Shown piece by piece: positions 1 through 64,000 of a stretch of 64,000 nucleotides of DNA. The translations under genes and the position numbers were made by a program. Position 1 is the stretch's first letter. Each line of letters begins with the position of its first letter. The notes beneath the pieces are model-generated. The model made no database searches. It saw only the letters and a list, made by a program, of their open reading frames with translations, and was not told the DNA's origin. Source of the stretch: a virus. The stretch is from positions 1 to 64,000 of the IMG/VR virus record IMGVR_UViG_3300028364_000023, one strand, 5' to 3'.

Positions 1-355
1 CTTGTGTGGATAGACTATTCATATCAAATTCTACTGAGACTCCGCAACCGCATGATGATTTTGCGTTAGGGTTTGTTATTTCGAAATTCGACCCAACAAT
101 AGACCTTTTGTAATCAATTGCGGTGCCTGCTAAAAACATGAGACTAGCTGGACCGATGACTAGATTGCCACCTAAGGCTTTTAACGTGTACGAGCCTGGC
201 TCAACGTCTTCTATTGTGTCCACTGTGTTCCATTCGTATTCAAATCCAGCACACCCGCCACCTTTGAGGTTCAGGCTCACTGCGTAAACCTCATGTTCTT
301 GGCAGATTTGCGTAACTTGTTTATTTGCTTGTTCAGTTAGGCTACAGATATTCAT
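1..355 (-). CDS. IscA/HesB-type Fe-S cluster carrier (C-terminus outside window)
   Basis: A-type iron-sulfur carrier. In this family three cysteines hold a [2Fe-2S]/[4Fe-4S] cluster for delivery to apo-proteins. The frame starts at an ATG at 355 and runs off the left edge. It shows the family Cys at residue 35 in a GGGCAGF stretch and the paired cysteines 102/104 in SCGCG, so all three ligands are present. With the ferredoxin-NADP reductase at 3.5-4.2 kb and the Bfd-like protein at 38.3 kb it forms an Fe-S/redox theme. Family call is firm; its client protein is unknown. Confidence 0.88.
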   Translation of the reverse strand, partial: MNICSLTEQANKQVTQICQEHEVYAVSLNLKGGGCAGFEYEWNTVDTIEDVEPGSYTLKALGGNLVIGPASLMFLAGTAIDYKRSIVGSNFEITNPNAKSSCGCGVSVEFDMNSLSTQ

Positions 356-402
356 GTTTATCCTTTTGTTAGTGTATTTAGTTGTTAATTTTATAATCTT
401 AA

Positions 403-410
403 TGTAAATA
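403..410 (+). promoter_or_regulatory. Late-promoter-like TGTAAATA box
   Basis: TGTAAATA lies five bases before the ATG at 416. It resembles the T4 late promoter TATAAATA, and the same box-to-ATG spacing recurs at several other solitary genes here. Transcripts would be almost leaderless. Inference only. Confidence 0.35.
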
Positions 411-415
411 TAGTT

Positions 416-703
416 ATGTATTTAGGCGAATCAAACGTAAGAAGAAGGTATAAACGAAAATCAAAGTCGGGCATAGAGCACGAGTACTTCCGCGACCTTA
501 CAGTGGTCAAACTTCGCTGTGATAACTGTGGGACTGAGTTTTCAAGGCCGAGGGGAAGCATGAATCCTAATCGACTAAACAACAACTATTTTCATGTATG
601 CAGCAATTGTGACGTTAAACGATTCGCACAGAAGAAGGGAGTCGAGCGCAAGCAGGTATGGAATATGTCTGCTAGCAGCTCTAGGAAAATAGGTCGTTTA
701 TAA
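416..703 (+). CDS. Small zinc-ribbon protein
   Basis: A 95-residue basic protein on the plus strand, against the leftward flow. Two CxxC pairs (CDNC near residue 35, CSNC near residue 62) imply one bound zinc. No catalytic motif is seen. Such zinc knuckles occur in phage homing endonucleases and in stand-alone phage DNA-binding proteins. A TGTAAATA box five bases upstream suggests late transcription. Function unknown. Confidence 0.7.
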   Translation: MYLGESNVRRRYKRKSKSGIEHEYFRDLTVVKLRCDNCGTEFSRPRGSMNPNRLNNNYFHVCSNCDVKRFAQKKGVERKQVWNMSASSSRKIGRL

Positions 704-715
704 GGAGTAAACTAG

Positions 716-1021
716 TTAACCTCTGGGATTATTTTTAAGTTGATCTACTATTGCAGAAAGACGCTGAACATTAGTATCTTGTCTTGCTAGCTTTCTGCTA
801 GTAAGCTGAGTTTCTTCTCGCAGCTTCCGGACCTGATCTTCTAAACTTTTTACATAGCGTTGGGTAGGCACCTCTTTATCAAAGCCATCTTCACCTAGCA
901 TAGTAAAACTGTCTTGTCCTTGTGCTTTAAGACCGCCGCTTACACGATTAGGATTCTTATCTGAGGGTGTAGCGTTTTGGGTACCACTGTTATACATTCT
1001 TTTTAATGGGTTCATGAACAT
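716..1021 (-). CDS. Unknown protein with C-terminal coiled coil
   Basis: About 101 residues. The C-terminal half is a heptad-like charged helix (QRYVKSLEDQVRKLREE) typical of a coiled coil; the N-terminal half is polar and probably disordered. The ATG at 1021 has AAGAG eight bases upstream, placed inside the end of the preceding gene, so translation is probably coupled. A longer frame reaches 1042. No family recognised. Confidence 0.6.
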   Translation of the reverse strand: MFMNPLKRMYNSGTQNATPSDKNPNRVSGGLKAQGQDSFTMLGEDGFDKEVPTQRYVKSLEDQVRKLREETQLTSRKLARQDTNVQRLSAIVDQLKNNPRG

Positions 1022-1023
1022 AT

Positions 1024-1290
1024 TTATTCTCTTAGACACCACATAGTATATTGTTTTGGTTCAAAATAGTAGTTAGATAAATAGGCATAGTGTATCGCGG
1101 TAGTAATAAGACATCCTACCTTAACGCACTTCCTGCCAAACAGTCTCTTATTAGTAACGAAACAACGAGCATTAAAATTAAAGCATCGTCCTTCAGAAGT
1201 TTTCTTGGGACTTAATCTCATCTCCATATTTGCAAACGCCTTTCTTGATACTGAGTCAATGTATTCTGCTCTACTGTCCCCAAAAATCAT
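1024..1290 (-). CDS. Small protein, tandem paralogue family member 1
   Basis: About 89 residues. It shares with the next four upstream genes a core of Cys-aromatic-x-[ST]-x-[KR]-x-Leu-Phe, a basic strand, and a terminal hydrophobic stretch (QYTMWCL here). The ATG at 1290 has GAGGAG eight bases upstream; a GTG at 1314 is less likely. It overlaps the 3' end of its neighbour. Function unknown; the row of relatives suggests duplication. Confidence 0.6.
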   Translation of the reverse strand: MIFGDSRAEYIDSVSRKAFANMEMRLSPKKTSEGRCFNFNARCFVTNKRLFGRKCVKVGCLITTAIHYAYLSNYYFEPKQYTMWCLRE

Positions 1291-1546
1291 AATCTGGCTC
1301 CTCAAGTTTGCCACTTAGTTGCAACAGTGTATATTCCCTAGGAGACACCCAGTAATCGAATAGAACAGGCGATCCCGGGCCGGTAATCACACGAGTTAAC
1401 TTAACGGCCTGCTTCATAAACAATACCCTGTTGGAAATTGTACATCGCCAGAACCACATGCACCGAGCTTCTTTCACTACTAATCGGTGCTTAGTTAGTA
1501 CACGAATTCTCTCTTTTCTAGTTCCGGTTATTTTTTCTACGCTCAT
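1271..1546 (-). CDS. Small protein, tandem paralogue family member 2
   Basis: 91 residues. Family core RCTISNRVLFMKQAV near the middle, then an aromatic W and EYTLLQL near the end. The start overlaps the stop of the upstream paralogue (ATGA), so the two are translationally coupled. A basic N-terminus (KITGTRKERIR) is unique to this copy. Function unknown. Confidence 0.65.
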   Translation of the reverse strand: MSVEKITGTRKERIRVLTKHRLVVKEARCMWFWRCTISNRVLFMKQAVKLTRVITGPGSPVLFDYWVSPREYTLLQLSGKLEEPDYDFWGQ

Positions 1547-1785
1547 TGTTTACCCATTTGGATTAAAAGAAATTCGTTTGCATCTACCCAAAAAAATTGT
1601 TTGATTGTGTAAGAGTCCCCACGCCGGATCTCCCGCTGTACTCGGGTAGCTTGCTTCATAAACAAACTCTTGCCAGTAACAAAGCACTTACGTGGCAGCA
1701 AACTGATTTTTTCTTTAGGACTGTGGCATTGAATAATTACAATCCGACGCATTTGTCTGTCTTTTGGGATTAAGCTCATAAACAT
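1543..1785 (-). CDS. Small protein, tandem paralogue family member 3
   Basis: 80 residues carrying the core KCFVTGKSLFMKQATRV and the terminal pattern W-x5-EFLLIQM. Start could be 1785 or the second Met at 1779; the Shine-Dalgarno is weak, which fits coupling to the gene upstream. Function unknown. Confidence 0.65.
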   Translation of the reverse strand: MFMSLIPKDRQMRRIVIIQCHSPKEKISLLPRKCFVTGKSLFMKQATRVQREIRRGDSYTIKQFFWVDANEFLLIQMGKQ

Positions 1786-1787
1786 AG

Positions 1788-1997
1788 TTACACTGCCATT
1801 AATTGCAGTAATAGATATGCACTAGATGCCATCCAATGTGTGTTAGTATGTACATATCCGTTTTCTGTGTAGTGCTGGGTTGTAATCTTATAAGCATATT
1901 TGCCATGTAGATTACGACCGCTACTTATGCAATGCCGGGGTAGCCAAGACCTGCATAGTGTAGCTTTTATAATCTTACCTCTCAGAGTCAGATCCAT
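1788..1997 (-). CDS. Small protein, tandem paralogue family member 4
   Basis: 69 residues, the most diverged copy (HCISSGRNLHGKYAYKI, then HW and AYLLLQL). A strong AAAGGAGG precedes the start at 1997 and lies in the last codons of the upstream gene. Function unknown. Confidence 0.65.
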   Translation of the reverse strand: MDLTLRGKIIKATLCRSWLPRHCISSGRNLHGKYAYKITTQHYTENGYVHTNTHWMASSAYLLLQLMAV

Positions 1998-2411
1998 TTA
2001 TCCTCCTTTCAATAGCAGTAGTAAATATTCCTTACGGTCTATCCAGACTTCATTGTCTACAAACTTCGAGTAACCAATATTCATCTTTGCACTAACTCTT
2101 ACTGCTTTCTTTAGGAATAATTTTTTGCCTGTTAAGAAACAATGTCGTCCAACCTGTAAGCAACGAGTCTCTTGCAATTTCTCGGCAGTGGCTATCATTC
2201 CTAGTACGCTTTCTCGCCACCAGGGCTCATAAATAGTTAGTTCGTACATCTTACTCAGCGACATTGGGTGGGTACCGCTCCTCAACCAAGCTCTATATGA
2301 TTTAGTGCTGCTCCTTAACCAAGCTCTATATGATCTAGTGCCGCTCCTTAACCAAGCTCTATATGAATAGCTGTCATTTGTTAAATTTACTTTCACTGTG
2401 ATGCCATCCAC
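1998..2411 (-). CDS. Small protein, tandem paralogue family member 5 with decapeptide repeats
   Basis: 137 residues. The C-terminal half is the family domain (HCFLTGKKLFLKKAVRV, then EYLLLLL). The N-terminal third contains three near-identical 11-residue units beginning SYRAWLRS, from a 33-bp DNA repeat. The start at 2411 overlaps the end of uvdE. A second in-frame Met downstream of the repeats (about residue 50) could be the true start, leaving the repeat as a leader. Confidence 0.6.
   Translation of the reverse strand: MDGITVKVNLTNDSYSYRAWLRSGTRSYRAWLRSSTKSYRAWLRSGTHPMSLSKMYELTIYEPWWRESVLGMIATAEKLQETRCLQVGRHCFLTGKKLFLKKAVRVSAKMNIGYSKFVDNEVWIDRKEYLLLLLKGG
2275..2368. repeat. Three tandem copies of a 33-bp unit
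   Basis: Two full units (2275-2307, 2308-2340) and a shorter third (2341 to about 2368), differing at only a few bases, all in frame with the surrounding gene. Likely slipped-strand expansion. Confidence 0.85.
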
Positions 2412-3424
2412 TCTTGGTATAGCTTCTTAGATGCTAAACCTTTCATTTTCGACTCACACATAATATCTGCGGTGTTAAGAAACTGCAATGCCCATTCGTT
2501 AACTACTTGATTCGGGTACCAATCACTGTGTGCCCGTAATTTCTGCTTTTTGTAACCATCTGCTAACAACATATTCATATCGGGAAACTTGTCATTAACA
2601 TGCTCAACATATTCGGCACGGCTGTACGAATAATGTATTGCAGGACGTACACCTCTCCAGCTATCAATTACACGTAGATATCTATCGTCGGTTGGCTGAA
2701 TGTACTCCCCTTCACGAATAAAGTGATGGTGTATATCACAAACAAGGGCACAATCGTCGACAAGTTCGAGGCTGTGTTCAATGCCCCATTTGTTTTCGTC
2801 ATTTTCGATTGTGATGCAGTTTCTTGCTTCTGGAGATAGTCGTTGGATTGACTCTCGTATGCCTTGCGGGCCTCTTCGACCCGATATATGTATGTTGACT
2901 TTAAAATCTTGGAATTGCTGTCCGAAGCCCATCCATCGTACCATATCTGCATGATATTCAAACTCCTCTATACTGCGCTCAACTATATCAGGAGAATCAC
3001 TAGCTAGTACCAGAAATTGTCCTGGATGGAAGCTGAGCCTTACGTCTTTTGATCTAGCAATATCTCCTGCTTCGAGAAAGTGCTGTTCACAATAGTTGCG
3101 TACATCGGATTGTTTCCAGAAGTAGCTCCAATCCTGCTGAGTATACACTGGCAAACAATCACTGCCTAATCTAATCATTCTACGGTTTTTGGGCAGAGTT
3201 GCTATATGCCCAATCAATAGCTTGTATGAATTAATGTTGTGTACCATAATGTCCCACAAGCGCTGCTCAGCAACTTCACGTGTTTGTCTATTAAGCCACT
3301 GTACAGTAGTACTTTTGGTATTGAGAGGGCGCTGTATTTCTTCTAGCACTTTTTTAGGTTGAGTCTGGTCTGCATCCATAAATTTGCATGCCCATCCGAT
3401 TCTTGGTATATTCTGATCAAACAT
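2393..3424 (-). CDS. uvsE: UV-damage endonuclease (UvdE/UvsE family)
   Basis: Metal-dependent UV endonuclease, a TIM-barrel enzyme that nicks 5' of cyclobutane dimers and 6-4 photoproducts to start excision repair. The family motifs are visible: RIGWACK at the N-terminus, LSFHPGQF in the middle, TIENDE, and CDIHHH for metal binding. Length (343 residues) is near the family norm. I start at the ATG at 3424: it begins just before RIGWACK and lies downstream of a consensus promoter at 3456-3483, whereas the longer frame would start upstream of that promoter. The 3' end overlaps the repeat-bearing paralogue. Confidence 0.88.
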   Translation of the reverse strand: MFDQNIPRIGWACKFMDADQTQPKKVLEEIQRPLNTKSTTVQWLNRQTREVAEQRLWDIMVHNINSYKLLIGHIATLPKNRRMIRLGSDCLPVYTQQDWSYFWKQSDVRNYCEQHFLEAGDIARSKDVRLSFHPGQFLVLASDSPDIVERSIEEFEYHADMVRWMGFGQQFQDFKVNIHISGRRGPQGIRESIQRLSPEARNCITIENDENKWGIEHSLELVDDCALVCDIHHHFIREGEYIQPTDDRYLRVIDSWRGVRPAIHYSYSRAEYVEHVNDKFPDMNMLLADGYKKQKLRAHSDWYPNQVVNEWALQFLNTADIMCESKMKGLASKKLYQEWMASQ

Positions 3425-3455
3425 AGTGTGCTCGTGTCTAAGTGAGTGTGTCACT

Positions 3456-3483
3456 ATTATAGCACCTTTAACCAGCGTGTCAA
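3456..3483 (-). promoter_or_regulatory. Sigma70-type promoter for uvsE
   Basis: Minus strand TTGACA, 16 bp, TATAAT: a full consensus match. Start of transcription falls about 25 bases before the uvsE ATG. Confidence 0.85.
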
Positions 3484-3488
3484 CTAGT

Positions 3489-4193
3489 TTATAAAACGAA
3501 CGCCTTTTCTTGTACAAAAGTGCTGGCTGCTTTTCTTGTGCCTTCCTGCCATCCTCGACTAATCAATAGATCCTTAACATCTTTGTTAAACGGCATACTT
3601 CCGCACAGCATTACTTTGTTCTGCTGCGGAGTGCTGTTTGTAAGAATAACACCGTCTGTGATTAGCTGTGTGATGCGTTTCGTCTCCCCAGTGTATACTG
3701 GGTCGCGTGTAACTATAGGGATGTATTGGACGTTGGATTCTTTTAGAAACGCGTCGTAAGCAACTAGTTCCTGTTGAGAACGCACACTCCACGCTAGGTG
3801 GATTTGATCAAACGCATCGTAAGTAGCCGGATCGCGTAACAAGCTAATAAACGGTGCAATCCCCGTGCCAGTTGCTAGCATCCAAAGATCTCCACCTAAT
3901 TCTACATTGGCAAGAGTAAGAGAACCAGTAGACTTTTCGCTTGCTTTAAGTTGATCACCTACTTTAATATGTTGCAGTTTACTAGTCAACAATCCGTTAG
4001 GAACTTTGATCGAGTAAAATTCTAACTCGCTATCATAAGGTCCGCTGGTAATCGAGTATGCTCTTTCTACACTATCGTTAATTCCGATCATTATAAATTC
4101 ACCAGCGGAAAATCTAAACGTCTGAGGCCGATGTGTTCTTATTCTGAAAAGTGTGTCAGTGTAGTGCTCTACTTCAGTTACTGTTAATAGCAT
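3489..4193 (-). CDS. fpr: Ferredoxin/flavodoxin-NADP+ reductase
   Basis: FAD enzyme exchanging electrons between NADPH and ferredoxin or flavodoxin. 234 residues, somewhat shorter than usual bacterial Fpr proteins. The FAD-binding RAYSITS is near residue 44, the NADP-binding GTGIAPF in the middle, CGSMPFN further on, and the C-terminal FVQEKAFV matches the bacterial subclass in which the last residues cover the flavin. The gene is complete with no missing motif. It lies between a QueD-like gene and uvsE, with the IscA-like carrier 3 kb away. A phage Fpr could redirect reducing power to phage ferredoxin or ribonucleotide reduction; that role is inference. Confidence 0.9.
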   Translation of the reverse strand: MLLTVTEVEHYTDTLFRIRTHRPQTFRFSAGEFIMIGINDSVERAYSITSGPYDSELEFYSIKVPNGLLTSKLQHIKVGDQLKASEKSTGSLTLANVELGGDLWMLATGTGIAPFISLLRDPATYDAFDQIHLAWSVRSQQELVAYDAFLKESNVQYIPIVTRDPVYTGETKRITQLITDGVILTNSTPQQNKVMLCGSMPFNKDVKDLLISRGWQEGTRKAASTFVQEKAFVL

Positions 4194-4239
4194 TTATTAC
4201 TTCCAATTATTATTACTGTACTTTAAGCGAACAACATAT

Positions 4240-4743
4240 CTACTCAAACAAGTCTTCGTTCCATTCTCTGTGTCCGATACGATGTGCTTCGTTAGTCTGA
4301 GTCTCTCGCACAGATACCTTAAAGCACCATAGTCTGCCTGCTTCACCTGGCCCCCAGTAGTCCGGAATAAAAACGCCATTTACATACTTATAGAGCATGT
4401 CTGCTAGGCCTTCGCAGCCTAATCTGGGCAGAATGTTTAACTTCATAATTCCGCGACGCTCAGCTTCCTTGTACCAGTCAAGATGGGGGTCGTCTTCACT
4501 GCATATGGTAGTGTGGTCAAACTGGTCTTGCAACACACCTTTTAACTCTTTTAATCCGCCGTAGTCAGCTACCCAATTTCTTGTATCTAGCTCGTTAGTT
4601 CCAAAGTAAAACTTCATAGTAAAACTGTAACCGTGAATAACATTACAATGACTATCTGCTCGCCATTGTCTATAAGCACAAGCAAACTCGTCAACGTATT
4701 CTTTAGTACTGACAAATTTATATGTAACTGGTTCAAAACTCAT
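4240..4743 (-). CDS. 6-pyruvoyl-tetrahydropterin synthase / QueD-like protein
   Basis: T-fold enzyme related to 6-carboxytetrahydropterin synthase of the queuosine/7-deazaguanine pathway. 167 residues with SHCNVIHGYSF (zinc and catalytic Cys region), DYGGLK and FDHTTI, all in family order, and a late RET glutamate. The usual HGH zinc pair reads HGY here, as I recall from other phage versions. No queC, queE or queF is seen in this window, so it may act with host genes or in DNA or tRNA modification. Confidence 0.75.
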   Translation of the reverse strand: MSFEPVTYKFVSTKEYVDEFACAYRQWRADSHCNVIHGYSFTMKFYFGTNELDTRNWVADYGGLKELKGVLQDQFDHTTICSEDDPHLDWYKEAERRGIMKLNILPRLGCEGLADMLYKYVNGVFIPDYWGPGEAGRLWCFKVSVRETQTNEAHRIGHREWNEDLFE

Positions 4744-4848
4744 TTTTATTTCTCGTTAGTGTTTGCATGCAGAGTATTTAAAGTGGGATGAATGAAGTAG
4801 GCCACTTAGTGCAATATACATTCAATTAAAGAAGATGTCAATTCTAAT

Positions 4849-5199
4849 TTATTCTTTGTGTGCTATTGTGTCTTCAATAGCAGTGTGATCTAACTTAATT
4901 TTATTAATTTCTAATTTTATGATCACAAATTCATTATTAACTGCGTCAATACCACTTGCTGCTTGTAACAATGCTTCTAACAGAATTTTAATGTTAATTA
5001 CTGCCCATATCCACCAAACAACAGACGTAACTGCAAATAATAATAATCCTATAAAAACTATTTGATTAAACAGTAATAATTCAAGAGGGACAAGAGCTAT
5101 TACTAAGATTGCAAAGGTAATAACTATTAATTTAGCTACCCACTTCCAAAATCTTAGTTGTTCAGTAATAGTAACAACCTTGTCTCTATAATTTAGCAT
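4849..5199 (-). CDS. Small membrane protein, two transmembrane segments
   Basis: 116 residues. Two hydrophobic helices (about residues 20-45 and 47-70) sit between a charged N-terminus and a polar C-terminal helix. No Shine-Dalgarno is visible. Instead a CATAAATA box ends five bases before the ATG, suggesting a late, nearly leaderless transcript. Function unknown; holin-like roles cannot be excluded. Confidence 0.6.
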   Translation of the reverse strand: MLNYRDKVVTITEQLRFWKWVAKLIVITFAILVIALVPLELLLFNQIVFIGLLLFAVTSVVWWIWAVINIKILLEALLQAASGIDAVNNEFVIIKLEINKIKLDHTAIEDTIAHKE

Positions 5200-5204
5200 A
5201 CTAC

Positions 5205-5212
5205 TATTTATG
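5205..5212 (-). promoter_or_regulatory. Late-promoter-like CATAAATA box
   Basis: CATAAATA then GTAGT then ATG of the membrane protein. Same layout as the homing endonuclease genes further right. Confidence 0.4.
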
Positions 5213-5241
5213 CTGTACTATTACCGGGTATTATGACTAGT

Positions 5242-5604
5242 TTATTTCGCTTCTAACTTAGCATTACTCAGCATGGTGTCAATAAATAACTCTCTGGACA
5301 CAGCCTGCTCCCCCCACTTGAGCAGAAAATAAGTGTGATCGCGAGCTGTCATGTCTGACACTATGCTTAGCCTATACTGCTGCCTGCCTAGATCCTGTGT
5401 TCTAATAATTTCTAAAGACAGGCAATGTTTTTTACACCACTTGCCTGACTCAAATGTATCCTTCCACTGCTCGATGCTGTTTCGAAACATAATATCTATA
5501 GCAGTGTCTAGGAAAATCTCCATACTAACATGGCCTGTGGCTATTACAACCTGCACTATTTCCTCTACTTGATTTTTATCATTAACCTGATAACGTGTTC
5601 TCAT
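5242..5604 (-). CDS. Unknown protein with FLLKW motif
   Basis: 120 residues, soluble, with a hydrophobic strand ending YFLLKWGEQ near residue 94. The same FLLKW-type strand recurs in several small proteins at 46.9-48.7 kb. It overlaps the topoisomerase subunit gene start by four bases at its 5' side neighbour. Function unknown. Confidence 0.6.
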   Translation of the reverse strand: MRTRYQVNDKNQVEEIVQVVIATGHVSMEIFLDTAIDIMFRNSIEQWKDTFESGKWCKKHCLSLEIIRTQDLGRQQYRLSIVSDMTARDHTYFLLKWGEQAVSRELFIDTMLSNAKLEAK

Positions 5605-6938
5605 AGTTTTATTGCTTGCAAGTCATTTACAAGAATCTCTTCAAGCGACAGTTTCTTATATTCAGTAATCGATGCTTTTAGTTCAGACGATTGTTTTTTC
5701 AGTTTAGCAATTTCTTCCTTAGTCAGTGATCGCATAGGTAATGTTAGGAATTTGTCAACTTTACCTACAAGTACCGAGGAGTATGATTCGGCTTGCTTGG
5801 TAATGTTGACTTCTGAATTATTACGTAGCTCAATCTTCTCTTCAATAACACCTTTTATGAATAAAACTTTTGCGTCGGCATGGTCCATATCGTCCTGCAT
5901 CTTTTGAAGTATATATTCTTTGCGCAGTTGATTAAACTCAATGCGCTTGTTATACCATTCGTCTAGCAAGTGTTTGAGACTATCAAAGATTACAATCTTG
6001 TTGTTCTCGTCAATACAAGTAAAGTTCTCGCTCATCTTCCTGATCAGCTTGAGTTTGTTCAAAATCCACTCGTCGTCTTTATCACCAAATGCGCGATCTA
6101 CATGTAGTTCAAATTCAAACTCGTCGTTGTCTGATAGGTCATCGTAGTCCTTAATTACTTTATCGTCAACTAGCTTGTCCAAAACGCTCTGATACTGTTT
6201 GAGTGTATAGCCCACAGGAATTGATGTAACCAGCAAGCGATGCTTTGTCTTGCGTGTAAAGCTGCCTTTAACCAGCCACTGCACAGATGTTTCACCTTGC
6301 TCTACTGTGCACTTCATTCCGTTCCAATAGGGAGTAAGATCAGCAGTTGCTCGTTTGCCTTCTGCACGTTGTCGAACCCACTTGTGCACTTCTTTAGGAC
6401 TACGCGGAAATATCTTTTGTGCAAAGCCGATGCTCACGCCTTCACTACCGTTTATGGCCAGTACAGGTAATGTAGGCACATAGAACCTCGGTTCAATTTT
6501 AGTTCCTTCAAAGCTTTGGCTTACTAGGTTTACAAAGTCTTCCTTAACAAACAGGTTTTTAAGTGCCGGCGCCATTCTAGCAAAAATATAACGTGTAGCA
6601 GCCGCATCGTTAATAAACGCACTACCAAAGTTACCGTCACCTTCCAGCAAGGGTAGGTTGTTACCGTTGCCCACATAGTCAGCAGTCATGTTAACAATAG
6701 TACCTTCAAGGCTGCCATGCAAATACTGTGAAAAATCCTGCACCCTCGGGCCTAGGTTAGACACCTTAACGAAGCTGTTAACGTTCTGTTGCAGCACAGT
6801 GTATACGATCTTACGTCCGCTATTCTTTTGGCCGTCAATGTAGCTAGCCAGCTTGCGCACGTTGTCGTACACACTGAAAGAGATATAATCATTCTTAAAG
6901 AAGTCTTCTAGCTGGACTACAGGAGTTGTTGATGCCAT
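5601..6938 (-). CDS. 52: DNA topoisomerase II medium subunit (T4 gp52-like)
   Basis: Breakage-rejoining subunit of the T4-type type II topoisomerase, equivalent to GyrA/ParC without the C-terminal wrapping domain. 445 residues, matching gp52 size. The catalytic Arg-Tyr is visible as AATRYIFARM with Tyr117. LEGDGNFGS and the tower/coiled-coil region (about 330-400) follow in order. It lies directly after the large subunit with one base between stop and start, so both are co-translated. It relieves supercoiling during phage DNA replication. Confidence 0.93.
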   Translation of the reverse strand: MASTTPVVQLEDFFKNDYISFSVYDNVRKLASYIDGQKNSGRKIVYTVLQQNVNSFVKVSNLGPRVQDFSQYLHGSLEGTIVNMTADYVGNGNNLPLLEGDGNFGSAFINDAAATRYIFARMAPALKNLFVKEDFVNLVSQSFEGTKIEPRFYVPTLPVLAINGSEGVSIGFAQKIFPRSPKEVHKWVRQRAEGKRATADLTPYWNGMKCTVEQGETSVQWLVKGSFTRKTKHRLLVTSIPVGYTLKQYQSVLDKLVDDKVIKDYDDLSDNDEFEFELHVDRAFGDKDDEWILNKLKLIRKMSENFTCIDENNKIVIFDSLKHLLDEWYNKRIEFNQLRKEYILQKMQDDMDHADAKVLFIKGVIEEKIELRNNSEVNITKQAESYSSVLVGKVDKFLTLPMRSLTKEEIAKLKKQSSELKASITEYKKLSLEEILVNDLQAIKL

Positions 6939-6939
6939 A

Positions 6940-8727
6940 TTATATTCTCATTATGTCGAAGGGAGCTGATTGTAGTAGTTGTTGCTTGCGAAAGTCTATT
7001 GTACTACCACTGAACCATTGTGTAAATAGATCAGTATCGGTAATTGACACTACTGGGAGCATTTCTGACAGTGTGTCTGTAGAAATAATATGTTGTAGAT
7101 CTTTCACACTCCAACTGCCTAGTCCTTTTTGGTACTGTACATCTAGACTTTTGCTGATCTTACTCACATCAGCAAACGAGTACGCCCATTCTTTTACGAT
7201 ATTATTTTTTTTGCCAATAGCAATGGGAGTTTGTAATAGTTTCATTTTACCATTGTTCAAGTACTCAGGGAAGTACTTGAACATAAACAAAGATAAGAGA
7301 CCTTGTATACGTGATCCATCTGCGTCAGCGTCAGTAGCAATACAGATTTCAGCATCTGGAAAAGTTGTAATAATACTGTACAATTCGCTCAGCTCTTTGT
7401 TGGCCATAAACTTTTGGTGGCTTACTTCTAACACATTCAATGGCACGCCTTTGAGTGCGTAAAATGCGTTGCCTTTACGCCCGAGACATTTAATGATTCC
7501 TCCGGCCGCCGAATTTCCCTCTACTACGAAAATTCGATGTGTTCCGCCAATGGCTGCTACGTACTTGTCACTTATGATCTTTTTCTTCTTTTCCAGCTTG
7601 TTAAGGTCTTTCTTGGCCAGCAGATCCTCCTGCATCTTGGTATAAGCTGTGATCTCGTCAATTAGGTCAATGTTCTTCATCAGCTTAGCAACAATCTTCT
7701 TGGCATCAACTTCACCAATTGCTTCTCGGCATTCAGCTGACGAATTTGTCACGCGTTCTTTAGTTTGGCTGTCAAACTTGAGCTGTCCAAACCCGTTAAC
7801 TACTGCGTGCACTCGCAGGTGCTGCTTGAGCCTTGCTGCTGTAATGTCGGTCTTCTTACGCCTCTTGAGTACCTCACGGAACTCACTAATTACGTTGCTT
7901 ACAAAGTAGTCAATGTGTGTGCCTGACTTTACGCTCAGTCCGTTAACTAACGAATGTGTTTGGAAACTACCGTCTGACTTAGCAATGCTGAACAGTGCGT
8001 GTTCTGTAGCAAAGGTATCGCACTCACCAAAGTAGTCAGCGTACTTAACCTTTTGCAGCTCACCGTTAAACTTAAACTTAATAGTATCAAACGCTAGTGC
8101 TAATGATTTTACTCGTTCCCCAATCAGCTTGATGTGAGTTGCATCAATGCCGGCCATACCAAAGAAAGCATAGTCGGGTGTAAATTTTATAGTTGTGCCC
8201 TGCCTAGTTGTTTGCTTGGTTGTGATCTGATCTACCTGCCCATTAATACCTATCATCTTTACTTCTTTCTTACCGTCGGCACTTCTAGCTTCAAATTTAG
8301 CTGCGGTTACAAACGTAATCATAGAACCTATGCCGTTCATGCCGATGCTTTCTCGAGTGTCATCGTCAAAATTTGAACCAGCTCTTGCTCTTGTAAACGC
8401 TGCTACCATTTGATACTCTGGACCGTCTGGCGTATCTACTTTATTTGTAGGGATTCCTCGTCCATTGTCGGACACAGAGACAGTGCCGTTAGCATCTACA
8501 GTTACATCAATTTTTGTTGCAAACTCATGTTTGGTACGAACATGCTCATCCACACTGTTGTCAATGATCTCGTTGATCACTTTGAGTAAACCGCCTACTA
8601 CTTTTACTATTTGAAACTCAGCGTCTATAAAAGCAGTTTCCTCTTGCAGGACCTGGCTACCACCGTACATACTAAATCTTTGTATTACGTGGTCTTTATC
8701 GCTTAATAGCTTAAAATTATCTGACAT
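6940..8727 (-). CDS. 39: DNA topoisomerase II large subunit (T4 gp39-like)
   Basis: ATPase and Toprim subunit, equivalent to GyrB/ParE. GHKL ATPase motifs are present: EIIDNSVDEH near residue 50, DNGRGIPT near 90, and GMNGIGS. The Toprim part has VVEGNSAAGG and the metal-binding DADADG. 595 residues, one continuous gene, unlike T4 itself where this subunit is split into genes 39 and 60. Followed immediately by gene 52. Confidence 0.93.
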   Translation of the reverse strand: MSDNFKLLSDKDHVIQRFSMYGGSQVLQEETAFIDAEFQIVKVVGGLLKVINEIIDNSVDEHVRTKHEFATKIDVTVDANGTVSVSDNGRGIPTNKVDTPDGPEYQMVAAFTRARAGSNFDDDTRESIGMNGIGSMITFVTAAKFEARSADGKKEVKMIGINGQVDQITTKQTTRQGTTIKFTPDYAFFGMAGIDATHIKLIGERVKSLALAFDTIKFKFNGELQKVKYADYFGECDTFATEHALFSIAKSDGSFQTHSLVNGLSVKSGTHIDYFVSNVISEFREVLKRRKKTDITAARLKQHLRVHAVVNGFGQLKFDSQTKERVTNSSAECREAIGEVDAKKIVAKLMKNIDLIDEITAYTKMQEDLLAKKDLNKLEKKKKIISDKYVAAIGGTHRIFVVEGNSAAGGIIKCLGRKGNAFYALKGVPLNVLEVSHQKFMANKELSELYSIITTFPDAEICIATDADADGSRIQGLLSLFMFKYFPEYLNNGKMKLLQTPIAIGKKNNIVKEWAYSFADVSKISKSLDVQYQKGLGSWSVKDLQHIISTDTLSEMLPVVSITDTDLFTQWFSGSTIDFRKQQLLQSAPFDIMRI

Positions 8728-8760
8728 GAGTTTCCTTTGTTTGTGCTGTATATAGATGTT

Positions 8761-9081
8761 TTACCAGTATTGCGCCCAAATATGTGGCTTTACTCTGCTA
8801 TGTACGTCTGCCGGTAGACGCTTGTACACTGACTCCCATGAGTCTTTAACTCCAATACCAAATGCGTCTAGGGTGTCTTCCGTGATTTCTATTCCTATTA
8901 CTCCTCCACTGTCAGAGTAGGCAGTGATCAATTGCCAGGACAGTCCATTAGTAATCTCGCTAATGTCATCAGTGTCGAAGTCTTCCTCGGGATTAAAGTA
9001 CTCTTTAACAAACTCCATTCCTTCATCGTGTGATTCGAAGTGTATACCGACCATAACTTTTGCACTTACATCAACACCCAT
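8761..9081 (-). CDS. Conserved phage protein of unknown function
   Basis: 106 residues, acidic, beginning MGVDVSAKVMVG. The ATG at 9081 has a perfect AAGGAG seven to eight bases upstream; a longer frame to 9120 lacks one. The last third is WAQYW-ended. No motif with known function. It sits between ligase and topoisomerase genes. Confidence 0.65.
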   Translation of the reverse strand: MGVDVSAKVMVGIHFESHDEGMEFVKEYFNPEEDFDTDDISEITNGLSWQLITAYSDSGGVIGIEITEDTLDAFGIGVKDSWESVYKRLPADVHSRVKPHIWAQYW

Positions 9082-9091
9082 ATTAATCTCC

Positions 9092-10417
9092 TTACAGTTT
9101 CTCGCCGGCCACATGCCCACGGAATGTTTTGAATCTTGGAAAGCGTAAAGAGTAGCTACCGTCTTGATTCTGCGTTACTGCGTCTGCTCGTACTTCACCC
9201 AGTAGACCTATTGCTTCGTCCTTGTATTTCCAGTAGTCTTCGCGTTGCTTGTCGGAATACCCGCCGCCCACGTTTACGCGGATCAGTTTTCCGTCGTCGA
9301 CGCCTTCAAAAACAAATGCACCCAGTTTGCCTAGGTTTTTGCCTGTGCCTTCTTCTGCACCTACTATAGTTAGTGTAAGTTCAATAAACGGTTTCATCTT
9401 GAGCCAAGCGTGTGATCGTTTACATTCGTAAATAGCGTCTGGGTCTTTGACCATAATACCTTCGAGCCCGAGCTCTAGCGCTGATCTGTTGATGTTAGCA
9501 AACGTAGTTTGTCCTTCTTCGGTATCTAGGTCAACTTCCTCGTGGTCTACTTGCTCTACGTTTTCTAGCATACCCTTACTATAAGCTCGGTCTAGGGTTT
9601 TTGCAAGAGCTTCTGCTCGCTGCCACTGCGGCACTTCGTACTTACCTTGTAGGAAGTCTTTTAGTGGAATCATATCGAACACGCAAAACTTAGCATCATC
9701 TGTTTGTGCGTTGTCCTTGCGGTGGACCTGCTTCATTAGATCCTGAAACGAACCACTCATAACTTCACCGTCAAACACCATTGGTTCTTCTAGCATAGAT
9801 GCATATTCTTCAAACTGCGAAATTAGCTTGGGAAAGTTAGTAAATTCTTTGCCGTTGCGACTAAACGTTTCAGCAGTGCCATTAGGATTAACAATTGCTA
9901 ACATACGGCAACCATCTAACTTTACGTCCAACAGCTTCTTGCCCTTCATCTTTTTTTCGTGGTTAGCTGAGTCGTGTGCTAATTGACAAGAAAATATGGG
10001 AATGCCAAGGTCTTCACGCTTGGCTGCTTTGCATACCTTGTTCACTGTCTTTTCACTCATTCCGCAGCGCAGATCTTTAATCAAAATACGACGGTAGTAT
10101 CCATTCCACTGTTCTTGTGTAGCAGTGTCCATTGACAATAGGATAGCATCACGAGCTGCGTGACCTGTTAGTTCACGGCTGTGTAACTTTTCTGCCAAGT
10201 AAACAAACGCCTCCCACGGAAGTCCTTGTCCGCCTGCTTCTTCTTTAACTGGTACTTTCTTTACGCCAAATGTATACAGCGTATCTAGTGCCATTCGCAG
10301 CCCGTCAAAGAACTCTGTGAGATTCTCTTCTACTGCTTCTTGGATAATTGCTTGCTTGGCTAGCTTGCTAGGGTCTGCTTCTAGCCGAGCGATGATATCT
10401 TGTGGTTGAGTTCTCAT
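9092..10417 (-). CDS. 30: ATP-dependent DNA ligase (T4 gp30-like)
   Basis: Seals nicks during replication, recombination and repair using ATP. 441 residues, slightly shorter than T4 ligase. Motif I is VKLDGCR with adenylated Lys166. FDGEVMSG (motif III region), EGIMVKD (motif IV) and WLKMKP (motif V) follow in order, then an OB domain. The N-terminal helical domain resembles T4 ligase. Confidence 0.93.
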   Translation of the reverse strand: MRTQPQDIIARLEADPSKLAKQAIIQEAVEENLTEFFDGLRMALDTLYTFGVKKVPVKEEAGGQGLPWEAFVYLAEKLHSRELTGHAARDAILLSMDTATQEQWNGYYRRILIKDLRCGMSEKTVNKVCKAAKREDLGIPIFSCQLAHDSANHEKKMKGKKLLDVKLDGCRMLAIVNPNGTAETFSRNGKEFTNFPKLISQFEEYASMLEEPMVFDGEVMSGSFQDLMKQVHRKDNAQTDDAKFCVFDMIPLKDFLQGKYEVPQWQRAEALAKTLDRAYSKGMLENVEQVDHEEVDLDTEEGQTTFANINRSALELGLEGIMVKDPDAIYECKRSHAWLKMKPFIELTLTIVGAEEGTGKNLGKLGAFVFEGVDDGKLIRVNVGGGYSDKQREDYWKYKDEAIGLLGEVRADAVTQNQDGSYSLRFPRFKTFRGHVAGEKL

Positions 10418-10426
10418 TTTATTTCC

Positions 10427-10720
10427 TTATTGTGTAAGTGTATATACTACAGGATATTCACCGCTGCGTATATCCTCTGTACTGACATTAGTTAGTACTG
10501 CGTCACTGTACTTAAGAACAAGCAGTAACTCTTGGTTGTCTAGCACTGTAGTGCACAATATGTGGGATTCCCACACAATCGGCACCTTATCCATGTGCGG
10601 AAACGGTTGATAACTTGAGTATATAATTTCTGCACTATTAACATGCATACTCAGCCATTTTATATCGTTAGCATCTTGTCCTTGCCACTCTAACGACCAC
10701 GTCTTTGTAACAGTATTCAT
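10427..10720 (-). CDS. Unknown small protein
   Basis: 97 residues, tryptophan-rich at the N-terminus, with a late hydrophobic strand ELLLVLKY similar to the FLLKW strand of other small proteins here. Overlaps its upstream neighbour by four bases (ATGA). Function unknown. Confidence 0.6.
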   Translation of the reverse strand: MNTVTKTWSLEWQGQDANDIKWLSMHVNSAEIIYSSYQPFPHMDKVPIVWESHILCTTVLDNQELLLVLKYSDAVLTNVSTEDIRSGEYPVVYTLTQ

Positions 10721-11100
10721 GAGTAGTTTACATGCATTTCACCATGCCATTTATAGTTACCAGCATTTGGCCCTTGTTCGTTCCAAAGATATATAAAGTT
10801 TGTAACTGCTGGCGGAAGTTGGTTACTGTATCTATCCATAAACTCTTGTTCTGGTAGTACTTCAGCACATAGACCTACTAGCCCGTTGAATTGCTCTCGA
10901 AACTCAATCAGCGCAACTTCTTTTTGTGTATGCTTAAGCACACCTGGCGAATACACCATGGTTTCTAGGTCGAAGTCAGGTTCGATAGTGTAGTCCCGCC
11001 CGGTGCGCGGTCTAGCCAGCGTGATCATTGTTGCCACGGTCATACCCTCGCCTGTGGCGAAGTAGTCGCCCGCTATAAAATACAGTTTTGCGGTGCTCAT
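10717..11100 (-). CDS. Unknown protein
   Basis: 127 residues, mixed alpha/beta composition, no recognised motif. Starts and stops in four-base overlaps with both neighbours, so it belongs to one translation-coupled operon started at the promoter at 11905-11933. Confidence 0.6.
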   Translation of the reverse strand: MSTAKLYFIAGDYFATGEGMTVATMITLARPRTGRDYTIEPDFDLETMVYSPGVLKHTQKEVALIEFREQFNGLVGLCAEVLPEQEFMDRYSNQLPPAVTNFIYLWNEQGPNAGNYKWHGEMHVNYS

Positions 11101-11873
11101 ACTTTTGTCTCTATTTTTTCAGCAGCTGAATATCGGAAATGATGTAGGCCGTTGTTGTTACTTGGATTGTAGACCTTGCCTTTAAGTGCGTCCATTACAA
11201 CTACTTTATCGTGTATGTGTGCTATCTCTGGCCAGTCGGCGTCAAAGAAGAATGCTTCGTACCCGAAAACGTTACCACCACCACCCGTTCCAGTATGAAC
11301 TCCAGTGCCTTCAAAGCAGCGGCCGCCGATGCTGCGGCGAATACTGGCTATGCCAGTATCTGGATTAATAATTTTAGTCGTAAATTCAATTCTTCCATAC
11401 CAACCTGGGTACCCCCGCGGCGCACCTTCTGTTCGATCGCACCAGTTTGTAACGCCGTTGTGCGGACAGTTGTGAGTATTTGAGACGTTTGGATTCCAGC
11501 GCAGGCTAAGACCCACAATTTTTATTTCAAGGTTTTCTCGCAGGTAAGCTAGCGTTTTAGCAGTATGTTCGTGGCGCAGAAACGGATCTCTCATAACGTA
11601 AGTATCAAAGAAAAACTCTGGATGCAGTTCAATCCATTCAATTACTTTTTCAAAAGTAGGTTGATTATTGAAGTTTTCTCGAATCTTGTTGTAATGTACG
11701 GTCTTTGCTCTGGCGTGCATACGTGAACCTCTAAGTGCTTTGAGATGAGCAACATATTGCCGCTTGGTTCCGAAGATTTTTTTAGTCCACGGGCACAGAA
11801 ACGCTGTGCTTAGCTTGGCTGTACTAACCGGAATAATTGATCGGTTGCCCTTGTAGGCTTTGATGCGTGGCAT
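11097..11873 (-). CDS. Unknown protein, phage type
   Basis: 258 residues. The N-terminus has a zinc-finger-like stretch (CPW ... H) followed by a basic helix; the middle has a Cys/His-rich segment (HNCPHNG, WCDRT); the end is glycine-rich then aromatic. No catalytic signature I recognise. First gene after the promoter at 11905-11933. Confidence 0.6.
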   Translation of the reverse strand: MPRIKAYKGNRSIIPVSTAKLSTAFLCPWTKKIFGTKRQYVAHLKALRGSRMHARAKTVHYNKIRENFNNQPTFEKVIEWIELHPEFFFDTYVMRDPFLRHEHTAKTLAYLRENLEIKIVGLSLRWNPNVSNTHNCPHNGVTNWCDRTEGAPRGYPGWYGRIEFTTKIINPDTGIASIRRSIGGRCFEGTGVHTGTGGGGNVFGYEAFFFDADWPEIAHIHDKVVVMDALKGKVYNPSNNNGLHHFRYSAAEKIETKV

Positions 11874-11904
11874 AATTCTTTCTCTATGTAATTAATGTAC
11901 TATA

Positions 11905-11933
11905 AGTATATGCTCACATAGAGAAAGTGTCAA
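11905..11933 (-). promoter_or_regulatory. Sigma70-type promoter
   Basis: TTGACA, 17 bp, TATACT on the minus strand, reading into the gene at 11873. The -35 overlaps the end of the upstream gene. Confidence 0.85.
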
Positions 11934-12235
11934 CCGTTTTTGAAACGAACTACTCTGCCCCAGACGCTCAATTCTTCTTGGCGTTTATCGTCGTATCTTG
12001 GCACTCTTGCATCATCAAGGTTCATGTGTAATGCTTCTAGCTCCTCTGAATCATGTCGCCATTCCTCTATTCTGATCCTGCGTTCTGCTTTCTCTAATTT
12101 AAGCTGTGTTCTATGATACTCCTCCTCAACGTGTGTGCGGTAGTTTCCTGACATATTTATAATTCCGCGCTCTTGATACTCGAGCAGTTTGTTGAGACGT
12201 TTGCGTTTTTTAAGCAGTTTCTTTAGCGTAGTCAT
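11930..12235 (-). CDS. Charged coiled-coil protein
   Basis: 101 residues, about half charged, with heptad-like K/R/E/L pattern over most of its length (KKLLKKRKRLNKLLEY onward). Probably a helical or nucleic-acid-associated protein. Function unknown. Confidence 0.6.
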   Translation of the reverse strand: MTTLKKLLKKRKRLNKLLEYQERGIINMSGNYRTHVEEEYHRTQLKLEKAERRIRIEEWRHDSEELEALHMNLDDARVPRYDDKRQEELSVWGRVVRFKNG

Positions 12236-12244
12236 ACTGTGTCC

Positions 12245-12994
12245 TTAGCGTAAGAATTTAAGTGTGTTAAGAGATTGAGCAATGCGTTCATCTTGCTCTT
12301 GTTCGCTAAGCTCCCCATTGCCTGAGCGCTGTGTGTAACTCCAGTTGCATATCCCCTTGATAAGTTTTTCTACTTTTTCAGGGTCACCTACTACTTCAGC
12401 GTTCATCTGGATTGTGTGTAATACATCTTCGTATACTTTCACCTTGTTGCGCAGTTGAGATATCTCACTTTCGTGGTGCTTGTTTGCGTCAATTGCTGCA
12501 CAAAAGTAAACGTAGTCGTCAACTTCTACGCCTAGTACTTCCATCCACTCTCGAAAGTACTGTTCTAACTCTTTTGATCTCGGGTGATCGGGCCAATGAT
12601 AGGTATAAAAGTCTTTACGGTTTTGTACCTTGTCAGCAATCAGCATGTCGTTAACTGCTTGGATAGGACTTAACCGTATTTCGTGGCCGAAGTTTACTTT
12701 GGGGCTAAGATATTCGTTAGCCACGCTGCGATATTCTAAGGCTAGAGCAACTGCGCGAGGACTAGCGATAGCTAGTACTTTGTCAAGGTTTGCTACTAGG
12801 TCCTCGTCTGCTTGTAGCAACGGGTGAAGGCAGAATGCGGTAGCTGCGTGATATTCTGCCTCCATGTCTTCAAGAATAATAATACCTTCGTTAATGTGAT
12901 TGATCAACGGAACCTCTGAGCGACAAGAAATCTTATCACCGTAAAATTCTTTAACCAACATATATTCTGCTGACTGCTTTATAGCACTATACAT
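12245..12994 (-). CDS. HD-phosphohydrolase-like phage protein
   Basis: 249 residues. The segment around residues 28-60 reads VPLINHINEG ... AFCLHPLLQADEDL, with paired His and Asp resembling the HD-domain metal site, and EYRSVANEYLS follows. It resembles a conserved phage family that I cannot name precisely. A metal-dependent phosphohydrolase acting on a nucleotide is possible; confidence in activity is low. It overlaps the L12-like gene by 16 bases. Confidence 0.5.
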   Translation of the reverse strand: MYSAIKQSAEYMLVKEFYGDKISCRSEVPLINHINEGIIILEDMEAEYHAATAFCLHPLLQADEDLVANLDKVLAIASPRAVALALEYRSVANEYLSPKVNFGHEIRLSPIQAVNDMLIADKVQNRKDFYTYHWPDHPRSKELEQYFREWMEVLGVEVDDYVYFCAAIDANKHHESEISQLRNKVKVYEDVLHTIQMNAEVVGDPEKVEKLIKGICNWSYTQRSGNGELSEQEQDERIAQSLNTLKFLR

Positions 12995-13395
12995 CCTGCT
13001 GCCTCTAATTCTTTAATTGCGTCTCGACGCTTATGTGAATCTACTTGAATTTCTGTAGGGAGACCACCTTGGCTGTTGGTACCGTATGCCCTGTCAGCTA
13101 AATCTTTTGCTTCTTTAAGACCTAGTCCTGTAATTGTTCGAATTGCCTTGATTGCGTGAACTAGTCGCCGCTCGCCTCGATAACCTCTAATAACAACCTT
13201 ACCTACAAAGTCGCCGGTAATCATCTTCACTAGTATCTGGCGTTTCACACTGGGGTCAAGAGTAAGTACAATAGTGTCCCACATTTGTTCTCCTTTCTCA
13301 GCACCGTATTCAGCAATCACTGCCTGCATAAAGGCAATAGCCTCAATGATCAATCTGTCTTTAGTATGCTCCGGATCGTCGTATATATGCTGCAT
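12979..13395 (-). CDS. Ribosomal protein L7/L12-like C-terminal domain protein
   Basis: 138 residues. Residues about 78-138 match the bL12 C-terminal domain: VHAIKAIRTITGLGLKEAKD, where GLGLKEAKDL is the hallmark helix that contacts translation factors, then a helix-strand ending EAAGCIVL. The N-terminal half is unlike the L12 dimerisation domain. Viral bL12 homologues are known in aquatic phages. It may modulate translation-factor recruitment; that is inference. Confidence 0.72.
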   Translation of the reverse strand: MQHIYDDPEHTKDRLIIEAIAFMQAVIAEYGAEKGEQMWDTIVLTLDPSVKRQILVKMITGDFVGKVVIRGYRGERRLVHAIKAIRTITGLGLKEAKDLADRAYGTNSQGGLPTEIQVDSHKRRDAIKELEAAGCIVL

Positions 13396-13396
13396 T

Positions 13397-13621
13397 CTAC
13401 TGGTCCTTCATATTGTTAAGAATGTTCATAAATGTTTCGTGCATCCGTTCAGTATATACTTCATGACAGTCAATTGAACTTATAGATACGGTAGTTAATT
13501 TACCGGTTTGAAGATTAACAGCCATAAACTTTACGCCGTTATTTGAATTAAAAGGTTCACTGACAGATTCATAAGGAACAGACCGGCCGCTTGAGCCTTG
13601 CTTAAAAAAGAATATTTTCAT
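13397..13621 (-). CDS. Unknown small protein
   Basis: 74 residues, no motif. Its ATG overlaps the TGA of the gene upstream, which implies coupled translation. Confidence 0.55.
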   Translation of the reverse strand: MKIFFFKQGSSGRSVPYESVSEPFNSNNGVKFMAVNLQTGKLTTVSISSIDCHEVYTERMHETFMNILNNMKDQ

Positions 13622-13794
13622 TCTGTTACCTCAACCAGTTCAGTGTCAACGTCAATAACTTCTTCTCGCGCATTTGCAGCTTTCTCAAGCTTTCGAGCTC
13701 CGGCAGCAGAGTTAGCTACTCCTATAATCTCATGATATTGCTCCGAGTCGTACTTGTACTGCAATGAAGCTATAACTACATAAACCTGGACCAT
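13618..13794 (-). CDS. Unknown 58-residue protein
   Basis: Starts MVQVYVVIAS and ends ELVEVTE; acidic C-terminus. GAGGTAAG lies just before the ATG and the stop overlaps the next start, so the short gene is very probably real. Confidence 0.6.
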   Translation of the reverse strand: MVQVYVVIASLQYKYDSEQYHEIIGVANSAAGARKLEKAANAREEVIDVDTELVEVTE

Positions 13795-13796
13795 AC

Positions 13797-13964
13797 TTAC
13801 CTCGCATTAGTTTCTTTTTTAAACTTGGATTTATTTTTAAGCCCACATACAGGACACTTACCAAAAACTGGACCGTAATACGCGTCGCATCGGTTACACC
13901 AAGCAATCGCCTGTCTTGGCTGCTTAGCTGTTTCTCTATTACTGCGACGATATTCCTCAGTCAT
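13797..13964 (-). CDS. 55-residue zinc-ribbon protein
   Basis: Contains WCNRC and KCPVCG, two CxxC pairs 15 residues apart, so a single zinc ribbon, with a basic C-terminus. Its start overlaps the RNA ligase stop by four bases. Probable nucleic-acid or protein binding; function unknown. Confidence 0.65.
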   Translation of the reverse strand: MTEEYRRSNRETAKQPRQAIAWCNRCDAYYGPVFGKCPVCGLKNKSKFKKETNAR

Positions 13965-14875
13965 TGTGCTTCTAGATATTCTCTTACATATTGTAAACGG
14001 TCCTGCTCACTAAGAACAGTAAACGCATTGATGTTGCCGCGCAAGTGGTCGATTAGCGGATAGTACTCTTCGGATACAATTTGCTTGGCTTTTTGCGTCA
14101 ATAACTTGTCTGTTTTTGGGTTGCGAGACACATATTTTGCAACCAAGTAGTAGGGGCTTTTGATTTTAAAAGATTGCCCGTCCTGTGTATAAGCGACAAA
14201 CCCTTCGTGTTTTACAGTCTTACTAAGTGCCACAAGCTCGCCTACTGTGGTGTCAAACGATTCTGCGTATCCGCAGCTCAAGCAAGTAAGCGCAAACTCT
14301 CTCCAAGTCTTGGCAATTTCGCCGCCATAACCTATTGCTGGGCTATCCCAAGTGTTAGCGCGCCATCCGATCAGATACATGCCTACGTCTTCTGGTACAA
14401 TGTGCGGATCGTTTGGGTGAACACACTCAAACATCATCGTAAACCCTGTGTTCATCTTAATAGCGGCTTGCCACGCTGACCAGCTTTGGTGCTTGAGCAT
14501 AATTTCCTTTGCGTAATCAACAAACGGGCTAGATGTACTGCCGGTAGTTGATACTAAAATATCATCGTCGTGCCATGTCATTGCCACCATAAATCCGTTA
14601 ACTTTGCGGTATGCAGTAACAGGAGTGTCGTCTGCTAATATAGGCGATTTTGCTTCAACTCCGTAGTTGTAAATCTTAGTAAATGGCCGAGATACAACGT
14701 TAAAGTCCTCGTCAACAATAGTGCCGCGACACTCTTCAAGGTACTCATTCCAAGTTCCTTTATAAAATACAGATTTTTTATATTTAAGAATGTAAATCCC
14801 GTCACCGCACGGCTTCATCGAGACCGACTTTGGATTATCTCGGACGTACTCTTTTAATTGTGCCTGAAACGACAT
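13961..14875 (-). CDS. RNA ligase (nucleotidyltransferase superfamily)
   Basis: ATP-dependent RNA ligase that repairs broken RNA, classically tRNAs cut by host anticodon nucleases. 304 residues. Motif I is KVNGF (AMP-accepting Lys near residue 90), motif III MMFECVHP, motif IV EGFVAY, motif V FKIKSPYY, in the expected order. It works with the kinase at 18545-19015. Own promoter at 14908-14935. Confidence 0.85.
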   Translation of the reverse strand: MSFQAQLKEYVRDNPKSVSMKPCGDGIYILKYKKSVFYKGTWNEYLEECRGTIVDEDFNVVSRPFTKIYNYGVEAKSPILADDTPVTAYRKVNGFMVAMTWHDDDILVSTTGSTSSPFVDYAKEIMLKHQSWSAWQAAIKMNTGFTMMFECVHPNDPHIVPEDVGMYLIGWRANTWDSPAIGYGGEIAKTWREFALTCLSCGYAESFDTTVGELVALSKTVKHEGFVAYTQDGQSFKIKSPYYLVAKYVSRNPKTDKLLTQKAKQIVSEEYYPLIDHLRGNINAFTVLSEQDRLQYVREYLEAQ

Positions 14876-14907
14876 ATAGTATCCTCTTTCCTAATTTGTA
14901 TTAATAA

Positions 14908-14935
14908 ATTATAGCATAAATTAGCACTATGTCAA
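14908..14935 (-). promoter_or_regulatory. Sigma70-type promoter for RNA ligase
   Basis: TTGACA, 16 bp, TATAAT on the minus strand. Confidence 0.85.
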
Positions 14936-15480
14936 GAGGATTTTTGTTTATTAGCAGTATAAGATTCAGTGCTTTCGTAATACTTAAACTTTTCACCGTA
15001 TCTTTCAATAAATTGAACAATAGCTCTATCGTTGACCTTGATTCCGTTTGTGATCAAAGAAAGGCCAACAATATATTTTTTAGCATTTGGAATAATTGGT
15101 TTATTGTTGTATAGTCTGTCTTCCATAAAGTCTGGCGCTGTGTGATCTGTTTCGTCGGGTTCGTCAGGATCATGAAACGTGTTGAATGCAGCACCGCTAT
15201 AATTCTGTCCTAGTTTGACCCCAGAAAATTCAACCACAACAAATGCATCATTTCTGGGGTCAAATGCTTCCTCTTCTGCTTCGTTCCCTAAGGAAAGAAG
15301 GTAAGGTATAAATCCGTTTGCCTTGTTTCTGGAGAATGAAATGTAGTATCTATTTCTAGCAGCAGAATCACGGCTTAGCTTAATCTCATTAGACCGCATC
15401 ATTCCGTCAAACCCCTTCAGACTGGTAGCATGAAATAGTACAGGAGAGAGTCCTTCTTTAAGTAAATCTTTAATTTTCAT
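14932..15480 (-). CDS. Unknown phage protein, possible ADP-ribosyltransferase fold
   Basis: 182 residues. LFHATS near residue 15, YYISFSR near 45 and a later EDRL are spaced like the H-Y-E triad of ADP-ribosyltransferase-fold proteins. T4-like phages do carry such enzymes (Alt, Mod) that modify host RNA polymerase. No clear R-S-E signature, so the assignment is a weak structural guess. Confidence 0.4.
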   Translation of the reverse strand: MKIKDLLKEGLSPVLFHATSLKGFDGMMRSNEIKLSRDSAARNRYYISFSRNKANGFIPYLLSLGNEAEEEAFDPRNDAFVVVEFSGVKLGQNYSGAAFNTFHDPDEPDETDHTAPDFMEDRLYNNKPIIPNAKKYIVGLSLITNGIKVNDRAIVQFIERYGEKFKYYESTESYTANKQKSS

Positions 15481-15500
15481 AATATGACCTTAGTATTTTC

Positions 15501-15839
15501 TTAATCAAGCAGTGCAGCAAGTGTTAGGACTTTATCCAGCGCCGATCTTACTCTTGCGTCTGGGTGAGACCTTAGTTGGTCGTATTTTAATGCGCGTTCG
15601 TAAAGTTCGGCAACTGAGCCCAGTCTGTTTTTAATAACGCGATTATCATCAGTTGTGTAAACAAAGTCTGCCATTTTCACTTCTCCTCCGTCACCCGCTT
15701 TTCCGCTGTCCAGTTGAGCAAGCGCCTCTGTGCGATAATACGCCATTGCTGGAGTTGTTCTCTGTTCGGGATTGGATATTGGTCCGTTGTGTATAAACGG
15801 TCGATCAACAGCAATAGCACGCCAATTTGCCTTGCCCAT
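15501..15839 (-). CDS. Unknown protein
   Basis: 112 residues, N-terminus basic (ANWRAIAVDRPF), C-terminal half helical. No motif recognised. Confidence 0.5.
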   Translation of the reverse strand: MGKANWRAIAVDRPFIHNGPISNPEQRTTPAMAYYRTEALAQLDSGKAGDGGEVKMADFVYTTDDNRVIKNRLGSVAELYERALKYDQLRSHPDARVRSALDKVLTLAALLD

Positions 15840-15874
15840 TATCTCTGCCTCTTCAATGAATTATAGTTACCACA

Positions 15875-16168
15875 TCAAATATGTCGTTGCTCAATAATTT
15901 CGTCAGCTAATGTATACGCTGCGTCCACAGCAGCTTTCAATGGGTAAGAGTCCAGTAACCTGTGAACAAACATTAGTGCCAGTTCTTCCCTACTTGCTTG
16001 ATTATTGTTAACAGGGGCGTTGTGTGCTAATAGCTCTAGTACATCATTGACTATGCGCTGGGATAGCATACGGCTCTCGCCCCTGTATAATTTTAGCAGT
16101 TCTTCTACATTGTCATCAAGCATTGCCTGACTGAGCTGATTACCTGACTTATGATAGTGTGCGAACAT
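15875..16168 (-). CDS. Unknown helical protein
   Basis: 97 residues, mostly helical and hydrophilic. No motif recognised. Shine-Dalgarno AAGGAG precedes the start. Confidence 0.55.
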   Translation of the reverse strand: MFAHYHKSGNQLSQAMLDDNVEELLKLYRGESRMLSQRIVNDVLELLAHNAPVNNNQASREELALMFVHRLLDSYPLKAAVDAAYTLADEIIEQRHI

Positions 16169-16178
16169 ATATTTCTCC

Positions 16179-16511
16179 TTAGGCGATTAGCCAAACATAG
16201 GTAGTAAACAGACAAATCATATGAATTGCCTGGTCGGCGCCGATGGTCACAAAGAACCAGTGCCGTTGATCGTTGCTCCAAAAGTGACTAGCAATTCTGC
16301 TAGAGCAGTAGTCTGTGGCAAAGTGCAACACTGCGTTAACCAGTGCGTAGAATACGCCAAACACTAGAAACGGCAGAGCGTAGAGCCCAACATGCTTGGC
16401 TAGTATCCAATTGTTGTGACTTTTATTTATAGCAATCTTGTCCGTTTGAAAGACAAAGTCTGCTATGAAGTGCATGATCACTAGTATTATGAGAATGTGT
16501 AGTTCTATCAT
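16179..16511 (-). CDS. DUF3307-like membrane protein
   Basis: 110 residues with three to four transmembrane helices. HFIADFVFQTD at the N-terminus and NAVLHFATDY in the middle match the conserved His/Asp pattern of DUF3307 membrane proteins. Role unknown in phage or bacteria. Confidence 0.65.
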   Translation of the reverse strand: MIELHILIILVIMHFIADFVFQTDKIAINKSHNNWILAKHVGLYALPFLVFGVFYALVNAVLHFATDYCSSRIASHFWSNDQRHWFFVTIGADQAIHMICLFTTYVWLIA

Positions 16512-16529
16512 TATTGTTGTGTATCCATT

Positions 16530-16748
16530 TTAGTTACCTTTGGTTAATAACCATTTCATTACATCGCCTTTAGATACAATACAAGTTTGGTTTGCTTGTT
16601 TTCTAACTGCTCGAGTTGTTTTTAATTTTTCTACTAGTTCAATTGATATAGAACTGCGCTGACAGGTTTGTTTAACTTCATATAGGCGATTATGAAAGAT
16701 TACATAATCGCCTACTTTAATTTCCCTGCCTAGCAGATCTTTAGCCAA
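16530..16748 (-). CDS. Small KOW-like protein
   Basis: 72 residues; EIKVGDYVIFHNRLYEV reads like a KOW/SH3-type strand set. Basic second half. Function unknown. Promoter at 16793-16821. Confidence 0.5.
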   Translation of the reverse strand: MAKDLLGREIKVGDYVIFHNRLYEVKQTCQRSSISIELVEKLKTTRAVRKQANQTCIVSKGDVMKWLLTKGN

Positions 16749-16784
16749 TCTTTATCGTCTCACTCCGTAATTAGTTACAAGTAC

Positions 16785-16792
16785 TATAAATA
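16785..16792 (+). promoter_or_regulatory. Late-promoter-like TATAAATA box
   Basis: Exact T4 late promoter -10 box on the plus strand, about 95 bases before the GIY-YIG gene; it overlaps the leftward promoter at 16793-16821. Confidence 0.5.
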
Positions 16793-16821
16793 AGTATAGC
16801 ACTAGAAACGATCGGTGTCAA
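16793..16821 (-). promoter_or_regulatory. Sigma70-type promoter
   Basis: TTGACA, 17 bp, TATACT on the minus strand, reading into 16748. Confidence 0.8.
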
Positions 16822-16887
16822 GAGAAAAATGTCCTTCGCGGTACGGAAATATCCAAGGACTCTAACAGTTAATAAGGAACTATCAGC

Positions 16888-17505
16888 ATGACTATTTATT
16901 ATGTGTACGCATACTTGAGAAAAGACGGAACTCCGTATTACATCGGCAAGGGCAATCGGTATCTTGCTAACCACCTAGTCCAAATACCTTCGGACTTGTC
17001 TCGCATTGTCATTATAGAATCAAATTTAACAGACTTAGGTGCGCTGGCGATCGAGCGGCGCGTGATAAGGTGGCACGGGCGAAAAGACATAGGTACTGGA
17101 ATCTTAAGAAATAGGACAGACGGTGGAGAGGGTGCCGCTGGAGCAGTACAGTCACTAGGGAATCGAAAAAAGAAGAGCCAAGCAGCTTATCGACGATGGA
17201 AGGATAATCCGATGCCAGAAGAAACAAAGGCGAAGATACGAGCAAAAAGAGCACTTCAAGTAACATCTGACGATACTCGTGCTAAAATGAGCAAGTCTCG
17301 GACAGGAAGGAAGAACTCTCCGGAAAGCATAGAAAAGACTAGACAAGCTAATTTAGGTAGTAAAAGGAGTGAAGAAACTAAACAAAAACTCATTGAGTCA
17401 CGTAAAAGTTACCCTCGGTGGACTTGCGAACATTGTGGCATAACAGCGGTTACAGTAAACTATAACCGCTGGCATGGTTCCAATTGTAAACACCTGCTTT
17501 CTTAG
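16888..17505 (+). CDS. GIY-YIG homing endonuclease (plus strand)
   Basis: 205 residues. GIY-YIG domain at the N-terminus ([17 protein letters not shown], then RR and a late E in ERRVIRWHG), a basic linker carrying repeated helix elements ([16 protein letters not shown]-like), and a C-terminal CEHCG...C zinc finger. Layout is that of free-standing homing endonucleases. AAGGA precedes the ATG. It meets the phosphoesterase gene tail-to-tail with a four-base overlap. Confidence 0.85.
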
Positions 17506-18047
17506 TGGTGTTCTGGTAGTTTACCGTTAGCAACGCTAGCAATAGCGTCTTCCATTAGCATTGCTATTTGTCCAGTGGCGTCGTAACCTACATCTCGTGC
17601 TCGGTGCCCTTCCAGACCTGACGGACTTCCATGCAAGTGGCCATGAAAGTGAATTGATCCTCGATGCGCTTGATCCCATTCAAAATGGATAGGATAGTGA
17701 AACATCACAATCTTTCGATCAGCGTAACGAATGTCTAGGTACTTGTGAATTTCTTCAAAGCAGGCACGAAAGCTGTTGTCCTTGAGCTGCTTCTGATCGT
17801 GATTTCCTTCTACGAGAATCTTACGGCCGTTCATGCGCTTTAAGAATGTAACTGCCTTAGGTGCTGGCATAAACGCAACATCACCTAAGATGTACACAAG
17901 GTCGTCTGTGTTGATCATAGTGTTCCACTCACGCACCATTTCTTCGTTCATGTTATCTACGTCAGTGTAGTGACCGCGTGTCTTAGGACAAAACTTTTGA
18001 ATATTTCGGTGCCCCAGGTGCAAATCAGACGATATGAATGTACGCAT
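17502..18047 (-). CDS. Calcineurin-like metallophosphoesterase
   Basis: Binuclear metal phosphoesterase. All motifs present: [25 protein letters not shown] and FHGHLHG. About 181 residues from the ATG at 18047; the longer frame to 18080 would begin at the transcription start. Substrate unknown: nucleic acid end, cyclic nucleotide or protein phosphate are all possible. Own promoter at 18087-18115. Confidence 0.87.
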
Positions 18048-18086
18048 TGCTGTATTCTCTGTTGTTTTGTTAGTTTTCATAATACT

Positions 18087-18115
18087 ATTGTATGCTCAGA
18101 ATATTGTACTGTCAA
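18087..18115 (-). promoter_or_regulatory. Sigma70-type promoter
   Basis: TTGACA, 17 bp, TACAAT on the minus strand, reading into the phosphoesterase. Confidence 0.75.
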
Positions 18116-18534
18116 CTGTTTTCCGGAGGTAAATGTATCACAGTTACACCGTTTTCTACTAGATAGTCAACTCCTAGTGTGTTGCGGTAAACATTTTTAT
18201 AGTACACCCGCGTGATGCCAGCGTCACAAATATCTATTGCGCAAAGTTCACACGGCGCATGAGTAACAAACAGCCAAGTTCCCACGCTGCTTTCGTGACT
18301 GCGCATAATCTTTTTAAGAGCGTTTAGCTCAGCGTGTATTACTTGCGGTTTAGTAGTGCCTGTGCCGTCTTCTAAGCTACCTTCCATATGTATAGGCAGT
18401 CCGTTGTAGCCTTCGCCTATTGTACCGCCATTGGACTTGGTTATTACACAACCTACCTTGAGGCGTTCACCTACACTACATTTAGCAAACGCCTCAGCGC
18501 ACTCCATGTACGCTCTTAAATGTTTTTCCTTCAT
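18112..18534 (-). CDS. cd: Deoxycytidylate (dCMP) deaminase
   Basis: Converts dCMP to dUMP for thymidylate supply. Zinc motif HAELNAL with the catalytic Glu and APCELCA with the two zinc Cys. 140 residues, a compact dCMP-deaminase/ComE-type domain. T4 carries the equivalent cd gene. No allosteric insert is obvious. Confidence 0.85.
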   Translation of the reverse strand: MKEKHLRAYMECAEAFAKCSVGERLKVGCVITKSNGGTIGEGYNGLPIHMEGSLEDGTGTTKPQVIHAELNALKKIMRSHESSVGTWLFVTHAPCELCAIDICDAGITRVYYKNVYRNTLGVDYLVENGVTVIHLPPENS

Positions 18535-18544
18535 TGTGCTCCTG

Positions 18545-19015
18545 TTAAAATGTAGTAAACGCTTGTATCTTAGTAAAACCTTCGTCCAGGGTAGGCTTTT
18601 TCAAGTGTTGAATCATACTTTTCATCACACGGACTGGAATCTCTTTGCCCGGGCGATTTGCCAATCTCTCTGCTAAGATATCAGCCGGTGGTGTCTCAAA
18701 GTATAATGCTGTCTTGTTATATTCTGGTAGCATAGCAAGCTTCTTGGCTCGTGACTTAGCTGTTGTGTTGGTCTGGTCCCAAATAATGTCCAGCCTTTTT
18801 TCTCGAGCTCGACGGACTGCTCGCATCATCAAGCGGTCTGCACGTTTAATGGTTAGGCTAAACACCTCATTATAGGTCTTGCCCATTTTCTTAGCAAACT
18901 TCTCAACATAATAATCGGTTGAGATATGTACAAAGTTATGGTCTTGCGCGTCTACAAAGGTGCTCTTGCCTGAGCCAGGCACTCCGATCAGCATATATAA
19001 GTTTGGCTTTAACAT
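18545..19015 (-). CDS. Polynucleotide kinase domain (T4 Pnk N-terminal type)
   Basis: P-loop kinase that phosphorylates 5'-OH ends of RNA or DNA. GVPGSGKST at residues about 11-19, D in STDYY, then RRAREKR and WDQTN. 156 residues, so only the kinase domain; the 3'-phosphatase domain of T4 Pnk is absent. Probably works with the RNA ligase genes in tRNA repair; the phosphoesterase at 17.5 kb might supply the missing end-healing step (inference). Confidence 0.82.
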   Translation of the reverse strand: MLKPNLYMLIGVPGSGKSTFVDAQDHNFVHISTDYYVEKFAKKMGKTYNEVFSLTIKRADRLMMRAVRRAREKRLDIIWDQTNTTAKSRAKKLAMLPEYNKTALYFETPPADILAERLANRPGKEIPVRVMKSMIQHLKKPTLDEGFTKIQAFTTF

Positions 19016-19025
19016 TTCGTCCTTC

Positions 19026-19460
19026 CTATTTGTGTAGTGGCAGGTTTTCTATCCGCTTTAGATCTTCTTGAATTCCTTCAGAAACAAAACACCAGCCGCA
19101 GGTAGTCTCTCTTGTGACTTGCAGCTCTCCATAGAAGTTTTTCCACGGATACGTTGGGTCTATAGTGCTGCCGGAAACGTTATTATACGTTGCTATGTCA
19201 TTAATCACAGCCAAATCAGCTGACAATACAATGGTCCTTCCAAAGGTACCATCTCCGCACCACTCTTCATAATCTGCTATTGTGTTTTTAAACGCAACAC
19301 TACGGTCACAATCGGCGCCGTCATAATCGACTATGTTTTCTTTAGCCCACTCTATGTGAGCGTTGAACTCTGCCTGACTGTGTGCGGCGGCTGCCATTCC
19401 CTTGCCAGGGTTGCAATCGGGCAAGTCTGAACGCATGATAATGTACAGTGTAGGTTCCAT
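19026..19460 (-). CDS. Peptidyl-tRNA hydrolase 2-like protein
   Basis: 145 residues. LYIIMRSDLPDCNPGKGMAAAAHSQAEF resembles the Pth2 signature in which a lysine-rich KG(K/M) turn is followed by AAQ.SHA. The rest is Trp/Asp-rich and longer than Pth2. A peptidyl-tRNA or related hydrolase is possible. Start at ATG 19460 with AAGGA; a TTG two codons earlier is less likely. Confidence 0.55.
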   Translation of the reverse strand: MEPTLYIIMRSDLPDCNPGKGMAAAAHSQAEFNAHIEWAKENIVDYDGADCDRSVAFKNTIADYEEWCGDGTFGRTIVLSADLAVINDIATYNNVSGSTIDPTYPWKNFYGELQVTRETTCGWCFVSEGIQEDLKRIENLPLHK

Positions 19461-19491
19461 TCTCAATTCCTTTTTCTATTTAATTTAACAT

Positions 19492-19520
19492 ATTATAAAC
19501 GAAAAATGCTCCATTGTCAA
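19492..19520 (-). promoter_or_regulatory. Consensus sigma70 promoter nested in a terminator
   Basis: TTGACA, exactly 17 bp, TATAAT. The -35 lies in the loop and inner arm of the 14-bp terminator hairpin at 19503-19538. Confidence 0.85.
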
Positions 19521-19538
19521 CTAACAATGGAGCATTTT
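19503..19538. terminator. Rho-independent terminator, bidirectional
   Basis: Perfect 14-bp stem (aaaatgctccattg with its complement), 8-base loop, T-run on both strands. Ends transcription coming from the right and from the left. Confidence 0.85.
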
Positions 19539-19608
19539 AGTAATTTAGGCAGGAATAAACAAGTAAGTAATGGATGAAACAAAGTACATTAGCACACTAG
19601 CGCAATGC

Positions 19609-19728
19609 TTAGTTAGCTAAAGCAACATACAACGGACAATCTACAACGAACGACTTTTTCCTAGCAGCAACATACAACGTCATATTAGCTAGGAGCACGT
19701 CATTGGAGTCGGCTGTTGAGGCCTCCAT
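19609..19728 (-). CDS. Possible 39-residue peptide in a gene-poor gap
   Basis: In the 435-base gap between the two neighbouring genes one minus-strand frame reads MEASTADSNDVLLANMTLYV and ends CPLYVALAN. A 13-residue frame just upstream, with AGGGG before its ATG, stops where this one starts. A 14-bp direct repeat (19621-19634, 19666-19679) lies inside it. It may instead be untranslated leader. Confidence 0.3.
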   Translation of the reverse strand: MEASTADSNDVLLANMTLYVAARKKSFVVDCPLYVALAN

Positions 19729-19895
19729 TTAGTTTAGGATCTCTCCTAAAGATCCATTCTCGTCTCTCATTTACCCCTGGGTAGTTTACTTACACATTAC
19801 GCAAGCATAACTACCAAAACTGAAATTGTGCCACCTGCGTTTATCGTGATAATCACTTGCCGGCTATCTAAGTCCGGTGGCCCGACGTCGATTCT

Positions 19896-20468
19896 TTACA
19901 GCAAATCTGCTGCGTGTAATACATCTACTTGTTCTTTCGTTAGCTCAACTTCGTTTTTAATGTTGGCTTCTAGTAGCATATCCTGCAGACGAACCTTTTC
20001 TTTCTTTGCAGTTGACAGTGCATGTTTCATCTGATCCAACGCATCTTTATCAAAGATGTTAGTTGAAATACTGTCGCTTCGGTCATATAGTGAACGACCT
20101 GTGTCTGACGGTTGCTCCTTGAGCTTGCCAACTTTTCCGTTGATAACCTCATTAGCTAGTCTCGGACTAAGTTGTTCAGACATTGCATAAAAATTAATAT
20201 CTTTTTCTGCTCGGGCAACGTCTGCTAAGATCTCGTTTACTCCAGCAGCAACGTTTGCCAGTGCTACACTCTTTCGTAGGAGATATAGCGTGTCTAACAG
20301 TTCCTTGCGCAGGTACTCTTCTCTGATGAATTTTTCGATGGCTGCTTCAATAACCGAGCTCGGATGTTCGAATTCGTTCAGCGCAACTTCTTTCGTAAAC
20401 GCTAGCTTGTTTGCAGCTTCGTTTAACGCTGCTTGCAGTGCGTGTGCTTTTCGTAGTGTAATTTTCAT
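19896..20468 (-). CDS. Unknown helical protein
   Basis: 190 residues, almost entirely helical, alternating charged and leucine/alanine-rich (KITLRKAHALQAALNEAANK at the start). Coiled-coil or bundle fold expected. Single-gene unit from promoter 20516-20544 to the terminator at 19.5 kb. Function unknown. Confidence 0.6.
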   Translation of the reverse strand: MKITLRKAHALQAALNEAANKLAFTKEVALNEFEHPSSVIEAAIEKFIREEYLRKELLDTLYLLRKSVALANVAAGVNEILADVARAEKDINFYAMSEQLSPRLANEVINGKVGKLKEQPSDTGRSLYDRSDSISTNIFDKDALDQMKHALSTAKKEKVRLQDMLLEANIKNEVELTKEQVDVLHAADLL

Positions 20469-20515
20469 ATTAGCCTCTTAGCCTGTTTAATGTGTCTTTT
20501 ATTTAATATACAGCT

Positions 20516-20544
20516 AGTATAGCGCAAACTTTACTAGCTGTCAA
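20516..20544 (-). promoter_or_regulatory. Sigma70-type promoter
   Basis: TTGACA, 17 bp, TATACT on the minus strand, reading into 20468. Confidence 0.85.
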
Positions 20545-20573
20545 CTTCTTTTTAACTTTCTTTTAATTAAGGT

Positions 20574-20843
20574 CTACGTCTGTTGACTGTCTGCTTCATT
20601 GTGCAGACGTTGAGCAACACCCTCTATACAGTCTACTTTGACGAACGTTCGGTTGTGCCACAGCGCAATTTCAGAGGCATCAGTTAACGCTTCGATAGCC
20701 TCGGCCTGCTTTCGCTTTATTTCTGCAACGGCCCCAGCCTTTGCTTGATCCGCTATAGCCTTACCAACTGCATAGAAGCAACTATCATGCCGGGTGTTGT
20801 AATCAGCTCTCCGTAATACGTCTCTATAGAAATTGCTGTTCTT
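20574..20843 (-). pseudogene. Coding-like frame without a start codon
   Basis: A 90-codon frame open from 20843 to a TAG at 20574 looks clearly coding (FYAVGKAIADQAKAG, then a charged helix, then LWHNRTFVKVDCIEGVAQR) but contains no ATG, GTG or TTG. It overlaps the 66-residue gene 20753-20953 in the -1 frame. Either a lost start, a frameshift fusion with that gene, or a sequence error. Confidence 0.5.
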
Positions 20844-20953
20844 TCAACCAGTTCGTTTCCGTTGGGCCCTACTATTTTTACGTAAGACTTGCCGACCACG
20901 TACTTGTACAGGATGCCGTCCACATGCACGTTTCGATACTTGCTTTTGCTCAT
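20753..20953 (-). CDS. Unknown 66-residue protein
   Basis: Starts MSKSKYRNVHVDG; basic N-terminus, beta-rich middle. AGGAATAAAA before the ATG. The C-terminus ends abruptly (MQLVRL) in the overlap with the startless frame, so it may be the N-terminal part of a frameshifted gene. Function unknown. Confidence 0.55.
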   Translation of the reverse strand: MSKSKYRNVHVDGILYKYVVGKSYVKIVGPNGNELVERTAISIETYYGELITTPGMIVASMQLVRL

Positions 20954-20955
20954 TT

Positions 20956-22011
20956 TTATTCCTCTTTCAGCAAAAACCTGTTACTGATGACTTTAAAGCT
21001 CTTGTCGCCGTCCTTTAGGTTCTTGAATACAATGCCTTCTGCAAACTTGTGATTAATGCTGGGCCGTTCTGCCATAGCAAGGAACCAATCAACGTTAACT
21101 TGATCTTCAGTAATCAAAAGACCTTCAATTAGCACAGGTACGTGCTCTACAGTGTTGGTGTAATCTGCGACTAGATCAAGCACTGCTCTACGCTCGCCTG
21201 CGTTTAAGTATCTGTCCTCACTAATATTGTAGACGTCAAACACAAAGAATCTAGGCTTGGTAAACTTCTCTCTGTTGTTCTGAATACCAGGGCCCATGAT
21301 CTCTCCCTGGAGAGCAAAGTCAAACCCGACCTTGTCAGCAACAGCAGGCAATGCCTCACTGTAGTTCATTCCCCGCGCAAACGTTACAAGAGTGTTGCCG
21401 TTATTGGCCTCATTGTCCTTGAGGTGAAGATTGCGACTACATACCCCCGCAGTGCCTTCGCGAGTGAACAGTGTCATGCTGCTACCATCCAACTTCATAG
21501 TAACTTCCCACTCTCCCACAAACCAGTCTGGCATACTGATGAGATTCTGAACACGTTCCTGATCAGTTTTGCTCATAAACGCAGGGAACATGCCGTGTAC
21601 TTCACCTGCTAAACAAGCTGGAATCGGTGGATCGTATTTTACAATGCCCAGGTTCTCGCTTAGATCTAATCCTTCGAAATCTGCGCCGCTGCCGTCAATA
21701 AAGTCACTTACTGGAAGCAACAGTCCTTGACTAACTTGTCCTCGCAATTTTACAGTGCGCAGTCGGTTGCCTACAATACCTTCGTATGTTTTAGCTCCGC
21801 CACCTTTGCTAAGAAACGGTGCCAACTGCTCTGGAATCCAAGAATCTATTGAACAATATACAGCAAGATCACCTAGGTTGTATTTTGCTATTTGATCAAC
21901 TACCCACCATCCGCCGACTCGATAAGCACAGATATTGTCTGCGTTAGGTATACTTTTAATTTCTTCAATTTTAGCTATCCATGCCATTACTCGATTTCGA
22001 TCTATATACAT
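20956..22011 (-). CDS. RNA ligase, Rnl5/DraRnl-like
   Basis: 351 residues. The N-terminal part (KIEEIKSIPNADNICAYRV ... GDLAVYCSIDS) is the OB-type domain of Deinococcus-like RNA ligases, followed by a nucleotidyltransferase core with motif I MKLDGSS, a QGEIMGPG motif, EGIVFKN and FKVISNRF. This class seals 3'-OH/5'-PO4 nicks in RNA when the 3' side is RNA. The ATG at 22011 has a perfect AGGTGA seven bases upstream; Met9 fits family starts less well supported by an RBS. Second RNA ligase in the window. Confidence 0.85.
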   Translation of the reverse strand: MYIDRNRVMAWIAKIEEIKSIPNADNICAYRVGGWWVVDQIAKYNLGDLAVYCSIDSWIPEQLAPFLSKGGGAKTYEGIVGNRLRTVKLRGQVSQGLLLPVSDFIDGSGADFEGLDLSENLGIVKYDPPIPACLAGEVHGMFPAFMSKTDQERVQNLISMPDWFVGEWEVTMKLDGSSMTLFTREGTAGVCSRNLHLKDNEANNGNTLVTFARGMNYSEALPAVADKVGFDFALQGEIMGPGIQNNREKFTKPRFFVFDVYNISEDRYLNAGERRAVLDLVADYTNTVEHVPVLIEGLLITEDQVNVDWFLAMAERPSINHKFAEGIVFKNLKDGDKSFKVISNRFLLKEE

Positions 22012-22076
22012 TCGTGTCTCACCTTATGCGTTAGTGCTATATAGCATGCGTTCAAAGCAGTCTGTTGACAACTAGT

Positions 22077-22412
22077 TTATACTAGCTGTTCAAAGTCCGG
22101 AAATGTAAGCACTGATTTGACAACCTCAGTTTCTCCGTTGCGTATTCGTGCCTTCCAGATGTCTCCGTTTTCTTCGCCGAAGCCTTCTACGTCAATCGTA
22201 ACATGAGGAAAATGTACTGACAATTCTTTTAGATCTGTCTGCCATTCGTACCACTTGATGTCATCAGTTTCAAAACTTGCTCGGTTACTAGTAGTGGTTC
22301 CGGCAGCCGCACAATAGTTGGCGGCTCGATTTAACTTGAACAGAAAAAACTCTGCTTCGATTTCTTCTTGGAAGCCTGTTGCTTCAACTTCGTAGCGTGT
22401 TGAATATCCCAT
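22077..22412 (-). CDS. Conserved phage protein of unknown function
   Basis: 111 residues beginning MGYSTRYEVEATG, a start I recognise from many phage hypotheticals. Acidic, alpha/beta. It is the only gene after the structured leader at 22448-22570, so it may be regulated by it. Confidence 0.65.
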   Translation of the reverse strand: MGYSTRYEVEATGFQEEIEAEFFLFKLNRAANYCAAAGTTTSNRASFETDDIKWYEWQTDLKELSVHFPHVTIDVEGFGEENGDIWKARIRNGETEVVKSVLTFPDFEQLV

Positions 22413-22447
22413 AACAATTTCTCTTTTTTGGTTGATTAACTTAGGGT

Positions 22448-22570
22448 AGGGCCCTTTAGTGCAACTGCGAAGCCTGAGAAAGCATTTAACGGTTTTACCA
22501 GCAGCTTCAAAGGAGTTAGACTCCTAAGGCAAGGTTAACTAGAGAATCTCGGTTGTAATCTAGAGGCCCT
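22448..22570 (-). ncRNA. Structured 5' leader RNA candidate
   Basis: About 123 bases between a promoter (22593-22621) and the gene at 22412. The ends pair (AGGGCCT with GGGCCCT, 7 bp), with inner hairpins CTAGA/TCTAG and GGAG/CTCC. The closed multi-branch shape suggests a riboswitch, tRNA-like or attenuator element. No known class recognised. Confidence 0.45.
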
Positions 22571-22592
22571 ATTATTTCTTAACTAAAAATAT

Positions 22593-22621
22593 AGTATACG
22601 TGGTAAAACAGTATGTGTCAA
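22593..22621 (-). promoter_or_regulatory. Sigma70-type promoter
   Basis: TTGACA, 17 bp, TATACT on the minus strand, starting the leader RNA above. Confidence 0.82.
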
Positions 22622-22644
22622 CCTGTTTTTAATCTCTTTGTAAG

Positions 22645-22720
22645 TGGAGACGCGGACCGGATTCGAACCGGCGTTCACGGATTGCTGCAATCCGGTGCAT
22701 AGCCTCTCTGCCACCGCGTC
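22645..22720 (-). tRNA. tRNA-Cys-like with enlarged anticodon loop
   Basis: Acceptor GACGCGG/CCGCGTC, D-arm, T-arm with TTCGAAT and encoded CCA. Discriminator U73 fits tRNA-Cys. The anticodon loop reads TTGCAGCAA between CGGA and TCCG, two bases more than normal, so GCA is offset; an alternative 7-base loop would show CAG without U33. May be inactive; an intact tRNA-Cys lies at 26.3 kb. Confidence 0.7.
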
Positions 22721-23080
22721 TATAACAAGGTGCTGGTTAGGTATCGTCCGGCGTACAAGGAAGGACGGCGACCTTGTACCCTTTACACATCTACGAGCCG
22801 TCATGTTTTAAACTAATGTGCTAACTACTAAAAATGCAGCTGGGTCGCAAACCACTTAGCGGATTTCCACCGTAAACTACCGTATACTGGGTCGGCATAA
22901 TTGCATCCGATCCCTGAATACCCATTGTCAAGACATTTGTGTTTCGGGTACCACGGCCATACTTTGCCTACTTGACTCTCGGCTGACCAGTTGTTAGCTA
23001 TGCTACTCTACTTGTCTACTCTGCATTGTGTATAACACTGTTGCCAATGCTATACACAATGAATTGTGTATCTGGGTATT
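22721..23080. other. Gap with inverted repeats, no gene seen
   Basis: No convincing ORF. Two perfect inverted repeats stand out: 8 bp at 22753-22779 and 11 bp with a 16-base loop at 23024-23061. Probably precursor spacer or structured RNA between tRNAs. Confidence 0.5.
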
Positions 23081-23166
23081 TGGAACCCCTGGGAGGAATC
23101 GAACCTCAAAACCATCCACCTAACTTTAAGACACAGCTTAGGAGGCTGCGGTCAGGAACCAGAGGT
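23081..23166 (-). tRNA. Atypical tRNA, anticodon CCU (Arg)
   Basis: Acceptor ACCTCTG/CAGGGGT pairs fully, CCA is encoded, T-arm has TTCGATT. The anticodon arm GCAGC-CTCCTAA-GCTGT shows CCU. Only ten bases lie between acceptor and anticodon stem, so the D-arm is tiny or missing, and the variable region is about 23 bases. Either a diverged functional tRNA or a decaying one. Confidence 0.5.
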
Positions 23167-23243
23167 ACTTTATGCTTTCTGATCGTTCCTCATTTCTGCG
23201 TGTATTTCTCTATGACAATTTGCACATACTATGTCACATTTAT

Positions 23244-23474
23244 TTAATAAAGATTCTCGCTCTCTTTGACTCCCCATATAGTTGGCATGTGTACACATGT
23301 GTTTTCTAGCTGGTTTTTGAAAGCCTTAGCAGCAGTTAATTGATTGCCAATGAATGGCTGATACCCGCCGTCCTTTCCAAACTCGCCGTTGGTATGGCCG
23401 TCAAGCCAAATACCCATATACCGTCTTTGTAATTTGTACTCATTTGCGTTACGTTGTAGTATTCTTATCTTCAT
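23244..23474 (-). CDS. Unknown 76-residue protein
   Basis: Basic, starts MKIRILQRNANEYK; overlaps the upstream gene by four bases. No motif. Confidence 0.55.
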   Translation of the reverse strand: MKIRILQRNANEYKLQRRYMGIWLDGHTNGEFGKDGGYQPFIGNQLTAAKAFKNQLENTCVHMPTIWGVKESENLY

Positions 23475-23662
23475 GACGTTGCTACCTTTGCTTGTTCAAT
23501 AAATGCGATAAATTCTCGCGCCATTTTGTCAGTTAACACAACGTCTACGTACTGATCGTGGTAAGAAGAGTACAGCGCAATGGCTATGTCCTCAGGGCCT
23601 CTAATGTCTACTTCAAGCGTAGTTAGTGGTTCATTGAGTATTTCCCAGGTTCGAGATATCAT
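23471..23662 (-). CDS. Unknown 63-residue protein
   Basis: Acidic alpha/beta protein (TTLEVDIRGPEDIAIALY); overlaps both neighbours by four bases, so it is part of a coupled three-gene operon from promoter 23925-23953. Confidence 0.55.
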   Translation of the reverse strand: MISRTWEILNEPLTTLEVDIRGPEDIAIALYSSYHDQYVDVVLTDKMAREFIAFIEQAKVATS

Positions 23663-23892
23663 TTCCTGCTCCTAATTCGTTCAGCAAATCCTAGCACAGT
23701 TGAAATGCTAAATTCACTGTGACATCCAGCGCATTGTATGTTGGTAGCCACCCCAGCGCTAGGTCCTACCTTCCAAGTATCGCAAGCGCAGTCCGGACAG
23801 CCGTAACTTTGTAAGTAAGCACACAATCTTTCCTCGTCGTCAGTAGCGAGACTAGGCCACAACCATTCTTTGAAACGTTTAAAAGGGTTCAT
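23659..23892 (-). CDS. 77-residue zinc-ribbon protein
   Basis: CPDCACD near residue 32 and CAGCH near residue 54 form a zinc ribbon. N-terminus WLWPSLATDDEERL. First gene after its promoter. Function unknown. Confidence 0.6.
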   Translation of the reverse strand: MNPFKRFKEWLWPSLATDDEERLCAYLQSYGCPDCACDTWKVGPSAGVATNIQCAGCHSEFSISTVLGFAERIRSRK

Positions 23893-23924
23893 CTCTCTTG
23901 TCTCTTTTTAATTAATATGTACGC

Positions 23925-23953
23925 ACTATACTGTAGTGTAGGAGGTATGTCAA
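23925..23953 (-). promoter_or_regulatory. Sigma70-type promoter
   Basis: TTGACA, 17 bp, TATAGT on the minus strand. Confidence 0.78.
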
Positions 23954-23956
23954 CGG

Positions 23957-24166
23957 CTATTTTGGTCCAGAAGGTTTGTAGCGCCAATGGGTAATGTTGT
24001 TGTAGCCTATACTCTGTGGTTCCGGCATCATCCAATGATCGCCACACCAGTAAGCCAATCCGCTATTTTCAGCAGCAGAACACCATACAATTACCATAGT
24101 CCTAGGTGGCGGCATTTTTAACACACGGATCCATCCGTCACTTTGCTTCTTACTCTTCCGCTTCAA
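23957..24166 (-). CDS. DUF551-like protein
   Basis: The end of this frame, GWIRVLKMPPPRTMVIVWC ... ITHWRY, matches the short DUF551 pattern (W-I-x-V ... MPP ... ITHW). Start is uncertain: I use a TTG at 24166, overlapping the upstream gene by 17 bases; the frame stays open to an ATG at 24295, which would overlap by 146 bases. Confidence 0.55.
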   Translation of the reverse strand: MKRKSKKQSDGWIRVLKMPPPRTMVIVWCSAAENSGLAYWCGDHWMMPEPQSIGYNNITHWRYKPSGPK

Positions 24167-24368
24167 GATATGCCATTTCCCAGTCTGGGTGGAATCTTCC
24201 AACATCCTCGTGTTCGGCGCCGTCGAACGTAATCTTGATATAGGAGCCGCTGCCGCCTGTAATAGTGCCTGTGAACTTACTTCGGTAGCAAACACGTTGA
24301 CCTACGTAAGCCGGTAGTTGATAATACTGACGAATGTACTCTAAACTGTGATCAGTAGTGTTCGTCAT
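24150..24368 (-). CDS. Unknown 72-residue protein
   Basis: Beta-rich with GQRVCYRSKFTGTITGG; looks like a small SH3-like barrel. Overlaps the upstream gene by four bases. Function unknown. Confidence 0.55.
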   Translation of the reverse strand: MTNTTDHSLEYIRQYYQLPAYVGQRVCYRSKFTGTITGGSGSYIKITFDGAEHEDVGRFHPDWEMAYLEAEE

Positions 24369-24607
24369 TGATGATCGCCATGCAGTAGTTTAAGTTTTAG
24401 GCGCAGTCTGTAATCAAGCTTAGCCCATACGCTTTTGGCAGCGTGATTGTGAAATGTCCAGCACAAGATATGAAAGTAGCAGACAGTATGTTCACAATGC
24501 TCAGTCCAGTAGGTATTAAGCATTTCGCAAGCTTTTAAAATATCTGAAGATGTCATTGTATTAATGAACTCTGCAATCGTATTGCTGTCTTGATCAAAAT
24601 CTTTCAT
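24365..24607 (-). CDS. Unknown 80-residue protein
   Basis: His/Cys-rich middle (HCEHTVCYFHILCWTFHNH) that could bind metal, though not in a classic spacing. Basic C-terminus. Function unknown. Confidence 0.55.
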   Translation of the reverse strand: MKDFDQDSNTIAEFINTMTSSDILKACEMLNTYWTEHCEHTVCYFHILCWTFHNHAAKSVWAKLDYRLRLKLKLLHGDHQ

Positions 24608-24637
24608 ACTAGTCCTTGTGCTGGTTGAATTTTTAAG

Positions 24638-24955
24638 TTAACCTTTCTTCTTTCTCAGCAGTGGGTTATAACCACTAGCCGGAGTTGCTTCAGCTGCCAT
24701 GCTGCTTTTGTAACCTTGGTATATACTACGGAGTCGGTCACGGTCAATACCGTAGACTTTCTCAATAACTGCTTGCACAGCTTTCAACTCTTTGTCTCGA
24801 GTTTCGGAGTTTGAATGTTTAAGTTTGTTTACAACAATTTCATAAAGGGTATACAGTTGGCTACTGCTAAGTCCTTTTATCAAGTCCTGCGCTTCTTGTT
24901 TATAGTTGCGAGTGTCTTCGTGACGTGAACTTCTATGATCGTAGTTGTATTTCAT
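24638..24955 (-). CDS. Unknown helical protein
   Basis: 105 residues, hydrophilic and helical; C-terminus basic. First gene after promoter 24989-25017. No motif recognised. Confidence 0.55.
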   Translation of the reverse strand: MKYNYDHRSSRHEDTRNYKQEAQDLIKGLSSSQLYTLYEIVVNKLKHSNSETRDKELKAVQAVIEKVYGIDRDRLRSIYQGYKSSMAAEATPASGYNPLLRKKKG

Positions 24956-24988
24956 AACCTTTACCTTTGTGTGTTTTGCATTTTATTA

Positions 24989-25017
24989 ATAATAACACTG
25001 TGTATAGAAAAAGTCAA
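24989..25017 (-). promoter_or_regulatory. Sigma70-type promoter, weaker
   Basis: TTGACT, 17 bp, TATTAT on the minus strand. Confidence 0.6.
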
Positions 25018-25030
25018 ATATTACTGCTAA

Positions 25031-25594
25031 CTATTTTTCGGGTTTAGCTGTATTTCCAAATTCTTTAGGATCTCGCTCGGGCCCAGCGGCGTCAAACAAG
25101 TGCCAATGTTTAGGGTCAAGGTGGCCATACAATGCACCTTGTGGACGCATCTCGCGTTTCCTTGCACAGTACAGTGTATCGCCTTCGAAGCCTGCGTCAA
25201 TAAACGCTTGCTCTAACTGGGGCAGATCTTCTTCAAGTATCTCCTCGCAGTCTGCGCCACCCCAGAAGAATACGTCATTGCACAGTACCGCAAACTCAAG
25301 TTCTTCATCTGTCCACATTAGACAATCTGCCATGTCGTATCTAGCCACTAGTTTTAAAAGCGCAAATTTCCATTGATCATTGCCTAGCGGCTGATTCTCG
25401 TCGTGTGTTATAACTGCGTGTAACTTTTGTCCTATCATGTTCAGCTGTGATCGATCAGCGTTGACGAAGCATTTACATCCACCATTAGTATGCATGCCGG
25501 CACGTGTGCCGAATACTAGGCAATTTCCATCACTACAACCAGCTAGGTTGCCTATTAGAAACTGTCTCAAGCTTTTGCCTCCCAACTTTATCAT
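25031..25594 (-). CDS. Unknown protein
   Basis: 187 residues with several Cys (GCSDGNC, GGCKCF) in the N-terminal third that could hold a metal, then a helical acidic region. No family recognised. One base separates it from the YqeY-like gene upstream. Confidence 0.55.
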   Translation of the reverse strand: MIKLGGKSLRQFLIGNLAGCSDGNCLVFGTRAGMHTNGGCKCFVNADRSQLNMIGQKLHAVITHDENQPLGNDQWKFALLKLVARYDMADCLMWTDEELEFAVLCNDVFFWGGADCEEILEEDLPQLEQAFIDAGFEGDTLYCARKREMRPQGALYGHLDPKHWHLFDAAGPERDPKEFGNTAKPEK

Positions 25595-25595
25595 G

Positions 25596-26024
25596 TTAAA
25601 TTAACTCCTTAACAATTGCGCTGGCAACCTTGCCGTCGTATTGACCTTTATAGTGTGCGTTTAGCGCACCCATCATTAGGCCCACTTTTTTAGCATCAGG
25701 TACATCACCGCATCCGCCAATAATAGCGGCTACAAAACTGCGTATTTGATCTGGTGTTAGCTGAGTAGGTTGATATTTTTCCAGCAAACCTACCTCCTTT
25801 CTGATGTCACTTTGTGCGGCTATATCGTTAGTAAGCTCTAACAGCTCGTGCAGATTTTTCAGAAACTTCTGAACAACTTTTGCTACCTGCTCATCTGTAA
25901 CGGTATCATTACCGCTAGGGCTTGATTCTCCTAATAGAGTAGTTAGTGCAGATGCTGCAAATGTGTCTTTTGCTTTTCGTGCAGCAACTTGATCTGCACG
26001 AATTAATTCTAGTAATGCGCTCAT
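25596..26024 (-). CDS. YqeY/GatB C-terminal-like protein
   Basis: 142 residues. The helical layout, KYQPTQLTPDQI and the C-terminal MGALNAHYKGQYDGKVAS match the YqeY family, which shares the tail domain of GatB (tRNA amidotransferase subunit B) and is thought to bind tRNA. Fits the tRNA-rich setting. Biochemical role unproven. Confidence 0.78.
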   Translation of the reverse strand: MSALLELIRADQVAARKAKDTFAASALTTLLGESSPSGNDTVTDEQVAKVVQKFLKNLHELLELTNDIAAQSDIRKEVGLLEKYQPTQLTPDQIRSFVAAIIGGCGDVPDAKKVGLMMGALNAHYKGQYDGKVASAIVKELI

Positions 26025-26326
26025 TTTATTACCTTTTGTGTTGAATTAGGAGCAGACGACAGGATTCTAACCTATTCACAAAGATCTATAATCTTTGTTA
26101 AGTCTTATTCCTACGAGCATTTACCGGTATACTCATAGTTTAGACTCAGGACCGCCGTTCGCTCTCCGCCTGCATAATTAGTACCGCCCTAGGTAAAAGC
26201 CTCGAGACAATTACCTAGGACTTCCGGAATTTTTTATAGAGTCCAACTCAGCAGCCATCTTGACCACCACAGGAATCGAACCTGCTTTCCGGCATTTCTT
26301 TCTTTTTTCGTCTCTATTCTAAATTT
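26025..26326 (-). other. Degenerate tRNA-like segments
   Basis: No ORF. About 26050-26130 has a T-arm-like TTAGAAT segment and a 7-bp AAAGA/TCTTT-type hairpin. A 9-bp perfect stem (cctaggtaa) sits at 26188-26219. At 26262-26292 a clear T-arm (AGG TTCGATT CCT) with a following acceptor-like strand lacks the rest of the tRNA. Looks like tRNA genes in decay. Confidence 0.5.
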
Positions 26327-26400
26327 TGGAAGCGGGTACAGGATTCAAACCTGTGTGCGTAGAGTTGCAGTCCACTGCCTAGTCGCTCGGCCAACCCGCC
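26327..26400 (-). tRNA. tRNA-Cys(GCA)
   Basis: All arms pair; loop CTGCAAC gives anticodon GCA; discriminator U73 and encoded CCA. Confidence 0.92.
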
Positions 26401-26403
26401 ATA

Positions 26404-26592
26404 TTACTTTTTGTAAACTACCCAAGCCTCTGGTTTAGTCTTCCAAAAGTCTGTGTTCCATGGCTTATCCGGATAGCGTTCAATTAACTTGTTCATTGTG
26501 TCTGCATGTAATTGTGCAGATGACTCCGAATCATATTCCATTCCGCCGTTGCTGATATTTGGGTCGGACTTAGATCTTGCAATAAATCTCAT
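26404..26592 (-). CDS. Unknown 62-residue protein
   Basis: Basic, Trp-rich C-terminus (WNTDFWKTKPEAWVVYKK). Its stop lies just upstream of tRNA-Cys, so both are probably one transcript from promoter 26620-26648. Confidence 0.55.
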   Translation of the reverse strand: MRFIARSKSDPNISNGGMEYDSESSAQLHADTMNKLIERYPDKPWNTDFWKTKPEAWVVYKK

Positions 26593-26619
26593 TTGTCTTA
26601 CTCCCTTATCTCAGTACAC

Positions 26620-26648
26620 AGTATACTTATGTTTACTGTCTGTGTCAA
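26620..26648 (-). promoter_or_regulatory. Sigma70-type promoter
   Basis: TTGACA, 17 bp, TATACT on the minus strand. Confidence 0.82.
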
Positions 26649-26651
26649 CCT

Positions 26652-27005
26652 CTATTCTTCTGGCGATTGCCTTGGCTGCCACAGAAGACTAGCTACTATT
26701 AGTTCGTTGTCTTCTTCGTACATTTTGCCCACTGTAAATACCTGTGTGAACTGAGCTCCGCGAATTGACGAACGAAATGATTGATCACGTATCGACCTTA
26801 CTGTGGTCTTGCTGACCTTGCATGATATCCACAACCCAGAGTGAGAGCACATAGCTGACTCGGTGTCCATTTTATGGCACATCAGCAATTCATTAAAGAA
26901 GTTTACAGCATCTCCTCGATTTTGTACAACAACAAGGGTTGACCCATGAGCGGAATAAACATCATCAAGCAGCTCACGATTTAGAAACAAGTAATTAGTT
27001 ATCAT
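26652..27005 (-). CDS. Unknown protein
   Basis: 117 residues from the ATG at 27005 (ACGAGG upstream). Mixed alpha/beta, ends LLWQPRQSPEE. No family recognised. It follows the long noncoding region. Confidence 0.55.
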   Translation of the reverse strand: MITNYLFLNRELLDDVYSAHGSTLVVVQNRGDAVNFFNELLMCHKMDTESAMCSHSGLWISCKVSKTTVRSIRDQSFRSSIRGAQFTQVFTVGKMYEEDNELIVASLLWQPRQSPEE

Positions 27006-27484
27006 ATTAACCTCGTGAATTAGTAGTGTGACAACTGGTACTGATCTCCAGCATAGCAACCCGACACAGTTCGCGACCAATATCGGTTCCCCTGTTTGTT
27101 CAAATCTGCCCAGGGTCAGCGCCTCGTCTCATGCTTGGCCGCTAAGCTCAAGCACTGCGTATCAGTCTACGCATCTGTCACATCTTAAAGCACTCTGTGT
27201 CAAAGTGCTTTAAGATGTCCTCTACCCGTAGGCAAAGGACATTAACGCAGTAGCTAGTTCGGTTGCCTAGCAGGTCCCAGCTGTGGCGTTCAAGCAATAC
27301 CAAAGATCACTACGTAACACTTGGCGTTCAACTTGTGTACCTCCGATCCTAGAAGCCGTCGCTTCTTCGCCCGAATAAGGATTCTTCACAGTATGCTCTA
27401 CTGTTTAGTTATACTGCGCCCCTTAGCTTGCGCTAAGAGTACCGTGTGCTCATTTTAATTGTAATGAGCAGACCGAATTATTTA
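27006..27484 (-). ncRNA. Large structured noncoding RNA, downstream part (candidate)
   Basis: Roughly 480 bases without an ORF but full of perfect inverted repeats on the minus-strand transcript: 14 bp at 27181-27217, 8 bp at 27448-27470, 6 bp at 27422-27437, 6 bp with a GACG loop at 27351-27366, and a 10-base direct repeat (27284, 27322). It continues the transcript from the promoter at 27680-27707. A giant phage RNA of the GOLLD or ROOL kind, which occur beside phage tRNAs, is a possible match. Confidence 0.5.
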
Positions 27485-27666
27485 TTTACACTGCCGGGGA
27501 TCGAACCCGGATGTTTCAATTACGTTGCGCTGTTATGAAACGGGTAGTTCTCGCCTGACTCAGTTATACAAGTCTTGAGCGCAAAACGGTGTATTATTAA
27601 TATTTCACCGCCTATCCATATTGGCTTATTCCGCACCCCTGTATACCTATTCCAGCACAGTGTAAA
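27485..27666 (-). ncRNA. Oversized tRNA-like RNA, 182 bases
   Basis: The two ends pair over 9 bp (TTTACACTG with CAGTGTAAA), a perfect T-arm (CCGGG TTCGATC CCCGG) abuts the 3' strand, and the 5' side has a Leu-type D-arm-like segment. About 90 extra bases with their own hairpins replace the normal anticodon region. Either a tRNA with an insertion or the 5' domain of a larger RNA. Confidence 0.5.
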
Positions 27667-27679
27667 TCTTTACTTTATT

Positions 27680-27707
27680 AGTATAGCACCTTTGTAGTGT
27701 TTGTCAA
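27680..27707 (-). promoter_or_regulatory. Sigma70-type promoter for the noncoding region
   Basis: TTGACA, 16 bp, TATACT on the minus strand. Nothing but RNA elements for the next 670 bases. Confidence 0.83.
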
Positions 27708-28604
27708 CTACCATTCTTCCATTTCTGTCTTTCTTTTGTTGATAGTTTCTTGAGTCACTTGTAGTAGCAATTCGTAAGGCTCGTATTCTTGTCCTTGGCT
27801 ACCTTCGTGTCCTCCGGGTAGCCATTGCTTGCGCGTTTCATCAAAGAATAGGTTAAGCATAGCTCCTTTGAGGTATTCTTTGATGAACGCTTCTGCTTGT
27901 TCGATCTCACCTGCTTCAACTAGTGCACGAACAATTCCTTGGCCTCGTAACATTCCACTAAATCGGTGCTCGTTAAAGTTTAGCGTCTTCGCCAGCTTGC
28001 TGCACACTGGGTATTCGGCCATGTTGTTTATAAGCATGAATCCTATTTCGTCATTCTTTTCAACAAGGTCTTTTATTGCCAGGATGTAATCAGTTGCTTC
28101 CTCAACAAGGTCATTGTAACCGTATTTAAAGTAGTTTACCTCATTAGACTCATGGTTATATTTGCAGTCTTCAATTTGCCACTTATTAAGAATTGCGTCC
28201 ACGCAGTCTTTGCGCATCATTGCAAAGTCAATATAGGACTCTTTGCCAAACTTATTTTCAATAATTAAACGCTGTTCGCGAACACTTTCAAAAAACTGTT
28301 CCTCTCCAAAAGAGCTGCGAGTAACAGCAACGTCGTGGCGCTGGTTCTCTCCCACTTCTATTTCCATTTCTATTAAGTTTTCCCTAACTGCGCCTAGCAC
28401 ATACGTTAGCCCCACTCCGCTATTCTCATCGCTTCCGCCGTAGTCATTATAAACACCTTCGAACGGTATCAGAACCGGTGCATAGTGCCCTGTAGCATAG
28501 CACTGATCGTATGTTGCCTTCTTCTCTAATGCAAAGACGTACACTGCGTCGCCGTGGTAGATTGGAAGGTTTGTCAATGAACATGTTTTATTCCAGCATC
28601 CCAT
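27708..28604 (-). CDS. Unknown protein, phage type
   Basis: 298 residues starting MGCWNKTCSLTNLPI, with two N-terminal Cys in a CxxxxxC setting and GVYNDYG further on. This N-terminus recurs in many phage hypotheticals as I recall. Largely acidic and helical after residue 100. Function unknown. Confidence 0.65.
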   Translation of the reverse strand: MGCWNKTCSLTNLPIYHGDAVYVFALEKKATYDQCYATGHYAPVLIPFEGVYNDYGGSDENSGVGLTYVLGAVRENLIEMEIEVGENQRHDVAVTRSSFGEEQFFESVREQRLIIENKFGKESYIDFAMMRKDCVDAILNKWQIEDCKYNHESNEVNYFKYGYNDLVEEATDYILAIKDLVEKNDEIGFMLINNMAEYPVCSKLAKTLNFNEHRFSGMLRGQGIVRALVEAGEIEQAEAFIKEYLKGAMLNLFFDETRKQWLPGGHEGSQGQEYEPYELLLQVTQETINKRKTEMEEW

Positions 28605-28628
28605 AAAATTTACTCCTTGTTAGTTTGG

Positions 28629-28922
28629 TTAGCGACCGTGAAATTGCCACATCACAGCATTGCAGAGTGCGTGTACTGCACCTTCTGTTAGCCCTGAGTC
28701 ATGACAGTGTTGTAAGTGAATTGGATGTTTTAGGAAGAATGGCGGGAACAGTTTCCAGTTTACTTTCTTAGAAGTTACTGACTTAGGCGGCTCTTCGGTC
28801 AGCTGTCGTTCGCAAAACATACAGGCACCGCCCTGCTGTTTAATATACTGTTCTCGAACTACTCGCTTGTCTCTAGACGAAATCTTATCGTACATCACAG
28901 GCAGCGTGTATTTGTCAGTCAT
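28629..28922 (-). CDS. Small His-Me finger (HNH/endonuclease VII-like) protein
   Basis: 97 residues. A CMFC zinc half-site near residue 34, then HPIHLQHCHDSGLTEGAVHALCNA resembles the DHDH...G..RG..C..CN active site of recombination endonuclease VII. Zinc second half is the late Cys plus His. Small size suggests a nicking or structural nuclease. Catalytic status uncertain. Confidence 0.6.
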   Translation of the reverse strand: MTDKYTLPVMYDKISSRDKRVVREQYIKQQGGACMFCERQLTEEPPKSVTSKKVNWKLFPPFFLKHPIHLQHCHDSGLTEGAVHALCNAVMWQFHGR

Positions 28923-28945
28923 AACAACCTACTCGTATATTTAGA

Positions 28946-29260
28946 TTAGCTTTCCATGCCGTATTTTGACATTTTTCCAAAGTCAATGATACAGCCAAGG
29001 GAGTTAACATCACTTCGAATTACCAATGTATAATTGCCGTCATTATCCATGTAGAACAGAGATGTAGTTCCTGCTCGATCAGCCATGCTGGAATTACCCT
29101 CAAGGATAGGCGATTGTCCCTTATCCCGCAGGTGCTGTTCAATTTCTAAGTATACAGTACACACCATCTTAGTGGGCACAGTTACTACTTTTGATGCTAG
29201 CGCAGCAGATGAGCCTGCGAACATTACTGTAATTAGTGCTGCTTGAATTAGTTTTTTCAT
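28946..29260 (-). CDS. Secreted protein with signal peptide
   Basis: 104 residues. Basic start MKKLIQAALITVMFAGSSAALA is a classic Sec signal with an ALA-S cleavage site. The mature part is about 80 residues with no known motif. ATG at 29260 has GGAG upstream; a TTG four codons earlier is not used. Likely periplasmic in the infected cell. Confidence 0.65.
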   Translation of the reverse strand: MKKLIQAALITVMFAGSSAALASKVVTVPTKMVCTVYLEIEQHLRDKGQSPILEGNSSMADRAGTTSLFYMDNDGNYTLVIRSDVNSLGCIIDFGKMSKYGMES

Positions 29261-29275
29261 GTTGTTCTCCAAATA

Positions 29276-29551
29276 TTACCAAGTACAGTCTATAACGTAT
29301 TTACCCGACAACAGTACCCCTGAGCTGCAAAGCTGATTTAGCATCGCGTTGGTACTAAATTGAGCGTTACCGTTTTTGACCTCTAATAAAGCGTCCATGT
29401 CGTATTTGTCAGCTGGTTCAACAGTTATGCACCAGTCTTGGTTACCTAGTTCTTCGAGAGCAACCAACGAATCCTCGTCGAGATTAAAGTAGCTGTTGAT
29501 TAATTCGAGTATTTCTTGTTCGCTTGCGTATGTGGTAATTTCTGTGTGCAT
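29276..29551 (-). CDS. Unknown acidic protein
   Basis: 91 residues, acidic, no motif. Closely spaced with both neighbours. Confidence 0.55.
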   Translation of the reverse strand: MHTEITTYASEQEILELINSYFNLDEDSLVALEELGNQDWCITVEPADKYDMDALLEVKNGNAQFSTNAMLNQLCSSGVLLSGKYVIDCTW

Positions 29552-29553
29552 AG

Positions 29554-29766
29554 TTAGAATCCTCCGCCTACTGTGACAATAGCAATTTTAGTATTTTTAA
29601 AGCCTAGCTTTCTAAGCTGCTTAATGGCATTGTTGATATCTGAGTAATCAAAGGTGTCTGATGAAAGCCCTGTTTGTGTTAAGCTGTCAAATTCTGAAGA
29701 AGTCCAAACTGAATTCAGTATTGGCATATCAAAGTCGCCGTACTCATGTAATGCTACTACTAACAT
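29554..29766 (-). CDS. Unknown 70-residue protein
   Basis: Alpha/beta, ends KIAVVTVGGGF-like; no motif recognised. Last reading frame before the 330-base noncoding stretch. Confidence 0.55.
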   Translation of the reverse strand: MLVVALHEYGDFDMPILNSVWTSSEFDSLTQTGLSSDTFDYSDINNAIKQLRKLGFKNTKIAIVTVGGGF

Positions 29767-29769
29767 ACG

Positions 29770-30020
29770 TCACCTATTAATTATTTACAAAATTAGCTAG
29801 ACAGTTACTATTCCACTGCCAAGTCACCTACACTTTTACCATCTAGTGCTACTACATTTTAGTACGTAGTCAAAGCAATCCGGCGCATTTCAGCTTTCGT
29901 GTATTAGACAAGGTTCTTAATATGGGTACACCGTTTGGTTGTCTAACTTAACTAACGGTATCTTACCAATTCTGGCATATTGCTATGCTTAGTCTAAGGA
30001 CATTATACTGCCCAGTTACT
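29770..30020 (-). ncRNA. Noncoding transcript after a boxB-boxA leader
   Basis: About 250 bases with no ORF and no standard tRNA. A 63-base tRNA-like piece ending AATATG/CATATT lies near 29920-29985, and an 11-base repeat (cagttactatt) marks both ends. Transcribed from promoter 30063-30091. Confidence 0.4.
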
Positions 30021-30052
30021 ATTGTTAAAGAACGTGTTAACGTTTTGCTAAC
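30021..30052 (-). promoter_or_regulatory. boxB-boxA antitermination site
   Basis: On the transcript: hairpin GTTAGC-AAAAC-GTTAAC (boxB-like), then CGTTCTTTAACAAT, which matches the bacterial rRNA-leader boxA bound by NusB/NusE (S10). A close copy lies at 39911-39943. Confidence 0.7.
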
Positions 30053-30062
30053 CTATGTACTA

Positions 30063-30091
30063 ATTATAGTGTCTAACGTTGTTGCTGTCAA
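30063..30091 (-). promoter_or_regulatory. Consensus sigma70 promoter
   Basis: TTGACA, 17 bp, TATAAT on the minus strand, directly ahead of the boxB-boxA site. Confidence 0.88.
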
Positions 30092-30098
30092 CCACTGT

Positions 30099-30587
30099 TT
30101 ACATTTTATTTGCTAAGTCGTTCAGAAGTTCTTGTGCTACATCTAATTGTCCGCCCTTTAGTGCTCGGTCCACTAATGCCAGTTGTTGACTGACTAGGCC
30201 TCGTGTGTGCTCGGCATCTTCTCTAGCAGCCTTGCGTTCTACACGTTCAGCTACTTCTAGCTTGGTTTGATACTCAAATACAAAATACGGATAATAGTCG
30301 TCGGTGTTTTCAGTGCCAAACTTTAACCAAATATGATCATCTGTAGTGTCTCGCAATACGTAGCCGTCAAAGCATCCATTGCACTTTTCTTCTACTGTTA
30401 CAGTTGCAAAGCTGCGACCTAAGAACACTAGCTTTTCGTCCTTGCGAGTTTCTACAGAATCTAAGTAGCTACGATATCCGTCGTCTTCATCCTCTATAGC
30501 CTCAAAGATGTGTTGACCAATCTTAAAGAACGTATCGTGAACACCATAGAACTTAAAAGTCTTGCCAACTACATCATCAAATAACAT
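30099..30587 (-). CDS. Unknown protein
   Basis: 162 residues from the ATG at 30587 with TTGGAGAG upstream. N-terminal half beta-rich (GKTFKFYGVHDTFFKIGQH), C-terminal half a long charged helix. Function unknown. Single gene from promoter 30647-30675. Confidence 0.6.
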   Translation of the reverse strand: MLFDDVVGKTFKFYGVHDTFFKIGQHIFEAIEDEDDGYRSYLDSVETRKDEKLVFLGRSFATVTVEEKCNGCFDGYVLRDTTDDHIWLKFGTENTDDYYPYFVFEYQTKLEVAERVERKAAREDAEHTRGLVSQQLALVDRALKGGQLDVAQELLNDLANKM

Positions 30588-30646
30588 TTTACTCTCCAAA
30601 CTTTGCTTTCAATCTTAGATACTCTGCGTATTTCTAATGTTCTAAC

Positions 30647-30675
30647 AGTATAAGAGAGATTAGATATTCTGTCAA
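30647..30675 (-). promoter_or_regulatory. Sigma70-type promoter
   Basis: TTGACA, 17 bp, TATACT on the minus strand. Confidence 0.84.
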
Positions 30676-30685
30676 CTAGTATTTA

Positions 30686-31618
30686 CTAAGCTGCATCCAA
30701 CCTAGCGAACAAGCCATTCCAAACGTCACATATTCCTCGGTGGCTCATGAACACTCCTATGTGCCCTGCGTCAACTAAGTAGGTTTGTGCGCGGGTGTAG
30801 CGTTGCAGAGCAAGAGATTGTTCACTTGGCGTAATGTCGTCACGCACTCCTGTAACAATGTGTACACCTTTTAAGCTGTTTAGCACAGTAAGGTCCACTT
30901 TGACACCGGCTATTGTGAGTTCGTTCTTACCTAGTAAGTTCTTCTTAAACAACTGTTCTACAGCCCATAGGTACCATTTACCTGCTAGATCCTGTGTATG
31001 ATCGTACCACTTGTAAAAGCGTCGAGCATCGTCGTCTGGATAGACATATCGTTCAAAATAGTGTTTACTTAGATTGCTGCTCTTCCAAGCTGCTAACATA
31101 GTTTGGCCTAGCATAAGACCTCCGCTCATCATTACAATAGCTTTATATAAGACTAAAGGCGTCTTCGTAGCGCGATGTATTACACTGTTACCTACTTTAG
31201 TATCAATAGGAGCTCCTGCTATTACTAGAGACGATACTTGATTTGGATGTAATGCTGCGTAGATTGTGGCTAGCCAGCCGCCTTGACACAACCCTACTAA
31301 TGTTGCTGTTCCGCCGACGTGCGATACACATTGATTAAGCTGTGATAGCAAGTCCTCTATGCCTTCGTTGCGGCGAGTATATGTACAGCTCTTCCACTCT
31401 ATTGTGTAGACACTGCCTGTGTAGTTTTTAGCAGCACTTTGTACTAAACTTTGGTTAGGTGCATAATCTGCTATGTTGCTGTGATGGCCTGCTTGTGGTG
31501 GAATAATTACAGCCGGCGTGCCTGTACCTTGTGAGAATTGTAATAGTTTAATTGCGTTAGTTTCATACACATTTTGGTGTTGTGTTGTCCAAGCGGTATT
31601 ACTTTGGTAATTGTTCAT
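30686..31618 (-). CDS. Polyhydroxyalkanoate synthase-like alpha/beta hydrolase
   Basis: 310 residues. The nucleophile elbow reads GLCQGGW with Cys111 where lipases have Ser; this GxCxG box is the mark of PHA synthase (PhaC). The rest of the triad is in place: GVRDDITP (Asp260 or 261) and AGHIGVF (His286). Size is close to class III/IV PhaC subunits. PHA synthases join hydroxyacyl-CoA into storage polyester; a related acyltransferase or depolymerase is possible. Phage role unknown. It sits between two noncoding/tRNA stretches. Confidence 0.78.
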   Translation of the reverse strand: MNNYQSNTAWTTQHQNVYETNAIKLLQFSQGTGTPAVIIPPQAGHHSNIADYAPNQSLVQSAAKNYTGSVYTIEWKSCTYTRRNEGIEDLLSQLNQCVSHVGGTATLVGLCQGGWLATIYAALHPNQVSSLVIAGAPIDTKVGNSVIHRATKTPLVLYKAIVMMSGGLMLGQTMLAAWKSSNLSKHYFERYVYPDDDARRFYKWYDHTQDLAGKWYLWAVEQLFKKNLLGKNELTIAGVKVDLTVLNSLKGVHIVTGVRDDITPSEQSLALQRYTRAQTYLVDAGHIGVFMSHRGICDVWNGLFARLDAA

Positions 31619-31687
31619 ACGGTTCCTTAGTTTGGATTAACCGTGTACTTATCTGTATATTTGTAGAGTGCTACAAACAAAGAATAT

Positions 31688-31762
31688 TGGCGACCCTACC
31701 TTGATTCGAACAAGGAACAGGAGTTTCGAAGACTCTTATGATATCCATTTCACCATAGGGCC
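31688..31762 (-). tRNA. tRNA-Arg(UCG)
   Basis: Complete cloverleaf; loop CTTCGAA gives UCG; G73 and encoded CCA. Confidence 0.92.
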
Positions 31763-31772
31763 AAATAATTAT

Positions 31773-31800
31773 GTAGCTCTATCCACCGAGCTACAGAGGG
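31773..31800 (-). pseudogene. tRNA 5' half (fragment)
   Basis: Acceptor 5' strand CCCTCTG, TA, and a perfect D-arm (GCTC...GAGC) with nothing after it; runs into tRNA-Arg. No matching 3' half found nearby. Confidence 0.65.
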
Positions 31801-31807
31801 TAATGTA

Positions 31808-32023
31808 TTAGCTTACAGCTTGTTCTCGTACTGCTAGTTCTTTGCGGATGTAACGCATGAACATCATTGCCTTATCCGAACGGTTAAACTGTCCGTCGCC
31901 AGTGTCGGAGATTGGCACTGGAAAAATAAAGCCGCATTCAGTTTCGTAAAAGAGTTCGCCCTTGCGGTAAAACTTAAACTGAACTTGCTTTCTGTCAATT
32001 ACCATATCTTTAATCGTGCTCAT
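31808..32023 (-). CDS. Unknown 71-residue protein
   Basis: Starts MSTIKDMVIDRKQ; ATG at 32023 has AAGGAAAA upstream. A longer frame would run into the tRNA fragment at 32041. Beta-rich middle, basic C-terminal helix. Function unknown. Confidence 0.6.
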   Translation of the reverse strand: MSTIKDMVIDRKQVQFKFYRKGELFYETECGFIFPVPISDTGDGQFNRSDKAMMFMRYIRKELAVREQAVS

Positions 32024-32040
32024 TACGTTTTCCTTTTGTT

Positions 32041-32065
32041 TGGTGCGGACACAGGGATTCGAACC
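32041..32065 (-). pseudogene. tRNA 3' piece (T-arm, acceptor, CCA) of a broken tRNA-Gly
   Basis: GG TTCGAAT CC and TGTCCGC-A-CCA; the acceptor strand is complementary to the tRNA 5' half at 33067-33101, one kilobase away. Confidence 0.6.
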
Positions 32066-32067
32066 GC

Positions 32068-32337
32068 TCATACTACTGTAAATTCAAAAACTAACCCATG
32101 ACCAACATCAAAATAATGAATTTCATTCTGTTGTCCAGCGGACCTTTGGTAATGCTCGGCAGAGTACCTGCAAGAATCAACTACAATAGCTACAACTTCG
32201 TTTTTAGCGTTGTACTCAACTTGTTCTATATCTCCTGATAGAGACGGGCTCCAGTCATTACTATTCTCATCAGTGTAAGGGTTAAATCGTGCTTTTACGC
32301 GGTCGCCTTGCTTGACGTTCATTGGTATTGACTTCAT
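32068..32337 (-). CDS. Unknown 89-residue protein
   Basis: Starts MKSIPMNVKQGDRVKARFN, likely a small beta-barrel (SH3/KOW-like). AAGAGG precedes the ATG. Its last codons read into a tRNA remnant, so the C-terminus may be recent. Function unknown. Confidence 0.6.
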   Translation of the reverse strand: MKSIPMNVKQGDRVKARFNPYTDENSNDWSPSLSGDIEQVEYNAKNEVVAIVVDSCRYSAEHYQRSAGQQNEIHYFDVGHGLVFEFTVV

Positions 32338-32351
32338 AATTACCTCTTATT

Positions 32352-32427
32352 TGGAGCGGATCAGGGGACTTGAACCCCTAACATCTGACTTGGAAGGACA
32401 GTGCTCTACCAATTGAGCTAGATCCGC
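32352..32427 (-). tRNA. tRNA-Gly(UCC)
   Basis: Complete cloverleaf, loop CTTCCAA, U73 and encoded CCA. Its first 10 bases overlap the end of the homing endonuclease upstream, whose stop codon lies inside the tRNA. Confidence 0.93.
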
Positions 32428-33050
32428 AAATTTTTACAGTTATCGAAATGATAACGCTTAAATGCTTGTTCGCCGCCTACTCTTTTACAGTAAGGACATT
32501 GTACTCTGTTCTGTTTCTTGCCTCTCAGACTTTCGGCAATCTTTTTTTTATGTTCTTCGGTTTTTATTCTTCCCGACACTGTCTTAGATATTGCTGCGTT
32601 TCTAGCAGGGTTTTTTGCTCTTATACGATTTGCTTCGGCTCTTTCTTCTCGGCACTCGTCTGTTGGACACCAAGTTCCGTTATCTCTTTTTGTTGCTAGC
32701 ATCTTCTTAATAGACGCTTGCGTATGTTTCCTTCCTTTAAATTTAGCTATACCGCTTTTATTAATGTAGGAAAATCCACCTTTCCCACCAACAATTAAGT
32801 TAAGGCACTGCTTGTCTTTCAAGACCGTTTCATTAACTAGCTCGTTTTCTTTTCTAAACATTTCTTCTTCACTAGTGCAGTCGAACAGAATTTCTTTATA
32901 AAAGCTCTCTTTTCCGTACTTTTTGATAGATTTAGCTAAGCGTGTTCCTGAACCTAAATATGAATCAGTTGGGTTATTAGTAACGTGTGTACCGATGTAA
33001 TATTTTCTGTTAATTATATTTGTTGTCTTGTATACTGTATAATGTTTCAT
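32418..33050 (-). CDS. GIY-YIG homing endonuclease
   Basis: 210 residues from the ATG at 33050. N-terminal GIY-YIG domain (YTVYKTTN ... KYYIGTH, later R and E in SEEEMFRKENELV), then NUMOD-like helices and a terminal zinc finger (CPYCKR...H...C). No Shine-Dalgarno; a CTAAATA box ends five bases before the ATG. It replaces the anticodon region of a tRNA-Gly gene. Confidence 0.85.
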   Translation of the reverse strand: MKHYTVYKTTNIINRKYYIGTHVTNNPTDSYLGSGTRLAKSIKKYGKESFYKEILFDCTSEEEMFRKENELVNETVLKDKQCLNLIVGGKGGFSYINKSGIAKFKGRKHTQASIKKMLATKRDNGTWCPTDECREERAEANRIRAKNPARNAAISKTVSGRIKTEEHKKKIAESLRGKKQNRVQCPYCKRVGGEQAFKRYHFDNCKNLRI

Positions 33051-33055
33051 ACAAT

Positions 33056-33063
33056 TATTTAGC
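33056..33063 (-). promoter_or_regulatory. Late-promoter-like GCTAAATA box
   Basis: Five bases before the GIY-YIG ATG; same layout as other homing genes. Confidence 0.35.
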
Positions 33064-33066
33064 AAT

Positions 33067-33101
33067 GAAGACACTCGTGTTACCCTTCACACCATGTCCG
33101 C
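33067..33101 (-). pseudogene. tRNA 5' half, Gly(UCC)-like, broken at anticodon
   Basis: GCGGACA, TG, D-arm GTG...CAC, anticodon stem AGTGT and loop start CTTC, then cut. Partner acceptor strand is at 32041-32065. Confidence 0.65.
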
Positions 33102-33115
33102 ATAATAGGTTATTA

Positions 33116-33164
33116 GCACAACGCATGGGCGGATGAACTATGTCGTTCCGCTCCTCGGGCAGAG
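33116..33164 (-). ncRNA. Repeated RNA hairpin, copy A
   Basis: 49-base element. Its stem GCGGA/TCCGC becomes GCAAA/TTTGC in copy B, two compensated base pairs, while the loop (ACGACATAGTT) is conserved. Confidence 0.55.
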
Positions 33165-33263
33165 TAAAGGTTCGCAGCCCCGATTAAGCATTCTTTCTGT
33201 TACTAGCCAAGCTAATAAATTTGGCGCTCTCGATAGGAGCTAAGTTCGCATTATAGTTCACTG

Positions 33264-33312
33264 GCACAATGCACGGGCAAATCAACTATGTCGTTTTGCT
33301 CCTCGGGTAGAG
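33264..33312 (-). ncRNA. Repeated RNA hairpin, copy B
   Basis: Second copy, 148 bases from the first, 41 of 49 bases identical. Both lie in a 270-base ORF-free gap between two GIY-YIG genes. Confidence 0.55.
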
Positions 33313-33369
33313 GATAAGAGTAACGATCTCTTTCTCTCGCATTGCAAGGTCTGTCCCATACAGATCCCC

Positions 33370-34020
33370 CTAAAACTTTATTTTTCTACCTTCTAACCAT
33401 CCTTCAGGTAGAGGTTCTTCTTTATTAACTTTTTTAGATTTCTTTAATTCTAAATTATGAATCCATCTTGTACCAAACTGAGAATTACCTTTACCAGTTT
33501 GGTGAATACTATTTGCTTTACCTATTTTCTTTTTTGATTCTTCATTATGGAATTTCCCTTTCCATACTCCTTCTGGGTATAATAGCTTATGAGCTTCCAC
33601 TCCAAGTCTACTGAACTCCTTCATACGTGACAGTTGCGCTGCGCGGAAGACAGGATCATTTTTCCATTTATCAACAAAAACTTTTGAACCAATATGCGGT
33701 TTATAGTCTACAAGACTACGATCAACATTTTCGTTAATCCAATCAAACCCACCTTGACCACCTTCTTTCAAATTATAGTTATCTTTATCTTTAATAAATT
33801 CTTCGTTAACTATCTTTGCTTCAGCAGAGAACATATCTTCTGGGTTGTCGTAAACTTCTAATATTTCTTTAGTGAAGTTTTCAATTCCATTTTTCTTTAT
33901 TGATAGCTTTAGGATCTTACCTGATCCCATATAGTCATCATTGATATCGTGAGTCTTATGGACTCCTACGTATATCTTATTGTTAATAATATTCGTTATC
34001 TTGTATAGTGTGTATAGCAT
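33370..34020 (-). CDS. GIY-YIG homing endonuclease
   Basis: 216 residues. YTLYKITN ... KIYVGVH at the N-terminus and a catalytic E in SAEAKIVNEEF; C-terminal basic NUMOD-type helices and the end RWIHNLELKKSKKV typical of phage SegA-like proteins. No zinc finger at the end. Preceded seven bases upstream by TATAAATA, no Shine-Dalgarno. Confidence 0.85.
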   Translation of the reverse strand: MLYTLYKITNIINNKIYVGVHKTHDINDDYMGSGKILKLSIKKNGIENFTKEILEVYDNPEDMFSAEAKIVNEEFIKDKDNYNLKEGGQGGFDWINENVDRSLVDYKPHIGSKVFVDKWKNDPVFRAAQLSRMKEFSRLGVEAHKLLYPEGVWKGKFHNEESKKKIGKANSIHQTGKGNSQFGTRWIHNLELKKSKKVNKEEPLPEGWLEGRKIKF

Positions 34021-34027
34021 ATACTAC

Positions 34028-34035
34028 TATTTATA
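34028..34035 (-). promoter_or_regulatory. Late-promoter-like TATAAATA box
   Basis: Exact T4 late -10 box seven bases before the GIY-YIG ATG. Confidence 0.5.
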
Positions 34036-34068
34036 CAAGTTCGATATTTATTGAACTATTCCTAAAAC

Positions 34069-34144
34069 TGGTCTCTCTGTGAGATTTTGAACCCCAGATT
34101 CTACGTCTCAAACGTAGGGTGTTACTAGACTACACTACAGAGAG
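34069..34144 (-). tRNA. tRNA with anticodon UGA, short variable loop
   Basis: Acceptor CTCTCTG/CAGAGAG, stem CTACG/CGTAG with loop TTTGAGA (UGA, Ser), A73 and CCA. The 4-base variable loop and Glu/Gln-like D-arm are wrong for Ser, so its charging identity is doubtful. A proper class II tRNA-Ser(UGA) lies at 39.8 kb. Confidence 0.65.
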
Positions 34145-34336
34145 ATAAATCTTTATTCACACGGCTTACAACTTATCGTCTGCGTTATGTTTGGTATCAC
34201 ATAGGGGTATCGATACCCTGTCTTCACCTTAAAAGGGTGCTGATCTGCCATTTAAAATGGCGAGATTCGAACCTACCTGTATCCTGCTAACCTTTCAACG
34301 ATTTCGTAGACCGAGGGTATACAGGCGCATTAAACT
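34145..34336 (-). other. Degenerate RNA region
   Basis: No ORF. Contains palindromes gggtatcgataccc (34205-34218) and GCCATTTTAAATGGC (34247-34261), a T-arm-like TTCGAAT and a CCTGTAT/ATACAGG pair around it. Probably decayed tRNAs. Confidence 0.4.
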
Positions 34337-34615
34337 TTAAAATGTTGTTGCCATCTCAGGAATAACATCAATCCTGGGATTCGCTTTTTCTTTCTCTGCT
34401 AACTCTTTCAAACTTGTTAACGGATAACACTTTCGTATTCCTTTGACACTAATACGAAAGAACGGTTCTTTCATGTAGTTAAAATGATTAGGCCGTAGCA
34501 ACTTCATAGGCTTTAGTATGCCGTCTATCTTGATCGAGTACAGTGTCTCGTTCTCAGTGTTGAAAAAGTAGCCTCTATGCTTGGTTGCGATATACTGTTC
34601 TGGTAAGCGTACCAT
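34337..34615 (-). CDS. Unknown 92-residue phage protein
   Basis: Starts MVRLPEQYIATKHRGYFFN; GYFFNTENETLYSIKIDG and later RISVKG resemble a small phage family I recall only as hypothetical. Possible DNA-binding beta sheet. Single gene from promoter 34659-34686. Confidence 0.6.
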   Translation of the reverse strand: MVRLPEQYIATKHRGYFFNTENETLYSIKIDGILKPMKLLRPNHFNYMKEPFFRISVKGIRKCYPLTSLKELAEKEKANPRIDVIPEMATTF

Positions 34616-34658
34616 GTTTCTTACTCTTTATTAACGTGTGTTTGTTTACTATGTACAA

Positions 34659-34686
34659 AGTATAGCATCAATAAGCGCTGTGTCAA
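34659..34686 (-). promoter_or_regulatory. Sigma70-type promoter
   Basis: TTGACA, 16 bp, TATACT on the minus strand. Confidence 0.82.
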
Positions 34687-34783
34687 CTACTTGTTTGGTG
34701 GAATGTACGGGACTGCGTAGTTACCCGTTCTCGGCTCTGAAATTATACCGAGCGCATTGGTCGTTAGCTAACACCCCATTGCT

Positions 34784-34859
34784 TGGTAGTACCACCTGGT
34801 GTCGATCCAGGACCTCTCGGTTATCAGCCGAGTGTACAGAGCCGCTATACTATGGTACT
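34784..34859 (-). tRNA. tRNA-Ile(GAU)
   Basis: Full cloverleaf; acceptor AGTACCA/TGGTACT, loop CTGATAA, A73, CCA. Confidence 0.9.
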
Positions 34860-34865
34860 ATAAAA

Positions 34866-34903
34866 TGGTCTCCTAGAGGGGTATCGATCCCCTTGCTCTT
34901 GGG
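34866..34903 (-). pseudogene. tRNA-Ile(UAU) 3' half
   Basis: Anticodon 3' stem CCAAG, T-arm AGGGG-ATCGATA-CCCCT, acceptor CTAGGAG, A73, CCA. Pairs with the 5' half at 35915-35950. Confidence 0.75.
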
Positions 34904-34911
34904 TGACTTTA

Positions 34912-34919
34912 CATAAATA
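34912..34919 (+). promoter_or_regulatory. Late-promoter-like CATAAATA box
   Basis: 46 bases before the plus-strand homing gene. Confidence 0.45.
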
Positions 34920-34964
34920 CATTGTGAATTAACCGCACTATTAGATAAAAACGGAGTTACTAAC

Positions 34965-35822
34965 TTGCATATTTATAAATCACCTATATGTTCTTGTATC
35001 ATATGCGGCAAACAGTTATCCGCCAAAGGCATAGCTGGACATCATCGACTTTCTCATGATGCTGCTCAAAGAGTTGCACATCAGCAGCGAATGAAATTTG
35101 TGGCTCCACAAATTTCAAGTAAACTAAAACAAAACACAATTAATCAGTTTAAGGAAACAGCTGATAAGTTTTGTAAGTCGTGCACCCTAGCTCTTCCATT
35201 TGAAAAACGGCACAGCACTTTTTGTTCAAAATCTTGTTCAACGACATTTACAAATACTAAACGGAAAGTAAAGGAGAGCACCAAGAAGAAACTTTCGTTG
35301 TATGCTAAAAATAATCCTTCCGGATTTGTTACTAATAGGCCGACTTTTCAACGTAAAGGAACGTATAAAACTTGCTCTTCTGAAACTTGCCAAAATAAAT
35401 TTTATGCCTATCCTTGTGAAGAAAGTAAAAAATACTGTTCATTTAGCTGCTTTATACCGTATTCTGGTGGCGAACGTAAAGGATCCGGAAATAGTAAAGG
35501 TGGATATTATAAAGGTTTTTATTTAGCATCTACATACGAACTGTGTTACTATATTTTTTGTGTTGATCACCAAATCTGCATTGAACGTAATAAAGAATCT
35601 TGGAAATATTATTACAACGGTAAGCACAGAAAGTATTATCCAGATTTTCGTGTCAACGGGCGTCTTGTTGAGATCAAAGGTTATTACACCCATGTTGTTG
35701 ACTTAAAATTACAGTCAGTGTCGGAACCTATTGATATACTGTATAAAAAGGATCTAAAATTTGTATTTGATTATGTTACTGATTTCTATTTTGTTACCGA
35801 CTATAAAGTTCTATACGATTAA
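34965..35822 (+). CDS. Homing endonuclease, PD-(D/E)xK-like with zinc fingers
   Basis: 285 residues, TTG start with ACGGAG eight bases upstream. N-terminal CIICG...H...H finger, then CKSC/CSKSC and a later CSS/CSFSC finger, then a nuclease-like end: FYLASTYELCYY (E), YYPDF (PD) and VEIKG (ExK), the order of a PD-(D/E)xK core. AT-rich. It sits, with tRNA-Glu, inside a split tRNA-Ile. No GIY-YIG or HNH motif. Confidence 0.72.
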   Translation: MHIYKSPICSCIICGKQLSAKGIAGHHRLSHDAAQRVAHQQRMKFVAPQISSKLKQNTINQFKETADKFCKSCTLALPFEKRHSTFCSKSCSTTFTNTKRKVKESTKKKLSLYAKNNPSGFVTNRPTFQRKGTYKTCSSETCQNKFYAYPCEESKKYCSFSCFIPYSGGERKGSGNSKGGYYKGFYLASTYELCYYIFCVDHQICIERNKESWKYYYNGKHRKYYPDFRVNGRLVEIKGYYTHVVDLKLQSVSEPIDILYKKDLKFVFDYVTDFYFVTDYKVLYD

Positions 35823-35824
35823 GT

Positions 35825-35900
35825 TGGTGCTCTTAGTGGGACTCGAACCCAACATTACTGGAGTGAAAGTCCAGTGTCCTAACCTTTAGACGATAAGAGC
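35825..35900 (-). tRNA. tRNA-Glu(UUC)
   Basis: Full cloverleaf; loop CTTTCAC, acceptor GCTCTTA/TAAGAGC, A73, CCA. Confidence 0.92.
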
Positions 35901-35914
35901 GTATAGTTTTAAAA

Positions 35915-35950
35915 ATAAGCCAAGTGATTTAGCCACTAATCGACTAGGAG
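35915..35950 (-). pseudogene. tRNA-Ile(UAU) 5' half
   Basis: CTCCTAG, TC, D-arm GATT/AATC, anticodon stem CTTGG and loop CTTAT, cut after position 36. Its acceptor strand holds the stop codon of the gene at 35944. Confidence 0.75.
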
Positions 35951-36396
35951 TTATTCTGTTGCGCATTGTTATGGCACTGTTCAACAAATTCTAACAATCT
36001 GCTGTACGCTGCTGCTAACATTGCGTCCTGTTTATGATGCCTGTGTGTGTCGCACATTACTTCAATCTTTGAGCCTTTGTAATGATTCTTGCGAAGTCCG
36101 TCACTAAGCAATAAAAATTCTATATCAGTTTCAGTGTCCTTAAAGTGCCAAACGTGCGGCGAACTTTCAAACGCAGGTACTGAATTGTTAGGTTTTGGCA
36201 ACGTGCGTATGACCTCAGGCCAATGATACGATGCATTGTTTCCTCTAGTCCTAACTCGTTCTTCGTACTCTCGATCAATTACTTGTGTAACCAACGGAAA
36301 GTTGGTAGTGTAAGCAAAGTTTATCATAGCACAACTGTTGTTCTCTTCTTTTAAAAACCACTTGTAGGAGCGATGTCCTGGAACTTGTACTATCAT
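35944..36396 (-). CDS. Unknown protein
   Basis: 150 residues, His-rich near the end (CDTHRHHKQD), possibly metal-binding. Stop lies in a tRNA fragment. Function unknown. Promoter at 36428-36455. Confidence 0.6.
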   Translation of the reverse strand: MIVQVPGHRSYKWFLKEENNSCAMINFAYTTNFPLVTQVIDREYEERVRTRGNNASYHWPEVIRTLPKPNNSVPAFESSPHVWHFKDTETDIEFLLLSDGLRKNHYKGSKIEVMCDTHRHHKQDAMLAAAYSRLLEFVEQCHNNAQQNNS

Positions 36397-36427
36397 ACCG
36401 CTTACCTTTTATCTAACTGTTATACAC

Positions 36428-36455
36428 AGTATACAGTCTTTTACAGTTTTGTCAA
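36428..36455 (-). promoter_or_regulatory. Sigma70-type promoter
   Basis: TTGACA, 16 bp, TATACT on the minus strand. Confidence 0.8.
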
Positions 36456-36464
36456 CTGTTTGTT

Positions 36465-36540
36465 TGGCAGCCCCGGTAGGGTATGATCCTACAACCTCCT
36501 GAGTCAAAGTCAGGCGCTCTGCCAATTGAGCTACGAGGCA
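36465..36540 (-). tRNA. tRNA-Gln(UUG)
   Basis: Loop CTTTGAC; T-arm GTAGG/CCTAC; G73 and CCA. Only U1-U72 is unpaired, as is common in Gln tRNAs where 1-72 is weak. Confidence 0.88.
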
Positions 36541-36547
36541 ATAAAAA

Positions 36548-36654
36548 TGGAGCAGGGTTGGGGATTCTAACCCCTGGTGGATGCTGTGGATAACCCCTAA
36601 CACCTCTTATGGATTCATACCAGAAAGCACTGGACTTACCCTGCATAAATTGGT
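36548..36654 (-). tRNA. Oversized tRNA-like element, anticodon unclear
   Basis: Acceptor GCAGGGT/ACCCTGC, T-arm GGGG-TTAGAAT-CCCC, U73 and CCA are intact, but 104 bases separate the ends and no 5-bp/7-base anticodon arm fits. Hairpin CCAG/CTGG near the 5' side. Insertion-bearing or decayed tRNA. Confidence 0.45.
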
Positions 36655-36749
36655 GGAACGTGCTGGCGACCGAGGACGGACCAGGATCTACCATTATAGG
36701 ACTCAAACTTGTTCCTCTACGTCTGTTGTGAACCTATGTCCTAAATGTT
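36655..36749 (-). other. tRNA-like debris downstream of a homing gene
   Basis: No ORF. TTAGGAC/GTCCTATAA pairing and a TTTGAGT T-loop-like segment; an ACGTTCCACCA end-like piece beside it. Confidence 0.35.
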
Positions 36750-37388
36750 TTACTGTAACGTCTTGTTTACTACTCGGCCTCTTCTGTACCCTTCTGGTAT
36801 AAGTTCAGTCTTCTTAATCTTCTTTGATTCTACTTCGTTTGTAATCCACATCGTACCAAACTGCGAATTTCGTTTTCCTTTACTATGAATTTTAGCCTTT
36901 TCACTAATTAGTTGTTTAGTTGCGTCAGTATGTTTTTTTCCTAAAAAAGTTCTAAGGGCCAATGCTGCTAAGGAAGTGCTAATGCGTTTGTTGGTCTCTT
37001 CTGTATGACTTCTGCCGTAAAAAGTACCGTTTGGATACTTTGATATTCTAGCTTTACACATTTTATTCATATGTTCTTTTGAATGCGAAGAATTGTTTTT
37101 GTTAACATAGTCCCATCCACCAAATCCACCTACTTTTAAATTATAAGTGTTAGCTTCTGTCAAAAATTCTTCATTTACTAATTCTGCTTCTTTTGCGTAC
37201 ATTAGCTCAGGAGTATCAAAAATAAACAATATTTCTTTCACAAAATTATCAATTCCGTGTTTTTCTAATGCTCGCTTCAAATACTTACCTGAGCCCATAT
37301 AGCCGTCATTAAGATTAGGGGTCTTATGAGATCCGATATAGATCTTGCCGTTCATCTTATTTGTAACTTTGTATATAGTATAGTTCAT
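36750..37388 (-). CDS. GIY-YIG homing endonuclease
   Basis: 212 residues from the ATG at 37388. YTIYKVTN ... KIYIGSH, catalytic E in AKEAELVNEEF, NUMOD helices and an MWITNEVESKKIKK end much like the gene at 33370. TATAAATA ends four bases before the ATG; no Shine-Dalgarno. A 10-bp hairpin (GAGTCTTAAC) lies just upstream. Confidence 0.85.
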   Translation of the reverse strand: MNYTIYKVTNKMNGKIYIGSHKTPNLNDGYMGSGKYLKRALEKHGIDNFVKEILFIFDTPELMYAKEAELVNEEFLTEANTYNLKVGGFGGWDYVNKNNSSHSKEHMNKMCKARISKYPNGTFYGRSHTEETNKRISTSLAALALRTFLGKKHTDATKQLISEKAKIHSKGKRNSQFGTMWITNEVESKKIKKTELIPEGYRRGRVVNKTLQ

Positions 37389-37392
37389 ACTG

Positions 37393-37400
37393 TATTTATA
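37393..37400 (-). promoter_or_regulatory. Late-promoter-like TATAAATA box
   Basis: Four bases before the GIY-YIG start at 37388. Confidence 0.5.
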
Positions 37401-37438
37401 CAAAGTTCGAGTCTTAACACTAAGTTAAGACTCAAATG

Positions 37439-37521
37439 CTCCCCGGGTAGGCTTCGAACCTACAGCTCCTTGCGGAACCGGATTAACAGTCCGGCGACTT
37501 TACCATTTTGTCTACCGAGGA
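37439..37521 (-). tRNA. tRNA-Asn(GUU)-like with long variable arm
   Basis: Acceptor TCCTCGG/CCGGGGA, stem CCGGA/TCCGG, loop CTGTTAA. The 14-base variable region forms TCC-GCAA-GGA, a class II feature unusual for Asn. G73; CCA not encoded. Confidence 0.8.
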
Positions 37522-37544
37522 ATAAATTCTAAAAATGTTATTTG

Positions 37545-37617
37545 CTCCTAAGGCCGGGCACGATCCAGCGACATTCGGTTTAACAGACCGACGCTCTACC
37601 AACTGAGCTACTTAGGA
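37545..37617 (-). tRNA. tRNA-Asn(GUU) with extended acceptor stem
   Basis: Normal class I cloverleaf, loop CTGTTAA, G73, no CCA. The pairing of the ends continues nine bases beyond the 7-bp acceptor (16 bp in all, 37537-37552 with 37611-37626). Confidence 0.88.
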
Positions 37618-37651
37618 GCAAATAACACTTATCTTGCTTTAATGTATAACT

Positions 37652-37679
37652 ATAATAACATCTGTGTTGTGTTTGTCAA
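37652..37679 (-). promoter_or_regulatory. Sigma70-type promoter for tRNA-Asn pair
   Basis: TTGACA, 16 bp, TATTAT on the minus strand. Confidence 0.7.
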
Positions 37680-37683
37680 TCCC

Positions 37684-38145
37684 TTATTTCTGATACTGTA
37701 AAGTTACTTCTCGTCCGTTCTCAACAAATTTCACAATACTGTAATCATATTGCTGCTGATACGACGTAGAGTACGTGGTACTGTTAAAACAACGTTGCTC
37801 CTGTCTATAGCCTACTACTACTGTGGAGGTAGAACCTGAGTGTCCTCTAGCGCCACCAATCAATGCACCTGCCGCAGTGGCTGCATCACGTCCACTTCCT
37901 CCGCCAAACTGCCTTCCTACTGCTGCACCTATTACTGCACCTATCAGAGTGTCTGATGTGCTGCCCTGCTGTCGAACTGTACCGTAGACCGGAACCTGTT
38001 CGACACCACACTGCTGGCTCACATGAGGTGTCTGTACTGCTACATCTCGGTAGTGATGAACTACTTGTGCGTTAACTCGCTGTCCTGCAACTAAAGGAGC
38101 AGATAGAGCAATTGCAAGTACGCCTGCTAACAGTTTGACCTTCAT
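37684..38145 (-). CDS. Outer-membrane-type protein with glycine zipper
   Basis: About 153 residues. Signal peptide MKVKLLAGVLAIALSAPLVAG, then a glycine-zipper double segment (LIGAVIGAAVGRQFGGGSG ... AAGALIGGARG) as in the 17-kDa surface antigen/SlyB-like family. Two Cys flank it. Met at 38151 is an alternative start with poorer RBS spacing. Probably inserted in the host envelope; superinfection exclusion is a guess. Confidence 0.72.
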   Translation of the reverse strand: MKVKLLAGVLAIALSAPLVAGQRVNAQVVHHYRDVAVQTPHVSQQCGVEQVPVYGTVRQQGSTSDTLIGAVIGAAVGRQFGGGSGRDAATAAGALIGGARGHSGSTSTVVVGYRQEQRCFNSTTYSTSYQQQYDYSIVKFVENGREVTLQYQK

Positions 38146-38177
38146 GTTCATTATCCTCTTTACTTTAATGTTTAACT

Positions 38178-38206
38178 ACAATAGCAATGTATTTACTATC
38201 TGTCAA
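38178..38206 (-). promoter_or_regulatory. Sigma70-type promoter
   Basis: TTGACA, 17 bp, TATTGT on the minus strand. Confidence 0.72.
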
Positions 38207-38276
38207 CTCCTCATTTACAATATGTGGAGTGTAGCAGCACCGCCCTGCTCAGTTATTGGACTAGGTCCTCACTATG

Positions 38277-38450
38277 CTAGCCTAATCTAGACACCCCGTA
38301 GTTGGCTGTACTATTTACTGCTCTTTCTGTTCGTTTATAATAAACTTGACACTTACCGCATACAGCGTCATCCTGCATAATACGCAGTTTAAGAGCCTCT
38401 AGCGTGTCGTAGCTGCTGTCTTTAATGTTTCTGCATACACACGCTATCAT
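38277..38450 (-). CDS. Bfd-like [2Fe-2S] protein
   Basis: 57 residues from the ATG at 38450 (AGAGGAAG upstream). CVC near the N-terminus and CGKC about 30 residues later is the four-Cys pattern of bacterioferritin-associated ferredoxin. Bfd reduces iron in bacterioferritin using Fpr, and an Fpr-like gene is present at 3.5 kb. Release of stored iron during infection is a reasonable hypothesis. Confidence 0.68.
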   Translation of the reverse strand: MIACVCRNIKDSSYDTLEALKLRIMQDDAVCGKCQVYYKRTERAVNSTANYGVSRLG

Positions 38451-38466
38451 AACACTTCCTCTAAAT

Positions 38467-38537
38467 TGGCGCGTCGACGAGGTTACGATCCTCACAAGAT
38501 CGGTTTTGGAGACCAATCAGTACCCAGTACCCGACGC
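38467..38537 (-). tRNA. tRNA-Trp(CCA), short D-arm
   Basis: Acceptor GCGTCGG/TCGACGC, stem TTGGT/ACCGA with loop CTCCAAA, T-arm GAGG-ATCGTAA-CCTC, G73 and CCA. D-arm only GTAC-TGG-GTAC. Its first 21 bases overlap the 3' end of the HNH gene. Confidence 0.82.
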
Positions 38538-39212
38538 ATATAAAACTTCTTTAGCCCACTTGCCTACCCCGGACTTTAACGAATATGAATTGCCATATCC
38601 CATTTTGTCGAGTGCTGTCGAGAAGGCATAACCTTCTTCTATTAGGCTAATAAACTTGTCTTTTCTTTTCAAAAATTCTAATTCGTTTTTTGTTACACGA
38701 CTTAGCTGTAATTTAGTAAGGCATCCTTGACAATATTTTGCATGCTGTGAAGTAATTTTAACCAGACAACCAGTACAATGCTTCTGTGTTGATTTTCTCC
38801 CTTTAATCCAGCCTATTGGAACATTTTCTTTAAGAAACTTCCCGTTTTCTAAAGTCTCAGGATTATAATACCAGGGCTTCCCGTACGACGAGTTTTCACT
38901 TCCTTTTCGTTTTCTACACTCGCTAATGTAACGTTTCTTTATCCATCCGTACTGTTTATTACTACGCAAATTCTTTCTACTACTAACAGTCATCATATTA
39001 GCAGCGTATACCAACTTATGTTCCTTTGGGTGCATCTTAACTAGTAACTGATGTGCTACATAGTGCTCTTCAGGAGTTAATGCTACTATATTCTCTCTGT
39101 CATCTGTGCCGCCTAAGCATCTAGGAACAATATGATGTTTCTCAGTGTAACCGTCAAATACTCGTGTTTTTGCTCGTTCAATCAATGTCGCATAATGTTT
39201 GTTATAGTTCAT
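38517..39212 (-). CDS. HNH homing endonuclease
   Basis: 231 residues from the ATG at 39212. HNH core EKHHIVPRCLGGTDDRENIV ... HYVAHQLLVKMHP near residues 20-55, then a CTGC...CQGC zinc ribbon and a helical C-terminus. GATAAATA lies five bases before the ATG. The frame ends inside tRNA-Trp, and the upstream flank (39229-39282) is a truncated second tRNA-Trp copy. Confidence 0.87.
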   Translation of the reverse strand: MNYNKHYATLIERAKTRVFDGYTEKHHIVPRCLGGTDDRENIVALTPEEHYVAHQLLVKMHPKEHKLVYAANMMTVSSRKNLRSNKQYGWIKKRYISECRKRKGSENSSYGKPWYYNPETLENGKFLKENVPIGWIKGRKSTQKHCTGCLVKITSQHAKYCQGCLTKLQLSRVTKNELEFLKRKDKFISLIEEGYAFSTALDKMGYGNSYSLKSGVGKWAKEVLYASGTGY

Positions 39213-39217
39213 ACGAC

Positions 39218-39225
39218 TATTTATC
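39218..39225 (-). promoter_or_regulatory. Late-promoter-like GATAAATA box
   Basis: Five bases before the HNH gene start. Confidence 0.4.
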
Positions 39226-39228
39226 ATT

Positions 39229-39282
39229 TTGCGAACCCCGCTTACTGGTTTTGGAGACCAATCCGTACCCTGTACCTGAGGC
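39229..39282 (-). pseudogene. tRNA-Trp fragment, cut in the T-loop
   Basis: Same D-arm and anticodon arm as the intact tRNA-Trp (a shared run through CTCCAAAACC), then GGGG-TTCG and a break into the HNH promoter region. Confidence 0.7.
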
Positions 39283-39290
39283 ATAAACTT

Positions 39291-39392
39291 TTACTTTATT
39301 TCTACAATAAAAAACTCTTGTTTGGATTCTGAGTCTTCACAAAAACTTTTCCAACTTTCTGCTGCTCCACGGTCTATTATTGTCCTAGACAT
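39291..39392 (-). CDS. Short peptide or remnant of a larger gene
   Basis: 33 residues from an ATG (MSRTIIDRGAAESWKSFC), in a frame that looks coding and is open about 16 codons further upstream with no start. Could be the tail of a lost gene. Rest of the 39283-39498 gap shows nothing clear. Confidence 0.3.
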   Translation of the reverse strand: MSRTIIDRGAAESWKSFCEDSESKQEFFIVEIK

Positions 39393-39498
39393 CACTTTCC
39401 GCAGTTCGTTCTCATTACGTAAAATCCTGGATATGGATACATTATATTTCCTTGATTTACATTAAAATAGCGGAGAGCCCGGGGGTTGTCCTCCTAAA

Positions 39499-39589
39499 TG
39501 GCAGTAGATGAAGGATTCAAACCTTCGAGCCCACAATGTGAACTTTTCCGTTAGCAGCGGAACGCCTTAGATCACTCAGCCAATCTACT
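39499..39589 (-). tRNA. tRNA-Ser(GCU)
   Basis: Class II cloverleaf; loop CTGCTAA, acceptor AGTAGAT/ATCTACT, G73, CCA. Confidence 0.92.
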
Positions 39590-39596
39590 ATAAACT

Positions 39597-39679
39597 TTAT
39601 AGTAAAGCATACTATTGGGTGTAGGACCTAGTCAAACACGTTAAAAGTGTCTGTCATGCCTTAGTATGCTTTACTATAA
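39597..39679 (-). ncRNA. tRNA-like element with 18-bp terminal stem
   Basis: Perfect 18-bp pairing of its ends (39597-39614 with 39662-39679). Inside, a GACAC/GTGTT arm with loop TTTTAAC. Left arm is 20/23 identical to the next element, with compensating changes on the right arm. Confidence 0.5.
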
Positions 39680-39799
39680 ACTTTAAAGTAAAACACACTA
39701 CCTGGTTTCGAAACCAGGATTTACCATTACAGGTCTCGAACCTGTCTTCCCCACGTCTGGAGTGACATCCACGTCTTAGTGTGTTTTACTTTAAAGTTT
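39678..39799 (-). ncRNA. tRNA-like element with 23-bp terminal stem
   Basis: Perfect 23-bp pairing (39678-39700 with 39777-39799), a T-arm-like CCTGG-TTTCGAA-ACCAGG next to the stem, a class-II-like hairpin ACAGGT/ACCTGT. Anticodon arm not clear. Confidence 0.5.
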
Positions 39800-39800
39800 G

Positions 39801-39896
39801 AGGAAGGTGGAGGAATCGAACCCCTACCTGTTTTGCAAATACCCTGGAGTTCAAATCCAGTTGCCATCCAATTAGCGGCACCTTCCGATAAACTTT
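39801..39896 (-). tRNA. tRNA-Ser(UGA)
   Basis: Acceptor GGAAGGT/ACCTTCC, stem CTGGA/TCCAG, loop TTTGAAC, long variable arm, TTCGATT. CCA not encoded. Confidence 0.85.
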
Positions 39897-39910
39897 TGTT
39901 TTTACTTTCT

Positions 39911-39943
39911 ATTGTTAAAGAGCGTGTTAGCTGTTTTGCTAAC
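39911..39943 (-). promoter_or_regulatory. boxB-boxA antitermination site
   Basis: Hairpin GTTAGC-AAAACA-GCTAAC then CGCTCTTTAACAAT, a near-perfect bacterial rrn boxA. Leads the tRNA-Ser operon. Confidence 0.75.
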
Positions 39944-39953
39944 CTATGCACTA

Positions 39954-39982
39954 AGTATATGGCCTGTGCACTTGCCTGTCAA
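39954..39982 (-). promoter_or_regulatory. Sigma70-type promoter for tRNA-Ser operon
   Basis: TTGACA, 17 bp, TATACT on the minus strand. Confidence 0.84.
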
Positions 39983-40690
39983 CTACTTTTTAAAATTAAT
40001 TAAACTATCTGCAAAGCGGTGATTGGTGTCTCGATGACCCACTTCGTCCATTCTGACCACTATAATGACATCGCGCAAAGTCGCATCGACGGGCAATTTC
40101 CAATAGTCAATTGCAATCTGCGGCGCGGCCACGTTTTCCAAACGGCCGCTGTCCACCTCAGCCAGGTATTCGCTATAGCTGTAAACCGCCTCTTCTTCAA
40201 AATAACCCACTAGCCGATGTGCGGTGCGGCCCGAAACAACATAGAGAAACAGAAAGCTGGTGAAGAAAATTCCCTGCGCCAACAAAATCAACACCCGTTC
40301 CAGAAAGCTGGGCTGAGCAATTTGCACAAACGTCATCAGGTGCATGCGCTCGTTTTCAGCCTCTTCCAGCAGCGTGTGAATCCATTCCCGATTGTCCTCC
40401 ATCCGACGGAGGGAGCGCATGTGCCCCAGCATTCCTCCGACCATTCCCGGTACTGCGGCTACGGTTTCCAATACTACCGCACGATGGCCATAGCGTTTGG
40501 CAAAAAATAGGTCTGCAAAAAACCGCAACAGCCTGGTTAAGCGAAAGGCCACGCGGTCAGAAAACCCCGACGGAGTATGATGCTTGCTCAGCGGATCACT
40601 ATGTTTGTCCAAGTTCATTTTACATAGTCTAGCATGAGCAGACTCTTTGCTATCATCTTTAAATTTCTTTCCACAGTGTACACATTTCAT
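39983..40690 (-). CDS. aox: Alternative oxidase (AOX) with N-terminal zinc finger
   Basis: Membrane-bound di-iron quinol oxidase that passes electrons from ubiquinol to oxygen without pumping protons. 235 residues. Di-iron ligands are all visible: LETVAAVPG (Glu75), NERMH (Glu114, His117), YFEEEA (Glu165-167) and DEVGHRD (Glu216, His219), with RYGHRAVVLET before. Residues 1-24 are foreign to AOX: MKCVHCGKKF...H..LC is a zinc finger in AT-rich phage-like DNA, while from Met25 (40618) the gene is distinctly GC-richer. It could also start at Met25. Probably a recent bacterial acquisition; cyanophages carry the related PTOX. Confidence 0.92.
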   Translation of the reverse strand: MKCVHCGKKFKDDSKESAHARLCKMNLDKHSDPLSKHHTPSGFSDRVAFRLTRLLRFFADLFFAKRYGHRAVVLETVAAVPGMVGGMLGHMRSLRRMEDNREWIHTLLEEAENERMHLMTFVQIAQPSFLERVLILLAQGIFFTSFLFLYVVSGRTAHRLVGYFEEEAVYSYSEYLAEVDSGRLENVAAPQIAIDYWKLPVDATLRDVIIVVRMDEVGHRDTNHRFADSLINFKK

Positions 40691-40753
40691 ATTTATCAGC
40701 TCAGAATTGATAGTTGTTATTTTCAATACTAGTAATGCTACAAATTTCTTACA

Positions 40754-40786
40754 CAAAAAAAGCCCAGTGCGTGTGCAGTGGGCTTG
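40754..40786 (-). terminator. Rho-independent terminator
   Basis: AGCCCA stem with TGGGCT, one mismatch, CACACG loop, seven T on the minus strand. Ends leftward transcripts before the AOX gene. Confidence 0.82.
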
Positions 40787-40811
40787 TAAAGTGTCGAACT
40801 GTTCTTTCGCT

Positions 40812-40892
40812 CTACACCAAACCCACCATAACACTATTACTCGAATTATTCCAAGTAGTTGTTAGTGATGACAGCAGTGTAGTAAGTTTCAT
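40812..40892 (-). CDS. Possible 26-residue peptide
   Basis: MKLTTLLSSLTTTWNN... between the WYL_2-like gene and the terminator; AAAGGAA 13 bases upstream and a GATAAATA box at 40922-40929. Weak support. Confidence 0.3.
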   Translation of the reverse strand: MKLTTLLSSLTTTWNNSSNSVMVGLV

Positions 40893-40959
40893 TAAAAGCG
40901 TTAGTTCCTTTGTTATACGTTTATTTATCTCTTTGCAGACTTTTTAACCTGCTAATGGT

Positions 40960-41271
40960 TTAATTTTGTCTATTTTCTAATGATACTACTTTTACGCGAT
41001 TATAGTAAAAACTGCGCCATCCTTGTGCTGTGGTGTCCCACACGTTGATTAGTCCTTCCTTGGCAGCCTTAGTGTTGCCAGGGTGATTTTCTGTTGGTAT
41101 CACAGCAAGACTCTTGGTACAGGTCATAACTCTCTCTGCGCCGTCCTTCTTGTCAAATGTAACTACCAATACGGTCTGTTCTAATTGATCAACCAATGCA
41201 GCATGTGTAGGGACTTCTTTTGACACAGCCGGGTTATCCTGTAGATTGGTTTCTTCAGTCGTATATTTCAT
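40960..41271 (-). CDS. WYL_2 (Sm-like SH3) family protein
   Basis: 103 residues from the ATG at 41271 (GGAGAA upstream). VLVVTFDKKDGAERVMTCT ... INVWDTTAQGWRSFYYNRV matches the DUF2693/WYL_2 pattern common in phages. Possible ligand- or nucleic-acid-binding beta-barrel. Confidence 0.7.
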   Translation of the reverse strand: MKYTTEETNLQDNPAVSKEVPTHAALVDQLEQTVLVVTFDKKDGAERVMTCTKSLAVIPTENHPGNTKAAKEGLINVWDTTAQGWRSFYYNRVKVVSLENRQN

Positions 41272-42016
41272 AGTGTTCTCCAATTATTTTCGCTAGTTTA
41301 AAATCGTGACCCGCAGTTATTCCAGTTAGTAGGTCTCCCTTAATCTTTATTTTTCCTTTTTTGGATATGTACTGCCATACTGCCTGCTCTGATTGTTTCA
41401 CTTTTTTTGAGATTAGGTACTGGTCAACACTGAGCCAATAGTAGGTAGTATACACAGAATCTTTAGCTTTTCTATCCACAGACCCGATAAATGTTATTTC
41501 ACCTTGTGGATTATAGAATTCAAGCCTTTGCGGAAGGGGTTTGGCTTTCTTAAAAATCTCTTCACTTGCTTTGTCCTCTAGATAGAAGTCATAAAGTTTG
41601 CAGAATGCTGCCACGTTGCTGCTGTGTATTACTAATGGCTGCTCTAACATTTTTTCTACGTCAACTTGAAATTGAGTAAGCAGCTTGGCATGCAGCCTAA
41701 TTAACATAAATTTATTTTTGAAATGGTTGCGCACTGCTTGTGCAACAGCATAGTGTTTTTCGCTAACTCGTTTAAAAGCATCAGCAGCTATATACGGGCC
41801 GTCGGGGGTGTTGACAATAGTTTGAAATATGTTGGGCGTAACATGCCCTAACTCTCTTAAGTTAATATATTCTGCTAATGGATCCTTATCGTAATACAAA
41901 GTCAATAATTCCTCGTCAAGACTGATCCAGTCCAGCGAGAATATGTCCTGCATCCTATCCTGTGCTGGAGCTCGATCAATGTCTGACACTCGGTTAATCT
42001 CACAAAGTAGAGCCAT
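41255..42016 (-). CDS. Unknown protein
   Basis: 253 residues from the ATG at 42016. Helical with several aromatic segments (YYDKDPLAEYINLRELGHV; VYTTYYWLSVDQYLI). No motif recognised. 17-base overlap with the WYL_2-like gene. Confidence 0.58.
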   Translation of the reverse strand: MALLCEINRVSDIDRAPAQDRMQDIFSLDWISLDEELLTLYYDKDPLAEYINLRELGHVTPNIFQTIVNTPDGPYIAADAFKRVSEKHYAVAQAVRNHFKNKFMLIRLHAKLLTQFQVDVEKMLEQPLVIHSSNVAAFCKLYDFYLEDKASEEIFKKAKPLPQRLEFYNPQGEITFIGSVDRKAKDSVYTTYYWLSVDQYLISKKVKQSEQAVWQYISKKGKIKIKGDLLTGITAGHDFKLAKIIGEHYEIYD

Positions 42017-42020
42017 TTTA

Positions 42021-42665
42021 CTAATCCCAAAGTGAAGTAAAATAGGTTCCAAAAAGCCTAAATCCGTTTTGGACCCTAGCACCGTATACCTTCATTCCTT
42101 CAAAGTCTATCTTGTAGGTGTTGTTGGGGCCTTCTTCCCAACGAAACAGATCAGCGTCTTTTTCGTCCACGATGTCTCCGGCAAAGTTGATAGGAATATC
42201 CAGCATGTGATGCACACCACTAGTAAACTCAGATTCCCACTCGTTGTAGATACTTTCAAACGCAAAGATCATTTCATCCAACACCCAATCCCAACGTTCA
42301 AAATGCGTATCGTCAGTGCTGCCATCTAAACCAGCTTCAACTGTGGGACGAAGGTGCAGGGGCACGTCCTCTGGCTCTACATAAGGTGCTCCGTGCTTGG
42401 TAGTTTTTAGCTGGCGCAGCATGGGCAGCACGATATGTCCTAGCGTGTGATCCATGCTCCAAGTATCCCAAGGTGAGATTTTAACTTGAACTTTCTGATC
42501 ACCATGATGCTTGTAGTACCACTGTGCTAGAGTATCAACCCAGGTTTCACCTAGCCACTCGCCTACTTTGTCGTAAGTGTCTTCTTTAACACCCACGTAC
42601 TTGAGCAGTCCTGCAATTTGGTATGGACCCCAAAATGTTTTGTACTTGCCTGTTATAAACTTCAT
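42021..42665 (-). CDS. Conserved phage protein
   Basis: 214 residues from the ATG at 42665 (AAGGTAAG upstream). Starts MKFITGKYKTFWGPYQIA; the end NNTYKIDFEGMKVYGARV resembles a phage hypothetical I recall. Trp-rich and acidic. Function unknown. Confidence 0.65.
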   Translation of the reverse strand: MKFITGKYKTFWGPYQIAGLLKYVGVKEDTYDKVGEWLGETWVDTLAQWYYKHHGDQKVQVKISPWDTWSMDHTLGHIVLPMLRQLKTTKHGAPYVEPEDVPLHLRPTVEAGLDGSTDDTHFERWDWVLDEMIFAFESIYNEWESEFTSGVHHMLDIPINFAGDIVDEKDADLFRWEEGPNNTYKIDFEGMKVYGARVQNGFRLFGTYFTSLWD

Positions 42666-42666
42666 G

Positions 42667-42840
42667 CTACTTACCTTTTTTAAATTTAGTTTTGCAGTTT
42701 CCACTCATGCACATTGTACAATAGTGTTCTCGGTCTTGATGTTCAAATCCACGTGCTATAATAATTGAGCAGCCATTACACAACAGAGCACCGTTGCCGT
42801 TATCAAACTTTACAATAGCCTTTGTGTAGTTGTGCTGCAT
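42667..42840 (-). CDS. 57-residue zinc-ribbon protein
   Basis: LLCNGC and YCTMC, CxxC pairs 29 residues apart, then a basic tail. Its stop abuts the next start. Function unknown. Confidence 0.65.
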   Translation of the reverse strand: MQHNYTKAIVKFDNGNGALLCNGCSIIIARGFEHQDREHYCTMCMSGNCKTKFKKGK

Positions 42841-42849
42841 GCGGTTTCC

Positions 42850-43089
42850 TTATTTTAATGCGTCAAATGTTTTGTGATAGTCTTCTTTCCAACTACGTAA
42901 CCACGGACTACGATCGCACTCTTTAACGTGCTGCATTACTCCTTTTCTGCCTGCGTTCTCTATAATTTCTCCTACAAACATACGCATTGCTGGTGCCTCA
43001 TTAGCATCACGTGCTGCTTTAGTAAGCCATATGCCTACCATCATAGGTTCGTCTGGCATTACGTCCCATACCATGTCATGATTTCGCAT
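42850..43089 (-). CDS. Unknown 79-residue protein
   Basis: Ends SWKEDYHKTFDALK; no motif. Directly followed by the upstream gene without a gap. Confidence 0.52.
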   Translation of the reverse strand: MRNHDMVWDVMPDEPMMVGIWLTKAARDANEAPAMRMFVGEIIENAGRKGVMQHVKECDRSPWLRSWKEDYHKTFDALK

Positions 43090-43275
43090 CTAGTCTCCAA
43101 CTGAGTTTAGCAAGCGTAACATAGCATCGTGCTTGGTGTCAGCAGTTTGTTTTTGCCGAGTAGATTGTACTACAAGGCCGTAGAAGTATTGTCCATTCAG
43201 CGTTGAGGTCACCCACCCAATAAGAGTGTTGTTGAGGTATAATGCTGTGCCGCCGATTGTATGTAACCAATGCAT
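43090..43275 (-). CDS. Unknown 61-residue protein
   Basis: Beta-rich; GWVTSTLNGQYFYGLVV. No motif. One-base spacing to the next gene. Confidence 0.52.
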   Translation of the reverse strand: MHWLHTIGGTALYLNNTLIGWVTSTLNGQYFYGLVVQSTRQKQTADTKHDAMLRLLNSVGD

Positions 43276-43302
43276 ATTTTCACCTGTTCGTAGCTAGTTG
43301 TT

Positions 43303-43650
43303 TTATTCTAAGTCTTGAAAATCCGCAATTGCGTTTTGTACAGCAGCTACCCAATTTAGAGCAGCTTGTTCTTTTAGCAGTATACCGTGTTCCTGGGTGT
43401 CAACCCCTTTGACTAGGATATTATAAGCTTTTTTAATACGCTGCCACATGCCGTCTGCGCTCAAGCTGTAAGGAGTCCATGTTTTAACATAGAAAGTCAC
43501 GTTGACTCCAAAGTCAGGCTCTGCATCAGCCTCTATCCAAGTATCAACAGCATGATCTTCACAAGTGCAGTCACACTCGATATGATAAATCTTTCCGTTA
43601 TCCCAACTGCTTGATTCCGAAATACCTTTTGCTGGCGTCTGAGCTTTCAT
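43303..43650 (-). CDS. Unknown acidic protein
   Basis: 115 residues; a short Cys-x-Cys (ECDCTCED) near residue 29. No family recognised. Promoter at 43683-43711. Confidence 0.55.
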   Translation of the reverse strand: MKAQTPAKGISESSSWDNGKIYHIECDCTCEDHAVDTWIEADAEPDFGVNVTFYVKTWTPYSLSADGMWQRIKKAYNILVKGVDTQEHGILLKEQAALNWVAAVQNAIADFQDLE

Positions 43651-43682
43651 TTACAACTACCTTAAGTGTTTAAGTTTTAACT

Positions 43683-43711
43683 AGTATAGTTTCGTACCCT
43701 GCAAGTGTCAA
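43683..43711 (-). promoter_or_regulatory. Sigma70-type promoter
   Basis: TTGACA, 17 bp, TATACT on the minus strand. Confidence 0.85.
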
Positions 43712-44049
43712 CCTATTTTTAATATATGTCCTTGGTAGAAACCACCCAGCTTGTGAGCTTTTTCGCTAGCCAGGTCCACAACATCTCTGCACCTATAAGC
43801 ATCACTAATTGCAACTAGAACTTCGTGTACATCTGCTAGTTCATTTTCTATAGCATCCTGATTTCCGTGCCCTAGCGCTTCGTCCAGTTCAGCAACTTCT
43901 TCTTTAAGTTTACGATTAAGCAGCATCAAATATGCACTTTTGTCTAGTACACGTTCACAGGGTCGAAGTGGTTCGCTATTAGATAATCTATCAGATTTTA
44001 CTAAAGCAGGAATTTTATCTCTAACTAATTTATATTTGTCATAATTCAT
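43708..44049 (-). CDS. MazG-like nucleotide pyrophosphohydrolase
   Basis: 113 residues. YKLVRDKIPALV at the N-terminus, KLKEEVAELDEA and ELADVHEVLVA supply the ExxE...ExxD metal site of MazG/phosphoribosyl-ATP pyrophosphohydrolase-like enzymes. Would hydrolyse NTP-type substrates; phage MazG is proposed to tune ppGpp or nucleotide pools. Confidence 0.78.
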   Translation of the reverse strand: MNYDKYKLVRDKIPALVKSDRLSNSEPLRPCERVLDKSAYLMLLNRKLKEEVAELDEALGHGNQDAIENELADVHEVLVAISDAYRCRDVVDLASEKAHKLGGFYQGHILKIG

Positions 44050-44624
44050 AATTTTAATCCTGATGAGTGAGTCAGAGCATCACCAAACGCTCTATGTACT
44101 TATAGACTTTATAATAGTATACCGTTGACTAAGTCAACGTACTCGTTGCTAACGCATCTCGTGTTTTATTAGAATGAATAATTGTTGTTAGTTTAAATAC
44201 TTTATATAGATTATACTAAAGTGAATAATTATTATTAGTTAGTAGATGATTCATGTAGATTGCAGAGCCATGAGTCACCTTACGCTAATAAGATGACAAA
44301 GGTTTCATGTGAGTTGTTCTCGCGCACGAATGTCAGCGGGCTTATATAGCTAGTCCTTGGGCTCTGTACCTAACCCTGCCGCTACGATTTTTAAGAATGC
44401 TTTCAGGTGACGATTACATTTCATAGGACTTAAACGCTATTGGAATTTTTATTCTAACAACAAACTAGACATTACTCTAATCAGCAGCCCGTGAGGGTTA
44501 GTGTTGATAGTCTGACAGCAGACAGCCAGTTCTAATGCATCGATCGCGCAAGCGGCAACATTACATAGCACAATTATATTCGGCGTGCAAACCTTTATAC
44601 TCTGCTTAGGAAGCTAACTGATAG
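44050..44624. other. 575-base noncoding region with repeats
   Basis: No convincing ORF. A 17-bp palindrome cgttgactaagtcaacg (44123-44139), two AT-rich copies of a TGAATAATT-x-TT-x-TTAGTT unit (about 44171-44194 and 44221-44242) and a GC-richer second half. Could be an origin, a recombination site or an RNA gene. Confidence 0.5.
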
Positions 44625-44945
44625 TTAGACCGGAAGTTCGCCTGTGTCTACAAAGTGCTGAAGGACAGGAATAATTTGTTTTACTTGTTCTTGTGTAAGG
44701 TGCATACGAGTAGTGAGCAATACGTCTTCTGGAATTTTATAAGGTTGCCAACCACAGTTGTTTTGAGCTGGCACTCCGTTGCGTGCAGCGTTATTACACA
44801 TAATCTTAGGATCTGCGTCATTCACGCCAAACCAGATACAATCCTCGAATGCCAAGCTGCTTTTTTGAATGCTACACCTTGCACCGTATCTGTCTTCGAA
44901 ACTGGAGTGTGCAAATCCGCGATGTGTTAGAGTGTTATCAATCAT
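44625..44945 (-). CDS. Conserved phage protein
   Basis: 106 residues; FEDRYGARCSIQKSSLA ... DCIWFGV is a pattern I recall from phage hypotheticals. Its ATG overlaps the preceding stop region; an ATG at 44957 is possible. Confidence 0.65.
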   Translation of the reverse strand: MIDNTLTHRGFAHSSFEDRYGARCSIQKSSLAFEDCIWFGVNDADPKIMCNNAARNGVPAQNNCGWQPYKIPEDVLLTTRMHLTQEQVKQIIPVLQHFVDTGELPV

Positions 44946-45240
44946 AGTCATTGCCATTTACAATTGCATTGTGTATATCTAAGTATCCACAGTCCATTGC
45001 TCGCCCATACATATCTGGACCAAATCCAAACACACCGTATATTGACCCGCGAAAGCTGCGTTGCTCCTTGAGATCGGCGGTGTGTATGCGTTGTGAGACG
45101 GCATAAAACGCACGTTCGCGGTCTTCCTGCGACAGTGCGTCCCACCATTGATCAACTTCTTTTTGGTGTTTAGCTGTTGCCTCTGCCATCCCCTGTGCAA
45201 TGCCCCGCAGTGCTTGATTGAGATCTTCGTTGTTTTCCAT
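44938..45240 (-). CDS. Unknown helical protein
   Basis: 100 residues, charged, Gln/Glu-rich. ATG overlaps the upstream stop by one base. No motif. Confidence 0.55.
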   Translation of the reverse strand: MENNEDLNQALRGIAQGMAEATAKHQKEVDQWWDALSQEDRERAFYAVSQRIHTADLKEQRSFRGSIYGVFGFGPDMYGRAMDCGYLDIHNAIVNGNDYD

Positions 45241-45626
45241 TAGCTTAGCCCCGCAAGTATTTTATAATTCTCCCACGCCTTTTTAACAGCAGGATTCTTT
45301 TCAACATCTTCTTCAGGGGCAAGGGTCTCTAACCAATGGTACATTATCCTTGGAGGATGTGCACCGTACTGCCTTGGTTGATGCAGCTTGCCAGTTTTGT
45401 GTAGGTTTAATATAATTTGACGAAACTCTACTTCGTAAGCTGAGTGAAACCCCCAGATACCGAGGTAGCTTCCCTGATTAGCGTATCCCTGCCAGATAGA
45501 TTTCCATTGCTCGTCGTTCTCTGGGTCAAAATCAGTGCGACTCACAATCACTATGACATCAGATTTGTCAACCTTTTTCAAGAAGATATCAAGCACACAC
45601 AGGCTTAGGCTAAGTCCAATTTTCAT
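45240..45626 (-). CDS. Unknown protein
   Basis: 128 residues; hydrophobic first 15 residues then soluble. No motif recognised. Confidence 0.55.
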   Translation of the reverse strand: MKIGLSLSLCVLDIFLKKVDKSDVIVIVSRTDFDPENDEQWKSIWQGYANQGSYLGIWGFHSAYEVEFRQIILNLHKTGKLHQPRQYGAHPPRIMYHWLETLAPEEDVEKNPAVKKAWENYKILAGLS

Positions 45627-45635
45627 TTCTGATCC

Positions 45636-45857
45636 TTAATGTAGGTTTGTTGATATAACCATAGGTGTTTGTCCGTTAGGATTAATTCCGTAGTTCATCA
45701 TGCAAAGTTGCGCAAGTGCTTCGGGTACTGGATCGTCATACAAATGATCTGGAACCCAAATTCCTTTAAGCTCTCCTTCTTCGCCGATAATTAGTCCGTA
45801 GTCGTTGTTTTCAAGTGCTTTTTCAAATTTTAAACTATGATTTTTGCTGTTGCTCAT
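45636..45857 (-). CDS. Unknown 73-residue protein
   Basis: Basic start, neutral remainder, no motif. Four-base overlap with the gene upstream. Confidence 0.52.
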   Translation of the reverse strand: MSNSKNHSLKFEKALENNDYGLIIGEEGELKGIWVPDHLYDDPVPEALAQLCMMNYGINPNGQTPMVISTNLH

Positions 45858-46279
45858 GGTATCTCCTTTGATATAAATTCACCGTCTTTAACTTCAAAGA
45901 ACTCATAACCCCAACCACGAGCATATTGCCGACCACCATCAATGTGTTTATGATTGCCAGCACTGTCTGTGTGCATAATATTTTCGTGGTTGTAACGAGA
46001 GTAGATCCACTCACCGTCTACATCAATCATGCCAAATTCTAAATCTTCGATCTTGTCAGCATCAGTGATCATAATTGTGTCGGTGCCCGGCTTAAGAAAA
46101 ATAGCAAAGTATTTGTTCCCAAACTCTGGGTGCGGAGTCTCACGATAGAAAATGTCCATAGGAACATCTCTGTTTACAAGTTCGCTCGTACACACGTACT
46201 TAACCAAAACGCCATCTTTTTTACTGTAAATTTCTTCAAGTTTTTTGATATTAAAAATCGGGGCGTGTTTGATGTTCAT
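45854..46279 (-). CDS. Unknown protein
   Basis: 141 residues, His-rich late segment (HENIMHTDSAGNHKHIDGG). First gene after the consensus promoter at 46309-46337. Function unknown. Confidence 0.55.
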   Translation of the reverse strand: MNIKHAPIFNIKKLEEIYSKKDGVLVKYVCTSELVNRDVPMDIFYRETPHPEFGNKYFAIFLKPGTDTIMITDADKIEDLEFGMIDVDGEWIYSRYNHENIMHTDSAGNHKHIDGGRQYARGWGYEFFEVKDGEFISKEIP

Positions 46280-46308
46280 ATTGTGACTCTTTTCGTTAGT
46301 GTTATTAA

Positions 46309-46337
46309 ATTATACGCTCAGAGTTGCAGAGTGTCAA
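46309..46337 (-). promoter_or_regulatory. Consensus sigma70 promoter
   Basis: TTGACA, 17 bp, TATAAT on the minus strand. Confidence 0.88.
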
Positions 46338-46666
46338 TAGGATTCGATGTCTAAAATATAACCTACTTTTTCTTCACGGTCCACTCTACTCCTCAGCAAC
46401 GGAGTAACAGTAGTGCCTTTCATCCTAATTAGAGTGACGTGCTTGGGTTTTAGCCATCTTACTTCGTCTAGTAATGTGACTGTACCGTACATACTGCCAA
46501 GGCCAAGTTTGTAGTAATATGGGGGCATTGGCAGTTCTTCTATTACTGATTTATATAAACGATAAAGACTGTAGCCTGACCTCTTCAGTTGACGGGTATT
46601 CCTTGCATTAGCACTCTGTGCTAACTTCTGACTAAATGTAGGATTCCAATATGATGAACGTTTCAT
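46334..46666 (-). CDS. Unknown basic protein
   Basis: 110 residues from the ATG at 46666, four-base overlap with the gene upstream. Basic, ends in an acidic tail. No motif. Confidence 0.55.
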   Translation of the reverse strand: MKRSSYWNPTFSQKLAQSANARNTRQLKRSGYSLYRLYKSVIEELPMPPYYYKLGLGSMYGTVTLLDEVRWLKPKHVTLIRMKGTTVTPLLRSRVDREEKVGYILDIESY

Positions 46667-46989
46667 GATATAACCTGTTTGATTGGAGTATTTTCCCACA
46701 AACAATGTCCGTTCTCTCGAATTAGATCAACTAGTGCCTGTGGCTGTTCGTCCTTGATCTCTTGTAGAGTTGCGTCATCTACGGTGCTAGTAAAAATCCA
46801 AATTTCTGGCCTGCGCTGCGGGTTGTATCGCGCTCGCATCATCATAGAATTAAAGTTAAGATCGTCTTTGTACTCTTCGCCCTTTAGCGTGGTTATTAAC
46901 CAGTCCTTTTCTCGCTTAGTAATGTCAATGAGACACTCAAAACCTTCGCAGTCGAACATGGTTAGAAACTTATATAACTTTGCTTTCAT
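46663..46989 (-). CDS. Unknown protein
   Basis: 108 residues, alpha/beta; overlaps both neighbours by four bases. No motif. Confidence 0.52.
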   Translation of the reverse strand: MKAKLYKFLTMFDCEGFECLIDITKREKDWLITTLKGEEYKDDLNFNSMMMRARYNPQRRPEIWIFTSTVDDATLQEIKDEQPQALVDLIRENGHCLWENTPIKQVIS

Positions 46990-47366
46990 TTACTACTCCA
47001 TTTTAGTTGTAGAATAGATGCCCACTTTGCCTTGCGTTTGTGTAGCCTAATCTCTAGTACTGCGTGATCTACATCATATGTGCCTAGTTCTGCGGCTTCT
47101 TTTGTGCCGGGGTGTACCTTCCACATCCAGTCCTTTCCAAACTTGCCAACGTTCTTATCTAAAAACGGCCGATAGTGCCAATTCGGATCGTCGGTGTCTC
47201 TTGTAAGTGTTACAGCGCCACCGTAGTCTACCCACGCTAGGTCATTGTGGTCTACAGTAACTTCGCTCCACTCTGGCCAGGCTGCTATTACACAACTGCC
47301 CTTGAGCAGGTGCCACTTAACTGCGTTCACTATACCAAAGTGGCTCATTAATTCTAAATCAGACAT
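46986..47366 (-). CDS. Unknown protein with terminal LxLKW strand
   Basis: 126 residues ending ASILQLKWSSK, one of several small proteins in this operon ending in such a strand. Trp-rich. Function unknown. Confidence 0.55.
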   Translation of the reverse strand: MSDLELMSHFGIVNAVKWHLLKGSCVIAAWPEWSEVTVDHNDLAWVDYGGAVTLTRDTDDPNWHYRPFLDKNVGKFGKDWMWKVHPGTKEAAELGTYDVDHAVLEIRLHKRKAKWASILQLKWSSK

Positions 47367-47640
47367 TTTCTAGCTCGTTAATGAAATCTGAATATTTAAG
47401 CAAGAACCAAGTGTATTTTTTCTCACTGTAAAAGTCTAGCCTGACGCTGTAGTATGCTCTAGTAATGTCGTTACCGTGTTTATCTTTCTGATTCTCAATT
47501 ATTCGATGTTTTCGGGGGACAAATCCTAGAACTCGTTTCATCTTACTGCGTATCATAAACACGCTACGAGGGTTTTCTTCTTCTAACTTTGCTCTAAGAA
47601 TATTCCATTCGTGTTGTGACAGACTAATGGCTTTAGTCAT
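47359..47640 (-). CDS. Unknown protein with FLLKY strand
   Basis: 93 residues; basic middle and YTWFLLKYSDFI near the end. Overlaps both neighbours. Function unknown. Confidence 0.55.
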   Translation of the reverse strand: MTKAISLSQHEWNILRAKLEEENPRSVFMIRSKMKRVLGFVPRKHRIIENQKDKHGNDITRAYYSVRLDFYSEKKYTWFLLKYSDFINELENV

Positions 47641-48013
47641 AGTTTCCTCGTACTAATTCTAGCAAGTTTTTGTATTTGTCGTATGCTATCTTAACTGCTG
47701 GCACTTGTTCACGTGTAATTAACTCGTTAAGAAAAGTATCCCAAAAATAGTCTATAGGGTGTTTATTTGCTGTGCTGTGTTGCTTGAACATTTGCTCAAG
47801 CATACGCTCTTTTTCCATCATCGCCCGATATCTATCTTCTGGCATTTCGATCTGTACGATATTAACAGTTGTTGACATAACATCGCCAGGGTATCCGTCG
47901 GGTATATACCTAGATTCGGTAGTGTGCCGGTATATGCGTTGATTGGTGATGTTTACTTTTGCTTGATATTTTTTACAAAAAACTAGTTCTTGTTTATTCA
48001 CGCTGTATCCCAC
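47633..48013 (-). CDS. Unknown protein
   Basis: 126 residues, helical second half. Its start lies inside the end of the frameshifted gene upstream. No motif. Confidence 0.55.
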   Translation of the reverse strand: MGYSVNKQELVFCKKYQAKVNITNQRIYRHTTESRYIPDGYPGDVMSTTVNIVQIEMPEDRYRAMMEKERMLEQMFKQHSTANKHPIDYFWDTFLNELITREQVPAVKIAYDKYKNLLELVRGNYD

Positions 48014-48434
48014 TTTAACAAAAATATCAGGTAGTCACGCTCGTCCTGAAAGGCTATAAAGGCACTACCTTCTCCAAATGTGTTTATGTCCCAATCTACA
48101 AGTTTGGTTCCGTCGTTATATAGATGTTCAAAACGGATAGTGTGGGCGATCGTTGCTCTAGCTTTGCCTCTGCATTCTGTAGATAACCATCCTCTGAGAT
48201 GCAGGATCCCGCTTCCCAGTTATCACATGTATTAGTTAATAACGCACTGACATCGTCTATCTCTGCAATAAACGGATAACCGTGAAACAATGTTCTTATG
48301 GTATTTGCTCGTTTATTGTAGTCACGATCAAACTTTAGGTTGTATTCGGACCATGTAGATACGTTATGCTTCTTAAACAGCCGTGCAGTTTTCATATCTT
48401 GATATGCTGTTTTGACATTGCTAAGTATGCTCAC
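47998..48434 (-). pseudogene. Frameshifted small gene with FLLKW end
   Basis: Translation from a GTG at 48434 (overlapping the upstream TGA) runs to a TAG at 48096. From about 48150 a second frame continues as IRFEHLYNDGTKLVDWD... and ends YLIFLLKWDTA at 47998, overlapping the next start as normal neighbours do here. One missing T in a TTTT run near 48133-48136 explains the break. Confidence 0.6.
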
Positions 48435-48709
48435 TCTGCACCCCACTTTAGTGAAAATAGAAGTCTGTGCTTTTCACTAGGTACTTTCCAAACCAGTTGC
48501 ATAGTTGTGTCGTTATCGAGCATATGAGCACCTAACAGATCTGCTTCGATGTTAGCGTCTGCGCACCAGGCGTGTATCTCGTTTCCTAGTGCTGCTACTG
48601 GAGTTTCACCGGGTTTTTTGTAATCAGTTACTGGAACGACAAGTACTTGGTCTGCCTCTAACATAGGCACGACGTAGTATTGGGCGAGTCCCCAATTCTT
48701 ATTTTTCAT
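48431..48709 (-). CDS. Unknown protein with terminal LFSLKW strand
   Basis: 92 residues from the ATG at 48709, ending RLLFSLKWGAE. Alpha/beta. Overlaps the end of the membrane protein upstream. Function unknown. Confidence 0.58.
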   Translation of the reverse strand: MKNKNWGLAQYYVVPMLEADQVLVVPVTDYKKPGETPVAALGNEIHAWCADANIEADLLGAHMLDNDTTMQLVWKVPSEKHRLLFSLKWGAE

Positions 48710-48887
48710 CGTGTTTGAGGATTTCAGTGTTGCCGTCGTCTTTAACACGAGTCTTAAGATACCCGCGTTCGATTAGTGAATCGATTGTATGACCGACTGT
48801 TTCTTCAGTTGATGATTGCATACCAAACCACCAACCTACGCCAGTAAATATTACAGCAGTAATTGCGAACATTGCTTCGATAGGCAT
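48699..48887 (-). CDS. Small membrane-anchored protein
   Basis: 62 residues. One N-terminal transmembrane helix (AMFAITAVIFTGVGWWFGM) then a cytoplasmic helix HTIDSLIERGYLK as in small T4-like phage proteins. Function unknown. Promoter at 48928-48956. Confidence 0.6.
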   Translation of the reverse strand: MPIEAMFAITAVIFTGVGWWFGMQSSTEETVGHTIDSLIERGYLKTRVKDDGNTEILKHDEK

Positions 48888-48927
48888 ATTAAGTACTCTT
48901 TTTAATAAGTTAATTTAGTGTAAGTAC

Positions 48928-48956
48928 AGTGTAAAGTCAGTTGATGTCCTTGTCAA
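48928..48956 (-). promoter_or_regulatory. Sigma70-type promoter
   Basis: TTGACA, 17 bp, TACACT on the minus strand. Confidence 0.75.
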
Positions 48957-49432
48957 CTGTTTTCTTTTCCGAGGCGCTTCTCTAGATCACCGTAATATTG
49001 TCGTTGGGTGGGTACTCCTGCTTGCTCTAACAAAGTGTAGAACACCCACAAGTTATGTCCTGCGTAAGTGTCTAAGTATACGTCATTTAGTCCGTAATAC
49101 TCGTTAGCAAACTTAGCAACAGCACCACTTCGTGAAATTCCAGCAAAGCAATGTACTATCACGTCTTTTTTCTTCCTAAAGGATTGCTCTAAGAAGTTGC
49201 AGATAGTTTCGGCTTTTTTAGAATCAAATCCGCTGCTACTGTCGTCCATATCTGCAAACCGAAGAAACACAGCGGCGTTCGCGTGTTTTTTATTAGCTAG
49301 CCACAACTCCTTCATCTGTTCAGCTTCTTTATGGGTATCTGAAATACTAACTAAGTCGCAATCGGCGTCAGCGAAGTGATTTTTGCTGATGTACTTTTTG
49401 GCATCTCCTCGACTTACAAATTTAACGTTCAT
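48953..49432 (-). CDS. Dual-specificity/tyrosine-type protein phosphatase
   Basis: 159 residues. The P-loop HCFAGISRSG supplies the Cys-x5-Arg active site; an upstream FADMDD stretch may give the general acid Asp. Size fits a compact dual-specificity phosphatase. Substrate unknown; RNA 5'-triphosphate or host signalling protein possible. Confidence 0.85.
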   Translation of the reverse strand: MNVKFVSRGDAKKYISKNHFADADCDLVSISDTHKEAEQMKELWLANKKHANAAVFLRFADMDDSSSGFDSKKAETICNFLEQSFRKKKDVIVHCFAGISRSGAVAKFANEYYGLNDVYLDTYAGHNLWVFYTLLEQAGVPTQRQYYGDLEKRLGKENS

Positions 49433-49435
49433 ATT

Positions 49436-49906
49436 TTATTCCTTAATATTTGTTAGTTTGTTAGCAAGTTCACTAACATGGTCGTTGTTAAACATATTAT
49501 ATACAGTAATTCCAAAATCAGCAGCAATGCGCAGAGCTTGCCCTGTCCCACCACTTGCTTTTCCGTCTCTAGTCCAGCAAATTATAAAGTCAACGGGAGT
49601 GTCACCGTCTCGTCCTAGTATCTGCATTGCATTGCGGTTCATCAACATCCACGCCTTATCTGACAACGCACTAGGATTAGGATGAAAATGTTGAGTAAAC
49701 ACTAGTGTCCATGCAGGCGAATCTGCCCGAGGAAGAAATATTTCTGCTCGGTTTTTGGCTCCGTTTTCAAACGCACGATCTGCGCCAAGTGCTCCTCCAC
49801 TGCGCAATATATACCCGTTGTCTGCTAATATACTAGCAATGTTGGTCATGTCGGTCTGTATATTATCAGGAGTTACCCGAGAGCCGATTCCGGCATAGTA
49901 TTTCAT
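49436..49906 (-). CDS. SLOG/DprA-like Rossmann protein
   Basis: 156 residues. YAGIGSRVTP at the N-terminus and LRSGGALGADRAFENGA match the DprA/LOG nucleotide-binding fold, and GGTGQALRIA gives the later glycine loop. SLOG proteins bind nucleotide-derived ligands including NAD derivatives. Its place near an NAD-related operon is suggestive only. Confidence 0.72.
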   Translation of the reverse strand: MKYYAGIGSRVTPDNIQTDMTNIASILADNGYILRSGGALGADRAFENGAKNRAEIFLPRADSPAWTLVFTQHFHPNPSALSDKAWMLMNRNAMQILGRDGDTPVDFIICWTRDGKASGGTGQALRIAADFGITVYNMFNNDHVSELANKLTNIKE

Positions 49907-50238
49907 TATTTGTTCCAGTCATGCTCCTTGCCGAATCCGCAACTATCTTCGCCTTGGGGCGGAATCTCTAGTTCGTAGTAAGAGTTTCCGCAAGGCCTGT
50001 CCTCGCATTCGAATTCCATTCTAAACCCGCGACTATTAAACAAATCGACAATCTCGGCAGGAACTTTGCCAGCAAACAGTGGGTTAATGATAAACACCGC
50101 AGTTGTTAGTTTAATCTTATTTTTTTGCGCTTTCTCAAATCGAGGAATAATAATTTGCTCTAGAAATCCGTCTAGCGCAGTATTGTCTACTTCACCTGCC
50201 TTAATCATCCGATTGTAAACATCGCCTGCTGTGATCAT
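49906..50238 (-). CDS. Unknown protein
   Basis: 110 residues, helix-rich N-terminus then alpha/beta, ending HDWNK. Overlaps the SLOG-like gene by one base. No motif. Confidence 0.55.
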   Translation of the reverse strand: MITAGDVYNRMIKAGEVDNTALDGFLEQIIIPRFEKAQKNKIKLTTAVFIINPLFAGKVPAEIVDLFNSRGFRMEFECEDRPCGNSYYELEIPPQGEDSCGFGKEHDWNK

Positions 50239-50249
50239 TTTATTCTCCT

Positions 50250-50299
50250 AAAAAAAAGCGTGTTGTGTATTATACTCTAAGTATATACTACAACACGCT
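50250..50299 (-). terminator. Rho-independent terminator with promoter in its loop
   Basis: 10-bp stem (agcgtgttgt, 50257-50266 with 50290-50299) and seven-plus T on the minus strand. Ends the NadV transcript. The -10 of the next promoter lies in the loop. Confidence 0.85.
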
Positions 50300-50308
50300 G
50301 ATTGTCAA
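50280..50308 (-). promoter_or_regulatory. Sigma70-type promoter nested in terminator
   Basis: TTGACA, 17 bp, TATACT; start falls inside the terminator loop, so its own RNA lacks the full hairpin. Confidence 0.8.
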
Positions 50309-50317
50309 CCTCTAAGA

Positions 50318-51127
50318 TTAACCCTGTATACGCTGCCTGATCTCACCCAAGCTGGTTTGGTTGTAGAGCTTGCTGTCCTTAAACACAGTCTTTAGCTCAC
50401 CGCCTGCTTCTTCAGCCCACGTTACTTGGTCTTGCATTACGTATTCTCCGTCTACTAGATCAACACGTAACAAACCTTTAGCACTCTTCTTTGTGCCGCT
50501 GTCTGTTGCTGGGTCTTTAAAGATTTCACGTCCTACTCCGTTGACCTCACCATAGGTTGCCTTCATTGCAAACCCCATGCTGTCGCGTGTGTTGTACTGG
50601 TAAGTGTATGACCCCACTCCAAGAACAACGTTGCTGCTAGCAAAGCCTTTGTCTGCCAGTCTGCGTAGAATTGCGTGTGCGCGTTCTAGCGTAATGCTAT
50701 CGCCATAGATTAAGCCAATATGCTCGTCTAATTCTCTATAACCACAGTCGGTTAGCGTACCACCAAAAGTGTCCCACAGGCATTCGATAGCGCCTTTGAC
50801 TTCTGCAGGAGACAGTGTGATACCGTCCTTGTAGCTAATGAGCTCACCGTCTTCTTCGATGTAATATTCGTCTTCAGTGTAGCCTGTGATGATCTTTACA
50901 GGGTCTCCGCTGTCTGGACGCAACACTACCTTGTTAAGGCCAATGGCGTTTGGTTGGCGAGCCATAATAACGTCTTTGAGCGCAGGAATATACTCAGTAA
51001 CCACAGTCCAAAAGTCCCACGTGTCACTAACAATAGATACAAGCCCTGTTGGATACAGGTCTTCGACCAAGTGCCGAAACAGTTCCTGCTCGCAGTAGTT
51101 CATGATTTCTTTTTCGGTATACGACAT
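50318..51127 (-). CDS. nadV: Nicotinamide phosphoribosyltransferase, C-terminal half
   Basis: 269 residues from the ATG at 51127, which has AAAGGAA upstream. It carries the C-terminal NAMPT motifs: PTGLVSIVSDTWDFW, VVLRPDSGDP (catalytic Asp), LIYGDSIT, NVVLGVGSY, KATYGEVNG and GREIFKDP. Fused in thought to the N-terminal half at 51810, the total is about 517 residues, right for phage NadV. A longer frame to 51259 exists but lies outside the homologous part. The product makes NMN from nicotinamide and PRPP, or the equivalent ADP-ribosyl product if this is the Namat type. Confidence 0.9.
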   Translation of the reverse strand: MSYTEKEIMNYCEQELFRHLVEDLYPTGLVSIVSDTWDFWTVVTEYIPALKDVIMARQPNAIGLNKVVLRPDSGDPVKIITGYTEDEYYIEEDGELISYKDGITLSPAEVKGAIECLWDTFGGTLTDCGYRELDEHIGLIYGDSITLERAHAILRRLADKGFASSNVVLGVGSYTYQYNTRDSMGFAMKATYGEVNGVGREIFKDPATDSGTKKSAKGLLRVDLVDGEYVMQDQVTWAEEAGGELKTVFKDSKLYNQTSLGEIRQRIQG

Positions 51128-51143
51128 AAAATTTCCTTTTTTG

Positions 51144-51151
51144 TATAAATA
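51144..51151 (+). promoter_or_regulatory. Late-promoter-like TATAAATA box
   Basis: Exact box 21 bases before the HNH gene, with ACGGAG between. Confidence 0.5.
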
Positions 51152-51172
51152 CACATAACGGAGTGTAAAATA

Positions 51173-51898
51173 ATGAATTACATAAAAACTTATAACGCTA
51201 TAATAGCACAGTTTGGGCAACGTGTCAAGCCAAAAGACGTTTATTCTGAAAGGCACCATATTGTTCCTAAGTCGATCGGCGGAACCAACTGTTCTACTAA
51301 TTTAGTATACTTGTCTGCTCGTGTACATTTTATATGTCACAGGATGCTTTGTAAGATATATCCAGAATCTGATAAACTAAAATTTGCTTTCTGGGCAATG
51401 AACAATCAACTTAACGGTGATGTTCAACGATACTACAAAATTACTTCTCGAACATTTCAGACTGCTAAAGAGCAATTTGCTATTGCTAATTCTAACTTAC
51501 ATTCTGGAAAAACACTATCGCCTGAGCACATTAATATTATTAGACAACTTATTAAAACTAACAACCCTCATAAAGGTGGTAAAGAATCTCACTTATATAA
51601 CATACCAAGAACACCTGACGTTGTCGACAAGATAAGAAATACAAAACTTGCGCATCCTGAAAGGAATGCTAACTTTAAGGGGCACTATGTAACCCCTAAA
51701 GGAACTTTCGGGTCTGCTCCGCAAGCAGCCCGAAGCACTCCTTATACCGCCGGAACAGTGCGCAACTTTTGCTCAAATCCTGACAGGATTGTTACTAAGC
51801 AAATGTTAACTAACCCTTGGCTATCTGAAGAACACGTCGGTGCGCGTCTTCGAGACTTAGGTTGGGATTTTCTTCCAGCTGCTCGCCGATTAACTTAG
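51173..51898 (+). CDS. HNH homing endonuclease inserted in nadV
   Basis: 241 residues on the plus strand. HNH core ERHHIVPKSIGGTNCSTNLV ... HFICHRML near residues 26-60, NUMOD-like middle and basic C-terminal helix. Own late-type promoter and Shine-Dalgarno. It lies antisense between the two halves of nadV and its end overlaps the N-terminal half by 89 bases. Confidence 0.88.
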   Translation: MNYIKTYNAIIAQFGQRVKPKDVYSERHHIVPKSIGGTNCSTNLVYLSARVHFICHRMLCKIYPESDKLKFAFWAMNNQLNGDVQRYYKITSRTFQTAKEQFAIANSNLHSGKTLSPEHINIIRQLIKTNNPHKGGKESHLYNIPRTPDVVDKIRNTKLAHPERNANFKGHYVTPKGTFGSAPQAARSTPYTAGTVRNFCSNPDRIVTKQMLTNPWLSEEHVGARLRDLGWDFLPAARRLT

Positions 51899-52661
51899 AT
51901 AAGTTTCCTACGTTACAGCTCATGACCGAATGTTCGGTTGCAGGAATGCTACACCCAATCATTTCTTTAGCTGGATCTGCGTTGTAGTACTCTTCTAAAT
52001 AGTCAATTGATGGAACACCGTCTGTGCCCACAAAGGACAGCAAGTGCCCGGCCCCTGAGCTTGCGGAATCGTGTAGTCCACTCATTCCCCGGAAGCTAAA
52101 GTCGTGACACTGAATAGGAACGCCATCGAGTGATGCGCCAGTTAGATTAGCATACTTTGTAAGTATTTCGCGATACTCTTTTGCGAGCGTAGCAACTACG
52201 CTTGGCTTCCACAGCTCTGAGCTCATCACGCTTTCAATGTAGTTAACCAGCCAGTAAAACTCTGGTACTGTATTCTTGACTGTAAGAACAGCTACTTTTT
52301 CCGGCACACTTACGCCTTCTGGCAGACCTTTAATCTCTAAAGGCAAATAGCCCAAGTCGTGTAATGCTTCGACGTGATCCATTGGCACAGCGCCGTCACC
52401 TAAGCTAGAGTCAAGTCTTCTTTGATACTTGGCTACAACTTCTGCCTTTGGCTTGTTGAAGAAAGTTTCGTTCCACATATCAATGAGGAACCATTTGCAG
52501 AATCCCTGTAGTCCGAACACTACAGTCTCAGTAGCGTTGCCTTTGTACAGGCGCATACTGCGTGGTGTAAAGTTGCTGTAGACTAGCTCAGTACCTTCTG
52601 GGTACTGGCGTCTGTGATCTGCTTTGTAAAAGTCGATTGCTGAAAGGGCGTCTAATCTCAT
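51810..52661 (-). CDS. nadV: Nicotinamide phosphoribosyltransferase, N-terminal half
   Basis: 283 residues, of which 1-248 match NAMPT: YKADHRRQYP, YSNFTPRS, HDFSFRGMSG, and SIPATEHSVM with the phosphorylated catalytic His244. The last 35 residues are not NAMPT and are read antisense through the HNH gene tail. The split lies right after the catalytic His motif. The halves could reassemble as two subunits. Confidence 0.9.
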   Translation of the reverse strand: MRLDALSAIDFYKADHRRQYPEGTELVYSNFTPRSMRLYKGNATETVVFGLQGFCKWFLIDMWNETFFNKPKAEVVAKYQRRLDSSLGDGAVPMDHVEALHDLGYLPLEIKGLPEGVSVPEKVAVLTVKNTVPEFYWLVNYIESVMSSELWKPSVVATLAKEYREILTKYANLTGASLDGVPIQCHDFSFRGMSGLHDSASSGAGHLLSFVGTDGVPSIDYLEEYYNADPAKEMIGCSIPATEHSVMSCNVGNLSKLIGEQLEENPNLSLEDAHRRVLQIAKG

Positions 52662-52674
52662 ATGTTTCTCCTAG

Positions 52675-53025
52675 TTATTTTTCGTCTGTAATTGATTTAA
52701 AGTGATGTGACATTGACTGCCAGCTAGTGAGTTCTTCGTATTTTAGACTCTGCTTCTGATTGCATTTAGGACAATTCCACATAATTCCGTCTCGATCCCA
52801 ATAGTCTCCTCCAGTGCATCCGTGTGGTTCTACGTAGTAATTTTTTTGTATAGCATCAGTATCGCGCAGTGTTGAGAACTTTTTACATTCAGGACACTTG
52901 TACTTTAGCTTGCCCTGATTTACTTTGATCTTTAAACGAAGCTTATCAATCTCAGTTTCAGCAGAGTCCATCTCGTCGATTAGTGTTCGATTTGATTTAT
53001 AGTCTCTTAAACTCTCAGGTATCAT
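52675..53025 (-). CDS. Zinc-binding protein between NAD genes
   Basis: 116 residues. Helical N-terminus then CPEC...GCTGG...CPKC, a zinc ribbon with an insert. Four genes of this operon overlap or abut. Function unknown. Confidence 0.62.
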   Translation of the reverse strand: MIPESLRDYKSNRTLIDEMDSAETEIDKLRLKIKVNQGKLKYKCPECKKFSTLRDTDAIQKNYYVEPHGCTGGDYWDRDGIMWNCPKCNQKQSLKYEELTSWQSMSHHFKSITDEK

Positions 53026-53545
53026 CGCTGTCTCCGTTAAAACATACTACTGTAAGATCACTAAAGTTCATACTAGCAATAATGCTTTCTATTGTGGTCC
53101 AGTCTCCGTTTGCTGCTCCGCTTCCTATCATTGGAATGCCAATTCGCACAGGAGCCATTGGATTCATATCGTACAACAGTTTAATCTGCTTAAACACTTG
53201 TGATACAGCTTCGTAGTTAACATATATTGAGTGGTCGTAGCCGTAGTGATCCTGTGTGTATGCATTGAGTAGCGTAAACGAGTATCGGTATTGATATAAG
53301 CCACGACTTCCCTTTTCGGGTGGAAACATAGAGGTACCGTCAATGTTTGCTTGCGTGAAGCACCCTAGTTTGTCGCTGTCGCCTTTCTGTGTTAGCTGAT
53401 CTGCCATATATGCTTTCGGGTAGCGATCACGAATTTGTTTAGCAATACCACTTTCCATTCTATTCTGGCAGCTACAACCGTGTACAATAATATCGAATTT
53501 GCCTTGCTCTGCTATGTCTAACAAATTGCCGTCTACGTATTTCAT
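53015..53545 (-). CDS. Macrodomain protein
   Basis: 176 residues from the ATG at 53545 (AAGGG upstream). IIVHGCSCQNRMESGIAKQI at the front and IGIPMIGSGAANGDW later are the two ADP-ribose-binding loops of macrodomains. Such proteins bind or hydrolyse ADP-ribose, ADP-ribose-1''-phosphate or protein-linked ADP-ribose. In an NAD operon it could remove ADP-ribose marks or recycle NAD breakdown products. Confidence 0.85.
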   Translation of the reverse strand: MKYVDGNLLDIAEQGKFDIIVHGCSCQNRMESGIAKQIRDRYPKAYMADQLTQKGDSDKLGCFTQANIDGTSMFPPEKGSRGLYQYRYSFTLLNAYTQDHYGYDHSIYVNYEAVSQVFKQIKLLYDMNPMAPVRIGIPMIGSGAANGDWTTIESIIASMNFSDLTVVCFNGDSDDT

Positions 53546-53546
53546 A

Positions 53547-54431
53547 TTACGCCCTTGTAATGTCGAACACACTAACAGGAATGCTGGTGTGTTCTGGAAT
53601 GTTATCTTTAAAAATATTGGTTGTAATCACTTGATCAATAACTTTAGCAATTTCAGTAAATCCTTTGCTGAAGATACCGTGCGGCACAGCTAGGATTACT
53701 TTACTAGCACCCTTTTCGCGTAGTGCTTCTGCCAGCTTAATAAACGTAAATCCACCGTCGCAGATGTCATCGTAAATGAGGCAAACTTTGCCTACAAGCT
53801 CTGGACCTGCGTGTACTGCTGTGCTAGTGATCTGTCCTGTGACCACATCACGCACCTTATCTGCCATTACAACGTCCACTTGCGGCAGGCGATGGTGTTT
53901 TGTAGTATTAAGCATTTGGGCAAACCCAAGCGTTCGTTTCATTGCGCCTGCATCTGGCGATACAATAATGAGATCATTTTTCAAATCTCTTGGAATAGAG
54001 TCTGGAATAAAAAGATTCCAGTTTGAAGTATACAGGTTTTCGTCACAGTTGTTAAGCAATGCTGGAGCAACTTCACTGTGAGGCATTAGTACGTGTACGC
54101 GATCGAATTGCATAGCGTTGATTATATCACAGAACACACGAATGCCGAGCGCTTCTCCTTCGACGCATACACGGTCTTGACGAGCGTAGGGAATGTAAGG
54201 CATTTTTAGTGTGATCTTTACATTGTCTGCGTGTCTACGGATTGCGTCAGTGACCATAGCCAATTTGATAATCTCAGCTGAGCTGGTAAGGATAGCAGTA
54301 ATATGCACATCCCACGCTGCGTGTCGCCTAGGACCACTAAATCGAATGTGCTCTTCACCGCCACTAAACGTAAACGATTCGTATGGAACGTTGTGTTTGC
54401 CGTTAGTATATGATGTCACTGTGATTGTCAT
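53547..54431 (-). CDS. prs: Ribose-phosphate pyrophosphokinase-like enzyme
   Basis: 294 residues. MPYIPYARQDR, VSPDAGAMKR and the PRPP-loop VCLIYDDICDGGFTF are in the expected order of PRPP synthetase. ATG at 54431; a longer frame lacks support. Together with NadV it could make PRPP then NMN. Alternatively it is of the Adps type, which pyrophosphorylates ADP-ribose in the NARP1 route to NAD rebuilding. Cannot be separated by eye. Confidence 0.9.
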   Translation of the reverse strand: MTITVTSYTNGKHNVPYESFTFSGGEEHIRFSGPRRHAAWDVHITAILTSSAEIIKLAMVTDAIRRHADNVKITLKMPYIPYARQDRVCVEGEALGIRVFCDIINAMQFDRVHVLMPHSEVAPALLNNCDENLYTSNWNLFIPDSIPRDLKNDLIIVSPDAGAMKRTLGFAQMLNTTKHHRLPQVDVVMADKVRDVVTGQITSTAVHAGPELVGKVCLIYDDICDGGFTFIKLAEALREKGASKVILAVPHGIFSKGFTEIAKVIDQVITTNIFKDNIPEHTSIPVSVFDITRA

Positions 54432-54432
54432 A

Positions 54433-54591
54433 CTATTTGCCTTCTTTGTTGTACATTTCGTAGGTACAGCAAGCTGCAAAGAATGCAAAGCCAACGACCC
54501 ATCCGGTACCTTGGGTGAAGTATGCTACTGCTGCCACTGCTCCCCAGATAGCAATGTTGCTAATGCCTTTGCCTAGTCCTTCAGTATCCAT
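54433..54591 (-). CDS. 52-residue membrane protein
   Basis: One or two hydrophobic helices (IAIWGAVAAVAYF; GWVVGFAFFAACC). One base separates its stop from the prs-like start, and it follows the promoter at 54624-54652. Confidence 0.65.
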   Translation of the reverse strand: MDTEGLGKGISNIAIWGAVAAVAYFTQGTGWVVGFAFFAACCTYEMYNKEGK

Positions 54592-54623
54592 TGTAACTTA
54601 CCTTTTTAATTTAGTGTGTATAC

Positions 54624-54652
54624 AGTATAAGCTCAGTTGACGTCCTTGTCAA
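54624..54652 (-). promoter_or_regulatory. Sigma70-type promoter for the NAD operon
   Basis: TTGACA, 17 bp, TATACT on the minus strand. Confidence 0.85.
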
Positions 54653-54662
54653 CTTGTTTTGT

Positions 54663-55193
54663 CTATTTTCTAAACTTGTTGAGCGTAGGAAGCTCGTCGA
54701 CGCTGTTAAAGATATAATCCAAGTGCGCCATTTCAAGTTCTTTATGATACGCTGTGCCCACAGTGAAAGGTTTGCCTCCTACTGTGACTTCTACTTTATC
54801 AATGGGGCACTGTCTTGCCCAAAATTCTACGTTACTGCCATCTGCTATTACATCGTTTAATCGTACTCGAATGTCCCAGTCAGTGTCTCCGTATGTTCCT
54901 ACACGATAGTCGCCGGATCGGTAACGACCCAGCCGTCCGCGTGTTCCGGTTAACGGTTGTGTTGCTTCTGGGTTCTTTGCACGAATGCCTAACGGGTTTC
55001 CTGTTTCGCCTACCTTCCAAACTTCTTCATCAACTACAATAAAATAGATCCATGATCTGTGATCTGCAAACATTAGGTCTGGATTAATATCAGTATAAAA
55101 CCATTTATTGTCTACAGAATTGTCAGAAGTTACTGAGCAGACTTTTTGAAAGCCGTCACCAATATATGAATTGATATTTAGTGAAGCATGCAT
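54663..55193 (-). CDS. Unknown protein, possible GIY-YIG-like fold
   Basis: 176 residues. SWIYFIVVDEEVWKVGETG is arranged like a diverged GIY-YIG strand pair, followed by R and GRYRSGD. No YIG and no clear zinc finger, so the assignment is weak; it is not a typical homing gene. Promoter at 55227-55255. Confidence 0.5.
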   Translation of the reverse strand: MHASLNINSYIGDGFQKVCSVTSDNSVDNKWFYTDINPDLMFADHRSWIYFIVVDEEVWKVGETGNPLGIRAKNPEATQPLTGTRGRLGRYRSGDYRVGTYGDTDWDIRVRLNDVIADGSNVEFWARQCPIDKVEVTVGGKPFTVGTAYHKELEMAHLDYIFNSVDELPTLNKFRK

Positions 55194-55226
55194 ATTGATC
55201 TCTTGTTGTGTTGTTAGTGTGTATAG

Positions 55227-55255
55227 AGTGTATGACAGATTGTCAACCCTGTCAA
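55227..55255 (-). promoter_or_regulatory. Sigma70-type promoter
   Basis: TTGACA, 17 bp, TACACT; a second TTGACA lies within the spacer. Confidence 0.72.
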
Positions 55256-55261
55256 CTTGTA

Positions 55262-55552
55262 TTAATTATTCCAGGTGTTTTCGAAGGTGTTGTTATAGGT
55301 GTCACTGGGCGCTGGGTTACTAGTAGCTGAGTTACTATTGCAACTAATTCCGCGCCCGTCTTCACCGATAATTTGTGTAGGAGTGTTAGCTGTTGTAAAC
55401 TTAACACCGTTGATACATTGTGTGTACTTTTGTTCTGATGTCGTGGGGTTGTTATGCTCTTGATAAGCCGGAATAGCAATTGCTGCTAAGATAAGAATAA
55501 TAGCAACAACAATCATTAACTCGATTAGTGTAAAACCCTGGTGCTTGTTCAT
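55262..55552 (-). CDS. Type IV pilin-like protein
   Basis: 96 residues. A prepilin leader and N-terminal helix [19 protein letters not shown] with cleavage expected after Gly6, Glu5 of the mature protein in place, and two Cys later that could form a disulfide. This is a complete class III signal as read by host prepilin peptidase. Could be exported into host pili. Rare in a phage. Confidence 0.8.
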
Positions 55553-55917
55553 TTTACGCCCTTGGTGTAGCTGGAGTTATCTTTCCATTCTTCATCCGTT
55601 ACTGTGTAATCTTTGCGTGTTCGATCTTCAATAACTAGGTCAGTGCGTTCTTGTTCTTGCTGCTTGATTAGTTCGATTTGATAGCTTTCCTGGTCTGCAT
55701 CAAACGTCTGGTGCTTGTACGAAATACTAGTACTGGACGCAGTCATTACAAGTGCTATTAGCAAAAAAACACCAAGGTACCAGCTATTGTTTTTGTAGAC
55801 TGGCTTACCCTTAAACTCTTTAAACTGCTTCATTACTGCGCTGATTGCAACCCAAGCAAATAAACCAAACAACATTTTAGGCACAAATGTTTGCGCGAAG
55901 GCAATTACGTATTCCAT
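55549..55917 (-). CDS. Unknown membrane protein
   Basis: 122 residues; helices at about 8-30 and 48-68 and a charged C-terminal tail. Overlaps the pilin-like gene by four bases, so the two are coupled. Could help pilin assembly; no motif. Confidence 0.6.
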
Positions 55918-55975
55918 TTTATAATCCTTATTAACAAAGAGTATGCTAGGGGAGCAAGTCCCCTAGCAGTTAAGT

Positions 55976-56866
55976 TTACTTGCCTAGTTGCATTTGTCCT
56001 GCTACTGTGCTAAGCATCTCTGCTGGCATAAACACCTTGTTACTGGAGCTAGCCATTGATTCCATTACTTGGAAGCTTTTGTACACCTTGTACTCTGGTG
56101 TCATTGACTCGCCCATGATCTTGTTGACTTGTGCTTCGGCCTCAGCTTTTTCAACGTCGATTTTTCGCTGCATGGTCTGTTCCTGTAGCTTACGATCAAG
56201 TTGTACCTTGCTGATTTCAAGCTGTGCAGCTTCTTGGTTAATCATCTCACGACGCTCTGCCGCATTTTCTTGCGCTTTCACAATAATTGTTGGGTATGCA
56301 AGGTCTGCAATGCCAATATATCGCACCATAAACGGAGTTCGTTCTGCGATGCTCTTAGATAGGCGTTCTGATAGCTGTGCGTTAATGGCCTCACGTGAGC
56401 TTGCAATTTCTGCAATAGTGTACTGTGATAGGAACTCCCGTGCCTCGGCTCGGATGATATCTCGAGCGTAGGTCATATATACTTTTTCTAGCGGAATCAT
56501 ATACATACGCTCGCTATCGCCCATTGGTGCCGGCTGTACTTTATTAAACACCTGCTCAAAGTCTTTAGACGCAAGTGACATAGTTGCCCGGATCTCGAAC
56601 GTCATTAACAGCTTGTCTTGCGGCATAAACAGGTCCATGCTTTCTTTAAAGCTGCGGTCACTGGCATCAAGTACAACTAGCTTGTCACAATATGCATAAC
56701 ACATATCAAGTCGGAACTTGGAAGTTGGAATAATATTTGCTTTATATCCCGATTGAGACATAACCTTTGCAACTTGAGCAGGCCCTACCTCTACAACTTG
56801 GCCGCAGCCAACCATTGCAAGTGTAACTGCCATTACGGCAAATAGTTTCAGCATTGTCTTTTTCAT
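55976..56866 (-). CDS. SPFH/band-7 lipoprotein
   Basis: 296 residues. Signal with lipobox LAMVGC (lipid Cys about 21), then an SPFH domain (EIRATMSL ... YARDIIRAEAREFLS) and a long charged helix (AAERREMINQEAAQLEISKV) as in prohibitin/flotillin/HflK-C. Periplasmic-side membrane scaffold expected. T4-like phages use other membrane proteins to steer proteases. Confidence 0.78.
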   Translation of the reverse strand: MKKTMLKLFAVMAVTLAMVGCGQVVEVGPAQVAKVMSQSGYKANIIPTSKFRLDMCYAYCDKLVVLDASDRSFKESMDLFMPQDKLLMTFEIRATMSLASKDFEQVFNKVQPAPMGDSERMYMIPLEKVYMTYARDIIRAEAREFLSQYTIAEIASSREAINAQLSERLSKSIAERTPFMVRYIGIADLAYPTIIVKAQENAAERREMINQEAAQLEISKVQLDRKLQEQTMQRKIDVEKAEAEAQVNKIMGESMTPEYKVYKSFQVMESMASSSNKVFMPAEMLSTVAGQMQLGK

Positions 56867-56937
56867 TGTATTACCTTTGGGTTCATTTTAGTTTAAGTTT
56901 AAGTTTTTAAAAGTAGCTTCTTGCTACAACAAGTACT

Positions 56938-56965
56938 ACTTTACAGCCTTTTAGCTTAGCGTCAA
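56938..56965 (-). promoter_or_regulatory. Possible sigma70 promoter
   Basis: TTGACG, 16 bp, TAAAGT on the minus strand; overlaps a weak hairpin (AAAGTAG/CTACTTT) with T-run just downstream that may end the transcript above. Confidence 0.45.
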
Positions 56966-56968
56966 CCA

Positions 56969-57985
56969 CTATTTTGCAGTTAACGATTCTTTATGCTCAG
57001 TGTAGTCATAGAATCCGTCGTAAACGTTTACAATAAACTGTTCCCAGTACTTGCGATTGACAGTTTCAGGTAGTACCACAATGGCTGCCAGCCGTTCAAC
57101 TTTTGCAATTACGTCCTCTAACGCAGGTTGCACAGTAGCAGTAAAGTCTAATTTACCTTGCTTGACAGCAAGAACGAACTCACGATACTTTAACGGGTAT
57201 TTTAGATCGCCAGTTTCGTAGATTTCTAGTAACTGGTACCCTGCCCGCAAACTATGAGAAATGGCCTTCCAGTCAATATTTTCGTTGTTTTTGGCCAATT
57301 GCGCACGATGACCGTATGCGTCATATTTTTTCTGTAGTGAGTCCACAACATATGATATTTTAGTAGTAAAGTCATACTTGGCGTCACACACTTCTACAAT
57401 TTTCTTGTTAACGAATCTACTGCCTTTATAGAACCCGTCCTTAATAGTGACCTTTCCTGGGTGAGCTGCTTCGACAGCAAGCAACTGTGTTTCTGTGCTG
57501 GTAGACTCGTCCATTCTGGCTTCGGGGTTAACAAGTAATGCGCTGTGTAGCACTGTTAACACATCTTCCATGGACTTGAGCCTTGAACCTTTTACACCGT
57601 ACTTTGACGCTTGCTTGCGACAGTAGCCTAAAAACGCCTTCATGTTCTTGGTGTAGAACAAGTGACGATTTGCTACAATTGCCTCCCATACAGGGCTGCT
57701 TGAGATAAGATGGGCATTGTCACAGTGAATCATGTCTATCGCCACCGTGTCTCCGTCACAAGCCATTTTGATAAATTTTTGTAGACTAAAGAATACAGTG
57801 TCTACGTCTTCACTTGAGTTTTTTTGGTGTGCATCGCCTGTACTGTGTCGGATTTCGTGGCTGGCTGTCATTGTGACCATTTCGTCCAACGTGGGCAAGA
57901 ACACACCTTTGTAGTCCATATCACTGTTCTCGGTGTTTAAACCGTATAGGTGACTGCCGTGTACCATTTCACATAGCTTGTTCAT
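56969..57985 (-). CDS. Nucleotidyltransferase (Pol-beta superfamily, COG3541-like)
   Basis: 338 residues. MVHGSHLYGLNTENSDMDYKG has the GS...DxD nucleotidyltransferase signature with G-S and D-x-D. An extended C-terminal helical part follows. T4-like phages often carry such predicted nucleotidyltransferases; the substrate is not established. Confidence 0.8.
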   Translation of the reverse strand: MNKLCEMVHGSHLYGLNTENSDMDYKGVFLPTLDEMVTMTASHEIRHSTGDAHQKNSSEDVDTVFFSLQKFIKMACDGDTVAIDMIHCDNAHLISSSPVWEAIVANRHLFYTKNMKAFLGYCRKQASKYGVKGSRLKSMEDVLTVLHSALLVNPEARMDESTSTETQLLAVEAAHPGKVTIKDGFYKGSRFVNKKIVEVCDAKYDFTTKISYVVDSLQKKYDAYGHRAQLAKNNENIDWKAISHSLRAGYQLLEIYETGDLKYPLKYREFVLAVKQGKLDFTATVQPALEDVIAKVERLAAIVVLPETVNRKYWEQFIVNVYDGFYDYTEHKESLTAK

Positions 57986-58178
57986 TGTTTCTCCTCTTGG
58001 GGACGCATTTGTTAATCTCAGAGCAAGTGAAAACTTCTTTGCCCACGTAAAATTTTCCTAGCTTGTGGCACTCTCTTGCCACTTCTGAGTGCGCATCGAT
58101 TGTGCCCTTGTGGTGCCCGCTTGAAAACCCGAGCATATAGCCTGCTATCAAAGCAAACATCATTAAAAAGAATTCCAT
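57969..58178 (-). CDS. 69-residue membrane protein
   Basis: One N-terminal helix (FFLMMFALIAGYMLGF) and a short soluble tail with two Cys. Overlaps the nucleotidyltransferase start by 17 bases. Confidence 0.55.
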   Translation of the reverse strand: MEFFLMMFALIAGYMLGFSSGHHKGTIDAHSEVARECHKLGKFYVGKEVFTCSEINKCVPKRRNNEQAM

Positions 58179-58185
58179 ATTGTTC

Positions 58186-58527
58186 TCACTGTGGAAAAAT
58201 TCGTGTTCCCCACTCGTCGCCGTAAACTGAATTTACTATTGCGCGACAAGCTGCTATTTCTGGCGTGTGTCCTGTACTAATCCCGTAGGGCTGCCAGCAT
58301 TGCGACTGCCACATGCCGTCTGCTGTTGGTGATAGTTCTACCCTACGACTAGTAATATAACGCCATAACTTGGTTATGTCAACCGACGGTCGAAAAGGAT
58401 GCCATTCGTCCGCCGGCCCTTCCTGTATCACTCCCTGCATAGAAGAGTACCTAACGTCAATATTAAGTGCCGAACAAAATGCAACATCTAACTGAGTGCC
58501 TGTTAACTCATCTGTTGGTGTTTTCAT
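58186..58527 (-). CDS. Unknown protein
   Basis: 113 residues; Trp-rich second half (GMWQSQCWQPYGI) reminiscent of small phage proteins. No family recognised. Confidence 0.55.
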   Translation of the reverse strand: MKTPTDELTGTQLDVAFCSALNIDVRYSSMQGVIQEGPADEWHPFRPSVDITKLWRYITSRRVELSPTADGMWQSQCWQPYGISTGHTPEIAACRAIVNSVYGDEWGTRIFPQ

Positions 58528-58533
58528 ATTAGT

Positions 58534-58746
58534 TTACTCTTTTAGAAAGTAAGCGCCGCGGTAATATTCGCAGTGCTCTTTTACGAATGGAAGAAACGGT
58601 TCGTCGGGCAGTATAACAATGCGGCCAGTAGAATGGTCTACTCCGTGGCTAACAACCACGCTGCCAGCCCTCTCAACAATATTGTTGTTTTCGTCATACT
58701 CGTCTTCGGGGATTCTATAGGAAATAACTTCTACGTTAGTGTGCAT
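58534..58746 (-). CDS. Unknown 70-residue protein
   Basis: Start at ATG 58746 with AAAGAG upstream; a longer frame begins above the transcription start from promoter 58775-58803. Ends EYYRGAYFLKE. No motif. Confidence 0.58.
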   Translation of the reverse strand: MHTNVEVISYRIPEDEYDENNNIVERAGSVVVSHGVDHSTGRIVILPDEPFLPFVKEHCEYYRGAYFLKE

Positions 58747-58774
58747 AAACTGCTCTTTAGTTTTGTAATTACAC

Positions 58775-58803
58775 ATTATGTAGTCAACGGACCTAGATGT
58801 CAA
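58775..58803 (-). promoter_or_regulatory. Sigma70-type promoter
   Basis: TTGACA, 17 bp, CATAAT on the minus strand. Confidence 0.72.
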
Positions 58804-58839
58804 GAGGAATGTCTTTTTATGTTGCGAATATTCAACTGG

Positions 58840-60030
58840 TTAACTTGTTTCATGATTAAGTATTGTAAGTTTATACAACCGCTTAATATTTTCGTCACTA
58901 GTCATAGCAGCTTCACCTGCAGGGAATCTTCCGCCAATTACATTCTGTGCGTATTCTAAAGATATGTCTGGATCTTTTGCAATAGCTGCCTCGCCCGGTG
59001 GCCACGTACCGTCGACTACGTGAAGTGCATACGCAAGGGACAAATAGCTTTTGCTAGCTATATAAGCAAGCGCTTCTTTGGTAAGGTCTTGTAAATCCCC
59101 GAATATTTCGTAGTTGGGTCCATCTTCATCTTCATCTTCGTCTTCATTATTTTGTTCTAGTTGTTTAATTGTCTTTGCAGTGACACCTTTCAAATATTTA
59201 ATAGATCCCGTTACATTTGTAGCAACTAGAGTTTGTAGTTGTTGATCTAATTCGACTAGACCGTTGGCTTGATATAGTATTATTAAATATCTTTTTATTG
59301 ACTTTGCGTCCTTAACCCTCAACAGCATTGTTTCAATTTTTGCACTGCGCCGCGGAGCATCCATTTGTACTAATTTTTCAATAAGACTTTTTAGATTCTC
59401 TAAGTCGGCTTTCATTACGTCTCGACTAGCAGTGGCTTGTTGGCCAACCTCAGTTTCTCCTCCGACTAGTTCGGCGTACTTGTTGCTGTCTAGTCCTGTT
59501 TGTTGATTGAATTCTTCCATAGATAATGATGTATCTTGCTGGTCAAAATACTCTGGCCCTTTCTTTGTACTAACTGTCATGGCCCACATAGCACCATCTG
59601 ACTGACGAAAGAAATAGATTAATGTAACGCTGAAGTCACGAAAGTATTGTTCAAAATGGTTTTGAGTGGGTTTGGTTGTGCACCAATCACTGTTCTTGCC
59701 GTGAAAGCAACTGGCGTCCTTGTCCAATGGTACTACAATTAGCCACTCGTCAGTTTCTTCTAATACGTAGCTATTTCCTTTTTTAGTGCGAGCTTTTTGT
59801 TCTGAAGAGCTAGGGCGTTCGTCAATGGCTGTTACGTATTCAGTAAATGCAGACCATCCCTGTTTGCCCCACCAATCAATATTTCTTTCTTGACCTGAGA
59901 TGCGATTGGCACTTACTAATTTTTTGAAGATATCAAAAGCACTTGCTACCTCTGTAGGATCCGCCTCCTGGCTAAACTTCTGTTGTACTTCCTTGTAACC
60001 TTCGGTTAATTTAAACTCGTTATATCTCAT
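58840..60030 (-). CDS. Repeat protein, tandem paralogue 1
   Basis: 396 residues. N-terminal domain (residues about 1-190) shared with the next two genes: VQQKFSQEADPTEVASAFD, IDWWGKQGW, then VVPLDKDASCFHGKNSDWCTT and a late YFFRQSDGAMWAM. A short C-terminal stretch of the repeat follows (WPPGEAAIA, RFPAGEAAM). An acidic DEDEDEDG run interrupts the middle. AAGGACC precedes the ATG. Function unknown. Confidence 0.75.
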   Translation of the reverse strand: MRYNEFKLTEGYKEVQQKFSQEADPTEVASAFDIFKKLVSANRISGQERNIDWWGKQGWSAFTEYVTAIDERPSSSEQKARTKKGNSYVLEETDEWLIVVPLDKDASCFHGKNSDWCTTKPTQNHFEQYFRDFSVTLIYFFRQSDGAMWAMTVSTKKGPEYFDQQDTSLSMEEFNQQTGLDSNKYAELVGGETEVGQQATASRDVMKADLENLKSLIEKLVQMDAPRRSAKIETMLLRVKDAKSIKRYLIILYQANGLVELDQQLQTLVATNVTGSIKYLKGVTAKTIKQLEQNNEDEDEDEDGPNYEIFGDLQDLTKEALAYIASKSYLSLAYALHVVDGTWPPGEAAIAKDPDISLEYAQNVIGGRFPAGEAAMTSDENIKRLYKLTILNHETS

Positions 60031-60056
60031 ACTGGTCCTTTATTTTTGTATGCCTA

Positions 60057-61367
60057 TTAACCGATGCCAAACCGTTTTTTGTATGCATTCCACGCCGATT
60101 GTGCTTTACGTATTGCATTCTCTCCTTTTAAAAATCGATCTTCTAGTACTTCTGTAGCATATCGAAAAGAGTAATTAGTGTGCGTGGCAATTGCAGCTTC
60201 TCCAGGAGGCCATGCTTTGTTGAGTACTGCATGTGCATACATAAATGAACCGGAGCTATTGTTGGCAATAGCAGATTCGGCTTCGGGCCACTCGCGTTTT
60301 AATATATCTCGGGCGTATAACGCTGCATAATAACCATCTTGTGCAATTACAACTTCGCCCAGAGGCCATCTACCCTTTATTACTATAGCAGCATAAGCAA
60401 CAGCCAATGCTCCTCTACTAGCTATATAAGCAAGTACTTGTTTAGTAGGATTTCGGACATTATTTATTACTTCACCAGGCGTAGCATTTCTTTCCATTAT
60501 TTTAACTGTCTTTATACTAACGTCTTGTAAATATCTAACAGCATCAGTAGAAATATTAGCAACAAGAGTTTGCAGTTGTTGATCTATTTCCACTGGCCCA
60601 CTTTGCTTGTGTAATATTTTAAAATATTCTTCTATTAATCTTGGATCCTTAACCTGTAACATCATTGTTTCTATTTTTGCACTTCGTTGCGGAGCATCCA
60701 TTTGTTCTAATTTTTTAAGAAAGTCCTTTAGATTTTTTAAACTAGCTCGCATTTCTTTACGACTAGCAGCAGTTTTTTTACCTATCTCTGTTTTACCGCC
60801 TACCATCTCAATGTACTTGTTGCTGTCTAGACCTGTCTGCTTGTTGAATTCAATTACATCAAGCGATTGGTCTTTTTGATTAAAGTATTCTGCTCCTTTA
60901 TTTGGAGCAACAGCCATAGCCCACATGGCGCCATCTGACTGACGGAAGAAATAGATCAGTGTAATAGCTTTGCCACGGAAGTACGATTCGAAGTGTGCTT
61001 GCGTTGGCTTGGTGGTACACCAGCTACTTTTTTTGCCGTAGAAACAACTGGCGTCTTTGTCTAGTGGCACTACAATGAACCAGTCAGCAGATTCCTCTAT
61101 TACGTGACTCGTGCCTTTGTTTTTTCGCATCTTTTGTTCAGAAGAACTAGGTCTTTCATCAATTGCAGTCACGTACTCACTAAATGCGGACCACCCCTGT
61201 TTGCCCCACCAATCAATATTTCGTTCTTGGCCTGAGATGCGATTGTCACTGACCAACTTTTTGAACACGTCGAAAGCAGACGCTACCTCAGTAGGATCTG
61301 CTTCCTGACTAAACTTCAGTTGTACTTCCTTGAAGCCCTCGTTTAGTTTAAATTCGTTATATCTCAT
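60057..61367 (-). CDS. Repeat protein, tandem paralogue 2
   Basis: 436 residues, same N-terminal domain with CFYGKKSSWCTT, then about five repeat units built on [RK][WF]P-x-[GA]E-x-x-I and YA. Ends ENAIRKAQSAWNAYKKRFGIG, the same end as the partial fourth gene. Function unknown; the repeats look like a solenoid. Confidence 0.78.
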   Translation of the reverse strand: MRYNEFKLNEGFKEVQLKFSQEADPTEVASAFDVFKKLVSDNRISGQERNIDWWGKQGWSAFSEYVTAIDERPSSSEQKMRKNKGTSHVIEESADWFIVVPLDKDASCFYGKKSSWCTTKPTQAHFESYFRGKAITLIYFFRQSDGAMWAMAVAPNKGAEYFNQKDQSLDVIEFNKQTGLDSNKYIEMVGGKTEIGKKTAASRKEMRASLKNLKDFLKKLEQMDAPQRSAKIETMMLQVKDPRLIEEYFKILHKQSGPVEIDQQLQTLVANISTDAVRYLQDVSIKTVKIMERNATPGEVINNVRNPTKQVLAYIASRGALAVAYAAIVIKGRWPLGEVVIAQDGYYAALYARDILKREWPEAESAIANNSSGSFMYAHAVLNKAWPPGEAAIATHTNYSFRYATEVLEDRFLKGENAIRKAQSAWNAYKKRFGIG

Positions 61368-61378
61368 AATAGATCCTG

Positions 61379-63142
61379 TTAATTGTTACGAATCGGATTT
61401 AAAAAGCTTGAATACGCCCTTCTAAAATCATAATCTTTATCAATAGCAGCTTCACCTGGAGGCCATTTGCCTTTTATCACATCCTTTGCATAGGCATACG
61501 CAGTTGCAGCCTCTGCGGCAATAACAGCCTCACCTTGTGGCCATCTGCCTCTTATGACATTTCTTGCGTAGTCAATAGAAGTATATGCGTCTGTAAGAAT
61601 AGCAGCTTCACCTTCTGGAAACCTTCCTTTAATTATCAGGTCAGCATATTTATAAGCTGTTTCGGCATCTTGGGCAATAGCAGCTTCTCCTTCTGGAAAC
61701 CTTCCTTTAATTATCTCGCGAGCATACTTATAGGCCGTATCTGCATCTGAGGCAATAGCAGCCTCACCTTGTGGCCATCTGCCTCTTACGACATTTCTTG
61801 CGTAGTCAATAGAAGTATATGCGTCTTGTGCAATAGCAGCTTCACCAGGCGGCCACCTAACACGATCGTTGCCAAAGGTACTTCTGTTGATTACTGCGCT
61901 GGCATATCTATAGGCTGATTGTGTATCGGTAACAATAGCAGCTTCTCCCGGGGGCCAGGGGCCTTTAATTATCTGGTCAGCATACATATAGGCTGCTTCT
62001 GCATTTGTGGCAATAGCAGCTTCGCCGGGCGGCCACCTAACTTTCTCGTCCCAAGGCCCACCACCGTCGTTGATTACTTCTCTAGCATAGCTGAACGCTG
62101 ATTGTGCATCTGCGGCAATAGCAGCTTCGCCTAGAGGCCACTGACCCTCGATCACATATCTTGCGTATGCGACTGCTAGTCTACCTGTGTCGGTAATGTA
62201 TTCCATCGCTTCTTTAGAAGGGTGCCGCAAGTTTTTCATCATATGCCTGAGATCTTCTTGCCTTCCTAGTATTTTAACTGTCTTTACACTAACATTGTTC
62301 AAAAATCTAATACCAACCGCCCCATCACCGCCAGCAACTAGACTTTGTAGTTGTTGATCTACCTCCACTGGTCCGCTATAATTATATAGTGTCCTTAAAT
62401 AATCTTTTATTAGTCTAGAGTCTTTAACTTTCAACAGTAAGGTTTCAATCTTTGCACTTCGGCGTGGGTTACTCATTTGTTCTAATTTTTTAATGTAACC
62501 TGTTAAGGTGTTAAAGTCGGTCTTCATGATGTCTCGATTAATAGTGGCCTTTTGTCCAACATCAGTTTTACCGCCAACTAGCTCGGTGTATTTGTTGGGA
62601 TCCAGACCTGTTTGCTTCTCGAATTCTTCATCATCAAGCGAATCATCCTGCTGATCAAAATACTCTGCTTTTTTATTGGGATAAACTGCCATAGCCCACA
62701 TGGCTCCATCTGACTGACGAAAGAAGTAGATCAGTGTAACGTCATAGTCGCGAAAGTAAGATTCGAAATGGCCTTGTGTTGGCTTAGTTGTGCACCAATC
62801 GCTTTTTTTACCGTGAAAGCAACTGGCGTCCTTGTCCAGTGGGACGACAATAAACCACTCGGCAGTTTCTTCTAGTACATGACTTTCACCTTTGCCTTTT
62901 CGAGCTTTTTGTTCGGCCTCGCTAGGTCGTTCATCAATGGCGGTCACGTATTCAATAAACGCAGGCCACCCCTGTTTGCCCCACCAATCAATATTGCGTT
63001 CGTTGCCTTTGATGCGATTAGCACTTACTAGTTTTTTGAACACGTCAAAAGCACTTGCTACTTCAGTAGGATCTGCTTCTTGACTGAACTTCTGTTGTAC
63101 TTCCTTGTATCCCTCGTTTAGCTTAAACTCTTGATATCTCAT
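61379..63142 (-). CDS. Repeat protein, tandem paralogue 3 (longest complete)
   Basis: 587 residues. N-terminal domain as above (CFHGKKSDWCTT), followed by about ten to eleven units of roughly 26 residues (GRWPxGEAAIA ... YAxxVI). A three-unit block around DAYTSIDYARNV appears twice, a recent higher-order duplication. GGTCC-type spacing before the ATG is weak but AAGGACC is present. Function unknown. Confidence 0.8.
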   Translation of the reverse strand: MRYQEFKLNEGYKEVQQKFSQEADPTEVASAFDVFKKLVSANRIKGNERNIDWWGKQGWPAFIEYVTAIDERPSEAEQKARKGKGESHVLEETAEWFIVVPLDKDASCFHGKKSDWCTTKPTQGHFESYFRDYDVTLIYFFRQSDGAMWAMAVYPNKKAEYFDQQDDSLDDEEFEKQTGLDPNKYTELVGGKTDVGQKATINRDIMKTDFNTLTGYIKKLEQMSNPRRSAKIETLLLKVKDSRLIKDYLRTLYNYSGPVEVDQQLQSLVAGGDGAVGIRFLNNVSVKTVKILGRQEDLRHMMKNLRHPSKEAMEYITDTGRLAVAYARYVIEGQWPLGEAAIAADAQSAFSYAREVINDGGGPWDEKVRWPPGEAAIATNAEAAYMYADQIIKGPWPPGEAAIVTDTQSAYRYASAVINRSTFGNDRVRWPPGEAAIAQDAYTSIDYARNVVRGRWPQGEAAIASDADTAYKYAREIIKGRFPEGEAAIAQDAETAYKYADLIIKGRFPEGEAAILTDAYTSIDYARNVIRGRWPQGEAVIAAEAATAYAYAKDVIKGKWPPGEAAIDKDYDFRRAYSSFLNPIRNN

Positions 63143-63168
63143 AATGGTCCTTTATTTTTGTATTCCTA

Positions 63169-64000
63169 TTAACCGATGCCAAACCGTCGTTTATACTTCG
63201 GCCATAAGAACGTGTCGGCACGTATTGCATCTTCACCTTCTAGGAATTGATCTTCTAGTACGTCTATGGCATACTCGTATGCTGCATCAGATAAAGTTGC
63301 CATAGCAGCTTCTCCTTCGGGCCATTCTCCTTCGATTATTCCGCGAGCGTATACTAATGCACCGTAAGCGTCCTGAGAAATAACAGATTCGGCTGCTGGC
63401 CACTCACGTTCTAATATTTCAGTAGCATACATTGCAGCGTTGTACCCATCCAGCGCAATAGCATCTTCACCGGGTTTCCAACGTCCTCTTATTACCATTC
63501 TTGCGTACTGATAAGCCGCAAATGATTCAGTAGCAATAGCATCTTCACCAGGAAGCCATCTTTCTTTTTTATTTTTTCCTTGATTAAGCACTTCAATAGC
63601 ATACCTACTGGATGTAGAAGGGTCTTGTGCAATAGTCTCCTCACCTGCTGGCCACTTGCCTTTAATTATCTCGCGAGCATATTCTAGAGATGTTTCGGCA
63701 TCTTTTGCAATAGCAGCTTCACCTGGCGGCCATGGCTTGTTAAGTACATCACGTGCGTATATTAATGATCCTCTAGGGCTTTGTGCAATAGCTGCCTCAC
63801 CTGGTGGCCACCTAACTGGTTGTTCTTTGTCTTTGTTAATGACATCCAGTGCATAAATTGCTGCTCCTAGGCCGTCTTCCGCAATAGCAGCTTCGGCTTC
63901 GGGCCACGGACCTTTTATTATTCGACGTGCATACGCAGCAGCCAATGCTCCTTTACTAGCTATATAAGCAAGTGCTTGTTCAGTAGGGTGTAGCATATTG
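63169..64000 (-). CDS. Repeat protein, tandem paralogue 4 (5' end outside window)
   Basis: The frame is open to the right edge; about 277 residues of C-terminal repeat region are visible, with units WPEAEAAIAE, WPPGEAAIAQ, WKPGEDAIAL and others, and the end KYKRRFGIG. By comparison with its neighbours it should have the CFHG/WCTT domain further right. Confidence 0.8.
   Translation of the reverse strand, partial: NMLHPTEQALAYIASKGALAAAYARRIIKGPWPEAEAAIAEDGLGAAIYALDVINKDKEQPVRWPPGEAAIAQSPRGSLIYARDVLNKPWPPGEAAIAKDAETSLEYAREIIKGKWPAGEETIAQDPSTSSRYAIEVLNQGKNKKERWLPGEDAIATESFAAYQYARMVIRGRWKPGEDAIALDGYNAAMYATEILEREWPAAESVISQDAYGALVYARGIIEGEWPEGEAAMATLSDAAYEYAIDVLEDQFLEGEDAIRADTFLWPKYKRRFGIG

What the first reader, a model, noticed from the sequence alone, without database searches (positions are those of the whole stretch)
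34866..35950. tRNA-Ile(UAU) split at the anticodon loop by a homing gene plus tRNA-Glu
The 5' half (35915-35950) ends after base 36 and the 3' half (34866-34903) starts at the anticodon 3' stem. Joined, they give CTTGG/CCAAG and CTCCTAG/CTAGGAG pairings and a normal length with about two loop bases missing. The 1-kb insert holds a plus-strand homing endonuclease and tRNA-Glu. Trans-splicing of the halves is conceivable but unproven.
Basis: partly seen in the sequence, partly recalled or inferred. Interest (0 to 1): 0.82.

Follow-up and report, generated by a model that had tools for sequence, protein, structure and literature searches.

The report
Homing gene replaces tRNA-Glu it splits

Summary
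The two halves are real and belong together: minus strand 35950-35917 and 34906-34866. No other 5' half in the 101-kb record pairs with the 3' half, and shuffled sequence gives none. The identity given is wrong. Cut after base 34 and resumed at base 35, the halves make a complete 75-nt tRNA-Glu(UUC) with loop CTTTCAC and no missing bases. With the loop masked, its 8 nearest phage tRNAs are all Glu; none of 439 non-Glu tRNAs shows that. The 1010-bp insert holds a plus-strand homing-endonuclease-like ORF and an intact, clearly different tRNA-Glu(UUC), the only intact tRNA-Glu in the record. There is no room for an intron core, no intron family matches, and the flanks do not pair. Best explanation: an intron-less homing endonuclease gene entered the tRNA-Glu anticodon together with a same-isotype replacement, so the broken gene need not be expressed. 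A homologue in Lak-B megaphages sits beside a tRNA-Glu at the very place where nuclease-free Lak-A/C phages have a different tRNA-Glu. Trans-splicing cannot be excluded but is not needed. Cleavage of tRNA-Glu, resistance of the carried copy and an empty site in a close relative are not shown.

The parts
35917..35950 (-). 5' half of broken tRNA-Glu(UUC), bases 1-34 (CTCCTAG TC GATT AGTGGCTA AATC A CTTGG CTT)
34866..34906 (-). 3' half of broken tRNA-Glu(UUC), bases 35 to CCA (TCAC CCAAG AGCA AGGGG ATCGATA CCCCT CTAGGAG A CCA)
   Evidence: joined with the 5' half ARAGORN calls tRNA-Glu(ttc), 75 nt
34907..35916 (.). 1010-bp insert: 58 bp leader, nuclease ORF, 2 bp, intact tRNA-Glu, 16 bp
   Evidence: no Rfam intron
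34965..35822 (+). Homing-endonuclease-like ORF, 285 aa (TTG start after GGAG), Cys-rich N-terminal part and PDF...EIKG motif
   Evidence: no Pfam, PHROG or NCBIfam hit at E 0.001; homologues beside tRNA genes in four other phage lineages
35825..35900 (-). Intact insert-borne tRNA-Glu(UUC), the only intact tRNA-Glu in the record
   Evidence: 82-87% identical to Pseudomonas phage tRNA-Glu; 50/78 columns identical to the broken copy
34784..34859 (-). tRNA-Ile(GAT), 6 bp after the broken 3' half; its T-loop begins with A like that of the broken tRNA-Glu
20956..22011 (-). Rnl5-type (NgrRnl/DraRnl-like) RNA ligase; relevant only to the trans-ligation rival
18545..19015 (-). P-loop kinase, polynucleotide-kinase-like; relevant only to the trans-ligation rival

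Best explanation
An intron-less homing endonuclease gene entered the anticodon loop of the phage's resident tRNA-Glu(UUC) gene, between bases 34 and 35, together with an intact but clearly different tRNA-Glu(UUC) gene that takes over the function of the broken one. Inferred cycle: in mixed infection the enzyme cuts tRNA-Glu genes of phages lacking the element; repair copies the whole 1-kb insert; the carried tRNA-Glu, whose anticodon stem differs, is not cut and keeps GAA decoding going, so the insertion costs little and the broken gene remains as debris. Shown here: the broken gene and its isotype, the exact junctions, the intact same-isotype tRNA in the insert, and a homologue of the nuclease beside a tRNA-Glu in Lak-B phages at the place where nuclease-free relatives have a different tRNA-Glu. 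Inferred: nuclease activity and target, cleavage resistance of the carried copy, and joint arrival of nuclease and tRNA.
For: Joined halves = tRNA-Glu(ttc), 75 nt, loop CTTTCAC identical to that of the insert-borne tRNA-Glu. Body classification: 8/8 nearest neighbours Glu; 0/439 non-Glu tRNAs do this; base 9 and variable-loop length fit Glu. In the T-arm loci with the searched tRNAs removed, each half alone has Glu as top hits and top mean. The insert holds the only intact tRNA-Glu and GAA is used at about 49 per 1000 codons. Broken and carried copies are of different kinds: 50/78 identical, A versus T at the start of the T-loop. Lak-B: homologous nuclease plus tRNA-Glu (L086 2446-3543) replaces L179 1695-1771, where Lak-C has only its tRNA-Glu; flanks 85-87% identical, tRNA-Glu 61% against 68-83% for tRNAs in matching positions. 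All five family loci lie next to tRNA genes. A second gene of this phage, NAMPT, is split by an HNH homing ORF although contiguous in 47 of 49 relatives.
Against: No close relative with an empty, intact tRNA-Glu site was found; two viral scans for the intact anticodon arm were designed on the Ile reading and would miss CTTTCAC. Nuclease and carried tRNA could have arrived separately. In Lak-B the nuclease lies beside, not inside, the tRNA-Glu, and a diverged orthologue is possible (a tRNA-Met pair there is only 68% identical). Three other family members lie next to tRNA-Ser or tRNA-Asn, so tRNA-Glu is not the only partner. The nuclease assignment rests on weak profile hits in relatives and a motif; the structure model was unusable.
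Confidence: 0.6

Rival explanations
1. Plain disruption: a homing gene broke a tRNA gene, and a separately acquired tRNA-Glu happens to lie beside it. The halves are debris and the same isotype is chance or later compensation.
For: Homing genes crowd this tRNA array; family members elsewhere sit next to Ser or Asn tRNAs; no empty site.
Against: The same isotype in both broken and carried gene, and tRNA-Glu again with a Lak-B homologue at a tRNA-Glu site, is more than expected by chance from about 20 isotypes.
Confidence: 0.28
2. Gene in pieces: both halves are transcribed, pair through 12 stem base pairs, are trimmed and ligated by the phage RNA ligase and kinase to give a working tRNA-Glu.
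For: All stems intact and CCA kept; the phage encodes an Rnl5-type RNA ligase and a P-loop kinase; RNase P at the carried tRNA-Glu would free the 5' half. Split protein genes of T4-type phages can keep function (PMC2988022).
Against: No helper pairing between the flanks (energy at the shuffled mean); no known enzyme to trim the inner ends; an intact tRNA-Glu is already present; intact stems also fit a recent insertion.
Confidence: 0.06
3. Intron: the insert is a self-splicing intron with an antisense homing gene and a nested tRNA.
For: Clean interruption in the anticodon loop, a favoured intron site.
Against: Only 58, 2 and 16 bp are outside the ORF and the tRNA; no group I or II match even at permissive thresholds.
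Confidence: 0.02
4. The broken gene is a tRNA-Ile(UAU), as first read.
For: The 5' half read on to AT and the 3' half from AC also gives a 75-nt tRNA with a 7-nt loop, which ARAGORN calls Ile(tat); ATA is a common codon here.
Against: The tRNA body is Glu by nearest neighbours and by base 9; other joins of the same flanks give Asp or Val anticodons, so a plausible anticodon alone proves little.
Confidence: 0.04

Closest known systems
SegB of phage T4/T6 (free-standing GIY-YIG homing endonuclease of the tRNA region)
   Same: Free-standing homing gene inside a phage tRNA array that cuts tRNA genes and drives inheritance or copy number of the linked tRNAs (PMC13096335; Brok-Volchanskaya 2008, cited there).
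   Different: GIY-YIG and placed between tRNA genes; here a PDxxK-type nuclease inside a tRNA gene, with an intact tRNA of the same isotype.
MobE in nrdA of Aeromonas phage Aeh1, MobA in T4 topoisomerase ('genes in pieces')
   Same: An intron-less homing gene splits a gene of a T4-type phage (PMC2988022).
   Different: Those are proteins whose pieces assemble; here it is a tRNA, with a whole substitute gene in the insert.
Marker exclusion / intron-less homing by SegF and SegG
   Same: A homing gene linked to a version of its target that escapes cleavage (own knowledge; topic of PMC2988022).
   Different: There the resistant target lies beside the homing gene; here nuclease and substitute lie inside the broken target.
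Engineered home-and-rescue gene drives
   Same: Nuclease inserted in its target gene together with a recoded, cleavage-resistant copy (own knowledge).
   Different: Engineered in animals; here natural, in a phage, tRNA target, activity untested.
Archaeal split tRNAs (Nanoarchaeum type)
   Same: tRNA halves encoded apart, broken at the anticodon loop (own knowledge).
   Different: No complementary leader and tail, no splicing endonuclease seen, halves in cis order around a homing gene.

Membership tests
Free-standing phage homing endonuclease | Nuclease ORF outside any intron or intein, inserted at a cleavable site | tested here: met
   ORF 34965-35822 interrupts a tRNA gene; no intron family. 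Cleavage itself not testable.
Free-standing phage homing endonuclease | Relatives with and without the element at the same locus | tested here: inconclusive
   Seen for the Lak homologue; not for this locus.
PD-(D/E)XK homing endonuclease | PD...(D/E)XK catalytic motif | tested here: inconclusive
   PDF-x7-EIKG conserved in three homologues; weak T7 endonuclease I profile hits in relatives, 1.2e-4 and 0.011, below cut-off; model pLDDT 34.
Split (trans-spliced) tRNA | Complementary flanks or introns that bring the halves together | tested here: not met
   Duplex energy equals the shuffled mean.
Split (trans-spliced) tRNA | Mature joined tRNA in cells | not testable with these tools
   Needs RNA sequencing.
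Group I or II intron in tRNA | Catalytic core in the insert | tested here: not met
   No match; 76 bp outside ORF and tRNA.
tRNA-Ile(UAU) | Ile-like tRNA body | tested here: not met
   8/8 nearest neighbours Glu; C9 in 0/19 Ile.
Home-and-rescue element | Nuclease inserted in its target plus a functional same-gene copy | tested here: inconclusive
   Intact tRNA-Glu(UUC) in the insert within a broken tRNA-Glu(UUC); that tRNA-Glu is the nuclease's target is inferred, not tested.
Home-and-rescue element | Carried copy resists cleavage | not testable with these tools
   Anticodon stems differ (CTTGG/CCAAG versus CTGGA/TCCAG) but no enzyme test.

The most novel reading that the evidence does not exclude
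The broken tRNA-Glu is itself still used: its halves, freed by RNase P processing of the nested tRNA-Glu, assemble and are sealed by the phage RNA ligase and kinase, giving a viral trans-ligated tRNA.
Probability: 0.06. Interest if true: 0.85.

Novelty: new variant of a known kind. Interest (0 to 1): 0.52.

Why it matters
If right, this is a natural counterpart of engineered home-and-rescue drives: a selfish nuclease that breaks a translation gene and supplies its own substitute. It would give one route by which phage tRNA arrays gain foreign tRNA genes, and link homing endonucleases to tRNA turnover, a topic made timely by SegB-driven tRNA amplification against tRNA-cutting defences (PMC13096335). 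It also warns that an anticodon read across a breakpoint can mis-name a tRNA.

Tried and rejected
Archaeal-type trans-splicing (flank pairing at chance). Intron. Intact tRNA-Ile(UAU) in other phages as an empty site: pattern hits were non-tRNA DNA or unrelated Ile tRNAs. Alexandravirus matches beside an RNA 2'-phosphotransferase gene: chance matches in coding DNA, E 0.6-7. Relatives through RNA ligase, alternative oxidase and NAMPT: none reaches the locus with synteny. Nuclease relatives in bacterial genomes: none confirmed. AlphaFold2 of the nuclease: unusable, pLDDT 34, so no fold search was made. T4-like late promoter before the nuclease ORF: motif not enriched. Nuclease-free relatives of LR745208 and LR756500: none held.

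Full report
Observation. On the minus strand, 35950-35917 is a tRNA 5' half and 34906-34866 a 3' half ending in CCA. Acceptor (7 bp), D (4), anticodon (5) and T (5) stems are all perfect. In the whole 101,423-bp record this is the only 5' half with a D-arm that pairs with both the acceptor and the anticodon strand of the 3' half; shuffled sequence gave 0.0 per replicate. A viral scan for the same T-arm plus CCA gave 37 loci: in 36 an ARAGORN-called intact tRNA covers the match, and the exception is this same locus in a second record, identical over 14,809 bp.

Identity. The same flanks also allow CTT + TCAC (UUC, Glu), CT + GTCAC (Asp) and CTTA + CAC (Val), so the body must decide. Against 482 phage tRNAs with the anticodon loop masked, the 8 nearest are all Glu; this happens for 5 of 43 Glu tRNAs and 0 of 439 others. 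Leave-one-out 5-neighbour voting finds Glu in 41 of 43 cases. Base 9 is C, as in 34/43 phage Glu and 0/19 Ile; the 4-nt variable loop is usual for Glu (32/43) but also occurs in Ile. The reference set is enriched for loci with this T-arm; when the searched tRNAs are dropped, both halves separately still rank Glu first, and in the small set from other loci Glu has the best mean for the 5' half and the second best for the 3' half, by small margins. Joined between bases 34 and 35 the gene is 75 nt, loop CTTTCAC, called tRNA-Glu(ttc). No base is missing.

The insert. 34907-35916 (1010 bp) = 58 bp, a plus-strand 285-aa ORF, 2 bp, an intact tRNA-Glu(UUC) on the minus strand, 16 bp. There is no space for an intron core and no Rfam intron. 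The insert-borne tRNA-Glu is the only intact tRNA-Glu in the record. It resembles Pseudomonas phage tRNA-Glu (82-87%) and is only 50/78 identical to the broken gene, which shares its A-starting T-loop with the neighbouring tRNA-Ile(GAT). So the broken gene looks resident and the intact one looks foreign; this is inference.

The nuclease. No family hit at 0.001. tblastn finds relatives only in huge phages: Lak-B, LR745208, LR756508 and LR756500. The alignment keeps PDF...EIKG, and relatives hit the T7 endonuclease I profile weakly, consistent with a PD-(D/E)XK nuclease. All five lie next to tRNA genes: Glu here (2 bp), Glu in Lak-B (11 bp), Ser in LR745208 and LR756508, Asn in LR756500.

The Lak comparison. 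Lak-A and Lak-C lack the nuclease at the locus. Flanks match at 85-87%, but Lak-C 1695-1771 (locus L179), which is its tRNA-Glu(UUC), is replaced in Lak-B (L086) by 1,098 bp holding a different tRNA-Glu(UUC) and the nuclease. The two Lak tRNA-Glu are 61% identical, against 68-83% for tRNAs in matching positions. So twice, in unrelated phages, this nuclease family comes with a divergent tRNA-Glu at a tRNA-Glu locus. The Lak case is weaker because strong divergence of an orthologue is possible.

Mechanism. Most likely a free-standing homing gene that targets tRNA-Glu and brings its own substitute. GAA is used at about 49 per 1000 codons, so loss of a phage tRNA-Glu might matter. Steps shown: insertion site, isotype of both genes, their difference, the Lak parallel. 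Steps inferred: cleavage, resistance of the carried copy, joint transfer. The phage has another gene broken in a similar way: NAMPT is divided by an antisense HNH homing ORF but contiguous in 47 of 49 relatives.

Trans-ligation. The phage has an Rnl5-type RNA ligase (NgrRnl, E 5e-65) and a P-loop kinase, so repair chemistry is present, but the flanks do not pair beyond chance and no trimming enzyme is known. With an intact tRNA-Glu in place there is no need for it. I give it about 6%.

Known context. SegB cuts tRNA genes and amplifies tRNA-Tyr (PMC13096335); MobE, MobA and others split genes in T4-type phages (PMC2988022). Full-text searches for split tRNA with homing endonuclease in phages gave no precedent in the held open-access library; most subscription papers are not covered, so absence there is not proof of novelty.

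Noticed in passing
50318-52661: NAMPT is split into N- and C-terminal ORFs by a plus-strand HNH homing ORF (51173-51898); contiguous in 47 of 49 relatives. In L102 the two parts lie 991 bp apart inside one 895-aa ORF that looks like an intein insertion near the same place.
   Followed up: partly
27487-27664 (minus): tRNA-like element of about 178 nt: acceptor TACACTG/CAGTGTA, D-arm-like and T-arm, with about 100 extra nt where the anticodon arm should be; no Rfam match.
   Followed up: partly
39694-39783 (minus): 90-nt element closed by CACACTA/TAGTGTG that holds two T-arm-like hairpins; possible degenerate tRNA or decoy.
   Followed up: no
26258-26285 (minus): Orphan T-arm with acceptor strand GGTGGTC and no CCA; no matching 5' half was found with the strict search.
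   Followed up: partly
L086:1239-1456 (Lak-B3): tRNA-Tyr(GTA) interrupted in its anticodon loop by about 140 nt that contain a second T-arm-like hairpin, followed directly by an HNH ORF.
   Followed up: no
39983-40834 (minus): Alternative oxidase gene (PF01786, E 1e-82) next to the tRNA array; relatives in 24 viral contigs.
   Followed up: partly
32418-33074, 33370-34020, 36750-37403, 38517-39284 (minus): Four further homing ORFs (GIY-YIG and HNH), each beside or overlapping a tRNA gene in the same array.
   Followed up: no
18545-22011 (minus): P-loop kinase, and an Rnl5-type RNA ligase closest to the Naegleria enzyme among solved structures.
   Followed up: partly
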